Below are positions 1-64,000 of a DNA stretch of 64,000 nt, one piece after another. The translations under genes and the position numbers were made by a program. The first letter of the stretch is position 1; each line of letters opens with the position of its first letter. The stretch comes from Snodgrassella alvi (GTDB taxonomy: Bacteria > Pseudomonadota > Gammaproteobacteria > Burkholderiales > Neisseriaceae): positions 124,001 to 188,000 of the forward strand of contig NZ_MEIK01000040.1 in assembly GCF_002777855.1 (NCBI RefSeq), in the 5' to 3' direction. The notes beneath the pieces were generated by a model. The model searched no databases and was not told the DNA's origin. It saw only the letters and a list, made by a program, of their open reading frames with translations.

Positions 1-312
1 CTACCGGTAATGCGTGGATACCAGCTCAACGCTGATGATATTCTGCGCCGGCAAGTCATACAGGATTTAATGTGTCGCTTCCAGCTCAGTTTTCAAGATT
101 ACCGCGAAGCCATGCAGCAGCCTTTTCAAACCTATTTCGCAGCTGAACAGACTGATTTACAGCAACTTTCGCAATTAGGACTGCTCAACCTCTCGGATGA
201 GCTACTTCAAGTTACCCCCAAAGGACGTCTGCTGATACGCAACATCGCCATGATATTTGACTACTACCTGCGACAAAAACGCACCGAAGCCCAATATTCG
301 CGTACATTATAG
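1..312 (+). CDS. hemN: Oxygen-independent coproporphyrinogen III oxidase, C-terminal part
   Basis: This is the C-terminal end of HemN, the radical-SAM enzyme that converts coproporphyrinogen III to protoporphyrinogen IX in anaerobic haem synthesis. The frame is open from base 1, so the start and the CX3CX2C iron-sulfur motif lie outside the window. What remains is the helical HemN C-terminal domain. It shows the typical RGY...DD..RR opening, VTPKGRLLIRNIAMIFD near the end, and the final YLRQK. A hairpin follows the stop codon, so this is probably the last gene of its transcript. Identification rests on the family-specific tail. Confidence 0.9.
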   Translation, partial: LPVMRGYQLNADDILRRQVIQDLMCRFQLSFQDYREAMQQPFQTYFAAEQTDLQQLSQLGLLNLSDELLQVTPKGRLLIRNIAMIFDYYLRQKRTEAQYSRTL

Positions 313-374
313 CGAGTTGAAGACATCAGCAAGCACTCGTTTACCCGTTGCAAAGCTAATGTTGCCAGAATTAA

Positions 375-405
375 TAAAAGCAACTGCAGCTAGGGTTTGC
401 TTTTA
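375..405 (+). terminator. Terminator-like hairpin after hemN
   Basis: The arms AAAAGCAA (376-383) and TTGCTTTT (397-404) pair around a 13-base loop, and the right arm supplies the T-run. It lies about 65 bases after the hemN stop. The stem is AT-rich, so strength is uncertain. Confidence 0.5.
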
Positions 406-446
406 CTGAATAATAAATAATTTTAACTGTTAAATTCATTCAGTTC

Positions 447-686
447 CTAGGGCAAATCACGACGTTTGTAAACAGGTTTTAACTTTTTTTCATTGCGCAG
501 TTCCTGAGCTGCCCAACGTACATCGTACTGCCACGTGTAAAGCAAACTTCCTGATGCTTTTAATTCATGCTCATATTTATCCCATATATATTTACTCACA
601 TCTTTAGGCCAACCGGTTCCACCAAAACTATTCAGAGCTTCGATCACCCATAATTTCATTTTTTCTCTTTTAACCATCTCGTACAT
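447..686 (-). CDS. Small hypothetical protein, winged-helix-like
   Basis: This encodes a basic protein of up to 79 residues, rich in Trp, Lys and Glu. The sequence runs VIEALNSFGG, then KDVSKYIWDKYE, then YTWQYDVRWAAQELR, ending in a basic tail. That spacing of helices looks like a small winged helix-turn-helix of the kind found at the N-terminus of Mrr-like proteins, but I cannot name a family. The start is uncertain: ATG codons at 686, 677 and 659 are all in frame, and the last has the best purine-rich stretch before it (AGAGAAAA). It sits alone between hemN and the Nudix gene. The function is unknown. Confidence 0.6.
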   Translation of the reverse strand: MYEMVKREKMKLWVIEALNSFGGTGWPKDVSKYIWDKYEHELKASGSLLYTWQYDVRWAAQELRNEKKLKPVYKRRDLP

Positions 687-733
687 TCATCGCTTCTGGC
701 TATTTACACACAAAACATATATATATTATATAA

Positions 734-1390
734 ATGCACATATTAGCCAATATCATGTTTCCCACAACAGACAGCCTCAAACGATTCTTGCATTACGCCA
801 GTAATCATACAACTGCGCATACGCTACTAAACCAATCCCAGCAATCCTTGCGTCAGTTATCAATTACCTATCGACAAGCTGCAGTCCTAATGCCCTTCGA
901 CTGGAATCAAGGCACGCCACAAATCTGGCTCAGTCAGCGCAGTCAGCAGTTGCGGCTGCATAGCGGACAAATTGCTTTTCCTGGTGGACAACTGGAAGCT
1001 AATGAAACCCCAATCTGCGCCGCACTGCGCGAAAGTAAAGAAGAAATCGGATTGATTTCCAGCCAGTGGCATCTGGCGGGCACACTACCACCTTGTTATC
1101 TACCCAGCGGATTCAAAGTCGTGCCAGTACTGGCCTGGAGTAAAGCTCAATTACAGTGGCAAGCCAATCAGGCTGAAGTTAGTGACATATTTGCTGTGCC
1201 CCTTTCCATTGTTCTGGATAGTAGTCTGTATCAGCAAAGCACTTTTCAATACCACCAACTTTGGCTTCCAGTTTATCATTTACACCATCAGCAACGGCAT
1301 ATATGGGGAGCCACCGCAGCTATGTTACTGCACATGGCGCAATGTTATCAGGCATGGTGCAGCAGCAGGCCAGTGGCATCAGTCAGATAA
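734..1390 (+). CDS. Nudix hydrolase, probable CoA pyrophosphatase (NudL/YeaB type)
   Basis: This is a 218-residue Nudix protein likely to cleave CoA or acyl-CoA into phosphopantetheine and 3',5'-ADP. The Nudix box starts at GGQLEANE and continues AALRESKEEIGL (around residues 80-105), matching GX5EX7REUXEEXGU. The upstream RQAAVLMPF segment is typical of the CoA-pyrophosphatase subfamily. No convincing ribosome binding site precedes the first ATG, and a second in-frame ATG lies at 755. The 3' end overlaps the convergent nnrE gene by 12 bases. The Nudix family is certain, while the CoA substrate is inferred from subfamily resemblance. Confidence 0.88.
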   Translation: MHILANIMFPTTDSLKRFLHYASNHTTAHTLLNQSQQSLRQLSITYRQAAVLMPFDWNQGTPQIWLSQRSQQLRLHSGQIAFPGGQLEANETPICAALRESKEEIGLISSQWHLAGTLPPCYLPSGFKVVPVLAWSKAQLQWQANQAEVSDIFAVPLSIVLDSSLYQQSTFQYHQLWLPVYHLHHQQRHIWGATAAMLLHMAQCYQAWCSSRPVASVR

Positions 1391-1999
1391 GTCAATGCAC
1401 TGTATCTCACCACATAAAGGCACTGCCTGTGCCAAACAGTGTGCCGGTTTTAATGCCTGAAAAGCATAAGTCAGCTGTGCCTGAAAACTGCCAGCAGCTA
1501 CTTTATCCCCATCTCCGGCCACACCACTGGGTATATCCAGTGTCACTCTGAATACACTGGCTTGCGCTACTGTAGCAAAACACTGCCTTACCACCTCAGG
1601 CAGCTCACCTCTGAATCCAGTTCCATACACCGCATCCACTATCAGCTGCATTTCTGGCAACACTTTGTTTAACTGCATAGTCTCGGCATAAACCACCGCT
1701 GCAGGCAATCGAGCCCTATTTACCTCTGCCAGAGGTGACAATTGCTGCCCTTGCAACCACATAATTGTTACCGGCCAGTGGTGTTCGGACAATATACGAG
1801 CCAGCACCAGACCATCACCGGCATTATTACCTCTACCACAAAGTACCAGCGTATGCTGAGGATAAGAAAAACGGTTTATCAAATCAGCAGCGGCGCGACT
1901 GCCAGCATGTTCCATCATTCGGGCATAGCTCAGACCAGTTCGGTTTTGCTCATCTTCCCATGCCTTCATCTTTGCTACAGTCCATATCAGAGCAGACAT
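1379..1999 (-). CDS. nnrE: NAD(P)H-hydrate epimerase (YjeF N-terminal domain)
   Basis: This enzyme epimerises damaged R-NAD(P)HX to the S form, for repair by a dehydratase. It is 206 residues long and holds only the epimerase domain. Key stretches are the dinucleotide-binding LCGRGNNAGDGLVLAR and VDAVYGTGFRGELP, then LDIPSGVAGDGD. The fused C-terminal dehydratase of E. coli YjeF/Nnr is absent, so that activity must be encoded elsewhere. I chose the ATG at 1999 because GAGGAAAAG lies just upstream; the frame stays open to 2065 but would then run into folB. It follows folB by 40 bases and probably shares its transcript. Confidence 0.9.
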   Translation of the reverse strand: MSALIWTVAKMKAWEDEQNRTGLSYARMMEHAGSRAAADLINRFSYPQHTLVLCGRGNNAGDGLVLARILSEHHWPVTIMWLQGQQLSPLAEVNRARLPAAVVYAETMQLNKVLPEMQLIVDAVYGTGFRGELPEVVRQCFATVAQASVFRVTLDIPSGVAGDGDKVAAGSFQAQLTYAFQALKPAHCLAQAVPLCGEIQCIDLSD

Positions 2000-2039
2000 A
2001 TCTTTTCCTCTACAACATCTACCACTGGGTTCTGCCGGT

Positions 2040-2399
2040 TCAGACCGCCAGACGCGAGCGCTCAATCAATACACCAACCTCTTTAACACCAGCCAAAATA
2101 CCCGGTTTTATCACTTTAACTCGTACCCACAAGGCACCAAAACGCGTCAGTATAAATTGCGCTACATATTCAGCCAGCGCTTCCAGCAATAGAAACTCCT
2201 CTTCAGCCAGTGCTTCGCGTAAATTTTCTACCACTTTGGCGTAATGAATTGTATCGTCAATATTATCGCTTTGTGCAGCCTGACGGAAATCAGTACCGAT
2301 ATCCAGATCCAGTAGCAACGTCTGTCGCTGCTGGCGCTCCCACTGATAAACCCCAATCAGCGTCTGCGCAGTCATGCCATGTAAAAAGATAGTATCCAT
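2040..2399 (-). CDS. folB: Dihydroneopterin aldolase
   Basis: This 119-residue enzyme of folate synthesis cleaves 7,8-dihydroneopterin to 6-hydroxymethyl-dihydropterin and glycolaldehyde. It opens with MDTIFLHGMTAQTLIGVYQWE, the family N-terminus carrying the pterin-binding Glu, and continues with the expected LLLDLDIG, DTIHYAKV and LLEALAEYVA segments and a lysine in VKVIKPG. The ATG at 2399 has GAGGG upstream at good spacing; a TTG six bases earlier is less likely. It is divergent from plsY across 58 bases. folP, another folate gene, lies 3 kb away. Confidence 0.95.
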   Translation of the reverse strand: MDTIFLHGMTAQTLIGVYQWERQQRQTLLLDLDIGTDFRQAAQSDNIDDTIHYAKVVENLREALAEEEFLLLEALAEYVAQFILTRFGALWVRVKVIKPGILAGVKEVGVLIERSRLAV

Positions 2400-2457
2400 G
2401 TACAACCCTCTGAGCTAAAATGCAAACCCTCAGATTGTAGACTAAAGAAACCATTTT

Positions 2458-3060
2458 ATGGCCAATTACTTTGCGATTATCGGAGCTTATTTGCTCGGTT
2501 CCCTGTCTTTTGCCGTGATTGTGTCGCGTTGCATGGGCATGCCAGACCCGCACAGCTACGGTTCCGGTAACCCTGGAGCCACCAATGTCTTGCGTAGTGG
2601 CAGAAAAAGTGCCGCCGCCCTGACCTTGCTGGGAGATGCACTGAAAGGCTGGCTGGCTGTGTGGCTGGCTATCCATTTTCAGACAGCATGGCAAATAAGT
2701 AACGATACCATCGCTATCACAGCTATTGCAGTTCTACTCGGCCATATGTGGCCAGTATTTTTCAAATTCAAAGGTGGCAAAGGCGTGGCCACAGCATTGG
2801 GTATACTACTTGCTCTATCTTGGCCTACTGCCTTACTCTGTGCCGGTGTATGGCTAATTATGGCCTTTGGTTTCAAAGTTTCCTCATTAGCTGCGCTAAT
2901 CGCTACCCTGATTAGCCCTTTTATCGCTTGGTGGCTGATGCCGCACACCAGCTGGGTATATGCAGTAGTAGTAATTGATTTACTTGTTCTTTATCGCCAC
3001 AAAAGCAACATTAAAAACCTGTTTAGCGGCCGTGAAAGCAAAATCGGTCAAAACAAATAA
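2458..3060 (+). CDS. plsY: Acyl-phosphate:glycerol-3-phosphate acyltransferase
   Basis: PlsY is an inner-membrane enzyme that transfers an acyl group from acyl-phosphate to glycerol-3-phosphate, the first committed step to phosphatidic acid. The 200-residue protein has about five membrane segments. The three PlsY motifs are visible: GSGNPGATNVLR, GHMWPVFFKFKGGKGVATALG, and the C-terminal YRHKSNIKNL. It is convergent with the dedA-like gene and separated from it by a shared terminator. With psd and pssA further right, it gives the window most of a phospholipid route. Confidence 0.96.
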   Translation: MANYFAIIGAYLLGSLSFAVIVSRCMGMPDPHSYGSGNPGATNVLRSGRKSAAALTLLGDALKGWLAVWLAIHFQTAWQISNDTIAITAIAVLLGHMWPVFFKFKGGKGVATALGILLALSWPTALLCAGVWLIMAFGFKVSSLAALIATLISPFIAWWLMPHTSWVYAVVVIDLLVLYRHKSNIKNLFSGRESKIGQNK

Positions 3061-3080
3061 ATCATTCAGCCGCAACCAAT

Positions 3081-3110
3081 AAAAAAGACAGTTCGCAAAC
3101 TGTCTTTTTT
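3081..3110. terminator. Bidirectional rho-independent terminator
   Basis: A perfect stem GACAGTT/AACTGTC (3087-3093, 3098-3104) has a four-base loop. It is flanked by AAAAAA on the left and TTTTTT on the right, so it can stop plsY transcripts and those of the convergent dedA-like gene. Confidence 0.9.
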
Positions 3111-3122
3111 ATACTACCAAAC

Positions 3123-3797
3123 TTATTTCAAGTCTTGACGCTGCTGTTTACGCGTACGCCTACGTTCACGAATTTCAGCAATCTTACGTTTAAAAAATTG
3201 TATACGCTGTCGTTTTTTCCACCAGTAATACACCAAAGCCAGCACACCTACAGCAATAAGCAAATATACCACAGCCTGAAACTGATGCACTTTATGCATC
3301 AACCAATCAATATTCTCCGCACCATATTCACCCAGGTAAACCCACACCGGTACTGAAATCATTGCAGCCAGACCATCCATCAGCAAGAATTTCAGAATCG
3401 ACACCTTACCACTGACACCTGCCGTAATATAAATCGGCGTACGCAATCCGGGCAGAAAACGGGCAATGAACAACACTCGACTACCATATTTATCAAACTT
3501 ATCCTGTACCTGAGCATAACGTTTAGGCGTCATCACCCGCTGTACGAAACGGAACTTCAGAATACGATGGCCAAACACCCGTCCGGCAGTAAACATCAAG
3601 CCGTCGCCCACCAGCACTCCAGCCATACCCACCAAAAACATTGTGTGGACATGTGCATGACCCAGTCCGGCGATTACCCCTCCGGCAACCAGAGTTAGAT
3701 CTTCCGGTACCGGCACGCCGAAGCCACAAGCTACCAGCACCAGAAAGACCGCAGCATAGCCATACTCAGTAAAAAAAGCTTCCAGCAAAGCAAACAT
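3123..3797 (-). CDS. DedA/DUF-type membrane protein (SNARE-associated family)
   Basis: This is a 224-residue integral membrane protein of the DedA family, which includes undecaprenyl-phosphate and phospholipid flippase-like transporters and is linked to envelope integrity. It shows the family features: a re-entrant GFGVPVPEDLTLVAGG near residue 35, RFLPGLRTPIYITAGVSG in the middle, and a last membrane helix before a strongly basic tail. The ATG at 3797 has GGAAG upstream; the frame remains open into the convergent-frame glmM end, but that extension is basic and unlike the family. It lies 20 bases after the glmM stop, so co-transcription is likely. Confidence 0.88.
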   Translation of the reverse strand: MFALLEAFFTEYGYAAVFLVLVACGFGVPVPEDLTLVAGGVIAGLGHAHVHTMFLVGMAGVLVGDGLMFTAGRVFGHRILKFRFVQRVMTPKRYAQVQDKFDKYGSRVLFIARFLPGLRTPIYITAGVSGKVSILKFLLMDGLAAMISVPVWVYLGEYGAENIDWLMHKVHQFQAVVYLLIAVGVLALVYYWWKKRQRIQFFKRKIAEIRERRRTRKQQRQDLK

Positions 3798-3816
3798 AAA
3801 ATGTCCGTTCTTCCTT

Positions 3817-5178
3817 CTATCCGGCCGGACAGATTCTGTCAGCCGCACCTGCTTCAATCGCAGCAGCAATTTTTTCTGCAGCCTGCCGCGCAACTTCATT
3901 CTGGCGTGCTTCAACCATTACCCGCACCACCGGTTCTGTACCTGAAGGACGCAGAACTACCCGGCCATCTTCACCCAATTCTACTGATACCTCATCTGCC
4001 ACGGGATTAGCCACACTTTGCCAGTCCTGCCCAGGCTCAATATGCACATTAATCATCGTTTGGGGAAAAGGCTGCCAATCCGTCAGTATACTGGCCAAAT
4101 CCAGCTCCAATTCCTGCATGGCTGCAAAGACCTGTAAAGCTGCAATAATGCCATCACCAGTATTATGCTTATCCAGACAAACGATATGGCCTGAAGCTTC
4201 TCCACCTAGCGACCATTGATGCTGATGCAACTGTTCCAGAACATATCGGTCACCCACTTTAGCACGGACAAAATCTATTCCTTGCTTACTAAATGCCTGC
4301 TCCATCGCCAGATTCGTCATTGCGGTACCCACCACACCACCATGAAGACAGCCGGATGCTGCACGTGCCTTGGCAATAACATAGATTAGCGCATCACCAT
4401 CGTAGACTTTGCCGGTTTTATCCACCATCATCAGACGGTCACCATCTCCATCCAGCGCAACACCATAATCTGCTTCGTTTTGCAATACAGCTGCCTGAAG
4501 TGATTTTGTATAAGTAGCGCCTATTTTCTGATTAATATTATAACCATCCGGTTTATCACCGATGCATACCACATCGGCACCCAATTCATGGAAAACCTTC
4601 GGCGCCACATCATAAGCAGCACCATTGGCAGTATCAATCACCAACTTCAGGCCGCGCAGATTAAGATGGCTCGGAAAAGTGGACTTACAAAATTCAATAT
4701 ACCGATCAACAGCGCCATTAATACGCCGCGCACGGCCAAGCTGGCTGGAGGGCACTGTCTGCATTGGTTTTTCCAACTCAGCTTCAATCTCCAGCTCCAG
4801 ATGATCGCTCAGCTTTATTCCGCCCTCTGCAAAAAATTTAATTCCATTATCATGGTAAGGATTGTGCGAAGCCGAAATCATCACACCACAATCCAGACGT
4901 AAAGCACGAGTCAGATATGCGACACCTGGGGTAGGCAAAGGTCCGGTAAGCAGTACATTAACACCAGCTGCAGTAAAACCAGCCTCCATCGCAGCCTCGA
5001 GCATATAGCCAGAGATACGGGTATCCTTACCAATCAGTACAGTGGGTTGATGATCCGTTCCATGCTGCACCAGCACATGACCTGCCGCATAAGCCAATTT
5101 CAGTACAAATTCAGGCGTAATCGGAAACTTACCAACCTCACCTCGCACCCCGTCCGTACCGAAATATTTCTTTGCCAT
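3817..5178 (-). CDS. glmM: Phosphoglucosamine mutase
   Basis: GlmM converts glucosamine-6-phosphate to glucosamine-1-phosphate for UDP-GlcNAc, and so feeds peptidoglycan and LPS. The 453-residue protein has the full phosphohexomutase set: [10 protein letters not shown] at the start, the phosphoserine loop [17 protein letters not shown] near residue 100, the metal-binding DGDGDR loop, the sugar-binding GGEASGH, and the phosphate-binding [12 protein letters not shown] near the end. GGAGCAGGT precedes the ATG. Its likely promoter holds a perfect palindrome (5217-5234). Confidence 0.97.
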
Positions 5179-5210
5179 TACCTGCTCCGACCAAATAAAA
5201 CAAAATTGTT

Positions 5211-5240
5211 ATTGTAGAACAGGCACGCCTGTTCAGTCAG
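5211..5240 (-). promoter_or_regulatory. Likely glmM promoter with palindrome in the spacer
   Basis: On the minus strand, CTGACT (5235-5240) and TACAAT (5211-5216) are spaced by 18 bases, about 35 bases before the glmM start. The spacer is exactly the inverted repeat GAACAGGC-GT-GCCTGTTC (5217-5234), which suggests a bound dimeric regulator. The promoter is inferred from motif match only. Confidence 0.5.
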
Positions 5241-5244
5241 TAAA

Positions 5245-5282
5245 TAAAATGGTATTTGAGACCTCAAAAACAAGCCATTTTA
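5245..5282 (-). terminator. Nested inverted repeat, possible folP terminator
   Basis: The outer arms TAAAATGG/CCATTTTA (5245-5252, 5275-5282) enclose an inner stem TTTGAG/CTCAAA (5255-5260, 5263-5268). On the minus strand the outer right arm runs into TTTATTTA, and the structure lies about 200 bases past the folP stop. The rest of the 298-base gap between folP and glmM holds only the glmM promoter. Confidence 0.45.
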
Positions 5283-5476
5283 TCTACAGCATACTATTTA
5301 CCCAATCAATATTAGCCTAACAAATGTGCAGAATACTTATTCTGTAGATTGGCTCAGGAAATCTTGCGTACTAAATGCCAGCATTAAACCGTTTTCTGCC
5401 AAACCTACACTTATTCATTACTCAAATGTTTTATCAAAACATAAAAAGCGAAACCATATTGATTAAAGTAGCTAAA

Positions 5477-6337
5477 CTAGAAACCAAAGCCCAAGGCAGA
5501 CCATATCTGTAAACCCTGCCTTGTTTCGCGCACATCATGGACTCGCACAATAGCTGCTCCGCGTGCCACTGCGGCTACCGCAGCCACCACACTGCCTGCT
5601 ACTCGCTGTTGCGGCTCACTTTCAGCCGTCAGCAGACCAATCATCGTTTTACGCGATACACCAATCAAAGCCGGACAGCCACTCATTTCCTGCCATGTAG
5701 CAAAATTCTGCATCAAAGCAATATTATGCTCCAGCGTTTTACCAAAACCAAAGCCAGGGTCTATTGTCAAACGCTCACGGCTAATTCCGGCCTGTTCACA
5801 TACCTGTACTCGTCGGTGTAGATAACTTCCTACTTCAGCCACCACATCTTCATATACTGGATTATGCTGCATATTTTCCGGTTTTCCCTGCATATGCATC
5901 AAACACACACCCACATCCGGCTGCTGAGACAGCATAGTCACCGCATCAGCATCTTCCAGAGCCTGTATATCATTGATACCATCAGCCAGTTGTGCTTCGA
6001 GCAATCGGCGCATCACCCATGCCCGCCGTGTATCCACCGTTACCGGCACATTCCATTTTCTTAATTCACGCAATAGTGGTTCAATCCGAGCCCATTCTTC
6101 CTCCGGAGAAACATAATCAGAACCCGGACGCGAGCTTTCGCCGCCAATATCTAAAATATCTGCCCCGTCTTTCAGTAATTGTTCCGCATGATTCAGAGCC
6201 ACGGTCAGTGAAGTATTGTAACGACCACCATCAGAAAAAGAGTCCGGCGTTAAATTAACAATCCCCATGATTTTTGGCTGCTTCAAATCTATTTGAAATC
6301 GGCCACACTGCCAGTGAGCATGCTTTAAATTATTCAT
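5477..6337 (-). CDS. folP: Dihydropteroate synthase
   Basis: FolP joins 6-hydroxymethyl-dihydropterin pyrophosphate to p-aminobenzoate and is the sulfonamide target. The 286-residue TIM-barrel protein shows [16 protein letters not shown], then [52 protein letters not shown], and the C-terminal [10 protein letters not shown]. All the pterin- and phosphate-binding stretches are intact. It is not next to folB and appears to be a single-gene transcript. The 387 bases upstream, apart from the ftsH terminator, hold nothing I can identify. Confidence 0.96.
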
Positions 6338-6685
6338 AACTAATTACTATCTTTCTGCACTAATTAATAACACTACACCTTAATTACTTTCTTACTAATA
6401 CAGCTAAGCATCATTGCCGGCACATCAAAACTTTTTGTACTTAGTGTCCATCTCAAACTGAAAAAAAGGCAACTCATTCATACCCATAGACCAGTAGCCT
6501 ATCAACAGCCTGTGAATATAAAATAAATTAAATTACATATACTTATCATCTAGACGAATTTTTTCATTTCGCTCAATCAGCTTTTATTACCAGCTTATAA
6601 CATCATCATTCACAAGACTAAATATCGTAACAATAACCAAATATCATAATATGAAAAGTAGTAAACAATACTACTTGCAGATGTA

Positions 6686-6710
6686 AAAAACGGCAGCTTT
6701 GGCTGCCGTT
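6686..6710 (-). terminator. Terminator after ftsH
   Basis: The stem CGGCAGC/GCTGCCG (6691-6697, 6702-6708) is followed by six T on the minus strand. It begins 15 bases after the ftsH stop. Confidence 0.88.
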
Positions 6711-6724
6711 GAAAAACAAATATA

Positions 6725-8707
6725 TTATTGCTCTGACTTCTGCTCTGGTTCAGGCGCTTTCGAGCCAGCATCAGCTGTGTCCGCCGGTACCTGCGCATTT
6801 TCACTAGCTGAAGCTTCTGCTACAGGTTGCTCGGTTTCAGCTTCTTTTACAACATTATCACTGTAGTCCTTTGGTGGACTGGGCTGCTTACCGGCCATAA
6901 TTTCCAGTACCTGATCACGATCAATGGTTTCCCACTCAATCAGTGCTTTAGCCATGGTATGCATCTTGTCACGGTTTTCATCCAGAATCTTATAAGCAAC
7001 TTCATATTGCTCATCAAGAATACGCCGCACTTCAGCATCCACTTCCTGCATGGTTTTTTCAGAAATATTTTTCGACTGCGTTACGGAACGTCCAAGGAAT
7101 ACTTCATTCTCATTTTCACCATAAACCACCGGACCCATCTTCTTCGACATCCCATAACGCGTCACCATTTCACGCGCAATCTGAGTCGCCCGTTCGAAGT
7201 CGTTAGAAGCACCGGTAGACACACGACCAATAAACAGCTGCTCCGCAATACGACCACCAAACAGAATGGAAATCTGATTCAACATCTGATCTTCATACAT
7301 ACTGATACGGTCACGTTCCGGCAACTGCCAAGTCAGACCTAATGCACGACCGCGCGGCATAATCGTTACTTTATGCACAGGGTCAGTATAGTCCAGCGTT
7401 TCCGCAACCACTGCATGGCCGGATTCATGGTAAGCAGTAGCTTTTTTCTCGTCCTCATGCATCACCATAGAGCGACGTTCCGGTCCCATATAAATTTTAT
7501 CTTTAGCATCCTCAAAGTCGCTCATGTCTACTTTAGTTTTGTTGCGACGACCAGCAAACAGCGCAGCCTCATTCACCAAATTGGCCAGATCAGCACCGGA
7601 AAATCCAGGCGTACCACGTGCCAGCACCGGTAGATCCACTGATTGATCCAGCGGTACTTTATTAGCATGCACTTTTAGAATCTGTTCACGGCCACGAATA
7701 TCAGGCAAAGGAACCACAACCTGACGGTCAAAGCGACCAGGACGCATCAGTGCCGGATCCAGCACATCCGGACGGTTAGTAGCAGCAATCACAATAACTG
7801 TTGTATTGCTTTCAAAACCATCCATTTCCACTAGCAGCTGATTTAATGTCTGCTCACGTTCATCATTACCACCACCTAAACCAGCACCGCGCTGGCGGCC
7901 TACTGCATCAATTTCATCGATGAAAATAATACACGGAGCATTTTTCTTTGCCTGCTCGAACATATCGCGCACACGTGAAGCACCCACACCGACAAACATT
8001 TCTACAAAATCAGAACCGGAAATACTGAAAAAAGGTACCTGAGCCTCTCCGGCAATTGCCTTAGCCAGCAAAGTTTTACCAGTACCAGGACTACCACACA
8101 TCAGAATACCACGGGGCACACGGCCACCCAGCGTCTGATAGCGTTGCGGTGCACGCAGATAATCTACAATTTCCTGAACTTCTTCTTTTGCCTCATCACA
8201 CCCAGCCACATCGGCAAAGGTAATTTTATTGGCCTCTTTATCCAGTAAACGGGCACGGCTTTTACCGAAAGAAAAGGCACCGCCTTTTCCGCCGCCGCCA
8301 CCCTGCATAGAGCGCATAAAATAGAACCATACCCCGATCAGCAGCAATACTGGCAAAAGACTGAAAAATAGATTAGTCAGAAATCCCGGTTTTTCTTCCG
8401 GAATCACATTGACACGAATATTCTTCGCCATCAGATTACTAACAAAATTAGTTTCCAGCGGAGTCGGCGCATTAGTCGTAAAGGCTGATTTATCGTTGCG
8501 CAAGCCTTTAACTTGGAAGCCATTAATCACCGAACCTTCAATATTTACGCTAGCAATCTCACCCTTGTTAACCTGCTGAATAAACTGAGAGTATTCAATC
8601 TGCTGTTTACTCTCTTTTTTCTCAGTGATGGCATTGAATGCGGCCATAAGCACAAGCGCCAGCACCAGCCAGACCAAAAGATTCTTTACGGTATTCCGCA
8701 CTGTCAC
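6725..8707 (-). CDS. ftsH: ATP-dependent zinc metalloprotease FtsH
   Basis: FtsH is a membrane-anchored hexameric AAA+ protease that degrades unassembled membrane proteins and regulators such as LpxC. The 660-residue protein has two N-terminal membrane helices (about 8-25 and 110-131) around a periplasmic domain. Walker A is GSPGTGKT (205-212), followed by [13 protein letters not shown], the second region of homology, and the zinc site HESGH (427-431). The C-terminal tail is acidic and Ala/Glu-rich. The start is a GTG with AGGAG upstream; another GTG lies two codons later. It lies 72 bases after rlmE, the same order as rlmE-ftsH in E. coli. Confidence 0.97.
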
Positions 8708-8779
8708 AAACTCCTAAGGAGGTTAAATAATTGTTGTTTAGAATAGTGATCTGACCCAAACCTACACAGGCACAGGCCG

Positions 8780-9406
8780 TCACAACTGTTTTTTACCGCG
8801 ACCAAGCAGATAAACCTCACTAGAGCGATCACGTGAAGCCTTAGGCTTACGAATCATAACCTGAGCAAAGCTATTTTTCATTAGCTGCTGAAACTCTTGC
8901 AAACCACTGCCCTGAAACACCTTCACCAGAAAATCTCCATTTTGTTTCAGATGTGCCTGCGCAAACTCCAGACCCAGCTCAGCAAGATACAAACTGCGTG
9001 CCTGATCAGTAATGTTATTGCCTGACATATTGGGTGCCATATCACAAATTACAAGATCTAACGCACAGCCGGCTAGCAAACTTTCAAACTGCTGCAGAAC
9101 ATCATTATTCCGGAAATCACCTTGAATAAAATCTACCCCAGCCACCGGTTCCATGGGCAGAATATCCAATGCAAAAACCTTGCCCTGCTTCCCAGCCAGC
9201 TTCACAGCAACCTGCGACCAGCTACCTGGCGCACTGCCAAGGTCAGCCACTACCGCACCGGGCTTTATCAGATGATCTTTTTCATTGATTTCCAGCAACT
9301 TATAGGCTGCACGAGCTCGATAGCCCTCTTTTTGTGCCAGATGAACATAATGATCATTTACATGCTCATTGAGCCATGCACTGGAAGATTTAGAACGAAC
9401 ACCCAT
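8780..9406 (-). CDS. rlmE: 23S rRNA (uridine-2552-2'-O)-methyltransferase
   Basis: RlmE (RrmJ/FtsJ) methylates U2552 in the A-loop of 23S rRNA, a late step in large-subunit assembly. The 208-residue protein shows RSKSSSAWLNEHVNDHYV, the RAAYKLLEI segment with the first catalytic Lys, the SAM-binding DLGSAPGSWSQVA, the ICDMAPNMSGN segment with the catalytic Asp, the KVFQG lysine, and RKPKASRDRSSEVYL carrying the final Glu. The K-D-K-E tetrad therefore looks complete. It is the first gene of an rlmE-ftsH pair and is divergent from yhbY across 341 bases. Confidence 0.96.
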   Translation of the reverse strand: MGVRSKSSSAWLNEHVNDHYVHLAQKEGYRARAAYKLLEINEKDHLIKPGAVVADLGSAPGSWSQVAVKLAGKQGKVFALDILPMEPVAGVDFIQGDFRNNDVLQQFESLLAGCALDLVICDMAPNMSGNNITDQARSLYLAELGLEFAQAHLKQNGDFLVKVFQGSGLQEFQQLMKNSFAQVMIRKPKASRDRSSEVYLLGRGKKQL

Positions 9407-9747
9407 GATACAAATTCTTGAAAAAACTTTATCATTGTATCGTGAAATCGCAACAGAATACAGAGCTTAGCCCGTGTAAAACCGCGAAATTAAGCACAAT
9501 TAAAAACATGTAGGCCACATCAGCCAGCCTTAAATTATATAAATAACAAATTCTTTAATCTGCTAAAAAACCGATGTTTTACCAATTACCCATTGCAAAT
9601 CAGGACAGACCTACATTATCCTTTTTTCATAGAAAGAGATAGATATTAACTATAAAAATTTGACCGCCTCAATTAAAATAGCTCAATCTGAACTTAACCT
9701 GTGTATCTGCTCAACCAATTAGTCGATACAGCTTTATGGAAACTTAA

Positions 9748-10029
9748 ATGGCAACTGACAAACTAAACAGCAAAGATAAAATGGCATTGAAAGCGCGTGC
9801 ACATCAGCTGCATGCAGTGGTACTGATTGGCCAGAACAGATTAACACAAGAAATCATCACAGAAACCAGCCGCAATCTGGATGCACACGAACTGATTAAA
9901 GTACAAGTGGCAGGGGACGACCGCACTGCACGCGTATCCATTGCCGAAGCTTTGTGCTCTGCAACAGGTGCTGAACTGATACAACATATAGGGAAACAGC
10001 TGGTGTTATATCGCCGCAAAACCGAATAA
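9748..10029 (+). CDS. yhbY: CRM-domain ribosome-associated RNA-binding protein YhbY
   Basis: This 93-residue single CRM-domain protein is thought to bind pre-50S particles. The family pattern is plain: LKARAHQLHAVVLIGQNRLT (containing the GxxG-like loop), LDAHELIKVQV, and the end GAELIQHIGKQLVLYRRK. GGAAA precedes the ATG. The 341 bases between it and rlmE are AT-rich and must hold both divergent promoters, but I could not place either with confidence. Confidence 0.93.
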   Translation: MATDKLNSKDKMALKARAHQLHAVVLIGQNRLTQEIITETSRNLDAHELIKVQVAGDDRTARVSIAEALCSATGAELIQHIGKQLVLYRRKTE

Positions 10030-10032
10030 ACA

Positions 10033-10062
10033 AAAAGCGATTCATTCTATGAATCGCTTAGT
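10033..10062. terminator. Hairpin between convergent yhbY and greA
   Basis: An 11-base stem from AAGCGATTCAT (10035-10045) and its complement ending at 10059 has a three-base loop. The T-tract on the plus strand is weak, while on the minus strand it runs into TTTTTG. It may serve both genes. Confidence 0.65.
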
Positions 10063-10114
10063 TATTTGAGCGGTGGCATTTAACCAGAAGAAAAATCAGC
10101 ACTCAGCAGGCTGA

Positions 10115-10591
10115 TTAAATATAGAAAACCTCTAGAATTTCGTATTCACGCACCCCACCCGGTGCCTGAACTTCAGCCACATCGCCTTCTTCCTTACCAA
10201 TGAGTGCACGTGCTATCGGCGAACCAACAAAAATCTTAGCTTTTTTGATATCGGCTTCATCTTCTCCAACAATCTGGTAACTCACCACTTCCTCAGTTTC
10301 CAGATCCTGCATTTTCACAGTAGCGCCAAATACCACCTTACCATCGGCATTGGTTTCTTTCGGGTCGATAATGTGTGCTAGAGACAATTTGTGCTCAATT
10401 TCTGCAATGCGACCTTCAATAAAACCCTGTTTTTCCTTGGCCGCTTCATATTCTGCATTTTCGGACAAATCCCCATGCGAACGAGCTTCAGCAATCGCTT
10501 CAATTACCGCCGGACGAGCTACGCTCTTCAGTTCTTGTAGTTCCTGTTTCAGCAAATCAGCGCCCAATATGGTCAACGGAATTTTTTGCAT
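10115..10591 (-). CDS. greA: Transcription elongation factor GreA
   Basis: GreA rescues backtracked RNA polymerase by stimulating transcript cleavage in the secondary channel. The 158 residues equal the E. coli length. The N-terminal coiled coil carries the acidic tip in [20 protein letters not shown], followed by the FGATV and C-terminal FKBP-like region with [15 protein letters not shown] chose the second of two adjacent ATG codons because GGAGA then has normal spacing and the start matches the family (MQKIPLT). A terminator-like hairpin lies in the leader between the promoter and this start. Confidence 0.97.
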
Positions 10592-10647
10592 CATATTTCT
10601 CCAAGATACCACAGCTAAATACACTTGCGGTATTTCGTATTAATAAC

Positions 10648-10679
10648 AAAAAGCAAGCCGCCCGATTCCGGCGGCTTGC
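10648..10679 (-). terminator. Terminator-like hairpin in the greA leader
   Basis: The ten-base GC-rich stem GCAAGCCGCC/GGCGGCTTGC (10653-10662, 10670-10679) has a seven-base loop. On the minus strand it is followed by TTTTTGTT. It lies between the greA promoter and the greA start, so termination here would release an RNA of roughly 55 nt. See the matching finding. Confidence 0.8.
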
Positions 10680-10709
10680 GCTGTTCCATGTATGCTATTT
10701 TAGCAGACC

Positions 10710-10739
10710 AGTATAAAAAATAGCAATGGTTATAACCAA
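10710..10739 (-). promoter_or_regulatory. Likely greA promoter
   Basis: On the minus strand, TTGGTT (10734-10739) and TATACT (10710-10715) are separated by 18 bases. This would start transcription near 10703 and give a leader of about 112 nt before greA. Confidence 0.6.
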
Positions 10740-11303
10740 GGCAGCCTGCACATCATAGTCAGTAAACTCACATTAGTATTTAAACTTAATTTAGTTATTC
10801 CTGACACATATTTAAGCAAAAATTCAACCCAGATAGGCAAAATTCAACTTAATTATCTTTGACTACTACTCTCTAATACTTTTACTCATTTTCTTGCTCT
10901 TTGAATTTGTTGGCTGAAGCGAATCAGTACAATATACAGCTAGTTAAACGAATTGACACATAGGGCAAAATTTACATTTACAGATATGTCCAAAAAGGTT
11001 GAGAAAATAAAAATTTTTATATAGAAATTTGCATTATTCAGTACAAAATCCCAAAAACTCACTACCAGTAATACTCGCTATATTTATTGAATAATTTATC
11101 GTCAATTTGGTTTGAGAGTAAAAAAATATTCATTTATTATAATATTTTATAATTGTTAGGATAATTTCTCTACTATTAACTAATATCGAATAGTACAAAA
11201 TTTTTATTTACGATAAAAATATCAATAATTTATAGCTTAAATATACTATTTATCAACCATATTTAATTTATAAATATCATTTTCAGCTGTGGTTAAACGA
11301 AAT
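10740..11303. other. AT-rich region without genes
   Basis: About 560 bases upstream of greA and beyond the end of ssb are strongly AT-rich, with many TATTT and AATAAT runs and stops in all frames. I see no ORF, tRNA-like fold or repeat in it beyond the greA promoter at its left edge. Confidence 0.7.
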
Positions 11304-11330
11304 GCCTTTTGGATAATTCATCCAAAAGGC
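11304..11330 (-). terminator. Hairpin after ssb
   Basis: A perfect ten-base stem GCCTTTTGGA/TCCAAAAGGC has a seven-base loop and lies 66 bases past the ssb stop. The T-tract on the minus strand is poor (ATTTCG), so it may be an RNA-stabilising end rather than a strong terminator. Confidence 0.5.
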
Positions 11331-11395
11331 AAAATCTTCATAGAATTTAAATTTCAAATTGCTGATTCAGATAAGAGACAACAAAAAAACCAATA

Positions 11396-11926
11396 TTAAA
11401 ATGGGATGTCATCATCAATATCATCTATTGGTGCCGGTGCAGGTGCTGGACGTGGAGCCTGACGACGTGGAGCAGCCGGTGGTGGGCTTGAGGCGGCAGG
11501 TGCAGCATCATAGCCACCCTGACTAAAATTACCACCCTGAGCATAATCAGCTCCGCCGCCCATCTGATCATAGCTGCCACCTGCTGCGCCTGTATCATTG
11601 CGGCTACCCAGCATTTTCATTTCACTTCCGATGATGTCATAAGCCGTTCGTTCGATTCCATCCTTACCACTATATTTACGGCTCTGGATACGGCCTTCGA
11701 TAAATACCTGACTTCCCTTGCGCAGATACTGGCTGGCAATTTCGCCCAGTTTGCCAAACAGCGTGATATTGTGCCATTCAGTTCGGGTCTGGCGCTCGCC
11801 ATTACGGTCACGCCACTGTTCATCAGTAGCAATGGAAAAGTTGGTTACGGCATCGCCACTAGGCATATAACGCGTTTCAGGGTCTCGACCCAAACGGCCA
11901 ACCAGGATGACTTTATTAACAGACAT
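11396..11926 (-). CDS. ssb: Single-stranded DNA-binding protein
   Basis: SSB coats single-stranded DNA in replication, repair and recombination, and recruits partners through its C-terminal tip. The 176-residue protein begins [20 protein letters not shown], continues through the OB-fold ([28 protein letters not shown]), then a Gly/Ala/Pro/Gln-rich linker (about 115-165), and ends with the acidic tip [15 protein letters not shown] precedes the ATG. It lies 80 bases after the lytic transglycosylase gene, with a weak hairpin between them (11950-11969). Confidence 0.97.
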
Positions 11927-12006
11927 GGTGGTTTCCTAAAATAAGTGCAGGCTGTCTTGCTAGACAACCCATGTTAAAAGTAAATCTTTGCTATTGCAGA
12001 ATGGGT

Positions 12007-12630
12007 TCACGCCCATTGCCAGTGCCGCTGCCAAGCGCTGATAACCGCATTTGAATAAGTAGTCCGGCCTAAACTACCATTATACCGCGCAAGTGCGCGA
12101 GCCATATTACCATTCTCACGATTGCGATAATATCGCAGAATGGTACAACCATAGCGTAAGTTAGTGCGAATATCGAATAAGTTATGTTCCGGCCGCCCAA
12201 TCTGTCTGACCCAGAATGGCATAACCTGCATTAAACCACGTGCGCCAACACCTGAAATTGCATATTGACGAAAACGGCTTTCTACTTCTATCAGACCGAG
12301 TATTACCTGCGTATCCAGACCGGCGCGCATGGCTTCGTATTGAATATTAGTCAGTAAACGTTTGCGCGCATAATCATCTGGAACATATGGCGTCAGTCGT
12401 GTTGACATCGCGTTTAACCAACGACTGGCCTCTGCCGCAGAAGCAAATATAAGCCGTGGCGGATTAGCATTGCTGACTGCATTCCGCATTACAGAAGCCA
12501 CATCATCAGAAAGCGTTTCCTCGCGTTGTGCACCAGCCATAGCAAGGCGAGGCAGAGTTGCTCCAAATACCACTGCACTGCCTGCTAGAAGCAAATGTCG
12601 ACGCGATATCGACTTACTACTGTGCTGCAT
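12007..12630 (-). CDS. Lytic transglycosylase (SLT domain), secreted with a Tat-like signal
   Basis: This 207-residue protein probably cleaves peptidoglycan glycan strands to 1,6-anhydro-muropeptides. The catalytic core has GLIEVESRF with the likely catalytic Glu at residue 117, then GARGLMQVMPFW and RYGCTILRYY, ending with ARYNGSLGR, all typical of SLT domains. The N-terminus holds SRRHLLLAG (residues 9-17), a twin-arginine pattern before a hydrophobic stretch, and probable cleavage near AMA-GA (about 32). Enzyme class is sure; the Tat route is inferred from the motif. Confidence 0.88.
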   Translation of the reverse strand: MQHSSKSISRRHLLLAGSAVVFGATLPRLAMAGAQREETLSDDVASVMRNAVSNANPPRLIFASAAEASRWLNAMSTRLTPYVPDDYARKRLLTNIQYEAMRAGLDTQVILGLIEVESRFRQYAISGVGARGLMQVMPFWVRQIGRPEHNLFDIRTNLRYGCTILRYYRNRENGNMARALARYNGSLGRTTYSNAVISAWQRHWQWA

Positions 12631-12811
12631 ATGGATAAATTCCGAATCTATACGGTGGACAAACCGTTTTGAAATTTTTGGTATACATTAGGTGTGATAT
12701 TTTAAATCATGTTATTAGGATTAAAGTATTGGTAAGAGAATATAGTTTAACAGATAAGCAAAAGGATTTTTCAATACAACAGAATAAGGGCTGAGAACAG
12801 TCAGACAATGC

Positions 12812-12842
12812 AAAAAAGCCGATGCATAACATTGGCTTTTTT
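12812..12842 (-). terminator. Terminator after the 120-residue hypothetical
   Basis: The stem AAGCCGATG/CATTGGCTT (one G-T pair) is flanked by A and T runs on the two sides. On the minus strand it ends with a run of six T. It lies 20 bases after the stop of the gene at 12862. Confidence 0.85.
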
Positions 12843-12861
12843 AATAAATGATTTCTCTAGT

Positions 12862-13224
12862 TTAATTCAAGGTAATTGGTACAAAAGCTTCTCGTGCCAG
12901 TTCTTCCTGTGCTAAATCAGTGACTACGGTGGAAATTTTTATTCCAAACCAGCTTTTGAATATCTCCAGATTTATGGCTGGCCAGAGATTTTCATCCTCA
13001 CACCAGTCCGCTAGCTCTGCAGCAAAGATATCCTGATAACGCTCTTCTATTTCCACCCATAAGTCATCTATATTTTCACAGGCAGAAGTCAGATAAGCAT
13101 TTGCGTCCTGCTGTAATACTTCAAGTGACAATTCATCCAGATCTATATTCGGCAGATTTTGAAGCCATATCCAAAAAGGATCAAGCGGTACAAGCAAAAA
13201 TACACTGCGGTTAACTTCATACAT
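12862..13224 (-). CDS. Conserved-looking hypothetical protein, acidic
   Basis: This is a 120-residue acidic protein with no signal peptide or clear membrane segment, rich in Leu, Asp, Glu and Trp (WIWLQNLPNIDLDELSLE, then ENIDDLWVEIEERY and WCEDENLWPAINLEIFKSWFG). AGGAA precedes the ATG at good spacing and a good terminator follows, so it is a real transcription unit. I do not recognise the family. It lies between mlaA and the lytic transglycosylase, but nothing in it ties it to the envelope. Confidence 0.75.
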   Translation of the reverse strand: MYEVNRSVFLLVPLDPFWIWLQNLPNIDLDELSLEVLQQDANAYLTSACENIDDLWVEIEERYQDIFAAELADWCEDENLWPAINLEIFKSWFGIKISTVVTDLAQEELAREAFVPITLN

Positions 13225-13296
13225 ATTTGTATTCCTGTTGTGCTACGAGCTGAATTTCAATTAATAACTGGCGTTTTAACAAGATAGTATACAGCT

Positions 13297-14226
13297 TTAG
13301 TGCATATCCCAGTAAGATGAAACAGATGGCACTGCACTTTCTGGTTGAGCTTTATCGGCTGATTCATCTGAAATAGTTTCAGCCTTATCAGCAGCAGTGT
13401 TGTCAGTAGAAACAGCTGCTTTATCGGCTTTCACAACCGGAGCTTTGTCAACCTGTTTTGCAGCTTGCGGCTGAGTATTAGCTGTATCACTGCCAGGAGC
13501 AACCAGAGTATCGATATCATCATCGTCGTCATCGTCATCATCTGGAAACAGTGTTCCGCCTACCTGCTTATTGCGTAGTTTCATATACACATCACGCATA
13601 TAGGTGTAACGATCCAACGCAGCATCATTCAAACTGTCCGTTACATCCAGTAAGCTTTCACGAGTGGCAACACCATTCAATCCGGCCAGACTCCAACGTA
13701 TTGCATCATCCTTAAAAATGGCATTTTCAACAGGAAAGGCGTCTGTAATAGTGCTGCCTATACTATCGCGCACAGTAGAAGGTCCAAATATCGGATAAAC
13801 AAAATAATTACTGTTTTTCCAGCCCCAAGAAGCAAATGTGTCACCAAGAGTATTTTTGTTATTTGGAATTTGGCCTGCGTCAGCAATATCCAGTAATCCA
13901 CCCAAACCAAAAGTAGTATTGATCCCTACTCGAACAAAATCTGTACTGGCTTTCTCAATATCCAGCCGCAGCAAATTACTACCGAAACTAACTACATCTC
14001 GCAGATTATTGAAAAAGTTGTTCACTCCGGTTCGTACCGGAGAAGGTGTAACTTTACGATATCCACGTGCAACAGGTGTCATGATGTATTGATCCAAGTG
14101 ATCATTGATATTAAACATCACCCGGTTATAACCTTCATATGGATCTTTATAGGGCTGATCTTCAGCCCAGCCCGCCTGACACAGAAACAACAACAGTGTG
14201 GTAGCCAGTAATTTTTTTTTAATCAT
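13297..14226 (-). CDS. mlaA: Outer-membrane lipid-asymmetry protein MlaA (VacJ)
   Basis: MlaA removes misplaced phospholipids from the outer leaflet of the outer membrane and hands them to MlaC. The 309-residue protein has the family core: DPYEGYNRVMFNIND, NNFFNNLRDVVSFGSNLL, RVGINTTFGLGGLLD, LGDTFASWGWKNSNYFVYPIFGPSTVRD. The signal sequence has Cys16 but in the context LFLC-Q, which is not a standard lipobox; cleavage at AGWA-ED (after residue 21) is possible instead. The C-terminal 85 residues are low-complexity, with nine Asp in a row (229-237). It overlaps mlaB by ATGA, and is the last gene of the mla operon. Confidence 0.93.
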   Translation of the reverse strand: MIKKKLLATTLLLFLCQAGWAEDQPYKDPYEGYNRVMFNINDHLDQYIMTPVARGYRKVTPSPVRTGVNNFFNNLRDVVSFGSNLLRLDIEKASTDFVRVGINTTFGLGGLLDIADAGQIPNNKNTLGDTFASWGWKNSNYFVYPIFGPSTVRDSIGSTITDAFPVENAIFKDDAIRWSLAGLNGVATRESLLDVTDSLNDAALDRYTYMRDVYMKLRNKQVGGTLFPDDDDDDDDDIDTLVAPGSDTANTQPQAAKQVDKAPVVKADKAAVSTDNTAADKAETISDESADKAQPESAVPSVSSYWDMH

Positions 14227-14507
14227 TGTAACGATTCCTCTACACCGTACAGTGCCATTAGGGTAATCAGCCCTGCCGGCACACCGGCGATGTGCAACAT
14301 AAATTTCTGTCTGTGTGCCAATCTTTTAGCAGCCACAAGTAAAGCTACACAGGCTGAATCGGCTTCGGTCACCCCACTGACATCCACTTTTTCAATCTCA
14401 CCATTGCGGATACAGTCACTGAACTGCTTATAATCGTTCTCTCCTACTGTACTCATGGTAACTTTGTCATGAATCATCAGGGTTTTTCCCTGCACAGTGG
14501 TTTGCAT
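14223..14507 (-). CDS. mlaB: Mla transport system STAS-domain protein MlaB
   Basis: This 94-residue cytoplasmic STAS-domain protein binds MlaF and supports assembly and activity of the MlaFEDB complex. The STAS signature is visible as KVDVSGVTEADSACVALLVAAKR, with the conserved Ser/Thr region. It sits between mlaC and mlaA and overlaps mlaA by four bases, which supports the assignment more than the short sequence alone does. Confidence 0.9.
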   Translation of the reverse strand: MQTTVQGKTLMIHDKVTMSTVGENDYKQFSDCIRNGEIEKVDVSGVTEADSACVALLVAAKRLAHRQKFMLHIAGVPAGLITLMALYGVEESLQ

Positions 14508-14509
14508 AA

Positions 14510-15112
14510 TTATCTACCGTTTTTAGCACGTAACTCAGCTACCAGGCCATCGATACCTTTCTGGCTAATGGTCTGATTAAATTGGTTACGGTAAACAGTA
14601 ACCAAACTGGCACCTTCTACAGCAACATTATAAATTCGGTACATATTGCCAGACTGATACATTGTGTAATCCATACGTACTGGCTTACTGTTAGGAGTGG
14701 TGACATCCACACGTACAATAATTTCACGCCCGTTTTTATTAACAACAGGATTGTTGTATACATTCGCTTTTGCGTTTCTGAATTTGAGCATGGTACCGGA
14801 ATAGGTACGAATCAGTAGTGTTTTAAATTCTTTTGTCAGATCCTGTTGCTGGGCAGGTGTAGCAGTACGCCAAGGTGCTCCAACGGCCAGAGCAGTCATG
14901 CGTTCAAAATCAAAATAAGGAATGGCATAATTTTCCGCCTGACGCCGTACCTGCTCGTCATTTTTACCATTAGCGGCCCCCAGTATATCTAATACTTGAG
15001 TAGCATTCTCCTTTAGCTGGCTTACAGCCTGTTGTGGCGAAGCAATAGCCATGCTGATACTCATGATACAAATGCTTAATGCACCCAAAAATTTAGATTT
15101 GTTTAGTTTCAT
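14510..15112 (-). CDS. mlaC: Periplasmic phospholipid-binding protein MlaC
   Basis: MlaC shuttles phospholipids between MlaA in the outer membrane and MlaFEDB in the inner membrane. The 200-residue protein has a signal peptide (cleavage near AIA-SP, residues 22-25). The mature part holds the family pattern: YFDFERMTALAVGAPWRTATPAQQQDLTKEF, RTYSGTML, then RVDYTMYQ-type strands and the end VEGASLVTVYRNQFNQTI. It is two bases upstream of mlaB and 52 bases downstream of mlaD. Confidence 0.95.
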   Translation of the reverse strand: MKLNKSKFLGALSICIMSISMAIASPQQAVSQLKENATQVLDILGAANGKNDEQVRRQAENYAIPYFDFERMTALAVGAPWRTATPAQQQDLTKEFKTLLIRTYSGTMLKFRNAKANVYNNPVVNKNGREIIVRVDVTTPNSKPVRMDYTMYQSGNMYRIYNVAVEGASLVTVYRNQFNQTISQKGIDGLVAELRAKNGR

Positions 15113-15164
15113 TATAAATAAGCCTTAAAATTAAATTTTATTAGATTTACAACTTCAATTGCTT

Positions 15165-15674
15165 TTATTCACTGGCAGCAGTGCTGTCAGCCGTTTTTTT
15201 GTGATCATCTTTAGCGTTGCCTTCAGCAAAATTGGTCATAAATTTTCCAATAAGCTGTTCCAGAACCAAAGCAGAGCTAGTAATGGTAATGGTATCTCCG
15301 TCGGCCAGATTATCTGGATCTCCACCCTGCTCCAGCCCCACATACTGATCACCGAGTAATCCGGAAGTCAGGATTTGCGCAGAAGTATCTGTACTAAATT
15401 GGTACTGTTTATCAATTTTTAAAGTTACTTTTGCCCAATAGGTTTTTGGATCAAGTACTATTTTGTCTACCCGTCCTACCACTACACCAGCAGCTTTAAC
15501 TGGAGCCTGTGCTTTGAGCCCTCCAATATCACTGAATGATGCAGATAAAGTATAAGTAGGCTGTGAAGAACCGACACCATTTCCACCTGCTACACGAAAA
15601 GATAAAAACAATATTGCCACGATGCCTATTAAGACAAATAGACCAACCAGCATTTCTAGACTGTTTTTTTTCAT
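15165..15674 (-). CDS. mlaD: Phospholipid-binding MCE-domain protein MlaD
   Basis: MlaD forms the hexameric periplasmic ring of the inner-membrane complex. The 169-residue protein has one N-terminal membrane helix (about 8-28) and an MCE domain: YTLSASFSDIGGLKAQAPVKAAGVVVGRVDKI, then the pore-loop region TSGLLGDQYVGLEQGG. The end is Lys/Asp/Ala-rich. It lies between mlaE and mlaC. Confidence 0.95.
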   Translation of the reverse strand: MKKNSLEMLVGLFVLIGIVAILFLSFRVAGGNGVGSSQPTYTLSASFSDIGGLKAQAPVKAAGVVVGRVDKIVLDPKTYWAKVTLKIDKQYQFSTDTSAQILTSGLLGDQYVGLEQGGDPDNLADGDTITITSSALVLEQLIGKFMTNFAEGNAKDDHKKTADSTAASE

Positions 15675-15698
15675 ATCATTATCCTGTTAATCCATATC

Positions 15699-16475
15699 TT
15701 ATTTGGTAAACATCAGTGCGGTCAGCATAAAATCCACTGCCAGAATGGTCAGGGAGCTGGATACCACGGTTCGTGTATTGGCACGCAGAATACCCTCTGA
15801 AGTCGGTTGTGCATAAAAACCCTGATAAACTGCAATCAGTGTGACGATCACACCAAATACCAGAGATTTAATCAGGCCGTTTACCACATCATAATAGAAA
15901 TCCAGATTATTCTGCATCTGCCCCCAAAATACACCGTCATCCATACCAAAATATTTTACGCCGATCAGATAAGCACCATAGACACCGGCCACATTAAAGA
16001 TGGAAGCCAACAAAGGCATGGAGAGCACACCTGCCCAAAACCGTGGTGCCACAACTCTAGCCACTGGATCAATGGCCATAACATTCATGGCTTCCAGCTG
16101 CTCTGTTGTTTTCATTAGCCCGATTTCACTGGTCATGGCACCTCCTGCGCTGCTGGCAAATAGAATGGCTGCCAGTACAGGTCCCAGTTCGCGCAGCATA
16201 GCAGCAGCCACCATATATCCCAATATATCAGCCGATTTAAATTTCGCCAGCTGTGTATAAGCTTGCAATCCCAGCACCATACCGACAAATAGGCCAGATA
16301 CGGCAATGATGATAATGGAAAGTACCCCAGAAAAATACATTTGCCTTATCATCAGTCCCGGCCGGCGTAACACTGTTCCGCTGCGCAACAACGCAGCAAA
16401 CAGAAATAAAGTGGCGCGCCCAAGGTGCTGGACAAAACTGAGGGTTTTTGCACCCAGTTCTTCTATAGCTTTCAT
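15699..16475 (-). CDS. mlaE: Phospholipid ABC transporter permease MlaE
   Basis: This is the inner-membrane permease (258 residues, about five membrane segments) of the Mla complex. Family hallmarks are GLFVGMVLGLQ, LRELGPVLAAILFASSAGGA, the coupling stretch EIGLMKTTEQLEAMNVMAIDPV, and the terminal helix. The GTG at 16478 and the ATG at 16475 are adjacent; I use the ATG because it overlaps the mlaF stop (TGATG), which implies translational coupling. Confidence 0.96.
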   Translation of the reverse strand: MKAIEELGAKTLSFVQHLGRATLFLFAALLRSGTVLRRPGLMIRQMYFSGVLSIIIIAVSGLFVGMVLGLQAYTQLAKFKSADILGYMVAAAMLRELGPVLAAILFASSAGGAMTSEIGLMKTTEQLEAMNVMAIDPVARVVAPRFWAGVLSMPLLASIFNVAGVYGAYLIGVKYFGMDDGVFWGQMQNNLDFYYDVVNGLIKSLVFGVIVTLIAVYQGFYAQPTSEGILRANTRTVVSSSLTILAVDFMLTALMFTK

Positions 16476-17275
16476 CACGCGATGTCTAAATCCTGTTGTA
16501 AGGTAGTGGTTGCCGGATAGCGAAATGCCACCGGCCCGTCAGCCTGACCATGTATAAACTGATTTACCCATGGTGAATCCAGTTCACGCATTTGGTGTGG
16601 TGAACCGGAAAAAATAATTTCCCCATGTGCCAGAAAAACCACATGGCTGGCTATATCCAGTGATTGCTGTATATCGTGTGTCACCATTACACTCGTGGTT
16701 TGCAAAGCTTTGTTTACTTTACTTACCAAGCCTGCTATCACACCCAGCGAAATTGGATCCAGACCGGTAAATGGTTCATCATATAGCAATAAGGCCGGAT
16801 CAAGTGCAATAGTGCGTGCTAGTGCCACTCGGCGGGACATACCGCCGGAAAGTTCGGACGGCATTAATTTTTCTACGCCACGCAAACCTACCGCATTCAG
16901 CTTCATGATTACCAGATCATGAATCATGCTTTCTGGTAAATCAGTGTGTTCGCGCATCGGAAAAGCCACATTATCGAAAACCGACAAATCTGTAAACAGC
17001 GCACCAAACTGAAACAGAACACCCATATTGCGGCGATGATGATACAACTCTTCGCGGCTGAATTTAGCAATATCGCGGCCATTAATCAGCACCTGTCCCT
17101 GCTGCGCGGTAATCTGACCAGTAATCAAGCGTAGCAAGGTGGTCTTACCGCTACCAGAACTGCCCATGATTGCGGTAAAACTTCCTTGCTCCAGCTTAAA
17201 ATTTATGTTTTTAAGAATGGGTCGATCGCCATAGGCAAAAACCACATCCTTCATTTCAATAAACGGCGTAGCCAT
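16475..17275 (-). CDS. mlaF: Phospholipid ABC transporter ATPase MlaF
   Basis: MlaF is the ATPase that drives the Mla complex. It has Walker A GSSGSGKTTLLR, the signature LSGGMSRRVALARTIALDP, Walker B LLLYDEPFTGLDP and the H-loop VTHD. The C-terminus is extended past the H-loop, as usual for MlaF. In-frame ATG codons exist at 17335, 17290 and 17275; the last has GGAAA upstream and matches the family start best, but 17290 is not excluded. It follows pdxA by 75 bases, so the whole lptD-surA-pdxA-mla run may be one transcript. Confidence 0.93.
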   Translation of the reverse strand: MATPFIEMKDVVFAYGDRPILKNINFKLEQGSFTAIMGSSGSGKTTLLRLITGQITAQQGQVLINGRDIAKFSREELYHHRRNMGVLFQFGALFTDLSVFDNVAFPMREHTDLPESMIHDLVIMKLNAVGLRGVEKLMPSELSGGMSRRVALARTIALDPALLLYDEPFTGLDPISLGVIAGLVSKVNKALQTTSVMVTHDIQQSLDIASHVVFLAHGEIIFSGSPHQMRELDSPWVNQFIHGQADGPVAFRYPATTTLQQDLDIA

Positions 17276-17350
17276 ATCAGTATTTTCCATGCCGTACGTT
17301 AATCTGATTTTATGATGTCTGCCCGTATTTATCAATTACGGGTAAGTGCA

Positions 17351-18358
17351 TTATTTGAACTTACTTCTGTGACACATTTCAATCGCACTGCTGACCGCGG
17401 CAAATAAACTGCTGCTGCTGGCTTTCCCCGTCCCGGCAAGGTCCAGAGCAGTACCATGATCTACTGAAGTACGTATAAATGGTAATCCCAGAGTGATATT
17501 CACTCCTTCGCCAAAACTGGCATATTTTAATACAGGCAGTCCCTGATCATGATACATAGCCAAAACCGCGTCTGCTTCTTTAAGCATAAATGGCTGAAAT
17601 AGTGTATCTGCTGGAAAAGGGCCGCTGACTTGCATATTTTGCTGTTGCAACTTCTTAATCACAGGAGTGATAATAGTATTTTCTTCATGTCCCAAATGTC
17701 CGTTTTCTCCGGCATGCGGATTGAGTCCGGCAACAAGAATGCGTGGTTGTGACAGACCAAATTTATGCTGTAAGTCACGATGCAGGATAATAAGAACTTC
17801 TGTCAATAATTCAGCCGTCAGCGCATCAGCTACTTTTCGCAATGGTAAATGAGTTGTAGCCAGAGCTACTTTCAAACCGCCTCCAGCCAGCATCATAACC
17901 ACTAAGGGCGTATCACTTTTTGCTGCCAAATATTCGGTATGTCCACTGAAAGGTATACCGCTATCATTGATGATTCCTTTGTGTACTGGTGCAGTGACCA
18001 TGGCCGCAAATTCACCCTGTTCAATACCTGTATATGCTCTATTTAGCAACTGCAATACATAATCTGCATTGTGAACATCCAACAAACCGGCCCGAACTGG
18101 TACTTGCACGGGAATATGACAAATTTCCAGCATCCCTTTTTTCGGTTGAGTATCTCGCTGATAAGACTGAATGAAAATATGTTTACCCAATAATGCAGCC
18201 CGCTGCTCCAACAGCTGTTTGTCACCCAGAACCACAATGCGTACCGGCAAATCAGCGCCAGCCAGATCCAAACAGATATCAGGACCAATTCCTGAAGGCT
18301 CGCCACTGGTAATGGCAATCACAGGCTGCTGATGAGAAAAATTCACCCCACTCACCAT
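17351..18358 (-). CDS. pdxA: 4-hydroxythreonine-4-phosphate dehydrogenase
   Basis: PdxA oxidises 4-phosphohydroxy-L-threonine on the way to pyridoxal phosphate. The 335-residue protein opens ITSGEPSGIGPDI and contains TAPVHKGIINDSGIPFSGHTEYLA, the metal-binding His in GLNPHAGENGHLG, and AMYHDQGLPVLKY with GVNITLGLPFIRTSVDHGTA, the full active-site set. It starts two bases after the surA stop, in the common lptD-surA-pdxA arrangement. Confidence 0.97.
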   Translation of the reverse strand: MVSGVNFSHQQPVIAITSGEPSGIGPDICLDLAGADLPVRIVVLGDKQLLEQRAALLGKHIFIQSYQRDTQPKKGMLEICHIPVQVPVRAGLLDVHNADYVLQLLNRAYTGIEQGEFAAMVTAPVHKGIINDSGIPFSGHTEYLAAKSDTPLVVMMLAGGGLKVALATTHLPLRKVADALTAELLTEVLIILHRDLQHKFGLSQPRILVAGLNPHAGENGHLGHEENTIITPVIKKLQQQNMQVSGPFPADTLFQPFMLKEADAVLAMYHDQGLPVLKYASFGEGVNITLGLPFIRTSVDHGTALDLAGTGKASSSSLFAAVSSAIEMCHRSKFK

Positions 18359-18360
18359 TT

Positions 18361-19320
18361 TCAGTCCTGAGGTCGAACATTGATATATGCCTGATCCTCC
18401 AATTGCTTCAGGAAATTCTGTAATAATAGTTCTCGTTTTTCCTGCACCAGCACTGCACGCATGCCATTACGCTGACGTTCTGCTGGAGTGTCATTGCTTC
18501 TGACATCAATCAATCGAATTACATGCCATCCGAATTGAGTACGAACTGGCATCGATATCTGTCCCGGCTGTAAAGATTTAACAGCCGCCTCAAACGGCGG
18601 GACAGTTTCACCATCTATAATCCAGCCCAAATCACCACCATTTTGAGCACTGCCATCTTGAGAATACTGGCGAGCTAACTGTTCAAACGATGCACCAGAA
18701 CGTGCCTGCTGGGCAATCTGCTCAATCAGTTTGCGAGTAATATCATTATCATTTTTCAAGAGAATATGTTGCACATGATAGGAATATGCTGTGATAGGTG
18801 GAGGTAAAGGACGACCCTCCTGCTGAGCACGGGCAATGGCATCATCAATTTCAGCATCACTTACCTGACTTTTACCCATCACTTCACTCTGCTCTATTTT
18901 TTGAGCTAAAAGATTTTCAGTCATGGTGCGTCGCAGTTGATTTTCACTGATACCTTCTTTGGCAATACGCTGAATTAGCTCTTTAGCCGTCATATGGCGC
19001 TGAGCGGCAAATTGTTCAATTGCTTCATTTACATCGGCATTACTCAAACGAATATTGGCACGTTTGGCCGCTTGTACCAATAAATCTTTGCGTATCAATT
19101 GTGCCAGTGCCTGCTGCTCTAAATCAGCTGCACTAACTGATTTGCCTTTAGGCAGTTGTGAACGCATCTGATTAGTCACCAAATCCAGCTCTTGCTTAGT
19201 TATTACATCATCATTGACGACAGCAACAATGTTATCAACCGGTTTGATATCTAGTGCCAGTGCAGAAGGAATGGCCACGGCCATTATGCTTGTTGCCAAC
19301 CATTTATGTATGCGCTTCAT
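18361..19320 (-). CDS. surA: Periplasmic chaperone / peptidyl-prolyl isomerase SurA
   Basis: SurA escorts unfolded outer-membrane proteins, including LptD, across the periplasm to the BAM complex. The 319-residue protein has a signal peptide cleaved near ALA-LD, an N-terminal chaperone domain with VAVVNDDVITKQELD, and one parvulin domain (about 180-290: VQHILLKNDND, ARQYSQDGSAQNGGDLGWI, FGWHVIRLIDVR). E. coli SurA has two parvulin domains; a single one is usual in Neisseriaceae. The start codon overlaps the lptD stop by one base (TAATG). Confidence 0.94.
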   Translation of the reverse strand: MKRIHKWLATSIMAVAIPSALALDIKPVDNIVAVVNDDVITKQELDLVTNQMRSQLPKGKSVSAADLEQQALAQLIRKDLLVQAAKRANIRLSNADVNEAIEQFAAQRHMTAKELIQRIAKEGISENQLRRTMTENLLAQKIEQSEVMGKSQVSDAEIDDAIARAQQEGRPLPPPITAYSYHVQHILLKNDNDITRKLIEQIAQQARSGASFEQLARQYSQDGSAQNGGDLGWIIDGETVPPFEAAVKSLQPGQISMPVRTQFGWHVIRLIDVRSNDTPAERQRNGMRAVLVQEKRELLLQNFLKQLEDQAYINVRPQD

Positions 19321-21653
19321 TAATGTTTTACCTCGTAAGTATTGCTGTAACCGGGAATTTGTGAACCAAGCTGGCTAAGAGGACCATTACCCACTCCGGT
19401 CAGGTCTCGCAACTGTAATTGAAATAATACGGCGGTTTTACGTTTTTTATAGTCATCTGTATAGCGTGCACCGACTAGGCCCGCACTCCAGCAGTGGCAA
19501 GGACTCTGATATTCCAGACCAATGGTCTGATTAAGGGTGACACTGTGAGCAAAATCATAATTTTGACGCGCAACAAGATAATAATTGCGGCTTACCGGCC
19601 ACTGGACTCCTACATCAATAGAACGCATTTTGCCATAAACATCATCATAGAGATTTTCATCACGACCATATTTGTAACGAACACTAATGGTTTTACCAGG
19701 TTTTGGCGTGTAGCGGATGCCAAAATTATAACTTTCAGATGTTTTCAGATCCTGATTGTAATGCCATTTGGATTCAGCAGTAATGTGATTACTCAGAGCC
19801 GCACGACCAAAAGCCACCATGTCTGAGCGTTTGCGTTCTTTGTTTTTCGGAGTGTTTTCATTCAGTTTAACATTATCATCCTGAAAATAAAAACGCTGGC
19901 CAATACCGGCCGCAAATCGTTCAATGCCAGTAGTACTATCATATACACGTGATTGCAATGCAGTAGTCAGAAAATTAGCCGCATTGATTCTATCCTGACC
20001 GGAATACCGGTTTTCACGGAACAATTGATCATAAGTAAAACTGTTTTCAGCTGTATCAAATAAGGGCATATCTTCTTGATTGCGTCGTGGTATATATGTA
20101 TAGAACAAGCGTGGTTCCAGTGTCTGAATAAACCCTTTATGCATGTTTCTAGTTTTCCACAACCGCTCAAACGTCATACCTGAATCTACGCTGAGCAAAG
20201 GAACTGCACGATCCATGCTGCGTTTATCCTGATTATTCTGTTTGCTCATATCGTAATGTGTGGCATGGAAACTCAGCTTAGGCCGTACATATCCCCATGT
20301 GGTAGAGTAATCAGCGGTCAAAGATGGAAATAATACCAGCCGCGTACCATTCGGATATTTATTCAGCCAATCTTTATGACCCGTTTCTTTACCTTCAAAT
20401 CGGGTAGCTTCTGCATATACATTTACGGCGTAATGGTTGCCAAAGTAACGGTTCCATGTGGCAGATAGGCGTGGCAGGCGTGAATAAGGTTGATCTTTAT
20501 AGCCACTGGTAGAAGCCAATGTCTGATATTTTTGCACCATCAGGTTACCGTCAAATGTACCACCCCATATATCTTGATGATAATTTAGCCAAGCCTGTTG
20601 GTTCAGATTTACACTACCACTATCACCGCTCCAGAAATCTCGGCGATAATCATCATCTGAAACCTGATGATAATCAATGCCGCCGCTTAAGCCTTTTGCT
20701 AGCTGTTGAGTATGGGTGAAATCTACTTCAGCACGATTTTTGTGGCTACTCTTCTGGTCACTGGGTACCCAGTCAGCACTAAGCTGTCCCTGATATTTCG
20801 GTTGTAGATAGCGAAAATCACCTCCGAGTTGGATACCACGGCTACTGATTAAATGGGGTCGGATGGTAGCATCATAATTTGGAGCCAGATTCAGATAATA
20901 GGGGGTCATCAGCTCAAAACCATCAGAACCGCCCTTAATGGTTGGAGCAAGAAAACCGCTCTTACGGCTGCCATTTAGTGGAAAATCAATCCATGGTGTA
21001 TAGAATAGAGGAACCCCGCCAAACACCAGTGTTGCATTACGAGCCACACCAACGTTTTTATCGTAATCCAAATCAATACTACCGGAACGAATATACCAGC
21101 TGTCATCACCTGGATTACAGGTATTGAACTTGGCACTTTGCAAACGATAGCGATTTTTACCGCCCATCTGTATTTCGTCACCAACGCCTTGTAGACGACG
21201 GTTGTCCTTTTCCATTTCAAAGCGGCCGGCATCACCCACTCCGGTACTTTTAGCCATGTCATAAGTTACATGCTCGCCGCTGACGCGGCTTTCACCATTA
21301 TCCAGTGTAAAGTGGTCTCCAGCTTTGATAATCTGGCTTTGCTGATCATAATCAGCCCAGTCTGAGTTCAGGGTGACATCATTACGTTCTATAATCACAT
21401 TGCCTTTGGCATGCACTTGCACTTGTGATTGTCCATTGACGTCATCAGCTACAACCCGCGTTACGTCTGTACCCGGATTGGATTCACCACTGCTTTGCAC
21501 AGGTTTGACAAAGTGTTTCGGACGCTGAGGTGCGGTACAGACATTACCCTCACCCATAGAAAGAGGAGAAGCAGCCAAAGCTAGTGCTGGAAAAGCACAA
21601 AACACAGTTGTTAAGGCCAAGGCCAATGGTTTGGGGGAAAATATGTAGGACAA
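19320..21653 (-). CDS. lptD: LPS-assembly outer-membrane protein LptD
   Basis: LptD is the beta-barrel that, with the lipoprotein LptE, inserts LPS into the outer leaflet. The 777-residue protein has a signal peptide (about 1-28), a Cys near residue 39, an N-terminal jellyroll (residues about 60-200, with GNVIIERNDVTLNSDWADYD), a large barrel with alternating aromatic strands, and a C-terminal Cys pair (SPCHCWS) for the inter-domain disulfides. No ATG can serve without losing the signal peptide, so the start is TTG at 21653 with AGGTGA upstream. It leads the surA-pdxA-mla run and is divergent from amgK across 59 bases. Confidence 0.95.
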   Translation of the reverse strand: MSYIFSPKPLALALTTVFCAFPALALAASPLSMGEGNVCTAPQRPKHFVKPVQSSGESNPGTDVTRVVADDVNGQSQVQVHAKGNVIIERNDVTLNSDWADYDQQSQIIKAGDHFTLDNGESRVSGEHVTYDMAKSTGVGDAGRFEMEKDNRRLQGVGDEIQMGGKNRYRLQSAKFNTCNPGDDSWYIRSGSIDLDYDKNVGVARNATLVFGGVPLFYTPWIDFPLNGSRKSGFLAPTIKGGSDGFELMTPYYLNLAPNYDATIRPHLISSRGIQLGGDFRYLQPKYQGQLSADWVPSDQKSSHKNRAEVDFTHTQQLAKGLSGGIDYHQVSDDDYRRDFWSGDSGSVNLNQQAWLNYHQDIWGGTFDGNLMVQKYQTLASTSGYKDQPYSRLPRLSATWNRYFGNHYAVNVYAEATRFEGKETGHKDWLNKYPNGTRLVLFPSLTADYSTTWGYVRPKLSFHATHYDMSKQNNQDKRSMDRAVPLLSVDSGMTFERLWKTRNMHKGFIQTLEPRLFYTYIPRRNQEDMPLFDTAENSFTYDQLFRENRYSGQDRINAANFLTTALQSRVYDSTTGIERFAAGIGQRFYFQDDNVKLNENTPKNKERKRSDMVAFGRAALSNHITAESKWHYNQDLKTSESYNFGIRYTPKPGKTISVRYKYGRDENLYDDVYGKMRSIDVGVQWPVSRNYYLVARQNYDFAHSVTLNQTIGLEYQSPCHCWSAGLVGARYTDDYKKRKTAVLFQLQLRDLTGVGNGPLSQLGSQIPGYSNTYEVKH

Positions 21654-21712
21654 AGTATCACCTAAACGGCTTTGCCAGTTAAAATAGCGTTTATTTTAAC
21701 CTGAAAAATGCC

Positions 21713-22717
21713 ATGCAACGAGAATCCGAACTAAAAAAATGGTTACATACATGTTATCCGCAACAGGATTTTGTTCTTAGCTTTGCTGCTGCTGATGCTG
21801 ATTTCCGCCGTTATTTCCGAGCTGTTTTCAAGGATAACCACAGTGTAATCTGTATGGATGCGCCACCTGATAAAATGAGCATTCAGCCTTATATCAAGGT
21901 ACAGCACCTTTTTCAGGCCATAAATGTACCCAAAATTTATCATGCAGACGTGCAAAAAGGATTCATGGCACTGGAGGACTTCGGCCATACCCCCTATCTG
22001 GCAGCACTATTGCAAGATAAACGTCCTGAAGTGCATAAGATATTATTACTTGAAGCAGTTGATGAGTTAATTACCCTGCAAAAGGCTAGTCTACCTGATC
22101 AACTACCAATATATGATGAAACAGTCATGACACGCGAAATGCAACTGTTTCCAGAATGGTATGTACAAAAAGAACTTGGCTTATCTCTGACTGAAAAACA
22201 GCAACATTTGTGGCAACAGGCTGTATCTGCCGTCTTACCGGCCATTCTGGCTCAACCAAAGGTTTATGTACATCGTGACTACATTGTACGTAATATTATG
22301 CTTACTCGCGGCCGCCCCGGTATTCTGGATTTTCAAGATGCATTATACGGTCCAATTACTTATGACTTAGTCTCGTTGCTTCGCGATGCTTTTATTGAAT
22401 GGGATGAAGAATTTATACTGGACATAGTTATTCGATACTGGGAGAAAGCCCGCGCTGCCGGACTACCGGTTCATAATGATTTTGACCATTTCTACCGTGA
22501 CTTTGAATTGATGGGCGTGCAGCGTCATCTGAAAGTAGCCGGTATTTTTGCCCGATTGTATTATCGTGATGGTAAAGACAAATACCGTAGTGAAATTCAT
22601 CGCTTCCTAAAATATTTACGCAAGACTAGCCGACGTTATCATGAGTTGCGCCCATTGTTGCAATTAATCACTGAGTTGATCGGAGCTGAAGAAATTCAGA
22701 CCGGCTATACTTTCTGA
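21713..22717 (+). CDS. amgK: N-acetylmuramate/N-acetylglucosamine kinase AmgK
   Basis: AmgK phosphorylates MurNAc at the anomeric position in the recycling route that bypasses de novo UDP-MurNAc synthesis. The 334-residue protein belongs to the aminoglycoside-phosphotransferase fold: a glycine-poor N-lobe with DADFRRYFRAVF, the catalytic VHRDYIVRNIML, and the metal-binding LDFQDALYGPITYDLVSLLRDA. The divergent amgK/lptD arrangement is also seen in Pseudomonas, where murU follows. Here the next gene is unrelated and on the other strand, so murU must lie elsewhere or be missing. Confidence 0.9.
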   Translation: MQRESELKKWLHTCYPQQDFVLSFAAADADFRRYFRAVFKDNHSVICMDAPPDKMSIQPYIKVQHLFQAINVPKIYHADVQKGFMALEDFGHTPYLAALLQDKRPEVHKILLLEAVDELITLQKASLPDQLPIYDETVMTREMQLFPEWYVQKELGLSLTEKQQHLWQQAVSAVLPAILAQPKVYVHRDYIVRNIMLTRGRPGILDFQDALYGPITYDLVSLLRDAFIEWDEEFILDIVIRYWEKARAAGLPVHNDFDHFYRDFELMGVQRHLKVAGIFARLYYRDGKDKYRSEIHRFLKYLRKTSRRYHELRPLLQLITELIGAEEIQTGYTF

Positions 22718-22734
22718 AAATATTTTTCAATAGT

Positions 22735-22768
22735 CAAGCAAGCTGCTAAATGATTAGCAGCTTGCTTG
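22735..22768. terminator. Hairpin between convergent amgK and the 22.8-kb orphan
   Basis: A perfect 13-base stem, left arm 22735-22747 and right arm 22756-22768, has an eight-base loop. T-tracts are short on both strands, but its place between convergent genes supports a shared terminator. Confidence 0.75.
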
Positions 22769-22769
22769 A

Positions 22770-23753
22770 TTATTCAATGGGTATCTGCAACAAAAACTTT
22801 AGTCTCTGCCAAAAACCCATATTCAAATAATGATTTAAACGGGTATTCAAAATCCATTCTCTTTGCTGCATATCACTCATCATTTGATTCAGATTAGACA
22901 TATTGGCTTGCAATTTTTTATATTCCTGATTCAGCTTTGCATACTGTTCATATAGTTGACTATTGCTGTGTTGTTTTAACTGTTGATTTTCAAGTTCAAG
23001 TAAAGTCTGCTGATATAAAATTTCAAGATTATTTATTTTATTTTGATGATATTTTTTTGATACAGGATCCGAACGGATTTTGCCATACACTTTTTTTGCA
23101 AATATTTTTTTCAGTGCATGGTAATATTTTTTAACTTCATCAACTGTAAAATTTATTTCTCCACAAAATTCTGTATCAAGCTTTAGTTTTTTTGAGATGC
23201 TCACTTCGATAATGGGAATATGATTTTTCTCAAATGAATTTATTTTTTTCTGATAACAGGGATTAGTAAAAACTACTTCTATCGCCAGACATCCATTCCA
23301 TTTATCGTATAATTCACAGTCTTCACCAAAATAACCGATTAAATCCGGATAATATTTTTCTTCATTTTTATCAAAATGTTGAAATTTCAGGCATGGTTCA
23401 ACCAAGAATTTTGAAAATCTGAAATTATATTTATCATTATCAATTGTGAAATTTATTTCAGACATTTCCTGCAAAACCAACATTGCTGTTGAATGATATA
23501 TTGATTCTTGCCTGTTCTTATCAACTTCATCCGATTGATATCTGAAAAATCCATATTCAGTTGGTATTAATTCCTGCCGGTTGATTTCATCAAATTCGGT
23601 TGAATAAAACTTGAGTCCTGAATAAGCTTCAGGGTGTTGCTGTTTTAATTTCAGCACATCCCAGATATAGAAGATTTCAAGCTTTTCCAATTGCTTGTTG
23701 TAGATAAATTGCTCATGTACATCTTTGGCGTAGGCCCATATTTTTCTGGCCAT
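22770..23753 (-). CDS. Orphan protein with CoiA-like / PD-(D/E)XK nuclease pattern and coiled coil
   Basis: I do not recognise this 327-residue protein by name. It is AT-rich and Lys/Asn-rich compared with its neighbours, which suggests acquisition. Residues 83-95 read ESIYHSTAMLVLQ, then YYPDLIGYF (Asp137), CLAIEVVFTNP (Glu159) and HIPIIEVSI. The order E..H, PD, an E-x-V strand, then a short strand resembles CoiA-like competence proteins and PD-(D/E)XK nucleases. Residues 238-300 are a probable coiled coil rich in Gln and Leu, followed by an amphipathic end. GGGGAG precedes the ATG. The nuclease reading is an inference from spacing; the usual final Lys is not obvious. Confidence 0.7.
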   Translation of the reverse strand: MARKIWAYAKDVHEQFIYNKQLEKLEIFYIWDVLKLKQQHPEAYSGLKFYSTEFDEINRQELIPTEYGFFRYQSDEVDKNRQESIYHSTAMLVLQEMSEINFTIDNDKYNFRFSKFLVEPCLKFQHFDKNEEKYYPDLIGYFGEDCELYDKWNGCLAIEVVFTNPCYQKKINSFEKNHIPIIEVSISKKLKLDTEFCGEINFTVDEVKKYYHALKKIFAKKVYGKIRSDPVSKKYHQNKINNLEILYQQTLLELENQQLKQHSNSQLYEQYAKLNQEYKKLQANMSNLNQMMSDMQQREWILNTRLNHYLNMGFWQRLKFLLQIPIE

Positions 23754-23826
23754 TCAATATTCTCCCCTATGCTACACAGATTACTATATTATTGATTCTC
23801 TTCTAAAAAAATGCTGCCTAAATAAA

Positions 23827-24588
23827 TTATAATGGAATATACCCATCAAAACGCGTGGTTTTGCCTAAATACTGAAAAGCCGGCTGCTTTTCTGCCAAAA
23901 ATCTACCATTAGCTGGCCGTTTTACAACCACTCGTTTACAAGCAAGCTGTTGTGCTGCCAGTAATAAATCCGTGTCGTTATTCTCATCGGCGGTTCCAAG
24001 CAGCTCATGGAAATAAGCCATTTCCTTTTTTACCGCCGCTGATTTCTGCTTTTGGGGGTACATTGGATCCAGATATATCACATCTGGCAAGCAATCAGAT
24101 TTTTGCATTGCCGCTTTACAAGTTATACTGCCATATTTCAGATTAATCCTCTGTGCTATCTGAGCTGTATTATGATCTGCGAGTGCTCTTTGCAAACCAT
24201 CTGCCAACAAAGCATGGACATAAGGATTGCGTTCAAATACCAGCACCTCTAATCCCAGAGAAGCCATCACAAACGCATCTCGACCCAGCCCACCAGTAGC
24301 ATCCCAGACCAGCGGCTGAGTTTTAGCCTGTACGGCACGAGCCAGCAGTTCACCACCGCCAAACAGGCGCCGGTGCCTAGCTGTTCCCTGCACGAAATCC
24401 ACACGTACAACACCCTTATTTCCGGCTTTAGCCAGAGCAAGGCCGTAATCATCATAATACAAGTACAAACCATGCGCAGGTGGCTGCGGCTGAAAGTGCA
24501 GTTTTTCTGTCTCTAATAGATTTTGCAGAGGCATGCACAATTTACTGAGGTCTACAATCTGCCCAGTTAGAACCATTGCTTGTATCAT
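23827..24588 (-). CDS. rsmJ: 16S rRNA (guanine-1516-N2)-methyltransferase
   Basis: RsmJ (YhiQ) methylates G1516 of 16S rRNA. The 253-residue protein has the SAM-binding WDATGGLGRDAFVMASLG, then VLVFERNP, the catalytic-type VIYLDPMYPQKQKSA, and RVVVKRPANG near the end, all diagnostic. Its ATG overlaps the pilR stop by one base (TAATG), so it is probably translated from the pilS-pilR transcript, although the functions are unrelated. Confidence 0.94.
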   Translation of the reverse strand: MIQAMVLTGQIVDLSKLCMPLQNLLETEKLHFQPQPPAHGLYLYYDDYGLALAKAGNKGVVRVDFVQGTARHRRLFGGGELLARAVQAKTQPLVWDATGGLGRDAFVMASLGLEVLVFERNPYVHALLADGLQRALADHNTAQIAQRINLKYGSITCKAAMQKSDCLPDVIYLDPMYPQKQKSAAVKKEMAYFHELLGTADENNDTDLLLAAQQLACKRVVVKRPANGRFLAEKQPAFQYLGKTTRFDGYIPL

Positions 24589-26060
24589 TAGGCAATACCC
24601 AATCGTTCCATTCGATAACGCATTGATCTAAAGCTGATGCCCAGCAGTTTTGCCGCTTGTGTACGGTTATAACGGGTCTGTGCTAATGCCTGCTGCAGAA
24701 TATGACGTTCTACATCGTCGAGATAGTCCTGAATCTGGGTATGACCAAACTGAAAATCTGTCCTTGCAGGATTTTCCTCGGCAGGATTATGGACACTATC
24801 TGTCGATAAATTACGCTGATTATCAAATGAGAAACTTTGAATCTGTAAATCATCAACTTCGATAATATGATTTTTTGATAACGCGATTGCTCGTTCTAAT
24901 ATATTTTCCAGCTCGCGAAAATTGCCGGGATAGCTATATTGCAATAAAGCTTGCTCAGCTGCTGGGCTCAGGGTCATGGTTTCATCACGTAGAATACGTC
25001 GCAACAAAACCTGAATCAGTTCTGGTAAATCATCACGTAATTCACGTAAAGGGGGCATGGTTATGGACACCACATTTAGACGGTAAAACAAATCCTGCCG
25101 AAATTGTCCCGTTTCTACCAAAGCATTCAGGTCTTTATGAGTAGCACAGATAATACGGACATCAACTTGCTTTTCTTCCATTTCACCAATCCGGCGAACA
25201 GCTCGTTCCTGAATGGCACGCAAAAGCTTTACTTGCATGGATAATGGCAAATCAGCCACTTCATCCAAAAATAATGTACCACCATCTGCATGCTGAAAAA
25301 ATCCTGCTCTGTCATTGTCTGCGCCGGTAAAACTCCCTTTTTTATAACCAAAAAACTCACTTTCCATCAATGCTTCTGGAATCGCCCCGCAATTGACTGC
25401 AACAAATGCTTTATCTTTACGTGCTGATTGTTCATGAATACTGCGGGCTGCTTGCTCTTTTCCACTACCGGATTCCCCGGCAATATAGACGGGTACATTG
25501 GATTTAGCCAGTTTGCTTATTAATTGTCGCACTTCAGCAATTAAAGGGGAGTGACCAAGCAATCGCTCTTGAGCAGCACTTTGGTTTCCTCTACCTGGCT
25601 CAGAAACATTCTGGGATTTCACTTCAGATTGTTTAGTGCTTGTGGCTGCTTTAGTAATTGAGTCGGTATCAGAGCTATGGTTGATTGTCAGCACAGATTT
25701 AACTAATGTGCGTAGTTGTGCCAGAGTAATGGGTTTTTGCAGATAATCAAAAGCACCATTTTTTAATGCCTGCACTGCTTGCACTGCATTACCGTAAGCA
25801 GTAATCACAGCAATCGGAATATCCAGATTATGCTCGGTTATATAATCTACAATTTCCAGACCAGATCCGTCTGGCATACGCATATCAGTAAGTACCAGAG
25901 AGAAAGCATGATTACGTAATGCTTTTTTGGCTTCAGCCACGCCGGCAGCGGTCTGGACAGATAAACCCATTTTTATCAGGGTTAATTCCATTAAATCACG
26001 AATATCAGCTTCATCATCTATTACCAGCACTGGCTTTTTTAATTCTACCTGACTATTCAT
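24588..26060 (-). CDS. pilR: Sigma-54-dependent response regulator PilR
   Basis: This 490-residue NtrC-family regulator, by its pairing with PilS, likely controls type IV pilin transcription with RpoN. The receiver domain (about 10-125) has VIDDEAD and the phospho-acceptor Asp59 in LVLTDMRMPDG. After a linker comes the AAA+ domain: Walker A GESGSGKE, the sigma-54 contact loop as GSFTGA (rather than GAFTGA), Walker B GGTLFLDEVADLP and the arginine-finger region. The C-terminal Fis-type helix-turn-helix is YNRTQAAKLLGISFRSMRYR. The ATG at 26060 is preferred to a TTG one codon earlier; it overlaps pilS. Confidence 0.92.
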   Translation of the reverse strand: MNSQVELKKPVLVIDDEADIRDLMELTLIKMGLSVQTAAGVAEAKKALRNHAFSLVLTDMRMPDGSGLEIVDYITEHNLDIPIAVITAYGNAVQAVQALKNGAFDYLQKPITLAQLRTLVKSVLTINHSSDTDSITKAATSTKQSEVKSQNVSEPGRGNQSAAQERLLGHSPLIAEVRQLISKLAKSNVPVYIAGESGSGKEQAARSIHEQSARKDKAFVAVNCGAIPEALMESEFFGYKKGSFTGADNDRAGFFQHADGGTLFLDEVADLPLSMQVKLLRAIQERAVRRIGEMEEKQVDVRIICATHKDLNALVETGQFRQDLFYRLNVVSITMPPLRELRDDLPELIQVLLRRILRDETMTLSPAAEQALLQYSYPGNFRELENILERAIALSKNHIIEVDDLQIQSFSFDNQRNLSTDSVHNPAEENPARTDFQFGHTQIQDYLDDVERHILQQALAQTRYNRTQAAKLLGISFRSMRYRMERLGIA

Positions 26061-27627
26061 CAACCATCCTTGGCAAAGTCAATTCAAATCCATTTAATTG
26101 CGGACTGTAATTTAACTGTCCGTGATTGGCTAAAGCCAGTTCACGCGCCACATACAGCCCCAGCCCCGTACCACTGGGCTCAGTAGTAAAAAATGGCTCA
26201 AATAGATGTAACTGATTCTCTGCACTCACACCCGCACCATTATCTATCACTATAATTGAAATTTTCTGCTGCCATTCTTTGCGCATGACAACCCGAATAG
26301 CCTCTTTATTCTGCTGGCTGTGTCGCCAAGCATTATTCATTAGATTCCACATTATCTGTTGCAAATGTATTGAGTCACAACTGACTACCAATGGTTCGCT
26401 GTCGGCTTCAAGCTTAATACAATGCAAAGCCTGAGGTTTAATCAGTATGAATTCCTGTACAAACGCAGACCAGAAAACGCGCAAATCAATAACCTGCCTG
26501 TTTTTCTTATCACGTTTATTTAAGACGCCGATGTCTTCAAGCATTTTATCAATCCGACTGATATTATTGTCCACAATATGAAACAGTTTCAGCCGTGCCG
26601 GATCGTTTTCTTCCTCCTGCAATAGTTCATTGGCTTGACGTACAGCGGACATCGGATTGCGTATTTCATGTGCCAGATTAGCGGTTAATTGCCCTAAAGA
26701 TGCCAGTTTGAGAGCCATAGCCTCCTGATCTATTTCAGTACGGGCACGCATAGACAACATCAATAAGGGCGTATTGGCCTCCTGTAGCAGTCGCGCATGT
26801 ACTCGCATCGGCAAACCATTGAGGGTACAGTTGATTTCAAATATATTTTTCTGCTCTGTGTGCCAGTAATGCATAATCTGACGAAAAATAACTGTGCGAG
26901 TATCCACCACCAGCATAGGAAAATATTTCTGTGCTTTACGGTTAATTAACCATATCATGCCACTCTCATCTAATACCACTACCCCTTCCTGCACATAATT
27001 AAAAGCACGATCCAGCAGGTGGCGATAACTGTCGAGCATCTTTGATTGCTGATATTGCAGATTTTGCGAGCGAGCTAGTGAAGTGGCCACATAAGCGGTC
27101 AGCCCAGCCACAAGGTAAACAGCTGCAATCAGCATAAACGCGATGGTACAAATCCGCATACTGATATTTTCAAAACCATTACGGCTAATTTGCAACCAAG
27201 TAATGATTACAATCAGTAAGGTGACATATCCTGCATATATTAGCGGATAACGACCACGACTAAACAAGCAAGCGGCAGCCACAAATGGCAACAACAAAAT
27301 ACCAAAGCCGCTGTCCACACCACCAGCCATACTCATCAGCCATGCAATCATGGTGATGTCTACAGCCGCATTAACATTAGGTAGGGCATCTGGCTGATTT
27401 TGCCAACGCGGTACCAGCATCGAAAACAAAATCAGAAAACCGTAAAGTGCCGCCCAGCTGTAGAGCTCAGGTTTATTGAATATTGGTACGCTTAGTCCCG
27501 GTTCATCCATGTTTCGGGTCAGGACGTAAAAAGTCATGATGGAAAACAACAGGCTCATGCGGGCAATATTAAGTAAGGCAGAAAGCCTGTCCAGATATTG
27601 CGGCCAGCCATGAATACGGGTTTTCAT
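26053..27627 (-). CDS. pilS: Sensor histidine kinase PilS
   Basis: PilS is the membrane kinase partner of PilR. The 524-residue protein has about six membrane segments in the first 185 residues, a PAS-like region (about 205-295, VQEGVVVLDESGMIWLINRKAQKYFP), the dimerisation helix with the phospho-acceptor His320 (ANLAHEIRNPMSAV), and an ATPase domain with N-box NLMNNAWRH, G1 VIDNGAGV and G2 GTGLGLYVARELA. It lies seven bases after parC and overlaps pilR by eight bases. Confidence 0.92.
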   Translation of the reverse strand: MKTRIHGWPQYLDRLSALLNIARMSLLFSIMTFYVLTRNMDEPGLSVPIFNKPELYSWAALYGFLILFSMLVPRWQNQPDALPNVNAAVDITMIAWLMSMAGGVDSGFGILLLPFVAAACLFSRGRYPLIYAGYVTLLIVIITWLQISRNGFENISMRICTIAFMLIAAVYLVAGLTAYVATSLARSQNLQYQQSKMLDSYRHLLDRAFNYVQEGVVVLDESGMIWLINRKAQKYFPMLVVDTRTVIFRQIMHYWHTEQKNIFEINCTLNGLPMRVHARLLQEANTPLLMLSMRARTEIDQEAMALKLASLGQLTANLAHEIRNPMSAVRQANELLQEEENDPARLKLFHIVDNNISRIDKMLEDIGVLNKRDKKNRQVIDLRVFWSAFVQEFILIKPQALHCIKLEADSEPLVVSCDSIHLQQIMWNLMNNAWRHSQQNKEAIRVVMRKEWQQKISIIVIDNGAGVSAENQLHLFEPFFTTEPSGTGLGLYVARELALANHGQLNYSPQLNGFELTLPRMVDE

Positions 27628-27633
27628 ACCGGC

Positions 27634-29952
27634 TTAATTTCCATCATTCAAAGTACCATAAATAGCCAGAATTGCGCCCGAAACGCTTAATTCTTTACCT
27701 TTGTGTCCTCTCCTGTTACTGATATCCTGTACACGCAGTGTTTCCTGATGACGGCCACCTCGTTTACCTTGAGTTTCCAACGTAAATTCTGGTGAGTCTG
27801 ACAGCACAATGTAATTTAATGTCTCATCAGACGGCAAACTCATGATTTGCAGACCGCGCCCTTTAGCCATCACTTTGAGTTCAAGTAAAGGAAAAGCAAG
27901 CAGACGGTTAGCACTGGAAACAGCAATCAGCTCGGTTTGGCTACCGGCGGACAAGGATTTGGCCGGCACCGGCAGGGGTGGCAATAATGTTTCATTATCA
28001 TTAACCGTCATCACCACTTTGCCGTTTTTAGTACGGCTAACCAAATCTTTGAAAGCAATCACAAAACCATAGCCACCACTGTTGGCCAAAAGGTAATGCT
28101 GCTGAGGTAAGGCAGTGAGCATTGCAACGATTGTCGCCCCTTGATCAAGCTCAACTAGAGAACCGGCCGGCACGCCATCACCGCGACCACCAGGAATGCT
28201 GGCTGCGTCAACGCTGTAGGCACGTCCGTGCGAGTCCAGCAGTATAACCGGCCATACCGTACGACCTTCCACGGCCTGCATTAGGCCATCGCCCTCTTTA
28301 AAGGTGGTCTGGCTCAAATCCAAATTATGCCCAACCCGCGTTTTCAGCCAGCCTTTCTTCGATAATACCAGCGTAACCGGCTCATCGGCTGTCATCTGAG
28401 TAAGTGTAGCGCGCTCTGCCGGCTGAATCAGAGTGCGGCGGTTATCGCCATAAAGTTTGGTATCTACATCAATTTCCTTAATTACCAAATTTTTCTTGGC
28501 AATTTCATTTTCCAGTAACGAAACTAATTGCTCACGCTCCTGCTGCAGTTTATTCAATTCTGTTTCTAGTTTAATCCATTCCAATCTGGCCAACTGACGC
28601 AAACGAATTTCCAGAATATCATCCGCCTGTATCTCACTTAAGCCGAATGCCGATATCAATTCTTGTTTAGGTTCATCTGATTCACGGATAACGCGAATAA
28701 CTTCATCTATATGCAGGAATACAGTCTGCCTGCCTTGCAAAATATGAATACGTTTTTCTACCTGCTCTAACCGATACTGCAAACGTCGTGTAACAGTCAG
28801 AATACGAAAATCAAGCCACTCACGCAGAATCTGAACAAGGTTTTTTTGCGCAGGTTTATTATCCTGCCCCATCATTACCAGATTAATCGCTACATTTCCC
28901 TCAAGACTGGTTTGAGCCAGTAATGTATTCATGAATTCATCCGGCTGAATGCGACTGGATTTCGGTTCGAACACCAGCCGCACCGGAGCCTGTCCATCTG
29001 ATTCATCTCGCACTCTCTCCAGCAGCGAAAGCATCAGTGTGCGCGTATTCATTTGCTCCTGAGTCAGATTTTTTTTACCGGTTTTAGGTTTAGGATTAGT
29101 CTGTTCTTCTATCTCTGCCAATATTTTTTGCGCAGAAGTACCCGGAGGTAGCTCGGTTACTATTGCCCGCCAGTGTCCACGTGCCAGTTTTTCTATTTCG
29201 TACCGTGCCCGTACTCGAATACTGCCTTTACCCTGAGCATAAATAACCTGAATATCCTCCGGTGAAGTAATAATCTGCCCGCCGCCAGCGAAATCAGGGC
29301 CAGGTAGATGCTGCATTAAAGCTGTAGTATCTAAAGTAGGTTGTTTCAATAATGCTATAGCCGCCGCGCTAACTTCACGTAGATTATGTGAAGGAATTTC
29401 TGTAGCCAGACCAACTGCAATACCAGAAGCGCCATTCAACAAAATCATCGGCAGTCGAGCTGGCAAAACCGTAGGTTCAACAAAGGCACCATCATAATTG
29501 GGAATGAAATCCACCGTACCCATGTCGATTTCGGACAGCAGCAATTCAGCAATCGGAGTTAAACGTGCTTCTGTATAACGCATGGCTGCAGCACTATCGC
29601 CATCGCGTGATCCGAAATTACCGATACCGTCAATCAATGGATAGCGTAAAGTAAAATCCTGAGCCATGCGTACCATCGCATCATAGGCAGATGCATCACC
29701 ATGCGGATGATATTTACCCAGAATTTCACCCACCACGCGCGCCGATTTCACTGGCTTGGAGCCATGTACCAAGCCCATATCTTTCATGGCATACAGAATG
29801 CGCCGCTGTACCGGTTTTTGACCGTCTGCCACATCCGGCAATGCCCGACCTTTCACCACACTCATAGCATAGGCTAGATAAGCACGTTCAGCATACTGCC
29901 CTAAAAGGAGATAATCTTCACCGTGGTCTGATTGTTGGATTACGTCACTCAT
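27634..29952 (-). CDS. parC: DNA topoisomerase IV subunit A
   Basis: ParC is the DNA-cleaving subunit of topoisomerase IV, which decatenates daughter chromosomes. The 772-residue protein has [18 protein letters not shown], the quinolone-determining segment [16 protein letters not shown], the catalytic Tyr region [10 protein letters not shown], and a C-terminal beta-pinwheel with [11 protein letters not shown]. At the two classical quinolone positions it carries Ala87 and Asp91 where Neisseria gonorrhoeae has Ser87 and Glu91. It lies next to pilSR on the same strand; parE is not in the window. The 317 bases upstream hold the ftsZ terminator and otherwise nothing I can identify. Confidence 0.95.
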
Positions 29953-30218
29953 ATTATTCTGACTTCACTAATTTTTATCTGAAACAGATTAATTTAGCTA
30001 TCTATTGTAAGGGATTTCAGGTTTCCAGCCCAACCTACATATTTCTGACTGTATAATTTAAAACTCTTGAACTTCCCTACAAATAAATTATTGCTTAGTT
30101 TGGTAGTTTTAGATCAGACTCTACAAATTGTGTCTGCAATCTGAAACGCTTTTGCAATAAATTTTTTTGGTATATTTAGCTAGAATCAAAAATAGCGTTT
30201 CTTTGAATTTAAGAAAAT

Positions 30219-30254
30219 AAAAAGCCGTCCAGAATTTCATTCTGGACAGCTTTA
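30219..30254 (-). terminator. Terminator after ftsZ
   Basis: The stem GTCCAGAA/TTCTGGAC (30227-30234, 30240-30247) extends, after one mismatch, into AAAGC/GCTTT. On the minus strand it ends in a T-rich run. It closes the dcw cluster. Confidence 0.8.
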
Positions 30255-30269
30255 ATATTTCTAAAAATA

Positions 30270-31448
30270 TCAATCTGCCTGTCGACGAATCACAGCCGGA
30301 ATTTCAAAATCATCCAGAACGGACTGATTAGAAAAATCAGCAGCAGCCAGATTCATACTACGTGCACTGCGGCCAGAGCGTACAACGCTGCCAATATCCG
30401 GATAGGCATCTTCGGTACCAGTAGCCTGTACCGTTTGCAAAACACGCAGATTGCTTTGCTGCTGATGATGCAAAGCTTTCTGTTCTTGTAACCCGGTAGC
30501 AATAATGGTAACGCGTATTTCGCCTTCTTCCATGCTGGCATCTTCAGAAGTGCCATATTTCAACGCAGCTTCGTCATGAGCATATTCATCAATCATGCTC
30601 ATGATTTCTTTGTATTCTGACATTTTAAGACAACCTGGAGCAGTAGTAATGTTTACCAGAACACCCTGCGCACCATCCAGTGTCACGTCATCAAGCAGCG
30701 GGCTGGCAATAGCCTGCTCAGTAGCAATACGGGCACGATCAACGCCATGAGCACTGCCTGAACCCATCATTGCCATACCCATGATGCTCATCACGTTTTT
30801 CACATCAGCAAAGTCAAGATTGATGATACCCGGATTGGTAATAACCTCAGCAATACCAGCCACCGCATTGCGTAATACATTATCTGCAGCACGGAATGCT
30901 TCACGCATGCTGACATCTTCGCCCAATGCTGACATCAGTTTGTCATTTGGAATCACAATCAGAGAATCAACGGTATTTTTCAGAATTTCTATGCCGTTGT
31001 TCGCCACCTGAATACGCTTACCTTCATATTCAAACGGGCGTGTCACCACTGCAACGGTCAGAATACCCATTTCCTTGGCCAGCTCAGCCACAACAGGTGC
31101 TGCGCCTGTACCAGTACCGCCACCCATGCCAGTAGTGATAAACAGCATGTTGGCACCGCGGATAGCATCTGACAATGCTTCACGGTCTTCCATGGCTGCA
31201 TTCCGACCAATTTCTGGATCAGCGCCAGCTCCGAGACCCCGGGTTAGATTGTTACCCAGTTGAATGCGTTTTGAGGCTTTACTGTTTTGTAAAGACTGTG
31301 CGTCAGTATTAGCACTGATAAACTCAATACCGGCAACCGCATTTTCAACCATATTGTTAATAGCATTACAGCCACCACCGCCAATACCAATGACTTTGAT
31401 AACGGCAGCACCGACTACTGTCTCCACAACATCATATACCAGTTGCAT
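30270..31448 (-). CDS. ftsZ: Cell division GTPase FtsZ
   Basis: FtsZ polymerises into the Z-ring that organises septation. The 392-residue protein has the N-terminal GIGGGGCNAINNM, the tubulin signature GGGTGTGAAPVVAELA, and the T7 loop around NLDFADVKNVM. The C-terminal domain is followed by a Gln-rich linker and the conserved terminal peptide DDFEIPAVIRRQAD, which binds FtsA and ZipA. It is the last gene of the dcw cluster, 114 bases after ftsA; the gap could hold its own promoter. Confidence 0.98.
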   Translation of the reverse strand: MQLVYDVVETVVGAAVIKVIGIGGGGCNAINNMVENAVAGIEFISANTDAQSLQNSKASKRIQLGNNLTRGLGAGADPEIGRNAAMEDREALSDAIRGANMLFITTGMGGGTGTGAAPVVAELAKEMGILTVAVVTRPFEYEGKRIQVANNGIEILKNTVDSLIVIPNDKLMSALGEDVSMREAFRAADNVLRNAVAGIAEVITNPGIINLDFADVKNVMSIMGMAMMGSGSAHGVDRARIATEQAIASPLLDDVTLDGAQGVLVNITTAPGCLKMSEYKEIMSMIDEYAHDEAALKYGTSEDASMEEGEIRVTIIATGLQEQKALHHQQQSNLRVLQTVQATGTEDAYPDIGSVVRSGRSARSMNLAAADFSNQSVLDDFEIPAVIRRQAD

Positions 31449-31562
31449 TTATGTCTCCTGACAAAACATGCGCATAATCATTTTAAACCCTTGTATAACT
31501 ATCATTATATCGACAGTTATACACAATGCGCAAAAGTTCTGTCATTTATTGTGTTAGATAAG

Positions 31563-32804
31563 TTAAAAATTGTTTTTAAACCAAGCTTGTAATTTGGAAA
31601 GCCATGACTCTTTCGGTTCGGCAGCAGTGGCAACAGGCAGGTCATTTTTACTGTCATCTTCACATGCTGCCTGCAATAGGCCAATTGCGGTGGCATAACG
31701 CGGGTTGCGAATCCTCTCCGATACACCGCCCATTTCCTGTGGAACGCCAATACGCGCCGGCAGATTGAATACATCTTCAGCTAGCTCTACCATGCCGGGT
31801 AATAATGACGCTCCACCAGTTAAAACCACACCGGACGTGAGCACATCCTCGGGAAAGCCGGAACGACGTAATTCGTTTAATGTCAGCTCCAGAATTTCTT
31901 CCACACGCGGACCAATAACACTGGCCAGTGTCCGGCGTGAAATCTGACGTGGATTGCGATCTCCAACACTAGGCACTTCAATCATGTCATCCAGTCCATC
32001 CATTGTAGCCAGCGCTACGCCATGGTTGATTTTGATGTATTCAGCAGCACTGTGCGGTGTGCGTAGTGCCTGAGCCAAATCCTTGGTAATCAAGTCTCCC
32101 GCAACTGGAATGACAGCTGTATGCCGGATAGCTCCGTTGGTGTAGACAGCAATATCAGTGGTACCTCCGCCGATATCAATTACACAGACGCCAAGATCCT
32201 TTTCATCTTCAGTCAACACCGCCTGTCCGCTCGCCAACGGCTGAAGAATCATTTTGCTGATTTGCAAACCGCAACGATTGACGCATTTCTGAATATTCTG
32301 CATGGCAGTAACTGCACCGGTGATAATGTGAATACGTGTATCCAGACGCACGCCGCTCATTCCGATTGGTTCGCGTACACCGGGCTGATTATCAATAATA
32401 AATTCCTGTACAACTGTATGCAGAATATCGTGGTCAGGCGGAATATTTACTGCTTTAGCGGTTTCAATCGCACGGTCGATATCGGCCTGACTAACTTCAC
32501 CATCCTTGATTTTTACCACACCCTGCGAATTGAAACTACGGATATGATTGCCCGCAATACCAGTGGTAACGCTTTCTACCGGTACATCAGCCATCATCTG
32601 TGCTTCTTCCATGGCCTGCTTGATAGCCTGTGCTGTGGTTTCGATATTGGTTACCATCCCTGCCTTCAAACCGCGAGATGGCGCTTGTCCCAGACCAACA
32701 ATGTGGATTTCGTTGTCTTCCTGTACTTCACCAATCAGGGCGATTACTTTTGACGTGCCGATATCCAACGCACTGATGTATTTTTTACCTTTAACCATGG
32801 TCAT
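31563..32804 (-). CDS. ftsA: Cell division protein FtsA
   Basis: FtsA is an actin-like ATPase that anchors FtsZ to the membrane. The 413-residue protein opens YISALDIGTSKVIALIGE (phosphate 1), has the 1C domain unique to FtsA, VIDIGGGTTDIAVY (phosphate 2) and VLTGGASLLPGM (adenosine). The C-terminal SWLSKLQAWFKNNF is the amphipathic membrane-targeting helix. The start is ambiguous among GTG 32807, ATG 32804 and ATG 32798; none has a strong ribosome binding site. It follows ftsQ by 36 bases. Confidence 0.96.
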   Translation of the reverse strand: MTMVKGKKYISALDIGTSKVIALIGEVQEDNEIHIVGLGQAPSRGLKAGMVTNIETTAQAIKQAMEEAQMMADVPVESVTTGIAGNHIRSFNSQGVVKIKDGEVSQADIDRAIETAKAVNIPPDHDILHTVVQEFIIDNQPGVREPIGMSGVRLDTRIHIITGAVTAMQNIQKCVNRCGLQISKMILQPLASGQAVLTEDEKDLGVCVIDIGGGTTDIAVYTNGAIRHTAVIPVAGDLITKDLAQALRTPHSAAEYIKINHGVALATMDGLDDMIEVPSVGDRNPRQISRRTLASVIGPRVEEILELTLNELRRSGFPEDVLTSGVVLTGGASLLPGMVELAEDVFNLPARIGVPQEMGGVSERIRNPRYATAIGLLQAACEDDSKNDLPVATAAEPKESWLSKLQAWFKNNF

Positions 32805-32840
32805 CACTTTAAATTCAAATTATCAATCGGTCTGTCCGGA

Positions 32841-33620
32841 TCAATCCAACTGTGCATCCTGCTGATCCATTGTTGCAGCATCTTCTGAGAAATTATCGTC
32901 AGCAGAAGCTGATACAGCTTTGTTTTTATAACGTATTGCAAAACCATCTGGATAGCGCAAATCCACATAGTCAATAGCAGCGGCCTGATTGTGCAATACC
33001 TGAGGCCATGCCCAGACAAAATGCGACAGACGCTGCTCTACTTTTTCCCGACCCAGTCGCAGTGTCATACCATTAGTCAGTTTCAACTGCCAGGCAGAAC
33101 GGTCACTCAGCTGTAATTGCTGAATATGCAAGCCGGTTGGTTGTAACAAACTTTCGAATGTTAGCAAATGTACAGTCATGTAGCGAGCGGAACTGTTGGT
33201 TCCAGTAAATAATGGCAACTGTTGCTGACTGGTTGCAGTAAAAATTTGTCCATCGTTGTCCACCAGTTGCTGAGCATTCCAGCGTGCCACAGGTACCCGC
33301 TCTTTAATCTCCAGCTGTACAGTATCAGGCCATATCCGCTTTACCTGAACTTTGGCGACCCATGGCAGTTTAGCTAAAGCCGCCTGTGCAGCACTAACAT
33401 TCACGGTAAAAATATTACCACGCAAATACTGCTTACTGATTTCTTCAATTTCGGAAGACTGCAAATTTTTCAACGGCTGTAACACTTTTATTTGCCGTAC
33501 CGGAAAGTAAGGTGAGTGAACCAGCCACGTTCCGCCTGCACCCAGCAGACAGAACAATACACAAACATATAACCAGCGATAAAGCCGTTTTAAGGCCTGC
33601 GCATTATCCCAAAGTCGCAT
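32841..33620 (-). CDS. ftsQ: Cell division protein FtsQ
   Basis: FtsQ is a bitopic divisome protein that links FtsL/FtsB to the early ring. The 259-residue protein has one membrane helix (about 14-34), then a POTRA domain (FPVRQIKVLQPLKNLQ to KLPWVAKVQVKRIWPDTVQLEIKERVPVARW) and the beta domain. The C-terminal tail is acidic. It overlaps ddl by 17 bases, which suggests tight coupling. Confidence 0.95.
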   Translation of the reverse strand: MRLWDNAQALKRLYRWLYVCVLFCLLGAGGTWLVHSPYFPVRQIKVLQPLKNLQSSEIEEISKQYLRGNIFTVNVSAAQAALAKLPWVAKVQVKRIWPDTVQLEIKERVPVARWNAQQLVDNDGQIFTATSQQQLPLFTGTNSSARYMTVHLLTFESLLQPTGLHIQQLQLSDRSAWQLKLTNGMTLRLGREKVEQRLSHFVWAWPQVLHNQAAAIDYVDLRYPDGFAIRYKNKAVSASADDNFSEDAATMDQQDAQLD

Positions 33621-34515
33621 GACTTAAAATTTCAACACACAAATCTTCAAAACTCAAGCCAATTTCACGTGCCGCTTTAGGCACCAGACTGTGACCTGTC
33701 ATGCCTGGCACAGTATTGACTTCCAGAATATAAATCGTTCCGTCTGCATCACGGAGAAAATCTACTCTTCCCCAGCCGCGACCCCCCAGAGCTTTAAATG
33801 CCCGGGCTGTCAGATCCCGCATGTGCTGCTCATCTGGGGGTGTCAGATCTGCGGGACATAAATAAACGGTATCATCACGGTGGTATTTGGCCTCATAATC
33901 ATAAAAGTCAGTTGCCGGAAGAATACGTATACTGGGCAACACCTCCTCACCCAAAATAGCACAGGTATATTCTCCACCCTCAATAGCACGTTCTGCCAGA
34001 ATTTCACCGTGATATTGTTTCAGCTGCTGATAAGCCTTAGCCAGCTCACCCGTCTGTCTGATTTTCATCACACCTACACTACTGCCTTCTGCTGCCGGTT
34101 TAACAAACAGAGGCAAACCCAGTTTTGCTTCTACATCAGCAAAATCACTATCGTCATGTAATACAATAAAAGGGACACAGGGTAAACCAACGCCCTGCCA
34201 GATAAGACGGCTGCGAAATTTGTCCATACCTATAGCACTAGCAGCTACGCCGCAACCCGTATACGGTATACCCAAGGCTTCTAATGCGCCTTGCACCACA
34301 CCATCTTCCCCAAAGGAACCATGCAAAATATTGAAAGCATGTTTAAACTTTTCACTGACCAAGTCAGACAAAGGTCGCTCAGCTGGGTCAAAAGCATGTG
34401 CATCCACACCTCGGCTTTTGAGCGCTGTTAAAATTGCCGCGCCACTGGCCAGTGACACCTCACGTTCACTGGAGAAGCCACCCATCAGTACGGCGACTTT
34501 ACCAAAATTATTCAT
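33604..34515 (-). CDS. ddl: D-alanine--D-alanine ligase
   Basis: Ddl (DdlB type) makes D-Ala-D-Ala for the pentapeptide stem and is the cycloserine target. The 303-residue ATP-grasp protein shows VLMGGFSSEREVSLASG, ILHGSFGEDGVVQGALE, FVKPAAEGSSVGVMK, and the metal-binding ILEVNTVPGMTGHSLVP. It lies between murC (66 bases upstream) and ftsQ (overlapping), its usual dcw place. Confidence 0.97.
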   Translation of the reverse strand: MNNFGKVAVLMGGFSSEREVSLASGAAILTALKSRGVDAHAFDPAERPLSDLVSEKFKHAFNILHGSFGEDGVVQGALEALGIPYTGCGVAASAIGMDKFRSRLIWQGVGLPCVPFIVLHDDSDFADVEAKLGLPLFVKPAAEGSSVGVMKIRQTGELAKAYQQLKQYHGEILAERAIEGGEYTCAILGEEVLPSIRILPATDFYDYEAKYHRDDTVYLCPADLTPPDEQHMRDLTARAFKALGGRGWGRVDFLRDADGTIYILEVNTVPGMTGHSLVPKAAREIGLSFEDLCVEILSHATLG

Positions 34516-34581
34516 TACTTTATTTTTTCCTGTATTTCTTTCAATTACTACTATTCTTGCACACGATATAGATTGCCATAC

Positions 34582-35994
34582 CTAAATAGCTGCGGCCATT
34601 TCGGTAATCATGGCTGGTACTTTATTGATACTACCAGCACCCATATTGAGCAAAACATCACCATCTTGCAACACATTTAATAAAGTGGGTGCCATTTCAT
34701 CCACGTTTGCTACATAAATCGGTTCAACTTTGCCTAAAACCCGAATAGCTCGCATTAAAGCTTTACTGTCTGCGGCCACAATTGGATCCTCACCTGCTGC
34801 GTATACTTCCGTTAACACTACACCATCAGCTTTAGTCAGTACCTGTACAAAATCTTCAAAAAGGTCACGGGTTCGGGTATAGCGATGCGGCTGAAAAGCC
34901 ACTACCAGTCGGCGGTCTGGATAGGCACCACGTGCTGCAGCAATAGTAGCAGACATTTCTACCGGATGATGCCCATAATCATCAATAAGTAATGCTTTAC
35001 CGCCATCCGGCAAAGAAATATCACCGTATTGCTGAAAACGGCGACCAACACCGGCAAAGCTTTCTAGCCCAATCTGTATTGCAGAAACAGAAACACCGAT
35101 TTCCAGTGCCACACCGATTACAGCAAGTGCATTTAAAACATTATGCTGTCCCGGCATATTGACCGTTACACTAAATGGATTAATACCTTTTTTGCGTGTA
35201 TGAACATCAAAACGCATCTGCGCACCGCAGGCTACTATATTGCTAGCATATAAATCGGCACTGTCATCCAGTCCGTAAGTAACAAAGGGTTTCTGAATCA
35301 GCGGCAATATCTGACGCACATGTTCGCTGTCGATACATAAGAAGGCTTTGCCGTAAAATGGCATTCGATGCACAAAGTCAACAAAAGCCTGATGCAGTTT
35401 TTCAACATCATGGTCATAAGTATCCATGTGATCAGTATCAATATTGGTCACAACAGTGAATAGAGGAGTCAAATATAAAAAAGATGCATCGGATTCATCA
35501 GCTTCGGCAACAATATATTCCCCTTTACCCAGCTTGGCATTGCTGCCGGCAGCAGTTAAGCGTCCGCCGATAACAAAAGTCGGATCCAATCCGGCAGCGG
35601 CGAGCACAGAAGCAGTTAGACTGGTAGTTGTTGTTTTTCCATGTGTACCGGCAATCGCAATACCCCGTCCAAAACGCATGATTTCAGCTAGCATCATGGC
35701 GCGAGGAATAACTGGAATTTTTTGTTCCAGTGCAGCTACCACTTCAGGATTATCTTTCTTTACCGCGGTTGAGGTCACAACCACATCAGCACCACAAATA
35801 TTATCTGCACTGTGGCCACAGCTAATCTGCACACCGATAGCCCGCAAATGTTGAGTGGCGGCATTATCAGCTAAATCAGAACCACTAATCTGATAGCCTT
35901 CATTATGTAATACTTCAGCAATACCGCACATACCCGTACCACCAATACCCACAAAATGTATGTGACGGATACGGTCTTTCATATTTTCTTTCAT
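34582..35994 (-). CDS. murC: UDP-N-acetylmuramate--L-alanine ligase
   Basis: MurC adds L-Ala to UDP-MurNAc, the first stem-peptide step. The 470-residue Mur ligase has [17 protein letters not shown], the ATP loop [22 protein letters not shown], and [12 protein letters not shown]. In-frame ATG codons at 35994 and 35982 are both possible; the family start ([12 protein letters not shown]) fits the second slightly better. It lies 65 bases after murG. Confidence 0.97.
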
Positions 35995-36059
35995 ACTATA
36001 TTTACTTTTCCGGCCGGCTCAGGCTATACAACATCTTCCGGCCATTCTTTAATCATTGT

Positions 36060-37127
36060 TCAAAGCACACTAGCCACTGCCGCTGCTGCAACTTTAGCCG
36101 CACTATCCGGCTGAGCCAATGCCCGAGCTTTCTCTGCCATCTGCAAACATTGTTCGCGTGACAAATCAGCCAGTACCGTTTGCAGGGACTGGGCATTTAG
36201 GCTAGTTTGAGGCATTAGCACGGCCGCGCCATCCTTAACCATATACTGTGCATTAGCAGTCTGATGGTCGTCAACGGCATGCGGATAAGGCACCAAAATC
36301 GCGCCCAAGCCAGCAGCGGTTAGTTCAGCTATAGTCAGTGCACCAGCACGGCATATCACTAGATCAGCTTCACGGTATGCAGAAACCATATCGGTGATAA
36401 ATTCCACACATTCTGCTTTAACACCATATTCATCATATTGATGCTGTAACTGTGTTAATTTATTGCGTCCAGACTGATGCAGCAGATTCGGACGCTGCGA
36501 TTCCGGCAATAAAGCCATAGCCTGTGGCACAACTTTATTTAATATATCGGCTCCCAGACTACCGCCCACCACCAAAATATTCAGCACGCCCTGCCTACCA
36601 GCAAAGCGTTGTGCTGGAGGGGTTAATGCTGCAATATCTGCTCGAACAGGATTACCTACCAGCCCGTTTTGGTTGGTAAAAACCTGCGGGAATGCATACA
36701 TCACCTGACTGGCAAAATGAGACAGTACTTTATTAGATAAACCGGCAATAGCATTTTGCTCATGTACAATCAACGGCAAGCCGCATAATCTGGCTGCGAT
36801 GCCGCCGGGAAAAGTGACAAATCCCCCAAAACCGATAACCGCATCAACATTGTACCGACGGATAATTCTCCGTGCGGCAGCAATGGTTTTTACTAAAGTA
36901 AACGGCAACAGTAATTTTCGTTTTATTCCGTTACCACGAATGCCTTTAATAGAGAGAGTTTCCAACGGAATGTTGTATTGTGGTACCAGACGCGTTTCCA
37001 TTGCACCTTCACTACCTAGCCAGACAATACGATGTCCCTGAGCCTGCAACTCCTGAGCAACAGCAAGTGCAGGAAATATATGCCCGCCTGTACCGCCCGC
37101 CATGACCATAAAGGTTTTTGCATTCAT
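36060..37127 (-). CDS. murG: Lipid I GlcNAc transferase MurG
   Basis: MurG transfers GlcNAc from UDP-GlcNAc to lipid I at the inner face of the membrane, giving lipid II. The 355-residue GT28 protein shows VMAGGTGGHIFPALAVAQEL, GFGGFVTFPGGIAA, HEQNAIAGLSNK, VVGGSLGADILN, and the UDP-GlcNAc site ICRAGALTIAELTAAGLGAILVPYPHAVDDHQ. It lies 36 bases after ftsW. Confidence 0.97.
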   Translation of the reverse strand: MNAKTFMVMAGGTGGHIFPALAVAQELQAQGHRIVWLGSEGAMETRLVPQYNIPLETLSIKGIRGNGIKRKLLLPFTLVKTIAAARRIIRRYNVDAVIGFGGFVTFPGGIAARLCGLPLIVHEQNAIAGLSNKVLSHFASQVMYAFPQVFTNQNGLVGNPVRADIAALTPPAQRFAGRQGVLNILVVGGSLGADILNKVVPQAMALLPESQRPNLLHQSGRNKLTQLQHQYDEYGVKAECVEFITDMVSAYREADLVICRAGALTIAELTAAGLGAILVPYPHAVDDHQTANAQYMVKDGAAVLMPQTSLNAQSLQTVLADLSREQCLQMAEKARALAQPDSAAKVAAAAVASVL

Positions 37128-37163
37128 TGAATATCCGCTTTACTCATTATGTTTGAGGATAAA

Positions 37164-38318
37164 TTAAACTTTAAAACCACGCATGACCCGTCGGTTTTCA
37201 TAATCAACTCGTAATAGCAAGCCCACGCAAATAAGAATAATCATCACCGCAGAACCGCCATAGGAAAGCAAAGGCAAAGTTAACCCTTTAGTTGGTAGAA
37301 GTCCAATATTGACACCAATATTAAAAAAGCTCTGGATACCCAACCAAATACCAATACCTTTGGCAACAAATGAACCATAAAACAGCTCTAGATCACGTGC
37401 CTGCTTGCCAATTGAAAAAGCTCTGATCACTAACCAAATATAACAAAACATTAGTACCAAAATACCGACAAAACCGAATTCTTCTCCAATTACCGCGAGA
37501 ATAAAATCGGTATGAGCTTCAGGTAAATAAAAACGTTTTTCCAAACTGGCGCCAAGCCCGACACCAAACCAGCCACCACGACCGATGGCCATTAATGAAT
37601 GGGTCAACTGATAGCCTTTACCAAGCGGATCAGCCCACGGGTCAAGAAAACCGGCCACGCGCGCCATACGGTAAGGTTCAAACAGCACCAGCAAAATCAT
37701 GGCCAGCAAACCGAAACCAACAACCGCCATAAACCAACGAAAAGGTAAACCAGCCAGAAACAGCAGGCCGACAGCAATAACGGATACCACAACAAATGAT
37801 CCAAAATCGGGCTCCAGCATAATCAGCCCAAGACCAAGACCGACCGGAATACCAGCAAACCAAACCTTTTTAAATTCTTTTAATATTTCTGCTCGGCGGG
37901 TAAAGAAACTAGACAGATACAGAATAATAGCCAGCTTGAACACTTCTGTAGGCTGAATATTGACCATACCTACATTAATCCAGCGGCGGGCACCGTTAAT
38001 TTCACGCCCCATCACCAGTACCAATATCAACAACAGAATACTGAGCAGTAATACTAGTGGTGTAAGTTTTTTCCATGTACGTAGAGGAATACGCGCGGCA
38101 ATACAACCAAGCAGCCCGCCGCACAGCAGAAAAACTGCCTGGCGAACTAAATAAAAATAAGTACTGCCGCCATCATGTCTTGCATAAGCAATAGAAGCCG
38201 AATACACCATAATCAGGCTAAAACTGGCCATCAGCACCACCATCCACAGCAGTGACTGGTCGAATGTATCGCCGCGGCGTAATAATTTACGGTCGAGCAA
38301 ACGTGATTCGGTAATCAT
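37164..38318 (-). CDS. ftsW: SEDS peptidoglycan glycosyltransferase FtsW
   Basis: FtsW is the divisome-specific glycan polymerase that works with FtsI. The 384-residue protein has about ten membrane helices, and the SEDS signatures [43 protein letters not shown] and [17 protein letters not shown]. Its ATG overlaps the murD stop by ATGA. Confidence 0.96.
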
Positions 38319-39664
38319 GCTTGGCTATCCTGCAACTGTCGCACACTGGCAATAAATACTTCACTACGGTGCGCATATCCTTTAAACATATCATAACTGG
38401 CACATGCTGGACTCAGTAGCACGATATCACCCGCTTTAGCCAGTGCAAAGGCACGCTGAGTAGCCTGAGGTAAATCATCACAATATTCTACCGGATAATT
38501 TTCTCCATCCAGAACAGATCCTAGCTGCTGTGCATCTACACCAATAAGCAGCACTGCCCGAGCCTTATCACGTAAAGCTGTTTGCAACGGCGAAAAATCC
38601 TGTCCCTTCCCTTGTCCGCCCGCTATCAACACGATTGGTTTATCCAGCCCAAACAGTGCTGCACAAGTTGCACCGACATTGGTTCCTTTTGAATCATCAA
38701 TAAATGTGACACCATTGACTTCAGCCACTTTTTCAACCCGATGCGGCAACCCCTTGAAAGCACCAACATGGTTCAGCAGTTGCGCTCGCGATAAACCTAT
38801 GGCTTCACATAAAGCAAACGCAGCCAGCACATTGGCAGCGTTATGTTTGCCTTGCAGAGGTAGTGCATCAAAGGATAGTAAAGCTTCATTACCAGCAGAG
38901 AGCACACCTTGATTCAGCCAGTAGTCGGTATTTTTTTGTAAAGAAAACCATTTCACATTATGTTCGTGGCGCAGCATGGCACAACAGAATGTGTCATCAG
39001 CATTCAATACCTGCATGGCGTGACCACGAAAAATCCGGTCTTTACTGTGTGCATAATCAAGTAAATCATCATAGCGATTCAAATGATCTTCAGACACATT
39101 CAGCACTGTAGCCACAGTGGCATTGAGACATGGAGTGGTTTCTAGCTGAAAACTGGAAAGTTCCAGCACCCACACATCGGCGGTTTTACCGTCGCGTGCT
39201 AGATAAGCTTCAAGAACCGGTGTGCCTATATTGCCTGCAACGACGGTATCCAGACCACACTTTTCACATAAAAATCCTACCAGACTGGTGGTGGTGGTTT
39301 TGCCATTTGATCCGGTAATTGCAATTACTTTGCTACCGCTACCAGCCAGTAGTTCAGCTAAAATAGCTACATCACCAACTACTTGCCCACCGGCACGTTT
39401 AAAAGCAACAATTGCTGTATCACGTTGGCTTATACCTGGGCTTAACGCCAGCACATCAAAATGATGCTGATTCAAAACTGCCGCCAATTCACCCGTATGA
39501 ATGTCAACCTGATAATGATTGAGAACTGACTGACGCGTTGCTTCATCCGGCTGCATATCATATGCGGCCACTTTAGCGCCAGCTTGAGTCAAAAATGCCA
39601 GCATTGAAACACCGGTACGTCCCAACCCTGCAACCAAAACTTTTTTATTACGCCAGTCAGTCAT
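38315..39664 (-). CDS. murD: UDP-N-acetylmuramoylalanine--D-glutamate ligase
   Basis: MurD adds D-Glu to UDP-MurNAc-L-Ala. The 449-residue protein shows [34 protein letters not shown], the carbamoylated-Lys region, [28 protein letters not shown], and [15 protein letters not shown]. It lies 64 bases after mraY and is translationally coupled to ftsW. Confidence 0.97.
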
Positions 39665-39728
39665 GGCTTAGTCCTACATTTATTTTTCAGTTACACATTC
39701 AAGGCCTGAAACTAATATTTTAAGGCCA

Positions 39729-40814
39729 TTATCGTATTTTCAGAGAAGAAAGTCCCACCAGCACCAAAATCATGGTGATAATCCAGAAACGTACTACTAC
39801 CTGCGTCTCTTTCCAGCCTTTCTGCTCAAAATGATGGTGGATCGGTGCCATCAGAAAAATACGTTTACGCCGTAATTTATATGAACCTACCTGTAGCATC
39901 ACTGACAAAGCTTCTACAACAAATAAGCCGCCCATAATCACCAGCACAATTTCCTGACGCACTATCACCGCTATCGTACCCAAGGCGGCACCCAGAGCCA
40001 ATGCCCCGACATCACCCATAAATACCTGTGCTGGATAAGCATTAAACCATAGGAAACCCAGACACGAGCCACAAATGGCTGCACCAAATATCATGACTTC
40101 ATTGGCGCCGGGCACATGGGGCAACTGCAAATAATGTGCAAATTCTGCATGTCCACTCACATAGGCAAAAATAGACAAGCCCGCAGCCACCAGCACTACT
40201 GGAAAAGCCGCCAACCCATCCAAACCATCCGTCAAATTAACTGCATTGGATGTGCCAACAATTACAAAGTAAGTCAGCACCACAAAGCCTATACCACCTA
40301 AAGGATAAGCAATTTCCTTGAAAAACGGCACAATAAAAGTAGTTGTTGAACTTAAATGCGCAGCATAAAACAACACCACTCCAGCAATTAGTGCTACGGT
40401 AGATTGCCATATCATCTTGAATTTGGCCGATACACCATGTGGGTCTTTGTAAACGACCTTTTTCCAGTCATCATAAAAGCCCAGCGCTCCGGTACTGAGC
40501 ATCACTAGCAACAGCACCCAAATATAAGGATTAGCCAGATTGGCCCATAATAATGTTGTAACCGTAATTGCCAATAAAATCAGCGTTCCGCCCATTGTGG
40601 GAGTACCGCTTTTAATTAGATGGGTTTTAGGTCCATCATCGCGAACGGCCTGTCCGACCTTGAGTTGAGTTAATTTGCGGATCATCCATGGCCCAAACGC
40701 AAGGCTTAGTCCCATAGACGTAAGCGCGGCCATTACAGCACGAAAAGTAGTATATTGAAATAAATGAAAACCACTTATCCAATAATGAAAAAGTTCAGCT
40801 AACCACAAAAGCAT
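39729..40814 (-). CDS. mraY: Phospho-MurNAc-pentapeptide transferase MraY
   Basis: MraY joins phospho-MurNAc-pentapeptide to undecaprenyl phosphate, making lipid I. The 361-residue protein has about ten membrane segments and the catalytic stretches [47 protein letters not shown] and [14 protein letters not shown]. It follows murF by 137 bases, the widest gap in this part of the cluster; I see no clear terminator or promoter in that gap. Confidence 0.97.
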
Positions 40815-40951
40815 GGTTGTTTTTCCTTGCCACAGCTCAGGCCATGACGGTTAATCAAATAATCACTGCTGACGGAAATAATTATTCCGACAACCTAAAC
40901 CGGTAACGAAAGCACCAAACAATCAAACCGGCAATCAATGGTTACCGCATT

Positions 40952-42310
40952 TTATTCTTGCGTTAAAGCAGCAACCACATCTTCCATGTGCATAAAACGT
41001 GAACCTTTCACCAGAATAGTCGCCGTTTGCTGATCCCAGGCGCGTAAATCTTCAATCAGCCGGTTTCTGTCCTGATAAAACGCTTCTTTAGCCCCATAAG
41101 CTTCAGCAGCATATCGGCTGTTTTCACCGATAAAAAACGCAGCCTCAATACCTCGTTCACGCATATAGGCACCGACTTCAGCATGCAAAGCAGGAGCATT
41201 ATTGCCAAGCTCACCGATAGCACCCATAACAATGACCCGTGGTGCCGGAAAAGCTGCCAGCACATCAATTGCAGCCTTGAATGCATCAGGATTGGCATTA
41301 TAAGTGTCATCAATGACCAGCGCACCATTCATACTGTGCTTCTGCTGCAAGCGGCCTTTAGCGTTTTGAAATGCATTCAGTCCATGCAAAGCTGACAAAG
41401 GTAAACCTGCTGCCAGCGCCATCGCGCAGGCTGCTACCGCATTGTGTACCATATGCAATCCGGGCACCGGTATATTTATATGTGTCTCACCTTGCGGGCT
41501 ATGCAGGTCAAAAGCAATGCCTAATGGCTGCAAAACAATATTTTCAGCATGCACATCACCCAGCTTTGTACCAAAGCGAACACATCTTTTACCATGCAAA
41601 GCTTTGATATAAAGCTCAGACTGTCCGTCATCAGTCGGAACAAAGCCAATCCCATTAGCATTTAAACCTTGGTAGATTTCACTTTTAGCACATGCAATAT
41701 CGGCCACATCTGCAAAACCGCAGCCAATGTGAGCACGCAAAGCATTATTAACCAGAGCAAAATCTGGACGCGCCAAACCAGTTAAATAACTCAGTTCGCC
41801 GGCATGATTCATGCCCATCTCAATTACGGCGTAGCGATGCTGCGGTTTTAATTGCAGCAATGTTAATGGCAACCCTATGTGGTTATTAAAATTACCAGCA
41901 GTTGCCAAAATCGCATCTTTACCCGCGTGGCAACGCAGAATAGTAGCCAGCATTTCCTTTACAGTAGTTTTGCCAGCCGAACCAGTCACACCGAAAACCT
42001 GTAATTGCGGATTAACCACCATACGCCAAGCATGAGCCAGCTGGCCTAAAGCCTGTTGTGTATCAGCCACCACTAAACAACGTGCATTAGTTTTCCAGTC
42101 AGAGCAGCTGACAATGCACAACGCTGCTCCTTTTGCCAGCACTTCATCAATAAAATCATGGCCATCAAAGTGTTCTCCCTGAATGGCCACAAACACATCA
42201 CCCTGCTGAATCAGGCGGCTATCGATAATTACCCTATTTACCGGCTGGTTATGGCTCGGTAATACCTGTCCAAAAGTTTGATAAATAAAATTTAGATCTA
42301 AATTCGACAT
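40952..42310 (-). CDS. murF: UDP-MurNAc-tripeptide--D-alanyl-D-alanine ligase
   Basis: MurF adds the D-Ala-D-Ala dipeptide made by Ddl. The 452-residue Mur ligase has FVAIQGEHFDGHDFI, the ATP loop GVTGSAGKTTVKEML, NFNNHIGLPLTLL, VIEMGMNHAGELSYL, and VIDDTYNANPDAFKAAI. It lies 20 bases after murE. Confidence 0.97.
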   Translation of the reverse strand: MSNLDLNFIYQTFGQVLPSHNQPVNRVIIDSRLIQQGDVFVAIQGEHFDGHDFIDEVLAKGAALCIVSCSDWKTNARCLVVADTQQALGQLAHAWRMVVNPQLQVFGVTGSAGKTTVKEMLATILRCHAGKDAILATAGNFNNHIGLPLTLLQLKPQHRYAVIEMGMNHAGELSYLTGLARPDFALVNNALRAHIGCGFADVADIACAKSEIYQGLNANGIGFVPTDDGQSELYIKALHGKRCVRFGTKLGDVHAENIVLQPLGIAFDLHSPQGETHINIPVPGLHMVHNAVAACAMALAAGLPLSALHGLNAFQNAKGRLQQKHSMNGALVIDDTYNANPDAFKAAIDVLAAFPAPRVIVMGAIGELGNNAPALHAEVGAYMRERGIEAAFFIGENSRYAAEAYGAKEAFYQDRNRLIEDLRAWDQQTATILVKGSRFMHMEDVVAALTQE

Positions 42311-42330
42311 GTTATTTCAATATATGCATT

Positions 42331-43812
42331 TCAGCAGCCACGCTGCTGTAAGGCTGCCTGCGCTACTTCAAAATCAGAAAAATGATGCTTGTGGCCACCG
42401 ATATCCTGATAGGTTTCATGCCCCTTACCAGCAATTAGTACAATATCGCCTATGGCAGCATGCTTCACCGCATAATCAATTGCCTTGCTGCGGTCGGCTT
42501 CCACCAATGCCGGTTCAGCCACTGCCGGTAAAATATCATTGATAATCGCCTCTGGATTTTCTGTACGCGGATTATCACTGGTTACCACGACATAATCTGC
42601 TCCTGCTGCTGCAGCCGCGCCCATTAGTGGTCTTTTACCTGCGTCACGATCACCGCCACAGCCGAATACACACCATAAATGTGAACCTGCCGGTTTAATT
42701 TCTTGTAAGGTAGCCAATGCCTTTTCCAACGCATCTGGCGTATGTGCATAATCCACCACTACTAATGGCTGTTTATCGCCCATCAAGCAATCCATTCGTC
42801 CGGTAGCTGGCCGAATATGCGGCCAGACCGCCAGTACATCTGCGAAAGCAAAACCGTTGGCACACAATACCCCGACACAGGCTGCCAGATTCTGTGCATT
42901 GAAACGCCCGAGTAAATGGGTATGCACAAGACCTTCTCCCCAGGGGGTGCTTAATTGTATTTGCATACCATTAGCTGAGGCCTGAAAGTGAGCAATGTGA
43001 ATATCTGCTTGTGCATGAAAACCATAAGCCAGTACAGTTAACTGCGAACAATCACGATGCAATTGCTGCCATAACTGAAAGCCGAATTCATCATCAATAT
43101 TAATAATGGCGTGTTGTAGACCCTGCCAGTAGAAAAGTGAAGTTTTACAAGCACCGTAATTCTGCATGCTATGATGATAATCAAGATGATCACGGGTTAG
43201 ATTAGTAAAGACAGCGCTGGTAAAAGGCACACCCACTACACGATCTTGATCCAAGCCATGACTGGATACTTCCATGGCCACTGCAGAGACATTTTCTTGT
43301 ACAAAGCGGCGCAACCAAGTCTGATTGGTTACCGCATCCATGGTAGTATTGACAGTATCATGTAGCTGCTGCCAATACCCATTGCCTACCGTACCCATAA
43401 TGGCACATTTCTTACCCAGAATATCTGATGCCTGCGCCAGCCATTGGGATACCGAGGTTTTACCATTGGTACCGGTCACACCCCAGATAGCTAGTTTGCT
43501 GCCCGGATTATCATAGCAGGCAGCTGCTACCAGACCGGCACGCTGGTGTAAATTTGCTACCGGCTCGTTTTTTACTTTCCAGCTTTCCTGCCACTGAAAA
43601 TGGCCATCATCATCCCAGAAAACAAATTCGGCCCCATTATCGATAGCAGACTGAATAAAATCACGACCATCGGAATACTCTCCCTGACAGGCCACAAACA
43701 CATCGCCTGGCTGAACCTGTCGACTGTCCGCACGCAAGTTTCTTCCTGCAACTATCGCGTGTGTTTCAGCCGATAAATGATACTCAGGCAAAGGCTTTTT
43801 CAGGGAAAACAT
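42331..43812 (-). CDS. murE: UDP-MurNAc-L-alanyl-D-glutamate--diaminopimelate ligase
   Basis: MurE adds the third stem residue. The 493-residue protein has FVACQGEYSDGRDFI, GVTGTNGKTSVSQWLAQ, AMEVSSHGLDQDR, VFTNLTRDHLDYHH, and the meso-diaminopimelate-binding motif TSDNPRTENPEAI (DNPR), which marks the Gram-negative specificity. It follows ftsI with a 70-base gap that holds a terminator-like hairpin. Confidence 0.97.
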   Translation of the reverse strand: MFSLKKPLPEYHLSAETHAIVAGRNLRADSRQVQPGDVFVACQGEYSDGRDFIQSAIDNGAEFVFWDDDGHFQWQESWKVKNEPVANLHQRAGLVAAACYDNPGSKLAIWGVTGTNGKTSVSQWLAQASDILGKKCAIMGTVGNGYWQQLHDTVNTTMDAVTNQTWLRRFVQENVSAVAMEVSSHGLDQDRVVGVPFTSAVFTNLTRDHLDYHHSMQNYGACKTSLFYWQGLQHAIINIDDEFGFQLWQQLHRDCSQLTVLAYGFHAQADIHIAHFQASANGMQIQLSTPWGEGLVHTHLLGRFNAQNLAACVGVLCANGFAFADVLAVWPHIRPATGRMDCLMGDKQPLVVVDYAHTPDALEKALATLQEIKPAGSHLWCVFGCGGDRDAGKRPLMGAAAAAGADYVVVTSDNPRTENPEAIINDILPAVAEPALVEADRSKAIDYAVKHAAIGDIVLIAGKGHETYQDIGGHKHHFSDFEVAQAALQQRGC

Positions 43813-43851
43813 AATACTGCCGTTTCAAATATTTTTATTTATAAATAGAAA

Positions 43852-43875
43852 ACAATCTGTGATGACACAGATTGT
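43852..43875 (-). terminator. Terminator-like hairpin between ftsI and murE
   Basis: A perfect ten-base stem ACAATCTGTG/CACAGATTGT has a four-base loop. On the minus strand it is followed by TTTTCTATTTAT. It starts just after the ftsI stop, inside the dcw cluster, so it may attenuate downstream mur genes or mark the 3' end of a shorter mRNA. Confidence 0.6.
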
Positions 43876-43882
43876 CTGAAGA

Positions 43883-45640
43883 TTAATGTTTTTCAGTGTG
43901 CACACTTGTCTTAACTGGTCTTGTGGGTGAAACACCAAGCACATTCAATGTGCCTACCATCACATCATGGAATACCGGACCGGAAACCGGGCCACCATAA
44001 TAGCCATTGGCAGTAGGATTCTGGATATTCACCGCTACGATTACTCGTGGATTGTCTGCCGGAGCAAAACCAATGAATGTAGCCATGTGCTTGGAATCTG
44101 AGTAATGACCATCAACAAGCATACGTGCAGTACCAGTTTTAGCGGCAACATCATAGCCATCAATTGCACCTTGCAGGCCGGTACCACCTGGTTGGGTAAC
44201 GGCAATCATCATATGCCGTACTTCCTGTGCTGTTTTCGGCTGGATGATGCGCTCACCCTGCGGTGCTTTGTCCAGTTTCAGAAAACTTACTGGCAATAGC
44301 ACACCATCATTAGTAAATATAGTGTATGCACGTGCCAACTGGAGCAAACTCATCTGAATGCCGTATCCAAAAGACATGGTTGCCTGCTCAATCGGGCGCC
44401 AGCTATGCCAGTCGCGCACGACCCCTGGGGTTTCACCGGGAAAACCAGAATGCATGCGATGACCAAAACCGATAGAAGTATACATGTTGTACATTTCTTC
44501 CGGCGTAAACATAGCAGAAATTTTACTTGTACCTACATTAGACGACTTCTGAATAATGCCGCGGACATCTAGGTAAGGGTAATTATGTGTATCCCGCACT
44601 GTGGCCGGACCAATTTTATACGGTAGGGTATTGAAACCGCTACTAGGTCTGATTTTACCGCTGTCTAGCCCTTTAGCAATGGTAAACGGTTTCATCGCAC
44701 TACCCGGCTCAATCATATCGGTTACTGCACGGTTACGGCGGGCATCACTCTCTGTGGCTCCAGGATTGTTAGGGTCATATCCCGGTGAATTGACCAGTGC
44801 AAGAATTTCCCCTGTTTTACCATCCAATACCACTACTGAACCAGCTGAAGCTTGATGGAATTGCATTGCTTTATTTAAAGACTCATAGGCAATAGACTGA
44901 ATACGCTGATCAACGGACAGTACCATATTGGTACCGTTTCTGGGCGGCTGGTTACGTGGTGAATCCAGACTGTCAACTATGTTGCCTTTGTTATCACGTA
45001 ATACCACTTTAGCACCGTCTACACCGTGCAGAACACTTTCGCGGGACAGCTCCAAGCCTTCCTGTCCTTTGCCGTCAATATTAGTGAAACCAATAATATG
45101 GGAAAAAATCGGCCCCATAGGATAATGACGCTTACTTTCATGTTGAAATGCTAGGCCTTTTATATTAAGTGCAGCAACTTTTTCGGCAACTTCTGGTGGC
45201 AGCTGACGTTTCAGATAGATAAAGTCTTTATTACGGCTGAGACGGCTTTTAATCGTTGCCAATGGCACATCTATCAAAGCTGACAATTGCTGTAGTTGCG
45301 CATCGGTCGGCATCTGCTCCATGGCTGAGGGCACTGCATATAAAGAATCAGCCGGCGCACTGATAGCTAGTGCCGCGCCATTACGATCAGTAATTGTACC
45401 GCGTGTGGCCACCAATGGCAGAGTACGCACAAATCTCTGGTCGCCTTGTTCTTTTAAAAATTCGTGTTTTTCAGTCTGTAAATACACACCGCGTCCGATC
45501 AGCATGGCGAAGGCCACAGCCAGAGCACCCAGCACCAATACTATCCTTCCGTTCGTAGTCACAGGTTTTACCTGCTTCACTTCGCGGGGCAGCATGCGTG
45601 GCTTATAATCGTTTTTAATTAACATAGTAGTTTGTTCCAC
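43883..45640 (-). CDS. ftsI: Septal peptidoglycan transpeptidase FtsI (PBP2/PBP3 class)
   Basis: FtsI cross-links septal peptidoglycan and is a main beta-lactam target (PenA in Neisseria). The 585-residue protein has one membrane helix (about 31-54), a pedestal domain with [13 protein letters not shown], and the transpeptidase motifs SAMK (Ser314, Lys317), SSN (366-368) and KTGT (501-504). The numbering assumes the GTG start at 45640; an in-frame ATG at 45625 is equally possible and would remove five residues. It lies between ftsL and murE. Confidence 0.96.
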
Positions 45641-45697
45641 TGCTGGATCATGCTGCCAGTTAGCAGCTTTTCCATTAATCTGTGACCTTTTATTTCA

Positions 45698-45970
45698 TCA
45701 TTTAACAGGCCGCGGAGCAGCCAGCATACGCGTTTCAGCCAGTGACGGCGAATGCAGGTTCTGTCGTGCTGAAGCGTCCTGTATCAGCTGATGATTGGAT
45801 AACCGCGCCTGTGCCAATTTCAGCCGGCTGAAATCTTCATTTAAAAGACTCTCTCCTTTTTGAGCCTTATCCAACGCTATAAAAAACTGGCGCGAGCGGT
45901 CTTGTACTGTTACAACAGCAAAAGCTGAAGCCAGTACTAATACCAGCAAAATAATGTTGATTTTATTCAT
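45698..45970 (-). CDS. ftsL: Cell division protein FtsL
   Basis: FtsL is a small bitopic divisome protein that, with FtsB and FtsQ, activates FtsWI. The 90-residue product has an N-terminal membrane helix (about 4-22, NIILLVLVLASAFAVVTVQ) and a periplasmic coiled-coil stretch (ALDKAQKGESLLNEDFSRLKL). Sequence is poorly conserved in this family; position between rsmH and ftsI is the main support. A TTG two codons upstream is an alternative start. Confidence 0.92.
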   Translation of the reverse strand: MNKINIILLVLVLASAFAVVTVQDRSRQFFIALDKAQKGESLLNEDFSRLKLAQARLSNHQLIQDASARQNLHSPSLAETRMLAAPRPVK

Positions 45971-45996
45971 AGCCAATCAACCATAAATCTTTTCCA

Positions 45997-46938
45997 TCAA
46001 CTACGTTCTGCTACACGCAATACTGCCGAGCGGGCGCGGGGATTAGCAGCAATTTCAGCAGCAGCAGGCTTCTGCGCTTTACCAATCAATCGTAGCGGAG
46101 GCTGTTCACGCTCCGCTTCTTTAAGTACAGCCCAGCGTGGCAGAGGCGCCGGCCGACTATTTTGCTGCATAAAGTGTTTTACAATTCTATCTTCAAGTGA
46201 ATGGAATGAAATCACTGCCAGCCGGCCGCCAGTATTCAGGCTTTCCATTGCCTGTGGCAGCACCCCGCTTATTTCTTCCAGTTCACGGTTAATAAAGATG
46301 CGAATGGCCTGGAAGGTACGTGTGGCCGGATCCTGTCCGCGCTCACGAGTACGGACGACTTGTGCAACGAGACGCGCCAGCTGGCCGGTTGTGGTAATTG
46401 GCTTCTCTTCTCTCTGTACCACAATTGCCCGTGCAATCTGGCGACTAAACCGTTCTTCACCATAATTTTTAATTACCTCGTGTATCGCCTGCTCCCCAGC
46501 CACCTCCAGCCATTCTGCAGCTGATTGCCCGCGTGTGGTATCCATGCGCATATCCAACGGTGCATCGAAGCGAAAACTAAAGCCTCTCTCTGCTTCATCA
46601 ATTTGCGGGGATGAAATTCCCAAATCAAACAGCGCTCCGTTAATCTTGTCGATACCCAACTGCTTCAGTGAGCTGTTTAACGCTGAAAAGCCTTCATGTA
46701 CTACCTGTACGCGATTATCCTGCTGTGCCAGCTGCCTCGCGACAGCTATTGCCTGTGGATCCTTATCAAACACCACCAGCCTGCCATCATTTCCCAGCTG
46801 TGACAGTATTTGACGCGAATGGCCGCCACGGCCAAAAGTTCCGTCAACATAGACACCGTTGGGTTTCACTTGTAAAGCAGCAACTGCTTCATTCAGCAGC
46901 ACTGTTATGTGGCCACCATTACTCATTGATTTATTCAT
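45997..46938 (-). CDS. rsmH: 16S rRNA (cytosine-1402-N4)-methyltransferase
   Basis: RsmH (MraW) N4-methylates C1402 in the decoding centre. The 313-residue protein shows [13 protein letters not shown], the SAM site [35 protein letters not shown], and [15 protein letters not shown]. The ATG overlaps the mraZ stop by ATGA; a second ATG four codons on (46926) is also possible. It is the second gene of the dcw cluster. Confidence 0.97.
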
Positions 46939-47390
46939 AATTGCAGCTGGGTCTTGCCCAGCTCTGCTGCCAGCATGTCTTCATCCATATCCAATGCGGC
47001 ATTATTTTGTTCTTCCCAGAGTGCCCTACCCCATACTTCGATGCGATTAGCACGACCTACAACATATACTTCACGCTCAAAATTCACCAACCGACGCAGA
47101 TGCGCCGGCAACAATACTCTGCCTGCACTATCCAGCTCCATAGTATCTGCATTATGCAAGAGCAAATTCTGATAAGCCTGCAATACTTTGTTACCCGCCA
47201 CTGGTAGCTGCAACAGCTGCGCCTCTACACTTCGCCATGATGATTCAGGATAAAGTAATAAATGTGTGCGCTTTTCAAGCGTAGCCACCAGTACTGGAGT
47301 GAAATGACGCGCCAGCAAGTCGCGAAACTTAGCTGGTATTGCCAGTCGCCCTTTGCTGTCTATACTTAATTCATACGCGCCGCCAAACAT
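46935..47390 (-). CDS. mraZ: Transcriptional regulator MraZ
   Basis: MraZ is a ring-shaped AbrB-like DNA-binding protein that represses the dcw promoter. The 151-residue protein carries the two repeated DXXXR motifs: [15 protein letters not shown] near the start and [15 protein letters not shown] in the second half. It heads the cluster. Four 10-bp-spaced GTGTG/GTGGG units lie just upstream and fit an autoregulatory MraZ box. Confidence 0.97.
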
Positions 47391-47418
47391 TATTAGCTCC
47401 AGTTGACTGAATCGGGAT

Positions 47419-47458
47419 TATCCCCCACTTTGCCACACCTTTACACACTTATTCACAC
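47419..47458 (-). promoter_or_regulatory. MraZ-box-like operator: four 10-bp direct repeats
   Basis: On the minus strand GTGTG, GTGTG, GTGTG and GTGGG begin exactly every ten bases (their complements are at 47454-47458, 47444-47448, 47434-47438 and 47424-47428). Tandem G-rich repeats with this period are the known MraZ binding pattern, and they sit between the likely promoter and the mraZ start. Confidence 0.8.
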
Positions 47459-47486
47459 TATAAGTCAATTTTGCTTGCAGGGTCAA
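47457..47486 (-). promoter_or_regulatory. Likely dcw (mraZ) promoter
   Basis: On the minus strand TTGACC (47481-47486) and TATAGT (47457-47462) are spaced by 18 bases. A second possible pair, TTGACT (47463-47468) and TGTAAA (47440-47445) with 17-base spacing, lies inside the repeats. Either would be occluded by MraZ binding. The rest of the 286-base gap to the divergent methyltransferase holds a TATAAT at 47639-47644 that may serve that gene. Confidence 0.6.
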
Positions 47487-47676
47487 TGCAATCAAATCAA
47501 ATTTTAGCCACTCAGAAAAACCACTGTTCATTGAAAAAATCATCTAATTCAATACATTAATTAACTATTCTTCTAAGCCATAACCATTGTGCCGTTTAGG
47601 CATATTGATGCAAGACAGCACAGGCTGAAGGGAGCGTTTATAATGCTCTTCTGTTTACATATTCACCATATAACCT

Positions 47677-48828
47677 ATGGATAATTTACCTATCCCGGAT
47701 AAACTTGCTGCGGCTAACTCAGCAACACTCACTTCGTTAATTCAGCAAAAAATCAACCAGCATGGTGGTTGGCTTTCTTTTGCTGATTACATGCAGATGG
47801 CACTGTACACACCGGCTTATGGTTATTACACCGGTGGTGCGCAGAAATTCGGACAAAATGGCGATTTTATTACTGCTCCTATACTGACTCCGCTTTTTGG
47901 TCATACACTAGCACAGCAATTAAATGCACTATTGCCACAAACGGCTGGCAATATTTACGAATTTGGAGCTGGTACTGGCCAGCTAGCTACAGCTGTACTG
48001 ACTGCATTAGATAGTGGACAACTTAAGCATTACTACATCATAGAACTATCAGCCGAGCTGGCCGAGCGTCAGCGCACATATATCCAGACCCATATCCCTG
48101 ATTTGGTCGATAAAGTTGTTCATTTAAGCTGTTTACCAGAACAGTTTGACGGCATTTTGCTTGGCAATGAGGTATTGGATGCCATGCCGGTACCGATATA
48201 TCAGTGTGTGGGAAATCAAATAGAAGAAATGGGCGTGAGCTGGCAGGATAACCATTTGTGCTGGTCTCCTCAGCCCGTCAAAAATCAGCAGATAAAGCAA
48301 CAGGTAATGGAAACTTTTCCTGTCACTAGTGAAATGTATCAGTCTGAACTGCATCCGCAACAACATGCTTTTGTGTCCACACTGGCACAGAAACTGCACC
48401 GCGGTGCCATGATTTGGATAGATTATGGTTTCGATGCGGCGCAGTATTACCATCCGCAGCGACGGCAAGGCACTTTAATCGGCCATTATCGCCATCACAC
48501 CATCCATGATCCTTTTTATTACCCCGGTCTAACCGATCTAACCGCACATGTTAATTTCACCCGCATAGCCGATGCCGGGGTAGAAAATAAGCTCGATTTA
48601 ATTGGCTATACCACTCAGGCAACTTTTCTGCTGAATCTAGGTATTACCGAACTTTTAGCACAAACAGGCCTGCCGGATGAAACAGCGTATATAAAGGCAG
48701 CAGCGGCCTGTCATACCCTACTTGATACACAGGAAATGGGCGAATTATTTAAAGTGATTGCTTTTGGAAAAAATATTGATGTTGACTGGCTGGGTTTTAG
48801 ATATGGCGATCTGTGCCATAAATTATAA
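47677..48828 (+). CDS. SAM-dependent methyltransferase, MidA/NDUFAF7 family
   Basis: This 383-residue protein belongs to the family of the mitochondrial complex I arginine methyltransferase NDUFAF7 (MidA). Diagnostic stretches are SFADYMQMALYTPAYGYY, the SAM site IYEFGAGTGQLATAVL, IIELSAELAERQR, ILLGNEVLDAMPV and WIDYGFDAAQYYHPQRRQGTL. The bacterial substrate is not known to me. It is divergent from the dcw cluster across 286 bases, and is followed by an AT-rich nucleotidase gene. Confidence 0.9.
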   Translation: MDNLPIPDKLAAANSATLTSLIQQKINQHGGWLSFADYMQMALYTPAYGYYTGGAQKFGQNGDFITAPILTPLFGHTLAQQLNALLPQTAGNIYEFGAGTGQLATAVLTALDSGQLKHYYIIELSAELAERQRTYIQTHIPDLVDKVVHLSCLPEQFDGILLGNEVLDAMPVPIYQCVGNQIEEMGVSWQDNHLCWSPQPVKNQQIKQQVMETFPVTSEMYQSELHPQQHAFVSTLAQKLHRGAMIWIDYGFDAAQYYHPQRRQGTLIGHYRHHTIHDPFYYPGLTDLTAHVNFTRIADAGVENKLDLIGYTTQATFLLNLGITELLAQTGLPDETAYIKAAAACHTLLDTQEMGELFKVIAFGKNIDVDWLGFRYGDLCHKL

Positions 48829-48901
48829 TCTTATTAATTATATATTTACATGTAATTTTATAAACTACATTACAAAATTATTAAAGGAGTTTAGCGAAAG
48901 A

Positions 48902-49837
48902 ATGCCGTATGATTTAACCAAAAGATTAGTAATAGGATTAGCTTCAAGTGCATTATTTGATTTAAAAAAATCAGATAAAATATTCAAATCTAAGGGTGAG
49001 CAACATTATAGAAAATACCAAAGAAAAAATGAAAATATACCTTTAGAAAAAGGTGTTGCATTCCCTTTCATCAAAAGGCTTTTATCTTTAAATTCATTAA
49101 CATTAAAACCCGAAGATGAGCCACTTGTGGAGGTAATATTATTATCTAGAAACGATCCGGATACCGGCTTAAGAGTTATGAACTCAATAGAACATTACGG
49201 ATTAAACATTACCAGAGCTGTATTTTTACAAGGAAAATCACCTCTATCCTATATTCCTGCTTTCGATATTGAGTTATTTTTAACAGCAAACAGTGATGAT
49301 GTGAAACTAGCAGTAAGTGAGGGTTATCCAGCAGGAATAGTAATGAAAGGAAGCATCAAGGATGATAATCAGGACAGTGAGTTAAGAATAGCCTTTGATT
49401 TCGATGGCGTAATAATTGATGACGAAGCAGAATTAATTTATCAAAGAGAAGGAAATTTAAAAAGTTTCCATGAAAATGAAAAATCTAAACAAGATATTAT
49501 CCATAATCCTGGCCCGCTAAATAAATTTATACAACGATTAGCTCAAATACAACAAATAGAACACAAGAAAATTTCTCAAGACCCTAAATTTCAACCTATT
49601 CTTAAAATAGCATTGGTCTCAGCAAGAAATGCACCATCACATAAAAGGGCTATTAAAACTTTAAGAAATTTAGGAATAGAAATTAACGAAGCTTTTTTCT
49701 TAGGTGGAATAGCAAAGAATAAAGTTTTAGAAATTATGAACCCACATATTTTTTTCGATGATCAACTTACTCATTTACAAAATGTGGCAAAATTCCTACC
49801 TTCAGTACATATCCCATTTGGTGTGACTAATCGTTAA
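48902..49837 (+). CDS. 5'-nucleotidase, cytosolic type I-like (HAD fold)
   Basis: This 311-residue protein matches the bacterial relatives of animal NT5C1: LVIGLASSALFDL at the start, KYQRKNENIPLEKGVAFPFIKRLL, VEVILLSRNDPDTGLRVMNSIEHYGL, the HAD motif I IAFDFDGVIIDDEAE, then ALVSARNAPSHKRA and FFDDQLTH with the last acidic pair. It would dephosphorylate nucleoside 5'-monophosphates. I chose the ATG at 48902, with AAGGAG 12 bases upstream, rather than an upstream ATG inside the preceding gene. The coding sequence is clearly AT-richer than both neighbours, which suggests horizontal gain. Confidence 0.88.
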   Translation: MPYDLTKRLVIGLASSALFDLKKSDKIFKSKGEQHYRKYQRKNENIPLEKGVAFPFIKRLLSLNSLTLKPEDEPLVEVILLSRNDPDTGLRVMNSIEHYGLNITRAVFLQGKSPLSYIPAFDIELFLTANSDDVKLAVSEGYPAGIVMKGSIKDDNQDSELRIAFDFDGVIIDDEAELIYQREGNLKSFHENEKSKQDIIHNPGPLNKFIQRLAQIQQIEHKKISQDPKFQPILKIALVSARNAPSHKRAIKTLRNLGIEINEAFFLGGIAKNKVLEIMNPHIFFDDQLTHLQNVAKFLPSVHIPFGVTNR

Positions 49838-49885
49838 AATATAGTAATAATTTAAGATATATTATTAATATAAAAGGAAGCATTC

Positions 49886-50923
49886 ATGTCATTACTATTT
49901 TCCCCTATTACCATTGGACAATTGTCACTGAAAAACCGCGTTGTTATGGCACCAATGTGCATGTATGAAGTTAAAAAAGAAGATGGCATTGTCACGCCGT
50001 TTCATTTTGCTCATTATGGGGCACGAGCCATTTCTAATGTAGGCCTGATTATGATTGAAGCCACTGCTGTACAGCCTGAAGGACGTATCACCAAACGTGA
50101 TTTAGGTTTGTGGGATGATAAGCAGACTGAAAAATTCACTCATTTGGTGGATTCGTTACATTATCTTGGCAGTAAAGTTGGTGTACAGCTGGCCCATGCC
50201 GGACGCAAAGCCGAAGACGCACTCCAGCCACTTGCACCCAGTGCCATTGCCTTTAATTCTAACTCCAAAATCCCAAAAGCGATTACTCAGGACGAAATCA
50301 AACAAATCCGTTCTGACTTTATTGCATCAGCTCGGCGAGCACAGCAAGCCGGCGTAGATGTGATTGAAATCCATGCCGCACATGGCTATCTAATCAGTGA
50401 ATTTCTATCGCCATTGAGTAATCATCGCAGCGATGACTATGGTGGTTCTTTAGCCAATCGATATCGTTTATTGCATGAAATTGTTACCGATATCCGTGAG
50501 CATTTTTCTGGTTCACTATGGGTACGTCTGTCTTTATCAGACTACGACCAAAGTGGTCAGCAAAACACAATTGCCGACTGGCAGCAAATAGGCCAGTGGT
50601 TAGAACGTGACGGCATAGATGTAATTGATGTATCTACCGGTGGTGTAATGGATTACGCTCCTGATTTACCTTTACACGGCGGCTATCAAACACCGTTTGC
50701 TACCGCTATGAAACAAGTAGTTGGAATCCCAGTGGCAACAGTGGGCTTACTGGATAGTCCGGATTTAGCAGAATATATATTGCAAACCAAACAGGCCGAC
50801 CTGATTATGGAGGGACGGGTATTGCTCCGCAACACAAACTGGTTAGCTGATGCTGCTCAGAAACTTCACGACCACAACTTCAAGCCTTTTAATGATTCTT
50901 ATCAGCGTGGACAGCTGAAATAA
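49886..50923 (+). CDS. NADPH-dependent old-yellow-enzyme oxidoreductase (YqjM/NamA-like)
   Basis: This 345-residue FMN-dependent ene-reductase of the YqjM class reduces activated C=C bonds. It starts FSPITIGQLSLKNRVVMAPMCMY (Cys in the position that tunes FMN in YqjM), and has VQLAHAGRKAE, IEIHAAHGYLISEFLSPLSNHRSDDYGG with the substrate-binding His-x2-His pattern, and LIMEGRVLLRNTNW at the C-terminal end. AAGGAAG precedes the ATG. The physiological substrate cannot be told from sequence. Confidence 0.9.
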   Translation: MSLLFSPITIGQLSLKNRVVMAPMCMYEVKKEDGIVTPFHFAHYGARAISNVGLIMIEATAVQPEGRITKRDLGLWDDKQTEKFTHLVDSLHYLGSKVGVQLAHAGRKAEDALQPLAPSAIAFNSNSKIPKAITQDEIKQIRSDFIASARRAQQAGVDVIEIHAAHGYLISEFLSPLSNHRSDDYGGSLANRYRLLHEIVTDIREHFSGSLWVRLSLSDYDQSGQQNTIADWQQIGQWLERDGIDVIDVSTGGVMDYAPDLPLHGGYQTPFATAMKQVVGIPVATVGLLDSPDLAEYILQTKQADLIMEGRVLLRNTNWLADAAQKLHDHNFKPFNDSYQRGQLK

Positions 50924-50990
50924 ATGTTCACTTGTAGTGGAACGCACAGGCCAGACCATTATTCGGTTTGGCCCGTATACTAATTAATAT

Positions 50991-51479
50991 TTATTCTGTT
51001 TCTGTAGCCACGTGCACCGATTGTGGTTGCAGACAAGCCAAATACTGTGGCTGTATTTTTACAAGAAATCCGCGTTTGCCGCCATTTATATAAATCAGTG
51101 GCAAAGCATAGATACTCTCTTCAACATATATCGGTAAACCCGCCTTATTACCAAACGGACTGGTACCACCTACCAGATATCCAGTCCATTTACCGGCCTG
51201 CTGGGGACTGGCCGGTTCGATATGTTTCATGCCGAGCTCTCGTGCCAGCTGACGTGTAGAAATATGCCGGTCACCATGCATCAGTACAATCAGTCCCTGT
51301 TTCTGCTCATTTTGCAAAACAATGGTTTTAATTACTGCATGCTCGTCCACATTAAGCGCCAAAGCAGATTGTGCTGTCCCTCCATGCTCAACGTAAGCAT
51401 ACTCCATTGGTTCATATAGTATCTGATGGTCGCGCAGAAAACGAATTGCAGGCGTGACTGGAAATTTACTTTTACTCAT
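50991..51479 (-). CDS. ybaK: Cys-tRNA(Pro)/Cys-tRNA(Cys) deacylase YbaK
   Basis: YbaK hydrolyses Cys-tRNA(Pro) formed by mischarging. The 162-residue protein has the family pattern TPAIRFL near the start, HAVIKTIVLQ with the catalytic-type Lys, VLMHGDRHISTRQLA, VGGTSPFGNKAGLP and INGGKRGFLVKIQP. It is divergent from the RidA-family gene. Confidence 0.92.
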   Translation of the reverse strand: MSKSKFPVTPAIRFLRDHQILYEPMEYAYVEHGGTAQSALALNVDEHAVIKTIVLQNEQKQGLIVLMHGDRHISTRQLARELGMKHIEPASPQQAGKWTGYLVGGTSPFGNKAGLPIYVEESIYALPLIYINGGKRGFLVKIQPQYLACLQPQSVHVATETE

Positions 51480-51552
51480 CCGTACACCGCATCCTTTCAG
51501 ACCAAAATAACTGTGCTAACATCATTTATTTACCTTCATCAGGAACCTGTAT

Positions 51553-51903
51553 ATGAGTATCAAATTTTACCAGAGCGGTGACCGCCTTGCTGAAGCCACC
51601 ATTGCCAATGGTCTGATATTTCTGGCCGGACAAGTACCCACGAATGAAGAAGCAGAAATCACCGCCCAGACTGCCAACGTACTGGCACAGATTGACAGTA
51701 TCCTTGCCGCCTGTGGCAGCGACAAACAACATATATGTGAAGCCGTAATCTACTTGAGTGATTTACAGGATTATGCAGGTATGAATCAAGCGTGGGATAA
51801 ATGGGTGACTCCTGGCCACACGCCGGCAAGAGCCTGTGTGCAGGCTGCACTGGCCAATCCGCAATGGAAAGTAGAAATCAAAATCACTGCTGTACAAAAA
51901 TAA
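51553..51903 (+). CDS. RidA/YjgF-family protein
   Basis: This 116-residue protein belongs to the Rid superfamily, whose RidA members hydrolyse reactive enamines and imines from PLP enzymes. It shows ANGLIFLAGQVP, TANVLAQIDSILAACG, EAVIYLSDLQDYAGMNQAWDKWV, and TPARACVQAALANPQWKVEI with the arginine used by active RidA enzymes. It looks like a sub-branch rather than canonical RidA, so the substrate is open. AGGA precedes the ATG. Confidence 0.88.
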   Translation: MSIKFYQSGDRLAEATIANGLIFLAGQVPTNEEAEITAQTANVLAQIDSILAACGSDKQHICEAVIYLSDLQDYAGMNQAWDKWVTPGHTPARACVQAALANPQWKVEIKITAVQK

Positions 51904-51909
51904 ATAAAC

Positions 51910-51944
51910 AGCCATCAAGCTGATGTTATATCGGCTTGATGGCT
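51910..51944. terminator. Terminator-like hairpin between ridA-family gene and argJ
   Basis: A stem of about 15 bases (51910-51924 with 51930-51944, one G-T pair) has a five-base loop. T-tracts are moderate. It lies between convergent genes and can serve both. Confidence 0.75.
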
Positions 51945-51965
51945 AGAATATTACATACACTATAT

Positions 51966-53183
51966 TTAACTGCGGTAATCCGCATTAATGGCCACATACT
52001 CTTTAGATAAATCACAAGTATAAATCTTAGCTTGAGCTTCACCACGAGCCAAATCAATTGTTACCGTTATTTCGTCCTGTGCCATAACTTGTTGTCCGGC
52101 TTCTTCAGTGTAGCTTGAGGCGCGCCCGCCTTTTTCGGCTACCAATACATCACCTAAGTACACTTTAATAGCGCTAACATCAAGGTCAGTAATACCGGCA
52201 TAACCAATGGCACACAGGATTCGACCAAGATTAGGATCACTGGCGTAAAAGGCTGTTTTTACCAGCGGTGAACGGGCTACTGCATAACCCACCTGACGCG
52301 CTTCTGCCTCCGTCAACGCATGACGCACATCAATAGTGATAAATTTGGATGCACCCTCACCATCACGTACGATAGCTTGCGCCAGCTCCAGTGCCACATC
52401 AGCCAGTACCGTTTTTATTGCAGCATAATCCTTGCTGGCTTCAGAGTCGATCCGACCAAGTTCAGTTTTTCCGGTAGCTACCACCACAAAACTATCATTG
52501 GTAGAAGTATCTCCATCTACCGTTATGGCATTAAAAGAAGTATTTGCCACTTCAGCCACCATCTGCTGCAACAATGGCTGAGCGATATCGGCATCGGTAA
52601 ACACAAATCCCAGCATTGTAGCCATGTTTGGATGAATCATGCCCGAACCTTTGGCAATGCCGGTGAAATGTACTTTATGCCCATCTATAGACACTGTACG
52701 GCTGGCCATTTTGGGAACGGTATCGGTGGTCATAATCGCCGCTGCTGCCTGCGGCCAGTGTACTACTTTCACTTTAGGTAGTGCCGCCACGATCCTGTCT
52801 ACCGGCAATGGTTCTAAAATCACGCCAGTTGAAAACGGCAGCACTTGTGCTGCTGCACAGCCAATTTGTTGAGCCACTTTTTCACAGATAAATTCAGCAT
52901 CGGCCAAACCCTGCCGGCCAGTGCCTGCATTGGCATTACCTGTATTAATCACCAGCGCACGCACACCTGTATCCGTAGCCAGATGCTGCTTAGCAATTTG
53001 TACCGGTGCGGCACAGAAACGGTTTTGAGTGAAAACAGCGCCGATGCTGTTGACGCCATTCAGTACTATCAGGGTTAAATCATCATGCTCGGGCTTTTTA
53101 ACACCCGCTTGTCCCACAAAGACCTGTACACCATCAATGGCTAGAACCTGCCTATCATTTGGCACGGTCAGATTAACAGCCAT
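51966..53183 (-). CDS. argJ: Bifunctional glutamate N-acetyltransferase / amino-acid acetyltransferase
   Basis: ArgJ moves the acetyl group from N-acetylornithine to glutamate in the cyclic arginine route. The 405-residue precursor self-cleaves before Thr189 in HPNMATMLGF, giving alpha and beta chains. Other motifs are GVNSIGAVFTQNRFCAAPV, VINTGNANAGTG, FSTGVILEPLP and TVDGDTSTNDSFVVVATG. GGAGGA precedes the ATG. No other arginine gene lies nearby. Confidence 0.97.
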   Translation of the reverse strand: MAVNLTVPNDRQVLAIDGVQVFVGQAGVKKPEHDDLTLIVLNGVNSIGAVFTQNRFCAAPVQIAKQHLATDTGVRALVINTGNANAGTGRQGLADAEFICEKVAQQIGCAAAQVLPFSTGVILEPLPVDRIVAALPKVKVVHWPQAAAAIMTTDTVPKMASRTVSIDGHKVHFTGIAKGSGMIHPNMATMLGFVFTDADIAQPLLQQMVAEVANTSFNAITVDGDTSTNDSFVVVATGKTELGRIDSEASKDYAAIKTVLADVALELAQAIVRDGEGASKFITIDVRHALTEAEARQVGYAVARSPLVKTAFYASDPNLGRILCAIGYAGITDLDVSAIKVYLGDVLVAEKGGRASSYTEEAGQQVMAQDEITVTIDLARGEAQAKIYTCDLSKEYVAINADYRS

Positions 53184-53246
53184 AGCTATCCTCCTTTATT
53201 TCGAATGCACCAGCTTATTGTTGTTCCCTTAGTATATTATTTTTTA

Positions 53247-54026
53247 TCACGATTCAGGCTGAATCTTGCGTTTCGTCAGTAAGCGCCAGATAAACATCAC
53301 ATAACCAGACAAACTATAAAGCAAGAAAAAGGCAAACAGCACCACTGATGGTTCCCACGTCACTACCAGCAATGCAATCACCGCCAGAATCATTACAAAA
53401 AAGGGTACCTTACGATAAGCATTAATTTCTTTAAATGACCAGAAAGGTATCTGCACCACCATGGATAAACCGCCAAACAAAGTAATAATCAGACATAACC
53501 AGTCCAAATGAGGCAGTCCTTGAAAAGTATGACTTACCCAAATCAGGCCAATTACTAGTGCAGCAGCCGTCGGACTGGGGATTCCGATAAACCACTTTTT
53601 GCTGACTTTACCTATCAATGTATTAAATAAAGCCAACCGCAAAGCAGCGCAGGCACAATAGATAAATGCTACCGAATAGCCAATTTTACCAAAATGGAAT
53701 AATTGCCATTTATAAGCAATCAGTGCTGGAGCCACACCAAAACTCACCATATCGGCCAGACTGTCTAGTTGTTCTCCAAATGCACTCTGGCTATTGGTGA
53801 GACGCGCTACCCGTCCATCCATACCGTCCAGCAGCATGGAAATAAAAACAGCAATCGCCGCAATTTCATAATGCCCATGCATGGACTGAGTAATCGCGTA
53901 AAAAGCGGCAAACAGTGCGGCCAAAGTAAACGCATTAGGCAATAGATAAATACTATTATCACGCAGGCGGCGTCGGTACGGCCGATTTGGACGGTTAGAT
54001 TTCATTACATCAACTTGTTGTGTCAT
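53247..54026 (-). CDS. pssA: CDP-diacylglycerol--serine O-phosphatidyltransferase
   Basis: PssA makes phosphatidylserine, which Psd (next-but-one upstream gene) decarboxylates to phosphatidylethanolamine. The 259-residue membrane protein has the CDP-alcohol phosphotransferase motif DGMDGRVARLTN followed by FGEQLDSLADMV, and about seven membrane segments. It overlaps hflX by 17 bases if the ATG at 54026 is used; an ATG at 54005 would just avoid overlap. Confidence 0.95.
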   Translation of the reverse strand: MTQQVDVMKSNRPNRPYRRRLRDNSIYLLPNAFTLAALFAAFYAITQSMHGHYEIAAIAVFISMLLDGMDGRVARLTNSQSAFGEQLDSLADMVSFGVAPALIAYKWQLFHFGKIGYSVAFIYCACAALRLALFNTLIGKVSKKWFIGIPSPTAAALVIGLIWVSHTFQGLPHLDWLCLIITLFGGLSMVVQIPFWSFKEINAYRKVPFFVMILAVIALLVVTWEPSVVLFAFFLLYSLSGYVMFIWRLLTKRKIQPES

Positions 54027-55233
54027 ATTTAGTTTTATCCTCGACAGGCTTCACCAACCCGTCCTGTTCATGATGTGGTGTATGCTTCAGACTGGCCAGT
54101 TCTATCATAGCCATACGTAAATCAGTTAGTCCGCTACCATCCTGTACCGAAATATATACAGCCTGAGGGCGCCCGCGAATGTCACGTACTATTCCCTTCG
54201 GCCGCTGTTCTGCAGCCAGTCTGTCAATTTTATTATAAATAATCAATTGTGGTATGTTTGCTGCATCAATTTCCGTCAATACAGTATTTACATCATCGAT
54301 TTGGCGTTCGAACTCAGGATGCGTCACATCCACCACATGCAGCAGCACATCAGCCAGAGCTGTTTCCTCAAGCGTTGCCGCAAATGCAGCCACCAGACCA
54401 TGCGGCAAATCGCGAACAAAACCAACAGTATCAGATAAAAGCACACTGATCTGCTCATTCAGATACAAGCGACGCACCGTATTATCCAGCGTCGCAAACA
54501 ACTGATCCTCAGCCACCACTTGCGCTTTAGTTAAACGGTTAAATAAGCTGGACTTGCCCACATTTGTATAACCGACCAACGCAAAAAGCGGTAATTTTCC
54601 TTGATTCCGACTTTTACGCTGCGTAGCCCGCTGCTGTCGAACTCGCTGCAACTCATGGCGCAAGCGCGTGATTTTCTGTCTAATCAGGCGTCGGTCTGTT
54701 TCCAGACGAGTTTCCCCCGGCCCGCGCAGTCCTATACCACCACGCTGACTCTGCAAATGTCCGTAACCGCGTACCAGCCTGCTGGATAAATGCACCAGCT
54801 GCGCCAGCTCAACCTGCAGACGCCCTTCTTGACTTTGTGCCCGTCGAGCAAAAATAGCCAGAATCAGACCAACGCGATCTAACACCCGACATTGCAGCAA
54901 TCTTTCCAGATTACGTTCCTGTGTCGGTGTCAGAGCGTGATTAAAGACAACCAGATTAGCTTCCGTCTCAACTACCTGCTGAGCCAGTTCTTCTGCCTTG
55001 CCTTTACCTACAAACAATGCAGCATTTGCCTGCTGGCGTTTGCATGGCACCAAACCCACCACTTCTGCTCCGGTAGCCCGTACCAACTCCTGCGCCTCAT
55101 CTAGCGCTGCTTCAAAGAGACTGGTTCGGCGCTCAGCCGTAACCAGAAAATCTTTGTCCAGCAACACACCCACCAGCAGCACTCGTTCGGGTTCTAGTCG
55201 AGCAGATAAACTGGCTTTAGATAATTCTTTCAT
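54010..55233 (-). CDS. hflX: Ribosome-associated GTPase HflX
   Basis: HflX splits or rescues stalled 70S ribosomes under stress. The 407-residue protein has an N-terminal HflX domain with GKGKAEELA, a coiled coil containing SQRGGIGLRGPGETRLETDRR, and a G domain with P-loop LVGYTNVGKSSLFNRL, DTVGF (switch II) and YNKID. hfq, its partner in many bacteria, is not next to it here; instead it sits between psd and pssA. Confidence 0.95.
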   Translation of the reverse strand: MKELSKASLSARLEPERVLLVGVLLDKDFLVTAERRTSLFEAALDEAQELVRATGAEVVGLVPCKRQQANAALFVGKGKAEELAQQVVETEANLVVFNHALTPTQERNLERLLQCRVLDRVGLILAIFARRAQSQEGRLQVELAQLVHLSSRLVRGYGHLQSQRGGIGLRGPGETRLETDRRLIRQKITRLRHELQRVRQQRATQRKSRNQGKLPLFALVGYTNVGKSSLFNRLTKAQVVAEDQLFATLDNTVRRLYLNEQISVLLSDTVGFVRDLPHGLVAAFAATLEETALADVLLHVVDVTHPEFERQIDDVNTVLTEIDAANIPQLIIYNKIDRLAAEQRPKGIVRDIRGRPQAVYISVQDGSGLTDLRMAMIELASLKHTPHHEQDGLVKPVEDKTKYDTTS

Positions 55234-55253
55234 AGACTAGCGTTTGTACAACA

Positions 55254-55290
55254 ACAGGCTGCCTGAACTCATAAAGAACAGACAGCCTGT
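55254..55290 (-). terminator. Inverted repeat containing a DNA-uptake-like 12-mer
   Basis: ACAGGCTG (55254-55261) and CAGCCTGT (55283-55290) form the stem. The left arm continues into AGGCTGCCTGAA (55256-55267), identical to one DNA uptake dialect of Neisseriaceae. It lies between psd and hflX and may end the psd transcript; the T-tract is weak. Confidence 0.5.
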
Positions 55291-55306
55291 ATAACCATTA
55301 ATAACA

Positions 55307-56086
55307 TCATTCCTGAGACAAAACATGCTGTGCTGCCGCAGCAGCCTTAGTGGTCGCATCTTTCACCATATCAGCCTGCTCTCCCGTATTTTGTTCAGCA
55401 CCCTGTCTTTCTGCTACATCCGAACCTTCCTCAGGTGCCGCTAACGGCAACTTAGCCAATACTGTACTGCTGGCACGAACCTTATCCCCGATGGCCACCA
55501 GAGGTGTAGCATCTTCGGGCAGATACACATCCACACGCGAACCAAAGCGGATAAAACCATAACGGTCGCCACGGTGCAATAAATCATGGGAATGCACATA
55601 ACACAGAATACGCCGTGCTACCAGCCCAGCCACCTGCACAAAAGTTACCGGCCGGCCTGTTTTTGTGACCGCCAGTACCGCATTACGCTCATTCTGCACA
55701 CTGGCTTTATCCACTGCCGCATTCAGAAAACTACCTTTGAAATAATCAACCCGTTCTACCTTGCCATCAATCGGACTGCGATTGGAGTGAACATTAAATA
55801 CATTCATAAACACACTGATTTTCAGCGCATTCACCCCTCGATAAGGATCAGAGGTTTTTTCTACCACAACAATACGTCCATCCGCCGGACTCAGCACATC
55901 CTCAGGGTCTGCAGGAATATCACGTGCAGGATCTCGAAAAAACTGCACCACAAATACTGTGATTACCCATAATGGCAGCGACCACCAGCCGCACCAGACA
56001 ACAGTTAATATGCTCAGCACGAGACTGCCGATAATAAACGGCCAGCCTTCCTTTGCAATCAAAGGATAAGGATACATACGCGACAC
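55307..56086 (-). CDS. psd: Phosphatidylserine decarboxylase proenzyme
   Basis: Psd makes phosphatidylethanolamine using a pyruvoyl group formed by self-cleavage. The 259-residue protein has two N-terminal membrane segments (about 14-50), [39 protein letters not shown], and the cleavage motif FGSR (Ser183) of the short Psd subtype. After residue 215 there is an extra low-complexity tail of about 45 residues rich in Ala, Glu and Gln. The start is GTG with AAGGAG seven bases upstream; an ATG three codons later is less well placed. Confidence 0.95.
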
Positions 56087-56248
56087 AAGGCTACTCCTTT
56101 ACAGATAATCTACTGCGGACAGGTCGCAGCGAAAAACAAACAGAATAATTTGCTGAAATCCACACCATCAAGTCCTATAACTATAAGCAGATTTCACAAT
56201 CTCAACAATATAAAAACTGAACCCACAATTAATTGAGGCGCACACAAA

Positions 56249-57778
56249 TCACTTAAACACAAACACAGCCAACAGAACCAACGCAATCACTGCAAGCCAG
56301 AAGTTCTGCTGCCGCTGCGTGCGCAGCAGATGAACATAAGCATCACGCCATTCCAACTGGCGCTTCTCATCCACCAACGCATTCAGCTTGCGCGGTAGCG
56401 CCGGCAGCATCTGTGCCCAATCCGGGGCTTCCTGTCGCAGCGTTTTCCACAAAGCCTTTATACCAATCTGATTATGCATCCAACGTGTCAGAAAAGGTTT
56501 AGCAGTTGCCCATAAATCTAACTCTGGATCAAGCTGCCGTCCCAAGCCCTCAATATTCAGTAATGTCTTTTGTAGCAACACCAGTTGCGGCTGAATCTCC
56601 ACATTAAAACGGCGGCTGGTCTCAAATAAGCGCATCAGCACCATGCCAAAAGAAATCTCCGCAAGCGGCTTATTAAAAATCGGTTCACATACCGCACGTA
56701 CCGCTGCTTCCAGCTCTTCCACTCTGGTGTCAGGCGGTACCCAACCGGATTCCACATGCGCTGTTGCCACACGATGATAATCCCGATTAAAAAAAGCAAG
56801 AAAATTAATCGCCAGATAGCGTTTATCGTAATCAGTCAGCGTGCCGACAATACCAAAGTCCAAAGCGATGTAACGACCATCATCCGCCACCATAATATTA
56901 CCCGGATGCATATCTGCATGAAAAAAGCCGTTATCAAAAACTTGAGTAAAGAAAATTTCCACACCATAACGGGCAAGCTGATGTAAATCAATATTTTTTT
57001 CACGCAACCTGTCTAAACAAGCTACCGGAATACCATCCATCCACTCAATAGTTAGCACACGACGGGCACAATAATCATAATAAACTGCAGGGATAATCAG
57101 CATCGAACTGTCAGTAAACTGGCGCCCGAGCAGACTGGCATTAGCAGCCTCGCGCATCAGATCCAACTCATCATGCAGATAATTTTGAAATTCTGCCACC
57201 ACCTCTCGAGGTTTCAATCGCTTGCCATCAGCAAACAGCCACTCTACCCAGCGTGCGCCCACTGCCATTAGCGCCAAATCCTGATCAATTACTGGCGCTA
57301 TGTTCGGACGTAATACTTTAACTGCCACTTTCTGGCCTACCCCGCCATCAGCAGCAAACAAATTAGCCTCATGCACCTGCGCAATAGAAGCACTGGCAAC
57401 TGGCTGCGGATTGAAGCGGGCATAAATGGCATCCAGTGGCTTACCCAGTTCTGCCTCAATCACCTTAATGGCTACATCACTATCAAAAGGCGGCACTCGA
57501 TCCTGCAATAATGACAGCTCACGCGCGTAATCAGCAGGTAGCAAATCCGGACGAGTTGATAAAACTTGCCCAAACTTTACAAATATTGGCCCCAGACTCT
57601 CCAGTGCCAAACGCAATCGTACCGCAGGCAACTCTTGCCGGTACTGGCGGCCGCGCGGAAACAAGCGTGCCAGTTTTTGCAACCATAACGGTCGAATATG
57701 TGGCTGCACCAAATCCAGCAAACCAAATACGTATACCGTATGAATAATCACCCATATTCGTTTAGGCCAACACCACAT
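56249..57778 (-). CDS. ubiB: Ubiquinone biosynthesis atypical kinase/ATPase UbiB
   Basis: UbiB is a membrane-bound ADCK-family protein needed for ubiquinone synthesis, probably by extracting lipid intermediates. The 509-residue protein has the diagnostic KxGQ stretch [43 protein letters not shown] and [10 protein letters not shown], with a C-terminal membrane helix before VFK. CGGAG precedes the ATG. It stands apart from ubiE/ubiJ, its usual partners. Confidence 0.94.
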
Positions 57779-57864
57779 GCACGCAGCTCCGGTATATCCG
57801 CAGAAAACGGCTATTGTACGGGATTTTATCTTTCTTTACCGGCCAATAGCCACGTACAAAAGTA

Positions 57865-58374
57865 TCACACTGTTTTCGCATTCTTTTCCGTTAACTGCAC
57901 GGCACCAGCCACATCACCTGGCGTAAACACAAAAGCACGTCCAAAACCAGTTACCAGCCGTGCCTTTTCCAGCTGCAACCGGAACAGCATAAAATCTGGC
58001 AGTCCACTGAGCACATCAACAGTATTGCCCAGCTTGGTCTTCATTGCCTCCAAAGCGGCAATACCCTCAGTAGTATCTTTTTCAACAGTCGTCACAGCGG
58101 CAGCATAATTCAAACGTGCACGTGCAAAAATATTGCGCGCAGAAGCTTCATCTTCTATTAGCAGAACATTTGCCTGCTGTTGCTGTTGCAAATTCTGTGT
58201 ATGCAAAGCCAGACCGGACAACAAAACATACAGATAACCATCATGTTCAGCAAAAGGTGCATAACTTGCATGCGGTTCACCATCCTGCCCTACCGTAGCC
58301 AGCACCAGAGAATCCAGTTGCTGTAACCGCGTGACTGCTGCCTGAAGTTCAGCTACATCGTATTGTTCACTCAT
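57865..58374 (-). CDS. HugZ/HutZ-like haem-utilisation protein (FMN-binding split barrel)
   Basis: This 169-residue protein has the pyridoxamine-phosphate-oxidase-like split-barrel fold: LDSLVLATVGQDGEPHASYAPFAEHDGYLYVLLSGLALHTQNL, then NVLLIEDEASARNIFARARL, LPDFMLFRLQLEKARLVTGFGRAF. This matches HugZ/HutZ proteins, which degrade or handle haem. A good Fur-box match lies 27-45 bases upstream of the start, which supports iron regulation. AGGG precedes the ATG. The haem-degrading His/Asp pair was not confirmed, so the role is inferred. Confidence 0.82.
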   Translation of the reverse strand: MSEQYDVAELQAAVTRLQQLDSLVLATVGQDGEPHASYAPFAEHDGYLYVLLSGLALHTQNLQQQQQANVLLIEDEASARNIFARARLNYAAAVTTVEKDTTEGIAALEAMKTKLGNTVDVLSGLPDFMLFRLQLEKARLVTGFGRAFVFTPGDVAGAVQLTEKNAKTV

Positions 58375-58400
58375 ATATTGCCCTAAAAAAATTATCTAAA

Positions 58401-58419
58401 ATTAATGATAATAATTTTC
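58401..58419 (-). promoter_or_regulatory. Fur-box match upstream of the HugZ-like gene
   Basis: The 19 bases match the Fur consensus GATAATGATAATCATTATC at 15 positions by my count, including the uninterrupted core TAATGATAAT. It lies 27-45 bases before the hugZ-like start, where a Fur dimer would block transcription when iron is plentiful. Confidence 0.65.
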
Positions 58420-58534
58420 ATGTTAAAACTCAAATACCATTTATACTCATTACTACAAAAGCAGCAAGCTACCATTACCCCAAAAAGTACCGTACCATAA
58501 AAAAAATAAATTCAATTCGAGCATAAAAAACACA

Positions 58535-58576
58535 AAAACCTACAGTCAATACTGTCCGCTCCAGACTATAGGTTTT
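58535..58576 (-). terminator. Orphan terminator-like hairpin
   Basis: AAAACCTACAGTC and GACTATAGGTTTT pair with one mismatch around a 16-base loop. On the minus strand it is followed by TTTTTGTGTTTTTT. No gene on that strand ends here, so it may end a small RNA or an antisense transcript. The remainder of the 300-base gap (58375-58678) holds the Fur box and nothing else I can identify. Confidence 0.5.
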
Positions 58577-58693
58577 CCCCAAACCACAAATAAAATTGAG
58601 CTTCAGCACAGTCAGAAATTAGGTAAAATCACCACCCGGATCACAGTCAAGCTTACGGCCAGCTCCAAATAAACCACAGTGGTACAGCACATC

Positions 58694-59254
58694 ATGAATA
58701 ATCAGCCTCATTCCGCAACCCATTCTTCCACAACCCAGAAACGTCCGCGCCAGTTGAAACAGCGCATACTTAAATTAATATTATTCTGTGGTTTCTGTAT
58801 TCTGTATATCTTTATCCTAGCCACAATAGATAGTCGCACTGCCAGCAACCACAAACCGTGGCATTCTGATTTAACCATTGCTGCATTTAATCCAGATGGT
58901 TCATTTCTAGCCTTACCCTATTCCTATATTCAGCAGCACCCATTGGCCGACACATCTTTTTTGGCCAAAAACACAGAAGGTAGCAAACAAAAAAATGACA
59001 ACGATACCTTCAAATACACAATCATCGAGCAAACGGCACAACATCAGCAGATACGTACTAGCCTGCGTACTAACCGCAGCATAACCATTGCAATTTATCA
59101 AGCAACGGCACATACCGTTACACCCATCAAATCCACCAGCTACAACATAGAACAGATATCCATGGCAGCCGTAATGGCTCTCATCAGCGTTTTAATTCTT
59201 CAATTTGCATACCGCTTGCTAGGCCGCCGTACTACTAAAAAGCAAACAAGATAA
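58694..59254 (+). CDS. Hypothetical membrane protein, two membrane segments
   Basis: This 186-residue protein starts with a Ser/Thr/Gln-rich and basic cytoplasmic stretch, then a membrane helix (LILFCGFCILYIFILATI), a polar region of about 90 residues, and a second helix (AAVMALISVLILQFAY) before a basic tail RRTTKKQTR. The topology suggests a periplasmic loop. I do not recognise a family. A GTG at 58679 is an alternative start. It ends at a strong bidirectional terminator shared with obgE. Confidence 0.7.
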   Translation: MNNQPHSATHSSTTQKRPRQLKQRILKLILFCGFCILYIFILATIDSRTASNHKPWHSDLTIAAFNPDGSFLALPYSYIQQHPLADTSFLAKNTEGSKQKNDNDTFKYTIIEQTAQHQQIRTSLRTNRSITIAIYQATAHTVTPIKSTSYNIEQISMAAVMALISVLILQFAYRLLGRRTTKKQTR

Positions 59255-59287
59255 ACATACATTTTCTTCATACAAAACAATTCCATA

Positions 59288-59316
59288 AAAAAGCCACCTG
59301 CAACAGGTGGCTTTTT
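59288..59316. terminator. Bidirectional rho-independent terminator
   Basis: A perfect 13-base stem (59288-59300 with 59304-59316) has a three-base loop, A-run on the left and T-run on the right. It lies between the convergent membrane-protein gene and obgE. Confidence 0.92.
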
Positions 59317-59331
59317 GCAATTATGGCGGAA

Positions 59332-60486
<1,155 letters not shown>

Positions 60487-60592
60487 TTATGCTCAGGCCA
60501 AAACCACATGTCTCAGGGCTAGCGTCGTCATACGATTATAACCAAACTCCAGCAGAATAGCGCTAGCTGTAAATTCCCCGCTGCGTCCCAAC

Positions 60593-60621
60593 AAAAAAGC
60601 CCTGCCAGACAGGCAGGGCTT
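60593..60621 (-). terminator. Terminator after rpmA
   Basis: A ten-base stem AAGCCCTGCC/GGCAGGGCTT (60597-60606, 60612-60621) has a five-base loop. On the minus strand it is followed by six T, just after the rpmA stop. Confidence 0.9.
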
Positions 60622-60636
60622 GATAGCTGTAAAAAC

Positions 60637-60909
60637 TTACTCGTCTGCGCCAGTATACGGACGCACACTTACGGTTTTACGGTTCAACGCGCCTTTCACA
60701 GCAAATTCCACATAACCATCCACTTTCGCAAATAGAGTGTGATCTTTGCCCATACCTACGTTTTCACCGGCGTGGAAACGAGTACCACGCTGACGAACAA
60801 TAATAGAACCAGCCGGAATCAGCTCATTACCAAAGGCTTTAACGCCCAAGCGTTTGGCTTCTGAATCACGACCGTTGCGGGAGCTACCGCCTGCTTTTTT
60901 GTGTGCCAT
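60637..60909 (-). CDS. rpmA: 50S ribosomal protein L27
   Basis: L27 sits at the peptidyl-transferase centre, its N-terminus reaching the P-site tRNA. The 90-residue protein reads [21 protein letters not shown] at the start, then [29 protein letters not shown], all highly conserved. No Firmicute-type cleaved N-terminal extension is present. It follows rplU by 20 bases. Confidence 0.98.
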
Positions 60910-60929
60910 TCTGTTATTCCTTCACTCAA

Positions 60930-61238
60930 TTAGGCAATCGCCACGATTTCAATCTGGGTAAAATTCTGGCGGTGGCCCTGACGTTTCTGATAGTGTTTAC
61001 GACGACGCATCTTGAAAATGCGTACTTTATCGTGACGGCCATGTGCAACCACTTTAGCGGTTACTTTAGCGCCTTCAATAAAAGGCGTACCCACCTTCAC
61101 CGCTTCACCGTCAGCAATCATCAAAACTTCATTCAGTTCGATCTGGCTGTCGAGTTCTGCTGGTATCTGTTCTACTTTTAATTTTTCGCCAACGGCAACT
61201 TTATACTGTTTACCGCCGGTTTTTACGACCGCGTACAT
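60930..61238 (-). CDS. rplU: 50S ribosomal protein L21
   Basis: L21 binds 23S rRNA in the large subunit. The 102-residue protein starts [23 protein letters not shown] and contains [23 protein letters not shown], both diagnostic. The ATG at 61238 has GGAG at ideal spacing, so the longer frame to 61289 is not used. A perfect consensus promoter lies 67 bases upstream. Confidence 0.98.
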
Positions 61239-61304
61239 ACTCAACTCCAATAGGAATTCAATTAAAAAACAAAAACTAAATTTCCGCACAAAACGGAATT
61301 GGCG

Positions 61305-61333
61305 ATTATAACAACCACGGAATTAACTGTCAA
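61305..61333 (-). promoter_or_regulatory. Consensus sigma-70 promoter of rplU-rpmA
   Basis: On the minus strand TTGACA (61328-61333) and TATAAT (61305-61310) are spaced by exactly 17 bases, a full match to consensus. The leader of about 60 nt holds a short stem TTCCG/CGGAA followed by a T-rich run (61264-61302). Confidence 0.88.
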
Positions 61334-61706
61334 AACAATAGCAACGTTGTATAAGCGCAGAAGATGGCTACCGCAGCAGGTTTCAGTAAACCATAATACA
61401 TAGTATTACCAATCATAAAGCAGTGACAAAAACCAGCAACCGTTATTAACTAAAATTTTAAAAGAAATAAACACAAACTGAATAAACAAGCACCTAAAGC
61501 AACCGCAAAAAGATTGCTTTTAAAATGAATTATAAGCAATTGAGTAAAACTAAATTCTTTTATTCTTAAAGCCTTGATTAATCACCGCACAGCAAACTAT
61601 GTTAGCTCAGAATTTCATAGCAAAATGGTCAAAAGAAACGTCAGTTGGCCCTCGTTAAACCTATCGATACCTACAGAAAAACTGCTGTAAGCACAGAAGA
61701 AACAAA
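61334..61706. other. AT-rich gap without recognised genes
   Basis: About 370 bases between the rplU promoter and the terminator of the small secreted-protein gene show no credible ORF. There is one weak seven-base inverted repeat (AAAGCAA...TTGCTTT, near 61497-61521). I see nothing else in it. Confidence 0.6.
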
Positions 61707-61742
61707 AAATACATCTTTCCAATCAAAAAGAAAGATGTATTT
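61707..61742 (-). terminator. Terminator after the small secreted-protein gene
   Basis: A perfect 13-base stem AAATACATCTTTC/GAAAGATGTATTT has a ten-base loop. On the minus strand the right arm runs into TTTTTTG. It lies about 39 bases after the stop of the gene at 61781. Confidence 0.8.
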
Positions 61743-61780
61743 AAGATTTCAATTTCTAAAAATTTATGCCACCGACAAAA

Positions 61781-62041
61781 TTAATAGGCCACAGGCGGCT
61801 GAGGTTCCAGAGGGTCGATAACTTTTGTCGGACCATTTTTGAAAGCACACCAATTAACTCTCAATAAATCACATGGCAGCCACTTTGAAGGCGGTAATTT
61901 AACAATCGGATTAGCGATAGAAGGTGATTTAAACAAACTGATATGCACGCCACCCTTGTCAGGTGGATTACCTGCATAACAAGAAAAAGAAGCAACACTC
62001 AAACTTAAAATACCCAAAACAGTTAACACAGATTTTTTCAC
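61781..62041 (-). CDS. Small secreted protein of unknown function
   Basis: This 86-residue precursor has a clear signal peptide (KK then a hydrophobic run to residue 20, cleavage near CYA-GN after residue 23). The mature part of about 63 residues is Pro-rich (LPPSKWLPC, DPLEPQPPVAY) with two cysteines (57 and 65) that could form a disulfide. AAGGAG precedes a GTG start at ideal spacing. It has its own likely promoter and terminator, so it is a single-gene unit. I do not recognise it; an exported host-interaction or envelope role is only a guess. Confidence 0.75.
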   Translation of the reverse strand: MKKSVLTVLGILSLSVASFSCYAGNPPDKGGVHISLFKSPSIANPIVKLPPSKWLPCDLLRVNWCAFKNGPTKVIDPLEPQPPVAY

Positions 62042-62064
62042 AATGATACTCCTTTGGCTAAAAT

Positions 62065-62119
62065 AAAGAGTTTAAATAAACTCTTTGATTACAATACATT
62101 TTTTAATATATGTTGTAAA
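62065..62119 (-). promoter_or_regulatory. Promoter and palindrome upstream of the small secreted protein
   Basis: On the minus strand TTTACA (62114-62119) and TATTGT (62091-62096) are spaced by 17 bases. Just downstream, AAAGAGTTTA and its exact complement (62065-62074, 62077-62086) form a palindrome at the likely transcription start, either an operator or a 5' hairpin. Confidence 0.5.
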
Positions 62120-62713
62120 CTTTTTATTTAAAGAAACAAAAAAATTGTCTGATTAACACAACCATAAAAAATTCAACCAGCCAACCCGTAATTTAAAAAA
62201 AATTATATATTCCACGTAGCCAACCAATACCAAAAACATAAAATCAATAAAAAGCTTCCTTTATTTCACACCAGCATAAAATCAAAAACCTAATACAAAT
62301 ACGTTCAAACTACATATACAAACAATGTTCAATCCTATAGCAAAATTGATTTATGTAATCTCACTCACACCCACAGCCAACAAAAAATATTCAGCGTTGA
62401 AAGCAGTTATTTTGAAATCACAACTCACAAATCCAATTACTATCCTTATAAAAAACAAATATATAAATAAAAACTTTTCTCAGAAAATAATGAATATACA
62501 AACCCTAATTGATCTAGACAACATTAGCTGGCTTCAGTTTAAACCCAATTTATCCGAATTTCCCCAAAGCAAGAAATCATCAGAATTTACCCAATCTAAC
62601 TTTTCTATCCCCTAAATTAATTTCAAGTATAATATTAAGCAATAGTGCTCAGTAGCAAACAGCACATTTTGATTAAAACACACCACCAAAATCCGTTGCA
62701 GAAACACATACAC
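62120..62713. other. AT-rich gap upstream of ispB
   Basis: Nearly 600 bases between divergent promoters are AT-rich. A 96-codon open frame (62325-62615) lacks a ribosome binding site and has random-looking composition, so I do not call it a gene. The ispB promoter must lie at the right side but is not obvious. Confidence 0.55.
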
Positions 62714-63688
62714 ATGCTTGAAAACCTGCCCTATTTCCAAAAACACCTGCCCGAAGACCTAAGCCGCGTTAATGCTGTCATCAACCGTGCTGTCGAATCC
62801 GAAGTCGTTCTTATCTCCCAAATTGGCCAGTATATAATTAGCGCCGGCGGCAAACGCTTGCGGCCGATTATCACCATTCTGGCCGGCAAGGCACTGGGCT
62901 ATGATAAAGACCCACTATTTTCCCTTGCTGCCATGGTGGAATTTATTCACACTTCTACCCTGCTGCACGACGATGTAGTAGATGAAAGCGATCTGCGCCG
63001 CGGCCGTGAAACTGCCAACAATCTTTTTGGCAATGCCGCCGCCGTACTGGTAGGCGACTTTCTCTATACCCGCGCCTTTCAGCTGATGGTAGGTTCCGGT
63101 AGCCTGCGTATACTGGAAGTCATGGCTGAAGCCACCAACATCATCGCCGAAGGTGAAGTGATGCAGCTGATGAATATCGGCAATATTGACGTCACCGAAG
63201 AGCAGTATATTCAAGTAATTGAATACAAAACCGCCAAATTGTTTCAGGCGGCAGCACAAGTGGGCGCCATATTAGCCGGCGCCAGCGACAAACAGGAATT
63301 GGCACTAAAAAATTACGGTACCTATCTGGGTACTGCCTTCCAGATTATTGATGATGTACTGGATTACACCGGTGATGTAGACACAATCGGCAAAAATGTC
63401 GGCGATGATCTGGCCGAAGGTAAACCTACCCTACCCCTGATTTACCTGCTCAACCAAGGCAGCCCTGTTGCCGCGGCCGATGTGCGCCACGCACTGGAAC
63501 ATGCCGACCGCAGCTACTTCGACAAAATCCACGACCACGTGATGAACTCTGATGCGCTGGTTTATTGCACCGCGCAGGCTAAAAAAGCAATTGATGCCGC
63601 AGTCAACTGCCTGAATGATTTACCAGCTAACGAAACCACGCAAGCCATGCGCGATTTAGCATTGGCATCTTTAGCCCGAATCTCATAA
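62714..63688 (+). CDS. ispB: Octaprenyl diphosphate synthase
   Basis: IspB builds the polyprenyl side chain of ubiquinone by adding isopentenyl units to farnesyl diphosphate. The 324-residue protein has GGKRLRPIITILAGKALG, the first Asp-rich motif LLHDDVVDESDLRRG, and the second FQIIDDVLDYTGD, followed by KPTLPLIYLL. The frame opens at 62645 but family length and the start MLENLPYFQKHLPEDL support the ATG at 62714. With ubiB it belongs to ubiquinone synthesis. A terminator and tRNA gene follow. Confidence 0.94.
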   Translation: MLENLPYFQKHLPEDLSRVNAVINRAVESEVVLISQIGQYIISAGGKRLRPIITILAGKALGYDKDPLFSLAAMVEFIHTSTLLHDDVVDESDLRRGRETANNLFGNAAAVLVGDFLYTRAFQLMVGSGSLRILEVMAEATNIIAEGEVMQLMNIGNIDVTEEQYIQVIEYKTAKLFQAAAQVGAILAGASDKQELALKNYGTYLGTAFQIIDDVLDYTGDVDTIGKNVGDDLAEGKPTLPLIYLLNQGSPVAAADVRHALEHADRSYFDKIHDHVMNSDALVYCTAQAKKAIDAAVNCLNDLPANETTQAMRDLALASLARIS

Positions 63689-63694
63689 AATAGC

Positions 63695-63726
63695 GGGCTA
63701 TAGCCGCTTTTGACTATAGCCCTTTA
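63695..63726 (+). terminator. Terminator after ispB
   Basis: A nine-base stem GGGCTATAG/CTATAGCCC (63695-63703, 63714-63722) has a ten-base loop and is followed by TTTATT. It separates ispB from the tRNA gene. Confidence 0.78.
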
Positions 63727-63736
63727 TTGTACAAGT

Positions 63737-63811
63737 CTCGCCGTAGTTCAACGGATAGAACACATGCCTCCTAAGCGTGCGATACAGGTTCGATTCCTGT
63801 CGGCGGGACCA
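63737..63811 (+). tRNA. tRNA-Arg (anticodon CCU)
   Basis: A complete cloverleaf folds by hand. The acceptor stem CTCGCCG/CGGCGGG has a U-G at the second pair; the D stem is GTTC/GAAC; the anticodon stem CATGC/GCGTG encloses loop CTCCTAA with anticodon CCT at 63770-63772; the T stem ACAGG/CCTGT encloses TTCGATT. The CCA end is encoded (63809-63811). It reads AGG codons. Confidence 0.95.
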
Positions 63812-63913
63812 TTATGTTAATTTTATATAAATAAAACAATAATATTTATCAATAATTTTAATAAATTATTTAAAATAATGTTTACTATAGCTTATATTTT
63901 GACTACTTCTTAT

Positions 63914-64000
63914 TTATTTTAAAAAACTTTCTATAAGTGAAGGAAATCCGTATTCTTTCGGATTTTTTTCTAGATAATCTATTATATCTTGATATTCAGA
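63914..64000 (-). CDS. C-terminal end of an unidentified protein, cut by the window edge
   Basis: On the minus strand an open frame enters from beyond base 64000 and ends at a TAA at 63914. Its 28 visible residues include EYQDIIDYLEKNPKEYGF and the end SLIESFLK, with the helix-forming, charged composition of a genuine protein tail. It is AT-rich. It converges on tRNA-Arg. The family cannot be told from this fragment. Confidence 0.5.
   Translation of the reverse strand, partial: SEYQDIIDYLEKNPKEYGFPSLIESFLK

Follow-up and report, generated by a model that had tools for sequence, protein, structure and literature searches.

A conserved terminator-like hairpin in the greA leader of Snodgrassella alvi and other Neisseriaceae, GraL-like in layout

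The greA leader and its hairpin

The window analysed here, a stretch of 64,000 nt from a Snodgrassella alvi contig, carries on its minus strand greA, which encodes a transcription elongation factor GreA of 158 aa (10591-10115, ATG at 10591; PF03449 (GreA_GreB_N), 1.8e-29; PF01272 (GreA_GreB), 3.3e-27). The gene is flanked by ssb, which ends at 11396, on one side and by the convergent yhbY on the other. The closest named GreA is that of S. alvi App4-8, with 97% protein identity, and Snodgrassella belongs to the Neisseriaceae. The greA leader contains, downstream of the promoter and also on the minus strand, a 10-bp hairpin (10679-10653) with the 5' arm GCAAGCCGCC (10679-10670), a loop of 7 nt (10669-10663) and the 3' arm GGCGGCTTGC (10662-10653), followed by the U tract TTTTTGTT (10652-10645, with its T run at 10652-10648), where a short leader RNA is predicted to end. 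The ten-base GC-rich stem with its T tract is present as described in an earlier note on this DNA. The hairpin alone has a fold energy of -20.7 kcal/mol, and the surrounding 48 nt reach -24.1 kcal/mol (z -4.40).

A single promoter passed the scan at this leader, at 10726-10697 on the minus strand, comprising a -35-like TTGCTA (10726-10721), an 18-nt spacer and a -10 hexamer TAAAAT (10702-10697) preceded by TG. The earlier note had placed the promoter at 10739-10710, but the scan-listed site is better supported, since relatives have a TANNNT-type -10 upstream of the stem at a similar distance. Judging from the -10 position, transcription is predicted to start 7 nt downstream, at 10689, which is the A of an ATG. 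The predicted leader is consequently ~98 nt, and the predicted short RNA, from 10689 to 10648, would measure ~42 nt instead of ~55 nt.

Closer to greA, whose Shine-Dalgarno-like TGGAG is located at 10603-10599 (minus strand), there is a second, weaker hairpin (10637-10602, minus strand) with a core of the AUACCG...CGGUAU type; its outer pairs extend to the Shine-Dalgarno sequence. It is kept in the genus, and no covariation was detected in it among 12 of the 13 genus leaders, the divergent G012 being left out. Across the family, this region had z < -2 in 40 of 75 distinct regions, with unrelated sequences, and the hairpin was absent in some genera.

For the assessment of chance, a comparable hairpin was defined as one with at least 10 bp, at least 8 GC pairs and a T tract. 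None appeared in 2000 shuffles of the 148-nt leader or in 1000 shuffles of the 804-nt intergenic region, and when shuffling was restricted to the 50 nt around the hairpin, one of 5000 was comparable. A terminator scan of positions 9500-11500 returned six sites, with 1.4 expected by chance, and the greA-leader hairpin had the most G-C pairs among them. Throughout the window, a terminator-like hairpin on the same strand, within at most 200 nt of upstream intergenic DNA, was found for 4 of 55 crudely delimited genes, including greA; for another of the four (59332-60483), the hairpin follows rpmA (ribosomal protein L27 by Pfam). The greA-leader hairpin is not expected by chance.

Conservation in Neisseriaceae and beyond

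We searched 83 Neisseriaceae genomes for greA and found it in 80, the remaining three (G007, G034 and G103) giving neither a greA match nor a hit with the covariance model described below. All 80 leaders, from 12 genera, were compared; sampling was uneven, as one genus accounts for 46 of the 80 genomes and the genus of the window for 13. The hairpin is present in all 80 leaders, in 79 by a scan that required an arm containing AAGC, GAGCCG or GGCCGCC, and in G086, where the scan had preferred a different stem, by manual placement. Without the arm requirement, the same stem was recovered in all leaders except those of G086, G067 and G071, in which another stem was preferred. The 5' arm contains AAGCCGCC in 59 leaders, AAGCCG in 74 and AAGC in 77, and natural variants within the family include AAGCCACC, AAGCCGTT, AAGCTA and AAGCC only. 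The loop and the segment 5' of the stem vary.

In an alignment of the 64 distinct leaders, 97.2% of cells were paired, and six of the ten pairs had changed on both sides, in 26 such cells. On each of five measures, none of 500 shuffles reached values as high as those observed. The outer pair alternates between G-C, A-U and U-A; at inner pairs, G-C is replaced by A-U in one g12 and one g5 genome, and C-G by U-A mainly in g5. The stem therefore covaries within Neisseriaceae. Covariation was the check that the earlier note had proposed, and its own possible objection, that the stem might not be conserved in close relatives, fails because the stem covaries.

The order of the parts is also maintained. 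A -10-like hexamer was identified 5' of the stem in 79 of the 80 leaders by script and in G086 by hand; the scripted hexamer of G013 is poor, and a better one is visible farther upstream. The gap between -10 and stem measures 13-25 nt in 76 of the 80 (overall range 9-42), and TG lies one base before the -10 in 75. The predicted start is ~10 nt upstream of the stem in the window, and most relatives have a distance of 6-18 nt, with a median of 12 across 63 distinct leaders; short RNAs in the family would then measure 30-67 nt (median 47). From stem to ATG, the spacing is at most 70 nt in 40 of the 80 leaders and at most 30 nt in 4. In all 80, the best promoter-like site in the 60 nt above the hairpin outscored the best site below it, between the loop end and 20 nt before the ATG, and in 22 no candidate -10 was present below. 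Transcription of greA from the upstream promoter would therefore have to cross the hairpin. A main greA promoter below the hairpin was rejected on these scores; the earlier note had named a start downstream of the hairpin as what would undo its reading, and such a start is contradicted here at the level of promoter-like sequence. The order of promoter, hairpin and start in all 80 family leaders likewise points to an action of the hairpin on greA's own leader, as the note had proposed.

Ordinary 3' terminators from the same genomes, those of rpmA and of the greA 3' end, resemble the leader hairpin in having a stem and a T tract, and several of them also begin with AAGCC. Their letters turn over between genera, whereas those of the greA leader stem do not. 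The mean run of nucleotides shared between genera in the 5' arm was 7.68 for the greA leader (35 genomes, 66 genus pairs), compared with 4.04 for the rpmA terminator in the same 35 genomes, the scan having found a terminator in 35 of 40 rpmA regions, and 3.62 for the greA 3' terminator (28 pairs from 22 genomes); for arms that had been shuffled, the value was 3.3-3.4 nt. A second conservation measure agrees, with 0.79 for the leader and 0.58 for the greA 3' terminator (56 of the 80 genomes). These comparisons suggest that the letters of the leader stem are far better conserved from genus to genus than those of the two ordinary terminators, the size of the excess being provisional because the controls are two, the arm requirement raises the leader value somewhat, and each control was the best-scoring hairpin in ~200 nt and may not always be orthologous.

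We also considered whether a default terminator of the family occurs at greA by coincidence, and rejected this for the genus of the window on palindrome counts: across its 13 genomes, the exact AAGCCGCC...GGCGGCTT palindrome has a single copy in 10 (including G000), two in G006 and none in G001 and G007. Other Neisseriaceae have 0 to 10 copies per genome, and it is commoner in some of them. Elsewhere in the window, the L21 and L27 genes have upstream a perfect 12/12 sigma-70 promoter with TG before its -10 (61333-61305, minus strand), and their terminator (60621-60597) begins with AAGCC as well.

Outside the family, greA was retrieved from 20 of 24 genomes of the same order, one for each of 20 other families. 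A loose scan of these 20 leaders gave a hairpin in 6, with the same stem only in G049 and a related one in G040. Among 69 further greA loci (L042-L110), the scan found no hairpin in 51 and other stems in the remaining 18. The greA-leader hairpin is present in Paludibacterium (L040) and Vogesella (L041); the latter was missed by the scan because of its short T tract, and the stem is nonetheless plain in the sequence. A carB gene upstream of greA also occurs without a hairpin of the Neisseriaceae type, as tested at L043 and seen by eye in other loci. Six loci of Methylophilaceae/Methylotenera (L046, L051, L078, L091, L099 and L106) have in common a different hairpin before greA, of the AACCACGC...GTGTGGTT type, which is possibly a second, independently conserved greA leader.

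A covariance model, R1, was built from the 64 distinct leaders. Within the family it matched 80 of the 83 genomes, and the top match of each of the 80 was at greA (tables read by eye), by construction, as the model was built from these leaders. Against 300 genomes of the order, R1 matched 12 non-family genomes at E <= 0.001: the match is 69-79 nt upstream of greA in three of them (G155, G250 and G282) and away from any greA-like ORF in 8, the remaining genome being G364. Other terminators of the family reach the scores of the weaker greA leaders (31.5 bits and up), so R1 alone does not identify the gene. One hairpin away from greA, at G021:C1:534405-534450, scored 46.7 bits, the next non-greA match being at 36.9 bits.

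Possible roles of the leader hairpin

The explanation we favour, with good confidence, is premature termination at the hairpin in a GraL-like manner, by which the level of greA is tuned, GreA being the likeliest input. The parts of this reading differ in strength. Termination at the hairpin in vivo is highly probable; that the terminator tunes the level of greA is likely; and that GreA itself is the input has about an even chance. In the proposed mechanism, every transcript from the greA promoter would pass an intrinsic terminator ~10 nt after its predicted start. A fraction of the polymerases would terminate within the U tract, giving an RNA of ~40-50 nt, and those that read through would make greA mRNA. 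Control would then act on a young elongation complex, with polymerase just past promoter escape, where GreA can work; by feedback, a rise in GreA would increase termination and lower greA, as has been reported for GraL in E. coli. A segment of only ~10 nt in front of the stem could hardly accommodate a sensor or an antiterminator, so control is most likely exerted on the elongation complex itself. As the U tract TTTTTGTT is interrupted, termination may be weak.

Attenuation of the antiterminator type, in which an alternative structure sequesters a terminator arm, was rejected, as none is stable in the window leader and there are few in the family. In the window, the nascent RNA up to the loop reaches -2.5 kcal/mol, compared with -20.7 kcal/mol for the hairpin, and the medians in 63 distinct leaders are -0.8 and -19.0 kcal/mol. 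In 12 of the 63, excluding that of the window, 4 nt or more of the 5' arm take part in a nascent structure of -3 kcal/mol or lower; two of the 63 are at -5 kcal/mol or lower, the lowest at -13.2.

The very short leader, with no sensor and mostly no alternative structure, is also what would be expected of a constitutive brake, a terminator that reduces greA expression by a constant factor and responds neither to GreA nor to anything else; a fixed partial terminator needs nothing more. The terminator is common to this and to the tuned one, and the two differ in regulation. A fixed reduction could, however, be obtained from a weaker promoter, and a conserved stem sequence (7.68 nt, against 4.04 and 3.62 in the controls) would then be unneeded. 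We regard the brake as possible, with a probability clearly below that of a regulated terminator.

The conservation of letters in the stem raises a further possibility, which we put forward tentatively and hold to be somewhat unlikely: the GCAAGCCGCC/GGCGGCTTGC consensus may be a sequence that is read by something, most likely RNA polymerase with GreA in early elongation, or another protein or RNA. If so, Neisseriaceae greA would have a sequence-specific, GreA-responsive terminator without a sensor domain, and would provide a second case for solving how GreA represses itself.

A promoter followed after ~42 nt by a strong terminator has the look of a minimal small RNA gene, and the hairpin could accordingly be the 3' end of an independent gene in front of greA, whose RNA acts in trans while greA is expressed by leakage. 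The conserved stem sequence could be counted in its favour, and an action in trans has been reported for E. coli GraL (PMC6829880, available portion). The loop and the 5' segment, where sites of target pairing would be expected, vary, however; in the window leader only ~10 nt before the stem are unpaired, and in all 80 genomes the element is found at greA. Such an independent gene is improbable in our estimation; an action in trans of the short leader RNA, taken for itself, is rather doubtful.

In the genus of the window, the ATG found here at 10689-10687 (minus strand) recurs in all 13 leaders, 7 nt downstream of the -10 and in frame with Lys-Pro-Pro codons in the 5' arm, and it is conceivable that a leaderless ORF (MEQRKPP...) runs through the stem and that its ribosome controls the hairpin. 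The length of this ORF ranges from 15 to 63 codons, however, its frame is not kept past the stem, and outside the genus an ATG is found at that position in only 7 of 67 leaders. Leader-peptide attenuation is thus very unlikely in this genus, and it was rejected as a general mechanism.

Least probable of all, and rejected, is a terminator of the upstream gene unrelated to greA control: four loci (L040, L041, L248 and L253) do have a same-strand carB ending 76-99 nt upstream of the hairpin, but the promoter-like TACAAT lies between carB and the hairpin in these four, just as a -10-like hexamer precedes the stem throughout the family, and in the window, where no gene ends at the hairpin, as had been noted earlier, ssb ends ~716 nt upstream of the stem and is followed by a terminator-like hairpin of its own (11331-11303, minus strand), which separates it from the greA unit.

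Comparison with GraL and other greA leaders

Terminators in greA leaders are already known. Those of greA genes in several phyla were published in 2010 (Naville and Gautheret, PMC2965389), and the attenuators of the greA/rnk family resemble the leader described here in that a terminator follows the greA promoter and precedes the gene. They differ from it in that an antiterminator is reported there for each cluster, in the available portion of that paper, while none was seen in the leader of the window. The words 'Neisser' and 'Neisseria' are absent from its main text. The earlier note knew of no description in Neisseriaceae, and none of a greA-leader terminator was found among the matches listed in open-licence PMC: the available portion of PMC4176332 holds nothing on a greA leader, its sole term match being the word 'greater', and that of PMC5383966 has greA as NMB1430 in an expression table and nothing on its leader. 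Considering that a predicted intrinsic terminator lies between the putative greA promoter and the start codon in the window and in 80 of 80 family leaders, we regard the Neisseriaceae leader as a newly recognised example of such leaders that is, as far as sequence comparison can tell, real, conserved and GraL-like in layout.

The label 'GraL-like', used in the earlier note, holds for this layout and does not extend to sequence. The Rfam family RF01769 ('Enterobacteria greA leader', Rfam 15) scored 127.5 bits on the E. coli greA region, gave no match in the window at the gathering score and none at E <= 1 in three Neisseriaceae leaders (L141, L159 and L172), and membership of this family was rejected on the latter result. 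The stem sequence also differs from that of E. coli GraL. E. coli has two promoters at GraL, whereas one passed the scan in the window, and the segment before the stem is 19 nt there, compared with a predicted ~10 nt here. This segment matters for feedback in E. coli, where scrambling it also reduces the effect of GreA (PMC6829880, available portion), and it varies in Neisseriaceae.

The gene is the same in both cases, as is the order of promoter, short 5' segment, intrinsic terminator, tens of nucleotides and greA. The predicted short RNAs are also of similar size to those of GraL, with 49-59 and 37-47 nt, products of imprecise termination, reported for GraL in the available portion of PMC6829880, and a predicted ~42 nt in the window and a median of 47 nt in the family; an RNA of ~40-50 nt from the greA promoter is what we predict for Neisseriaceae. 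The shared layout, albeit with a different stem and a variable preceding segment, favours a GraL-like terminator, and an input from GreA would be an extension of this likeness. According to the same portion of that report, read-through at the GraL terminator in E. coli amounts to about one third of transcripts, and catalytically active GreA represses expression in vivo by way of GraL in cis. Its effect is seen only in vivo and an additional factor is suspected; the self-limitation of GreA in E. coli requires leader sequence and probably a further factor. Exchange of the arms of GraL abolishes most of the repression by GreA, while termination in vitro persists (PMC6829880, available portion), a result that fits the conserved letters of the stem in Neisseriaceae. 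A second leader with the same layout, another stem and natural stem variants, conserved throughout a family, offers a ready set of sequences for finding which part of such leaders matters.
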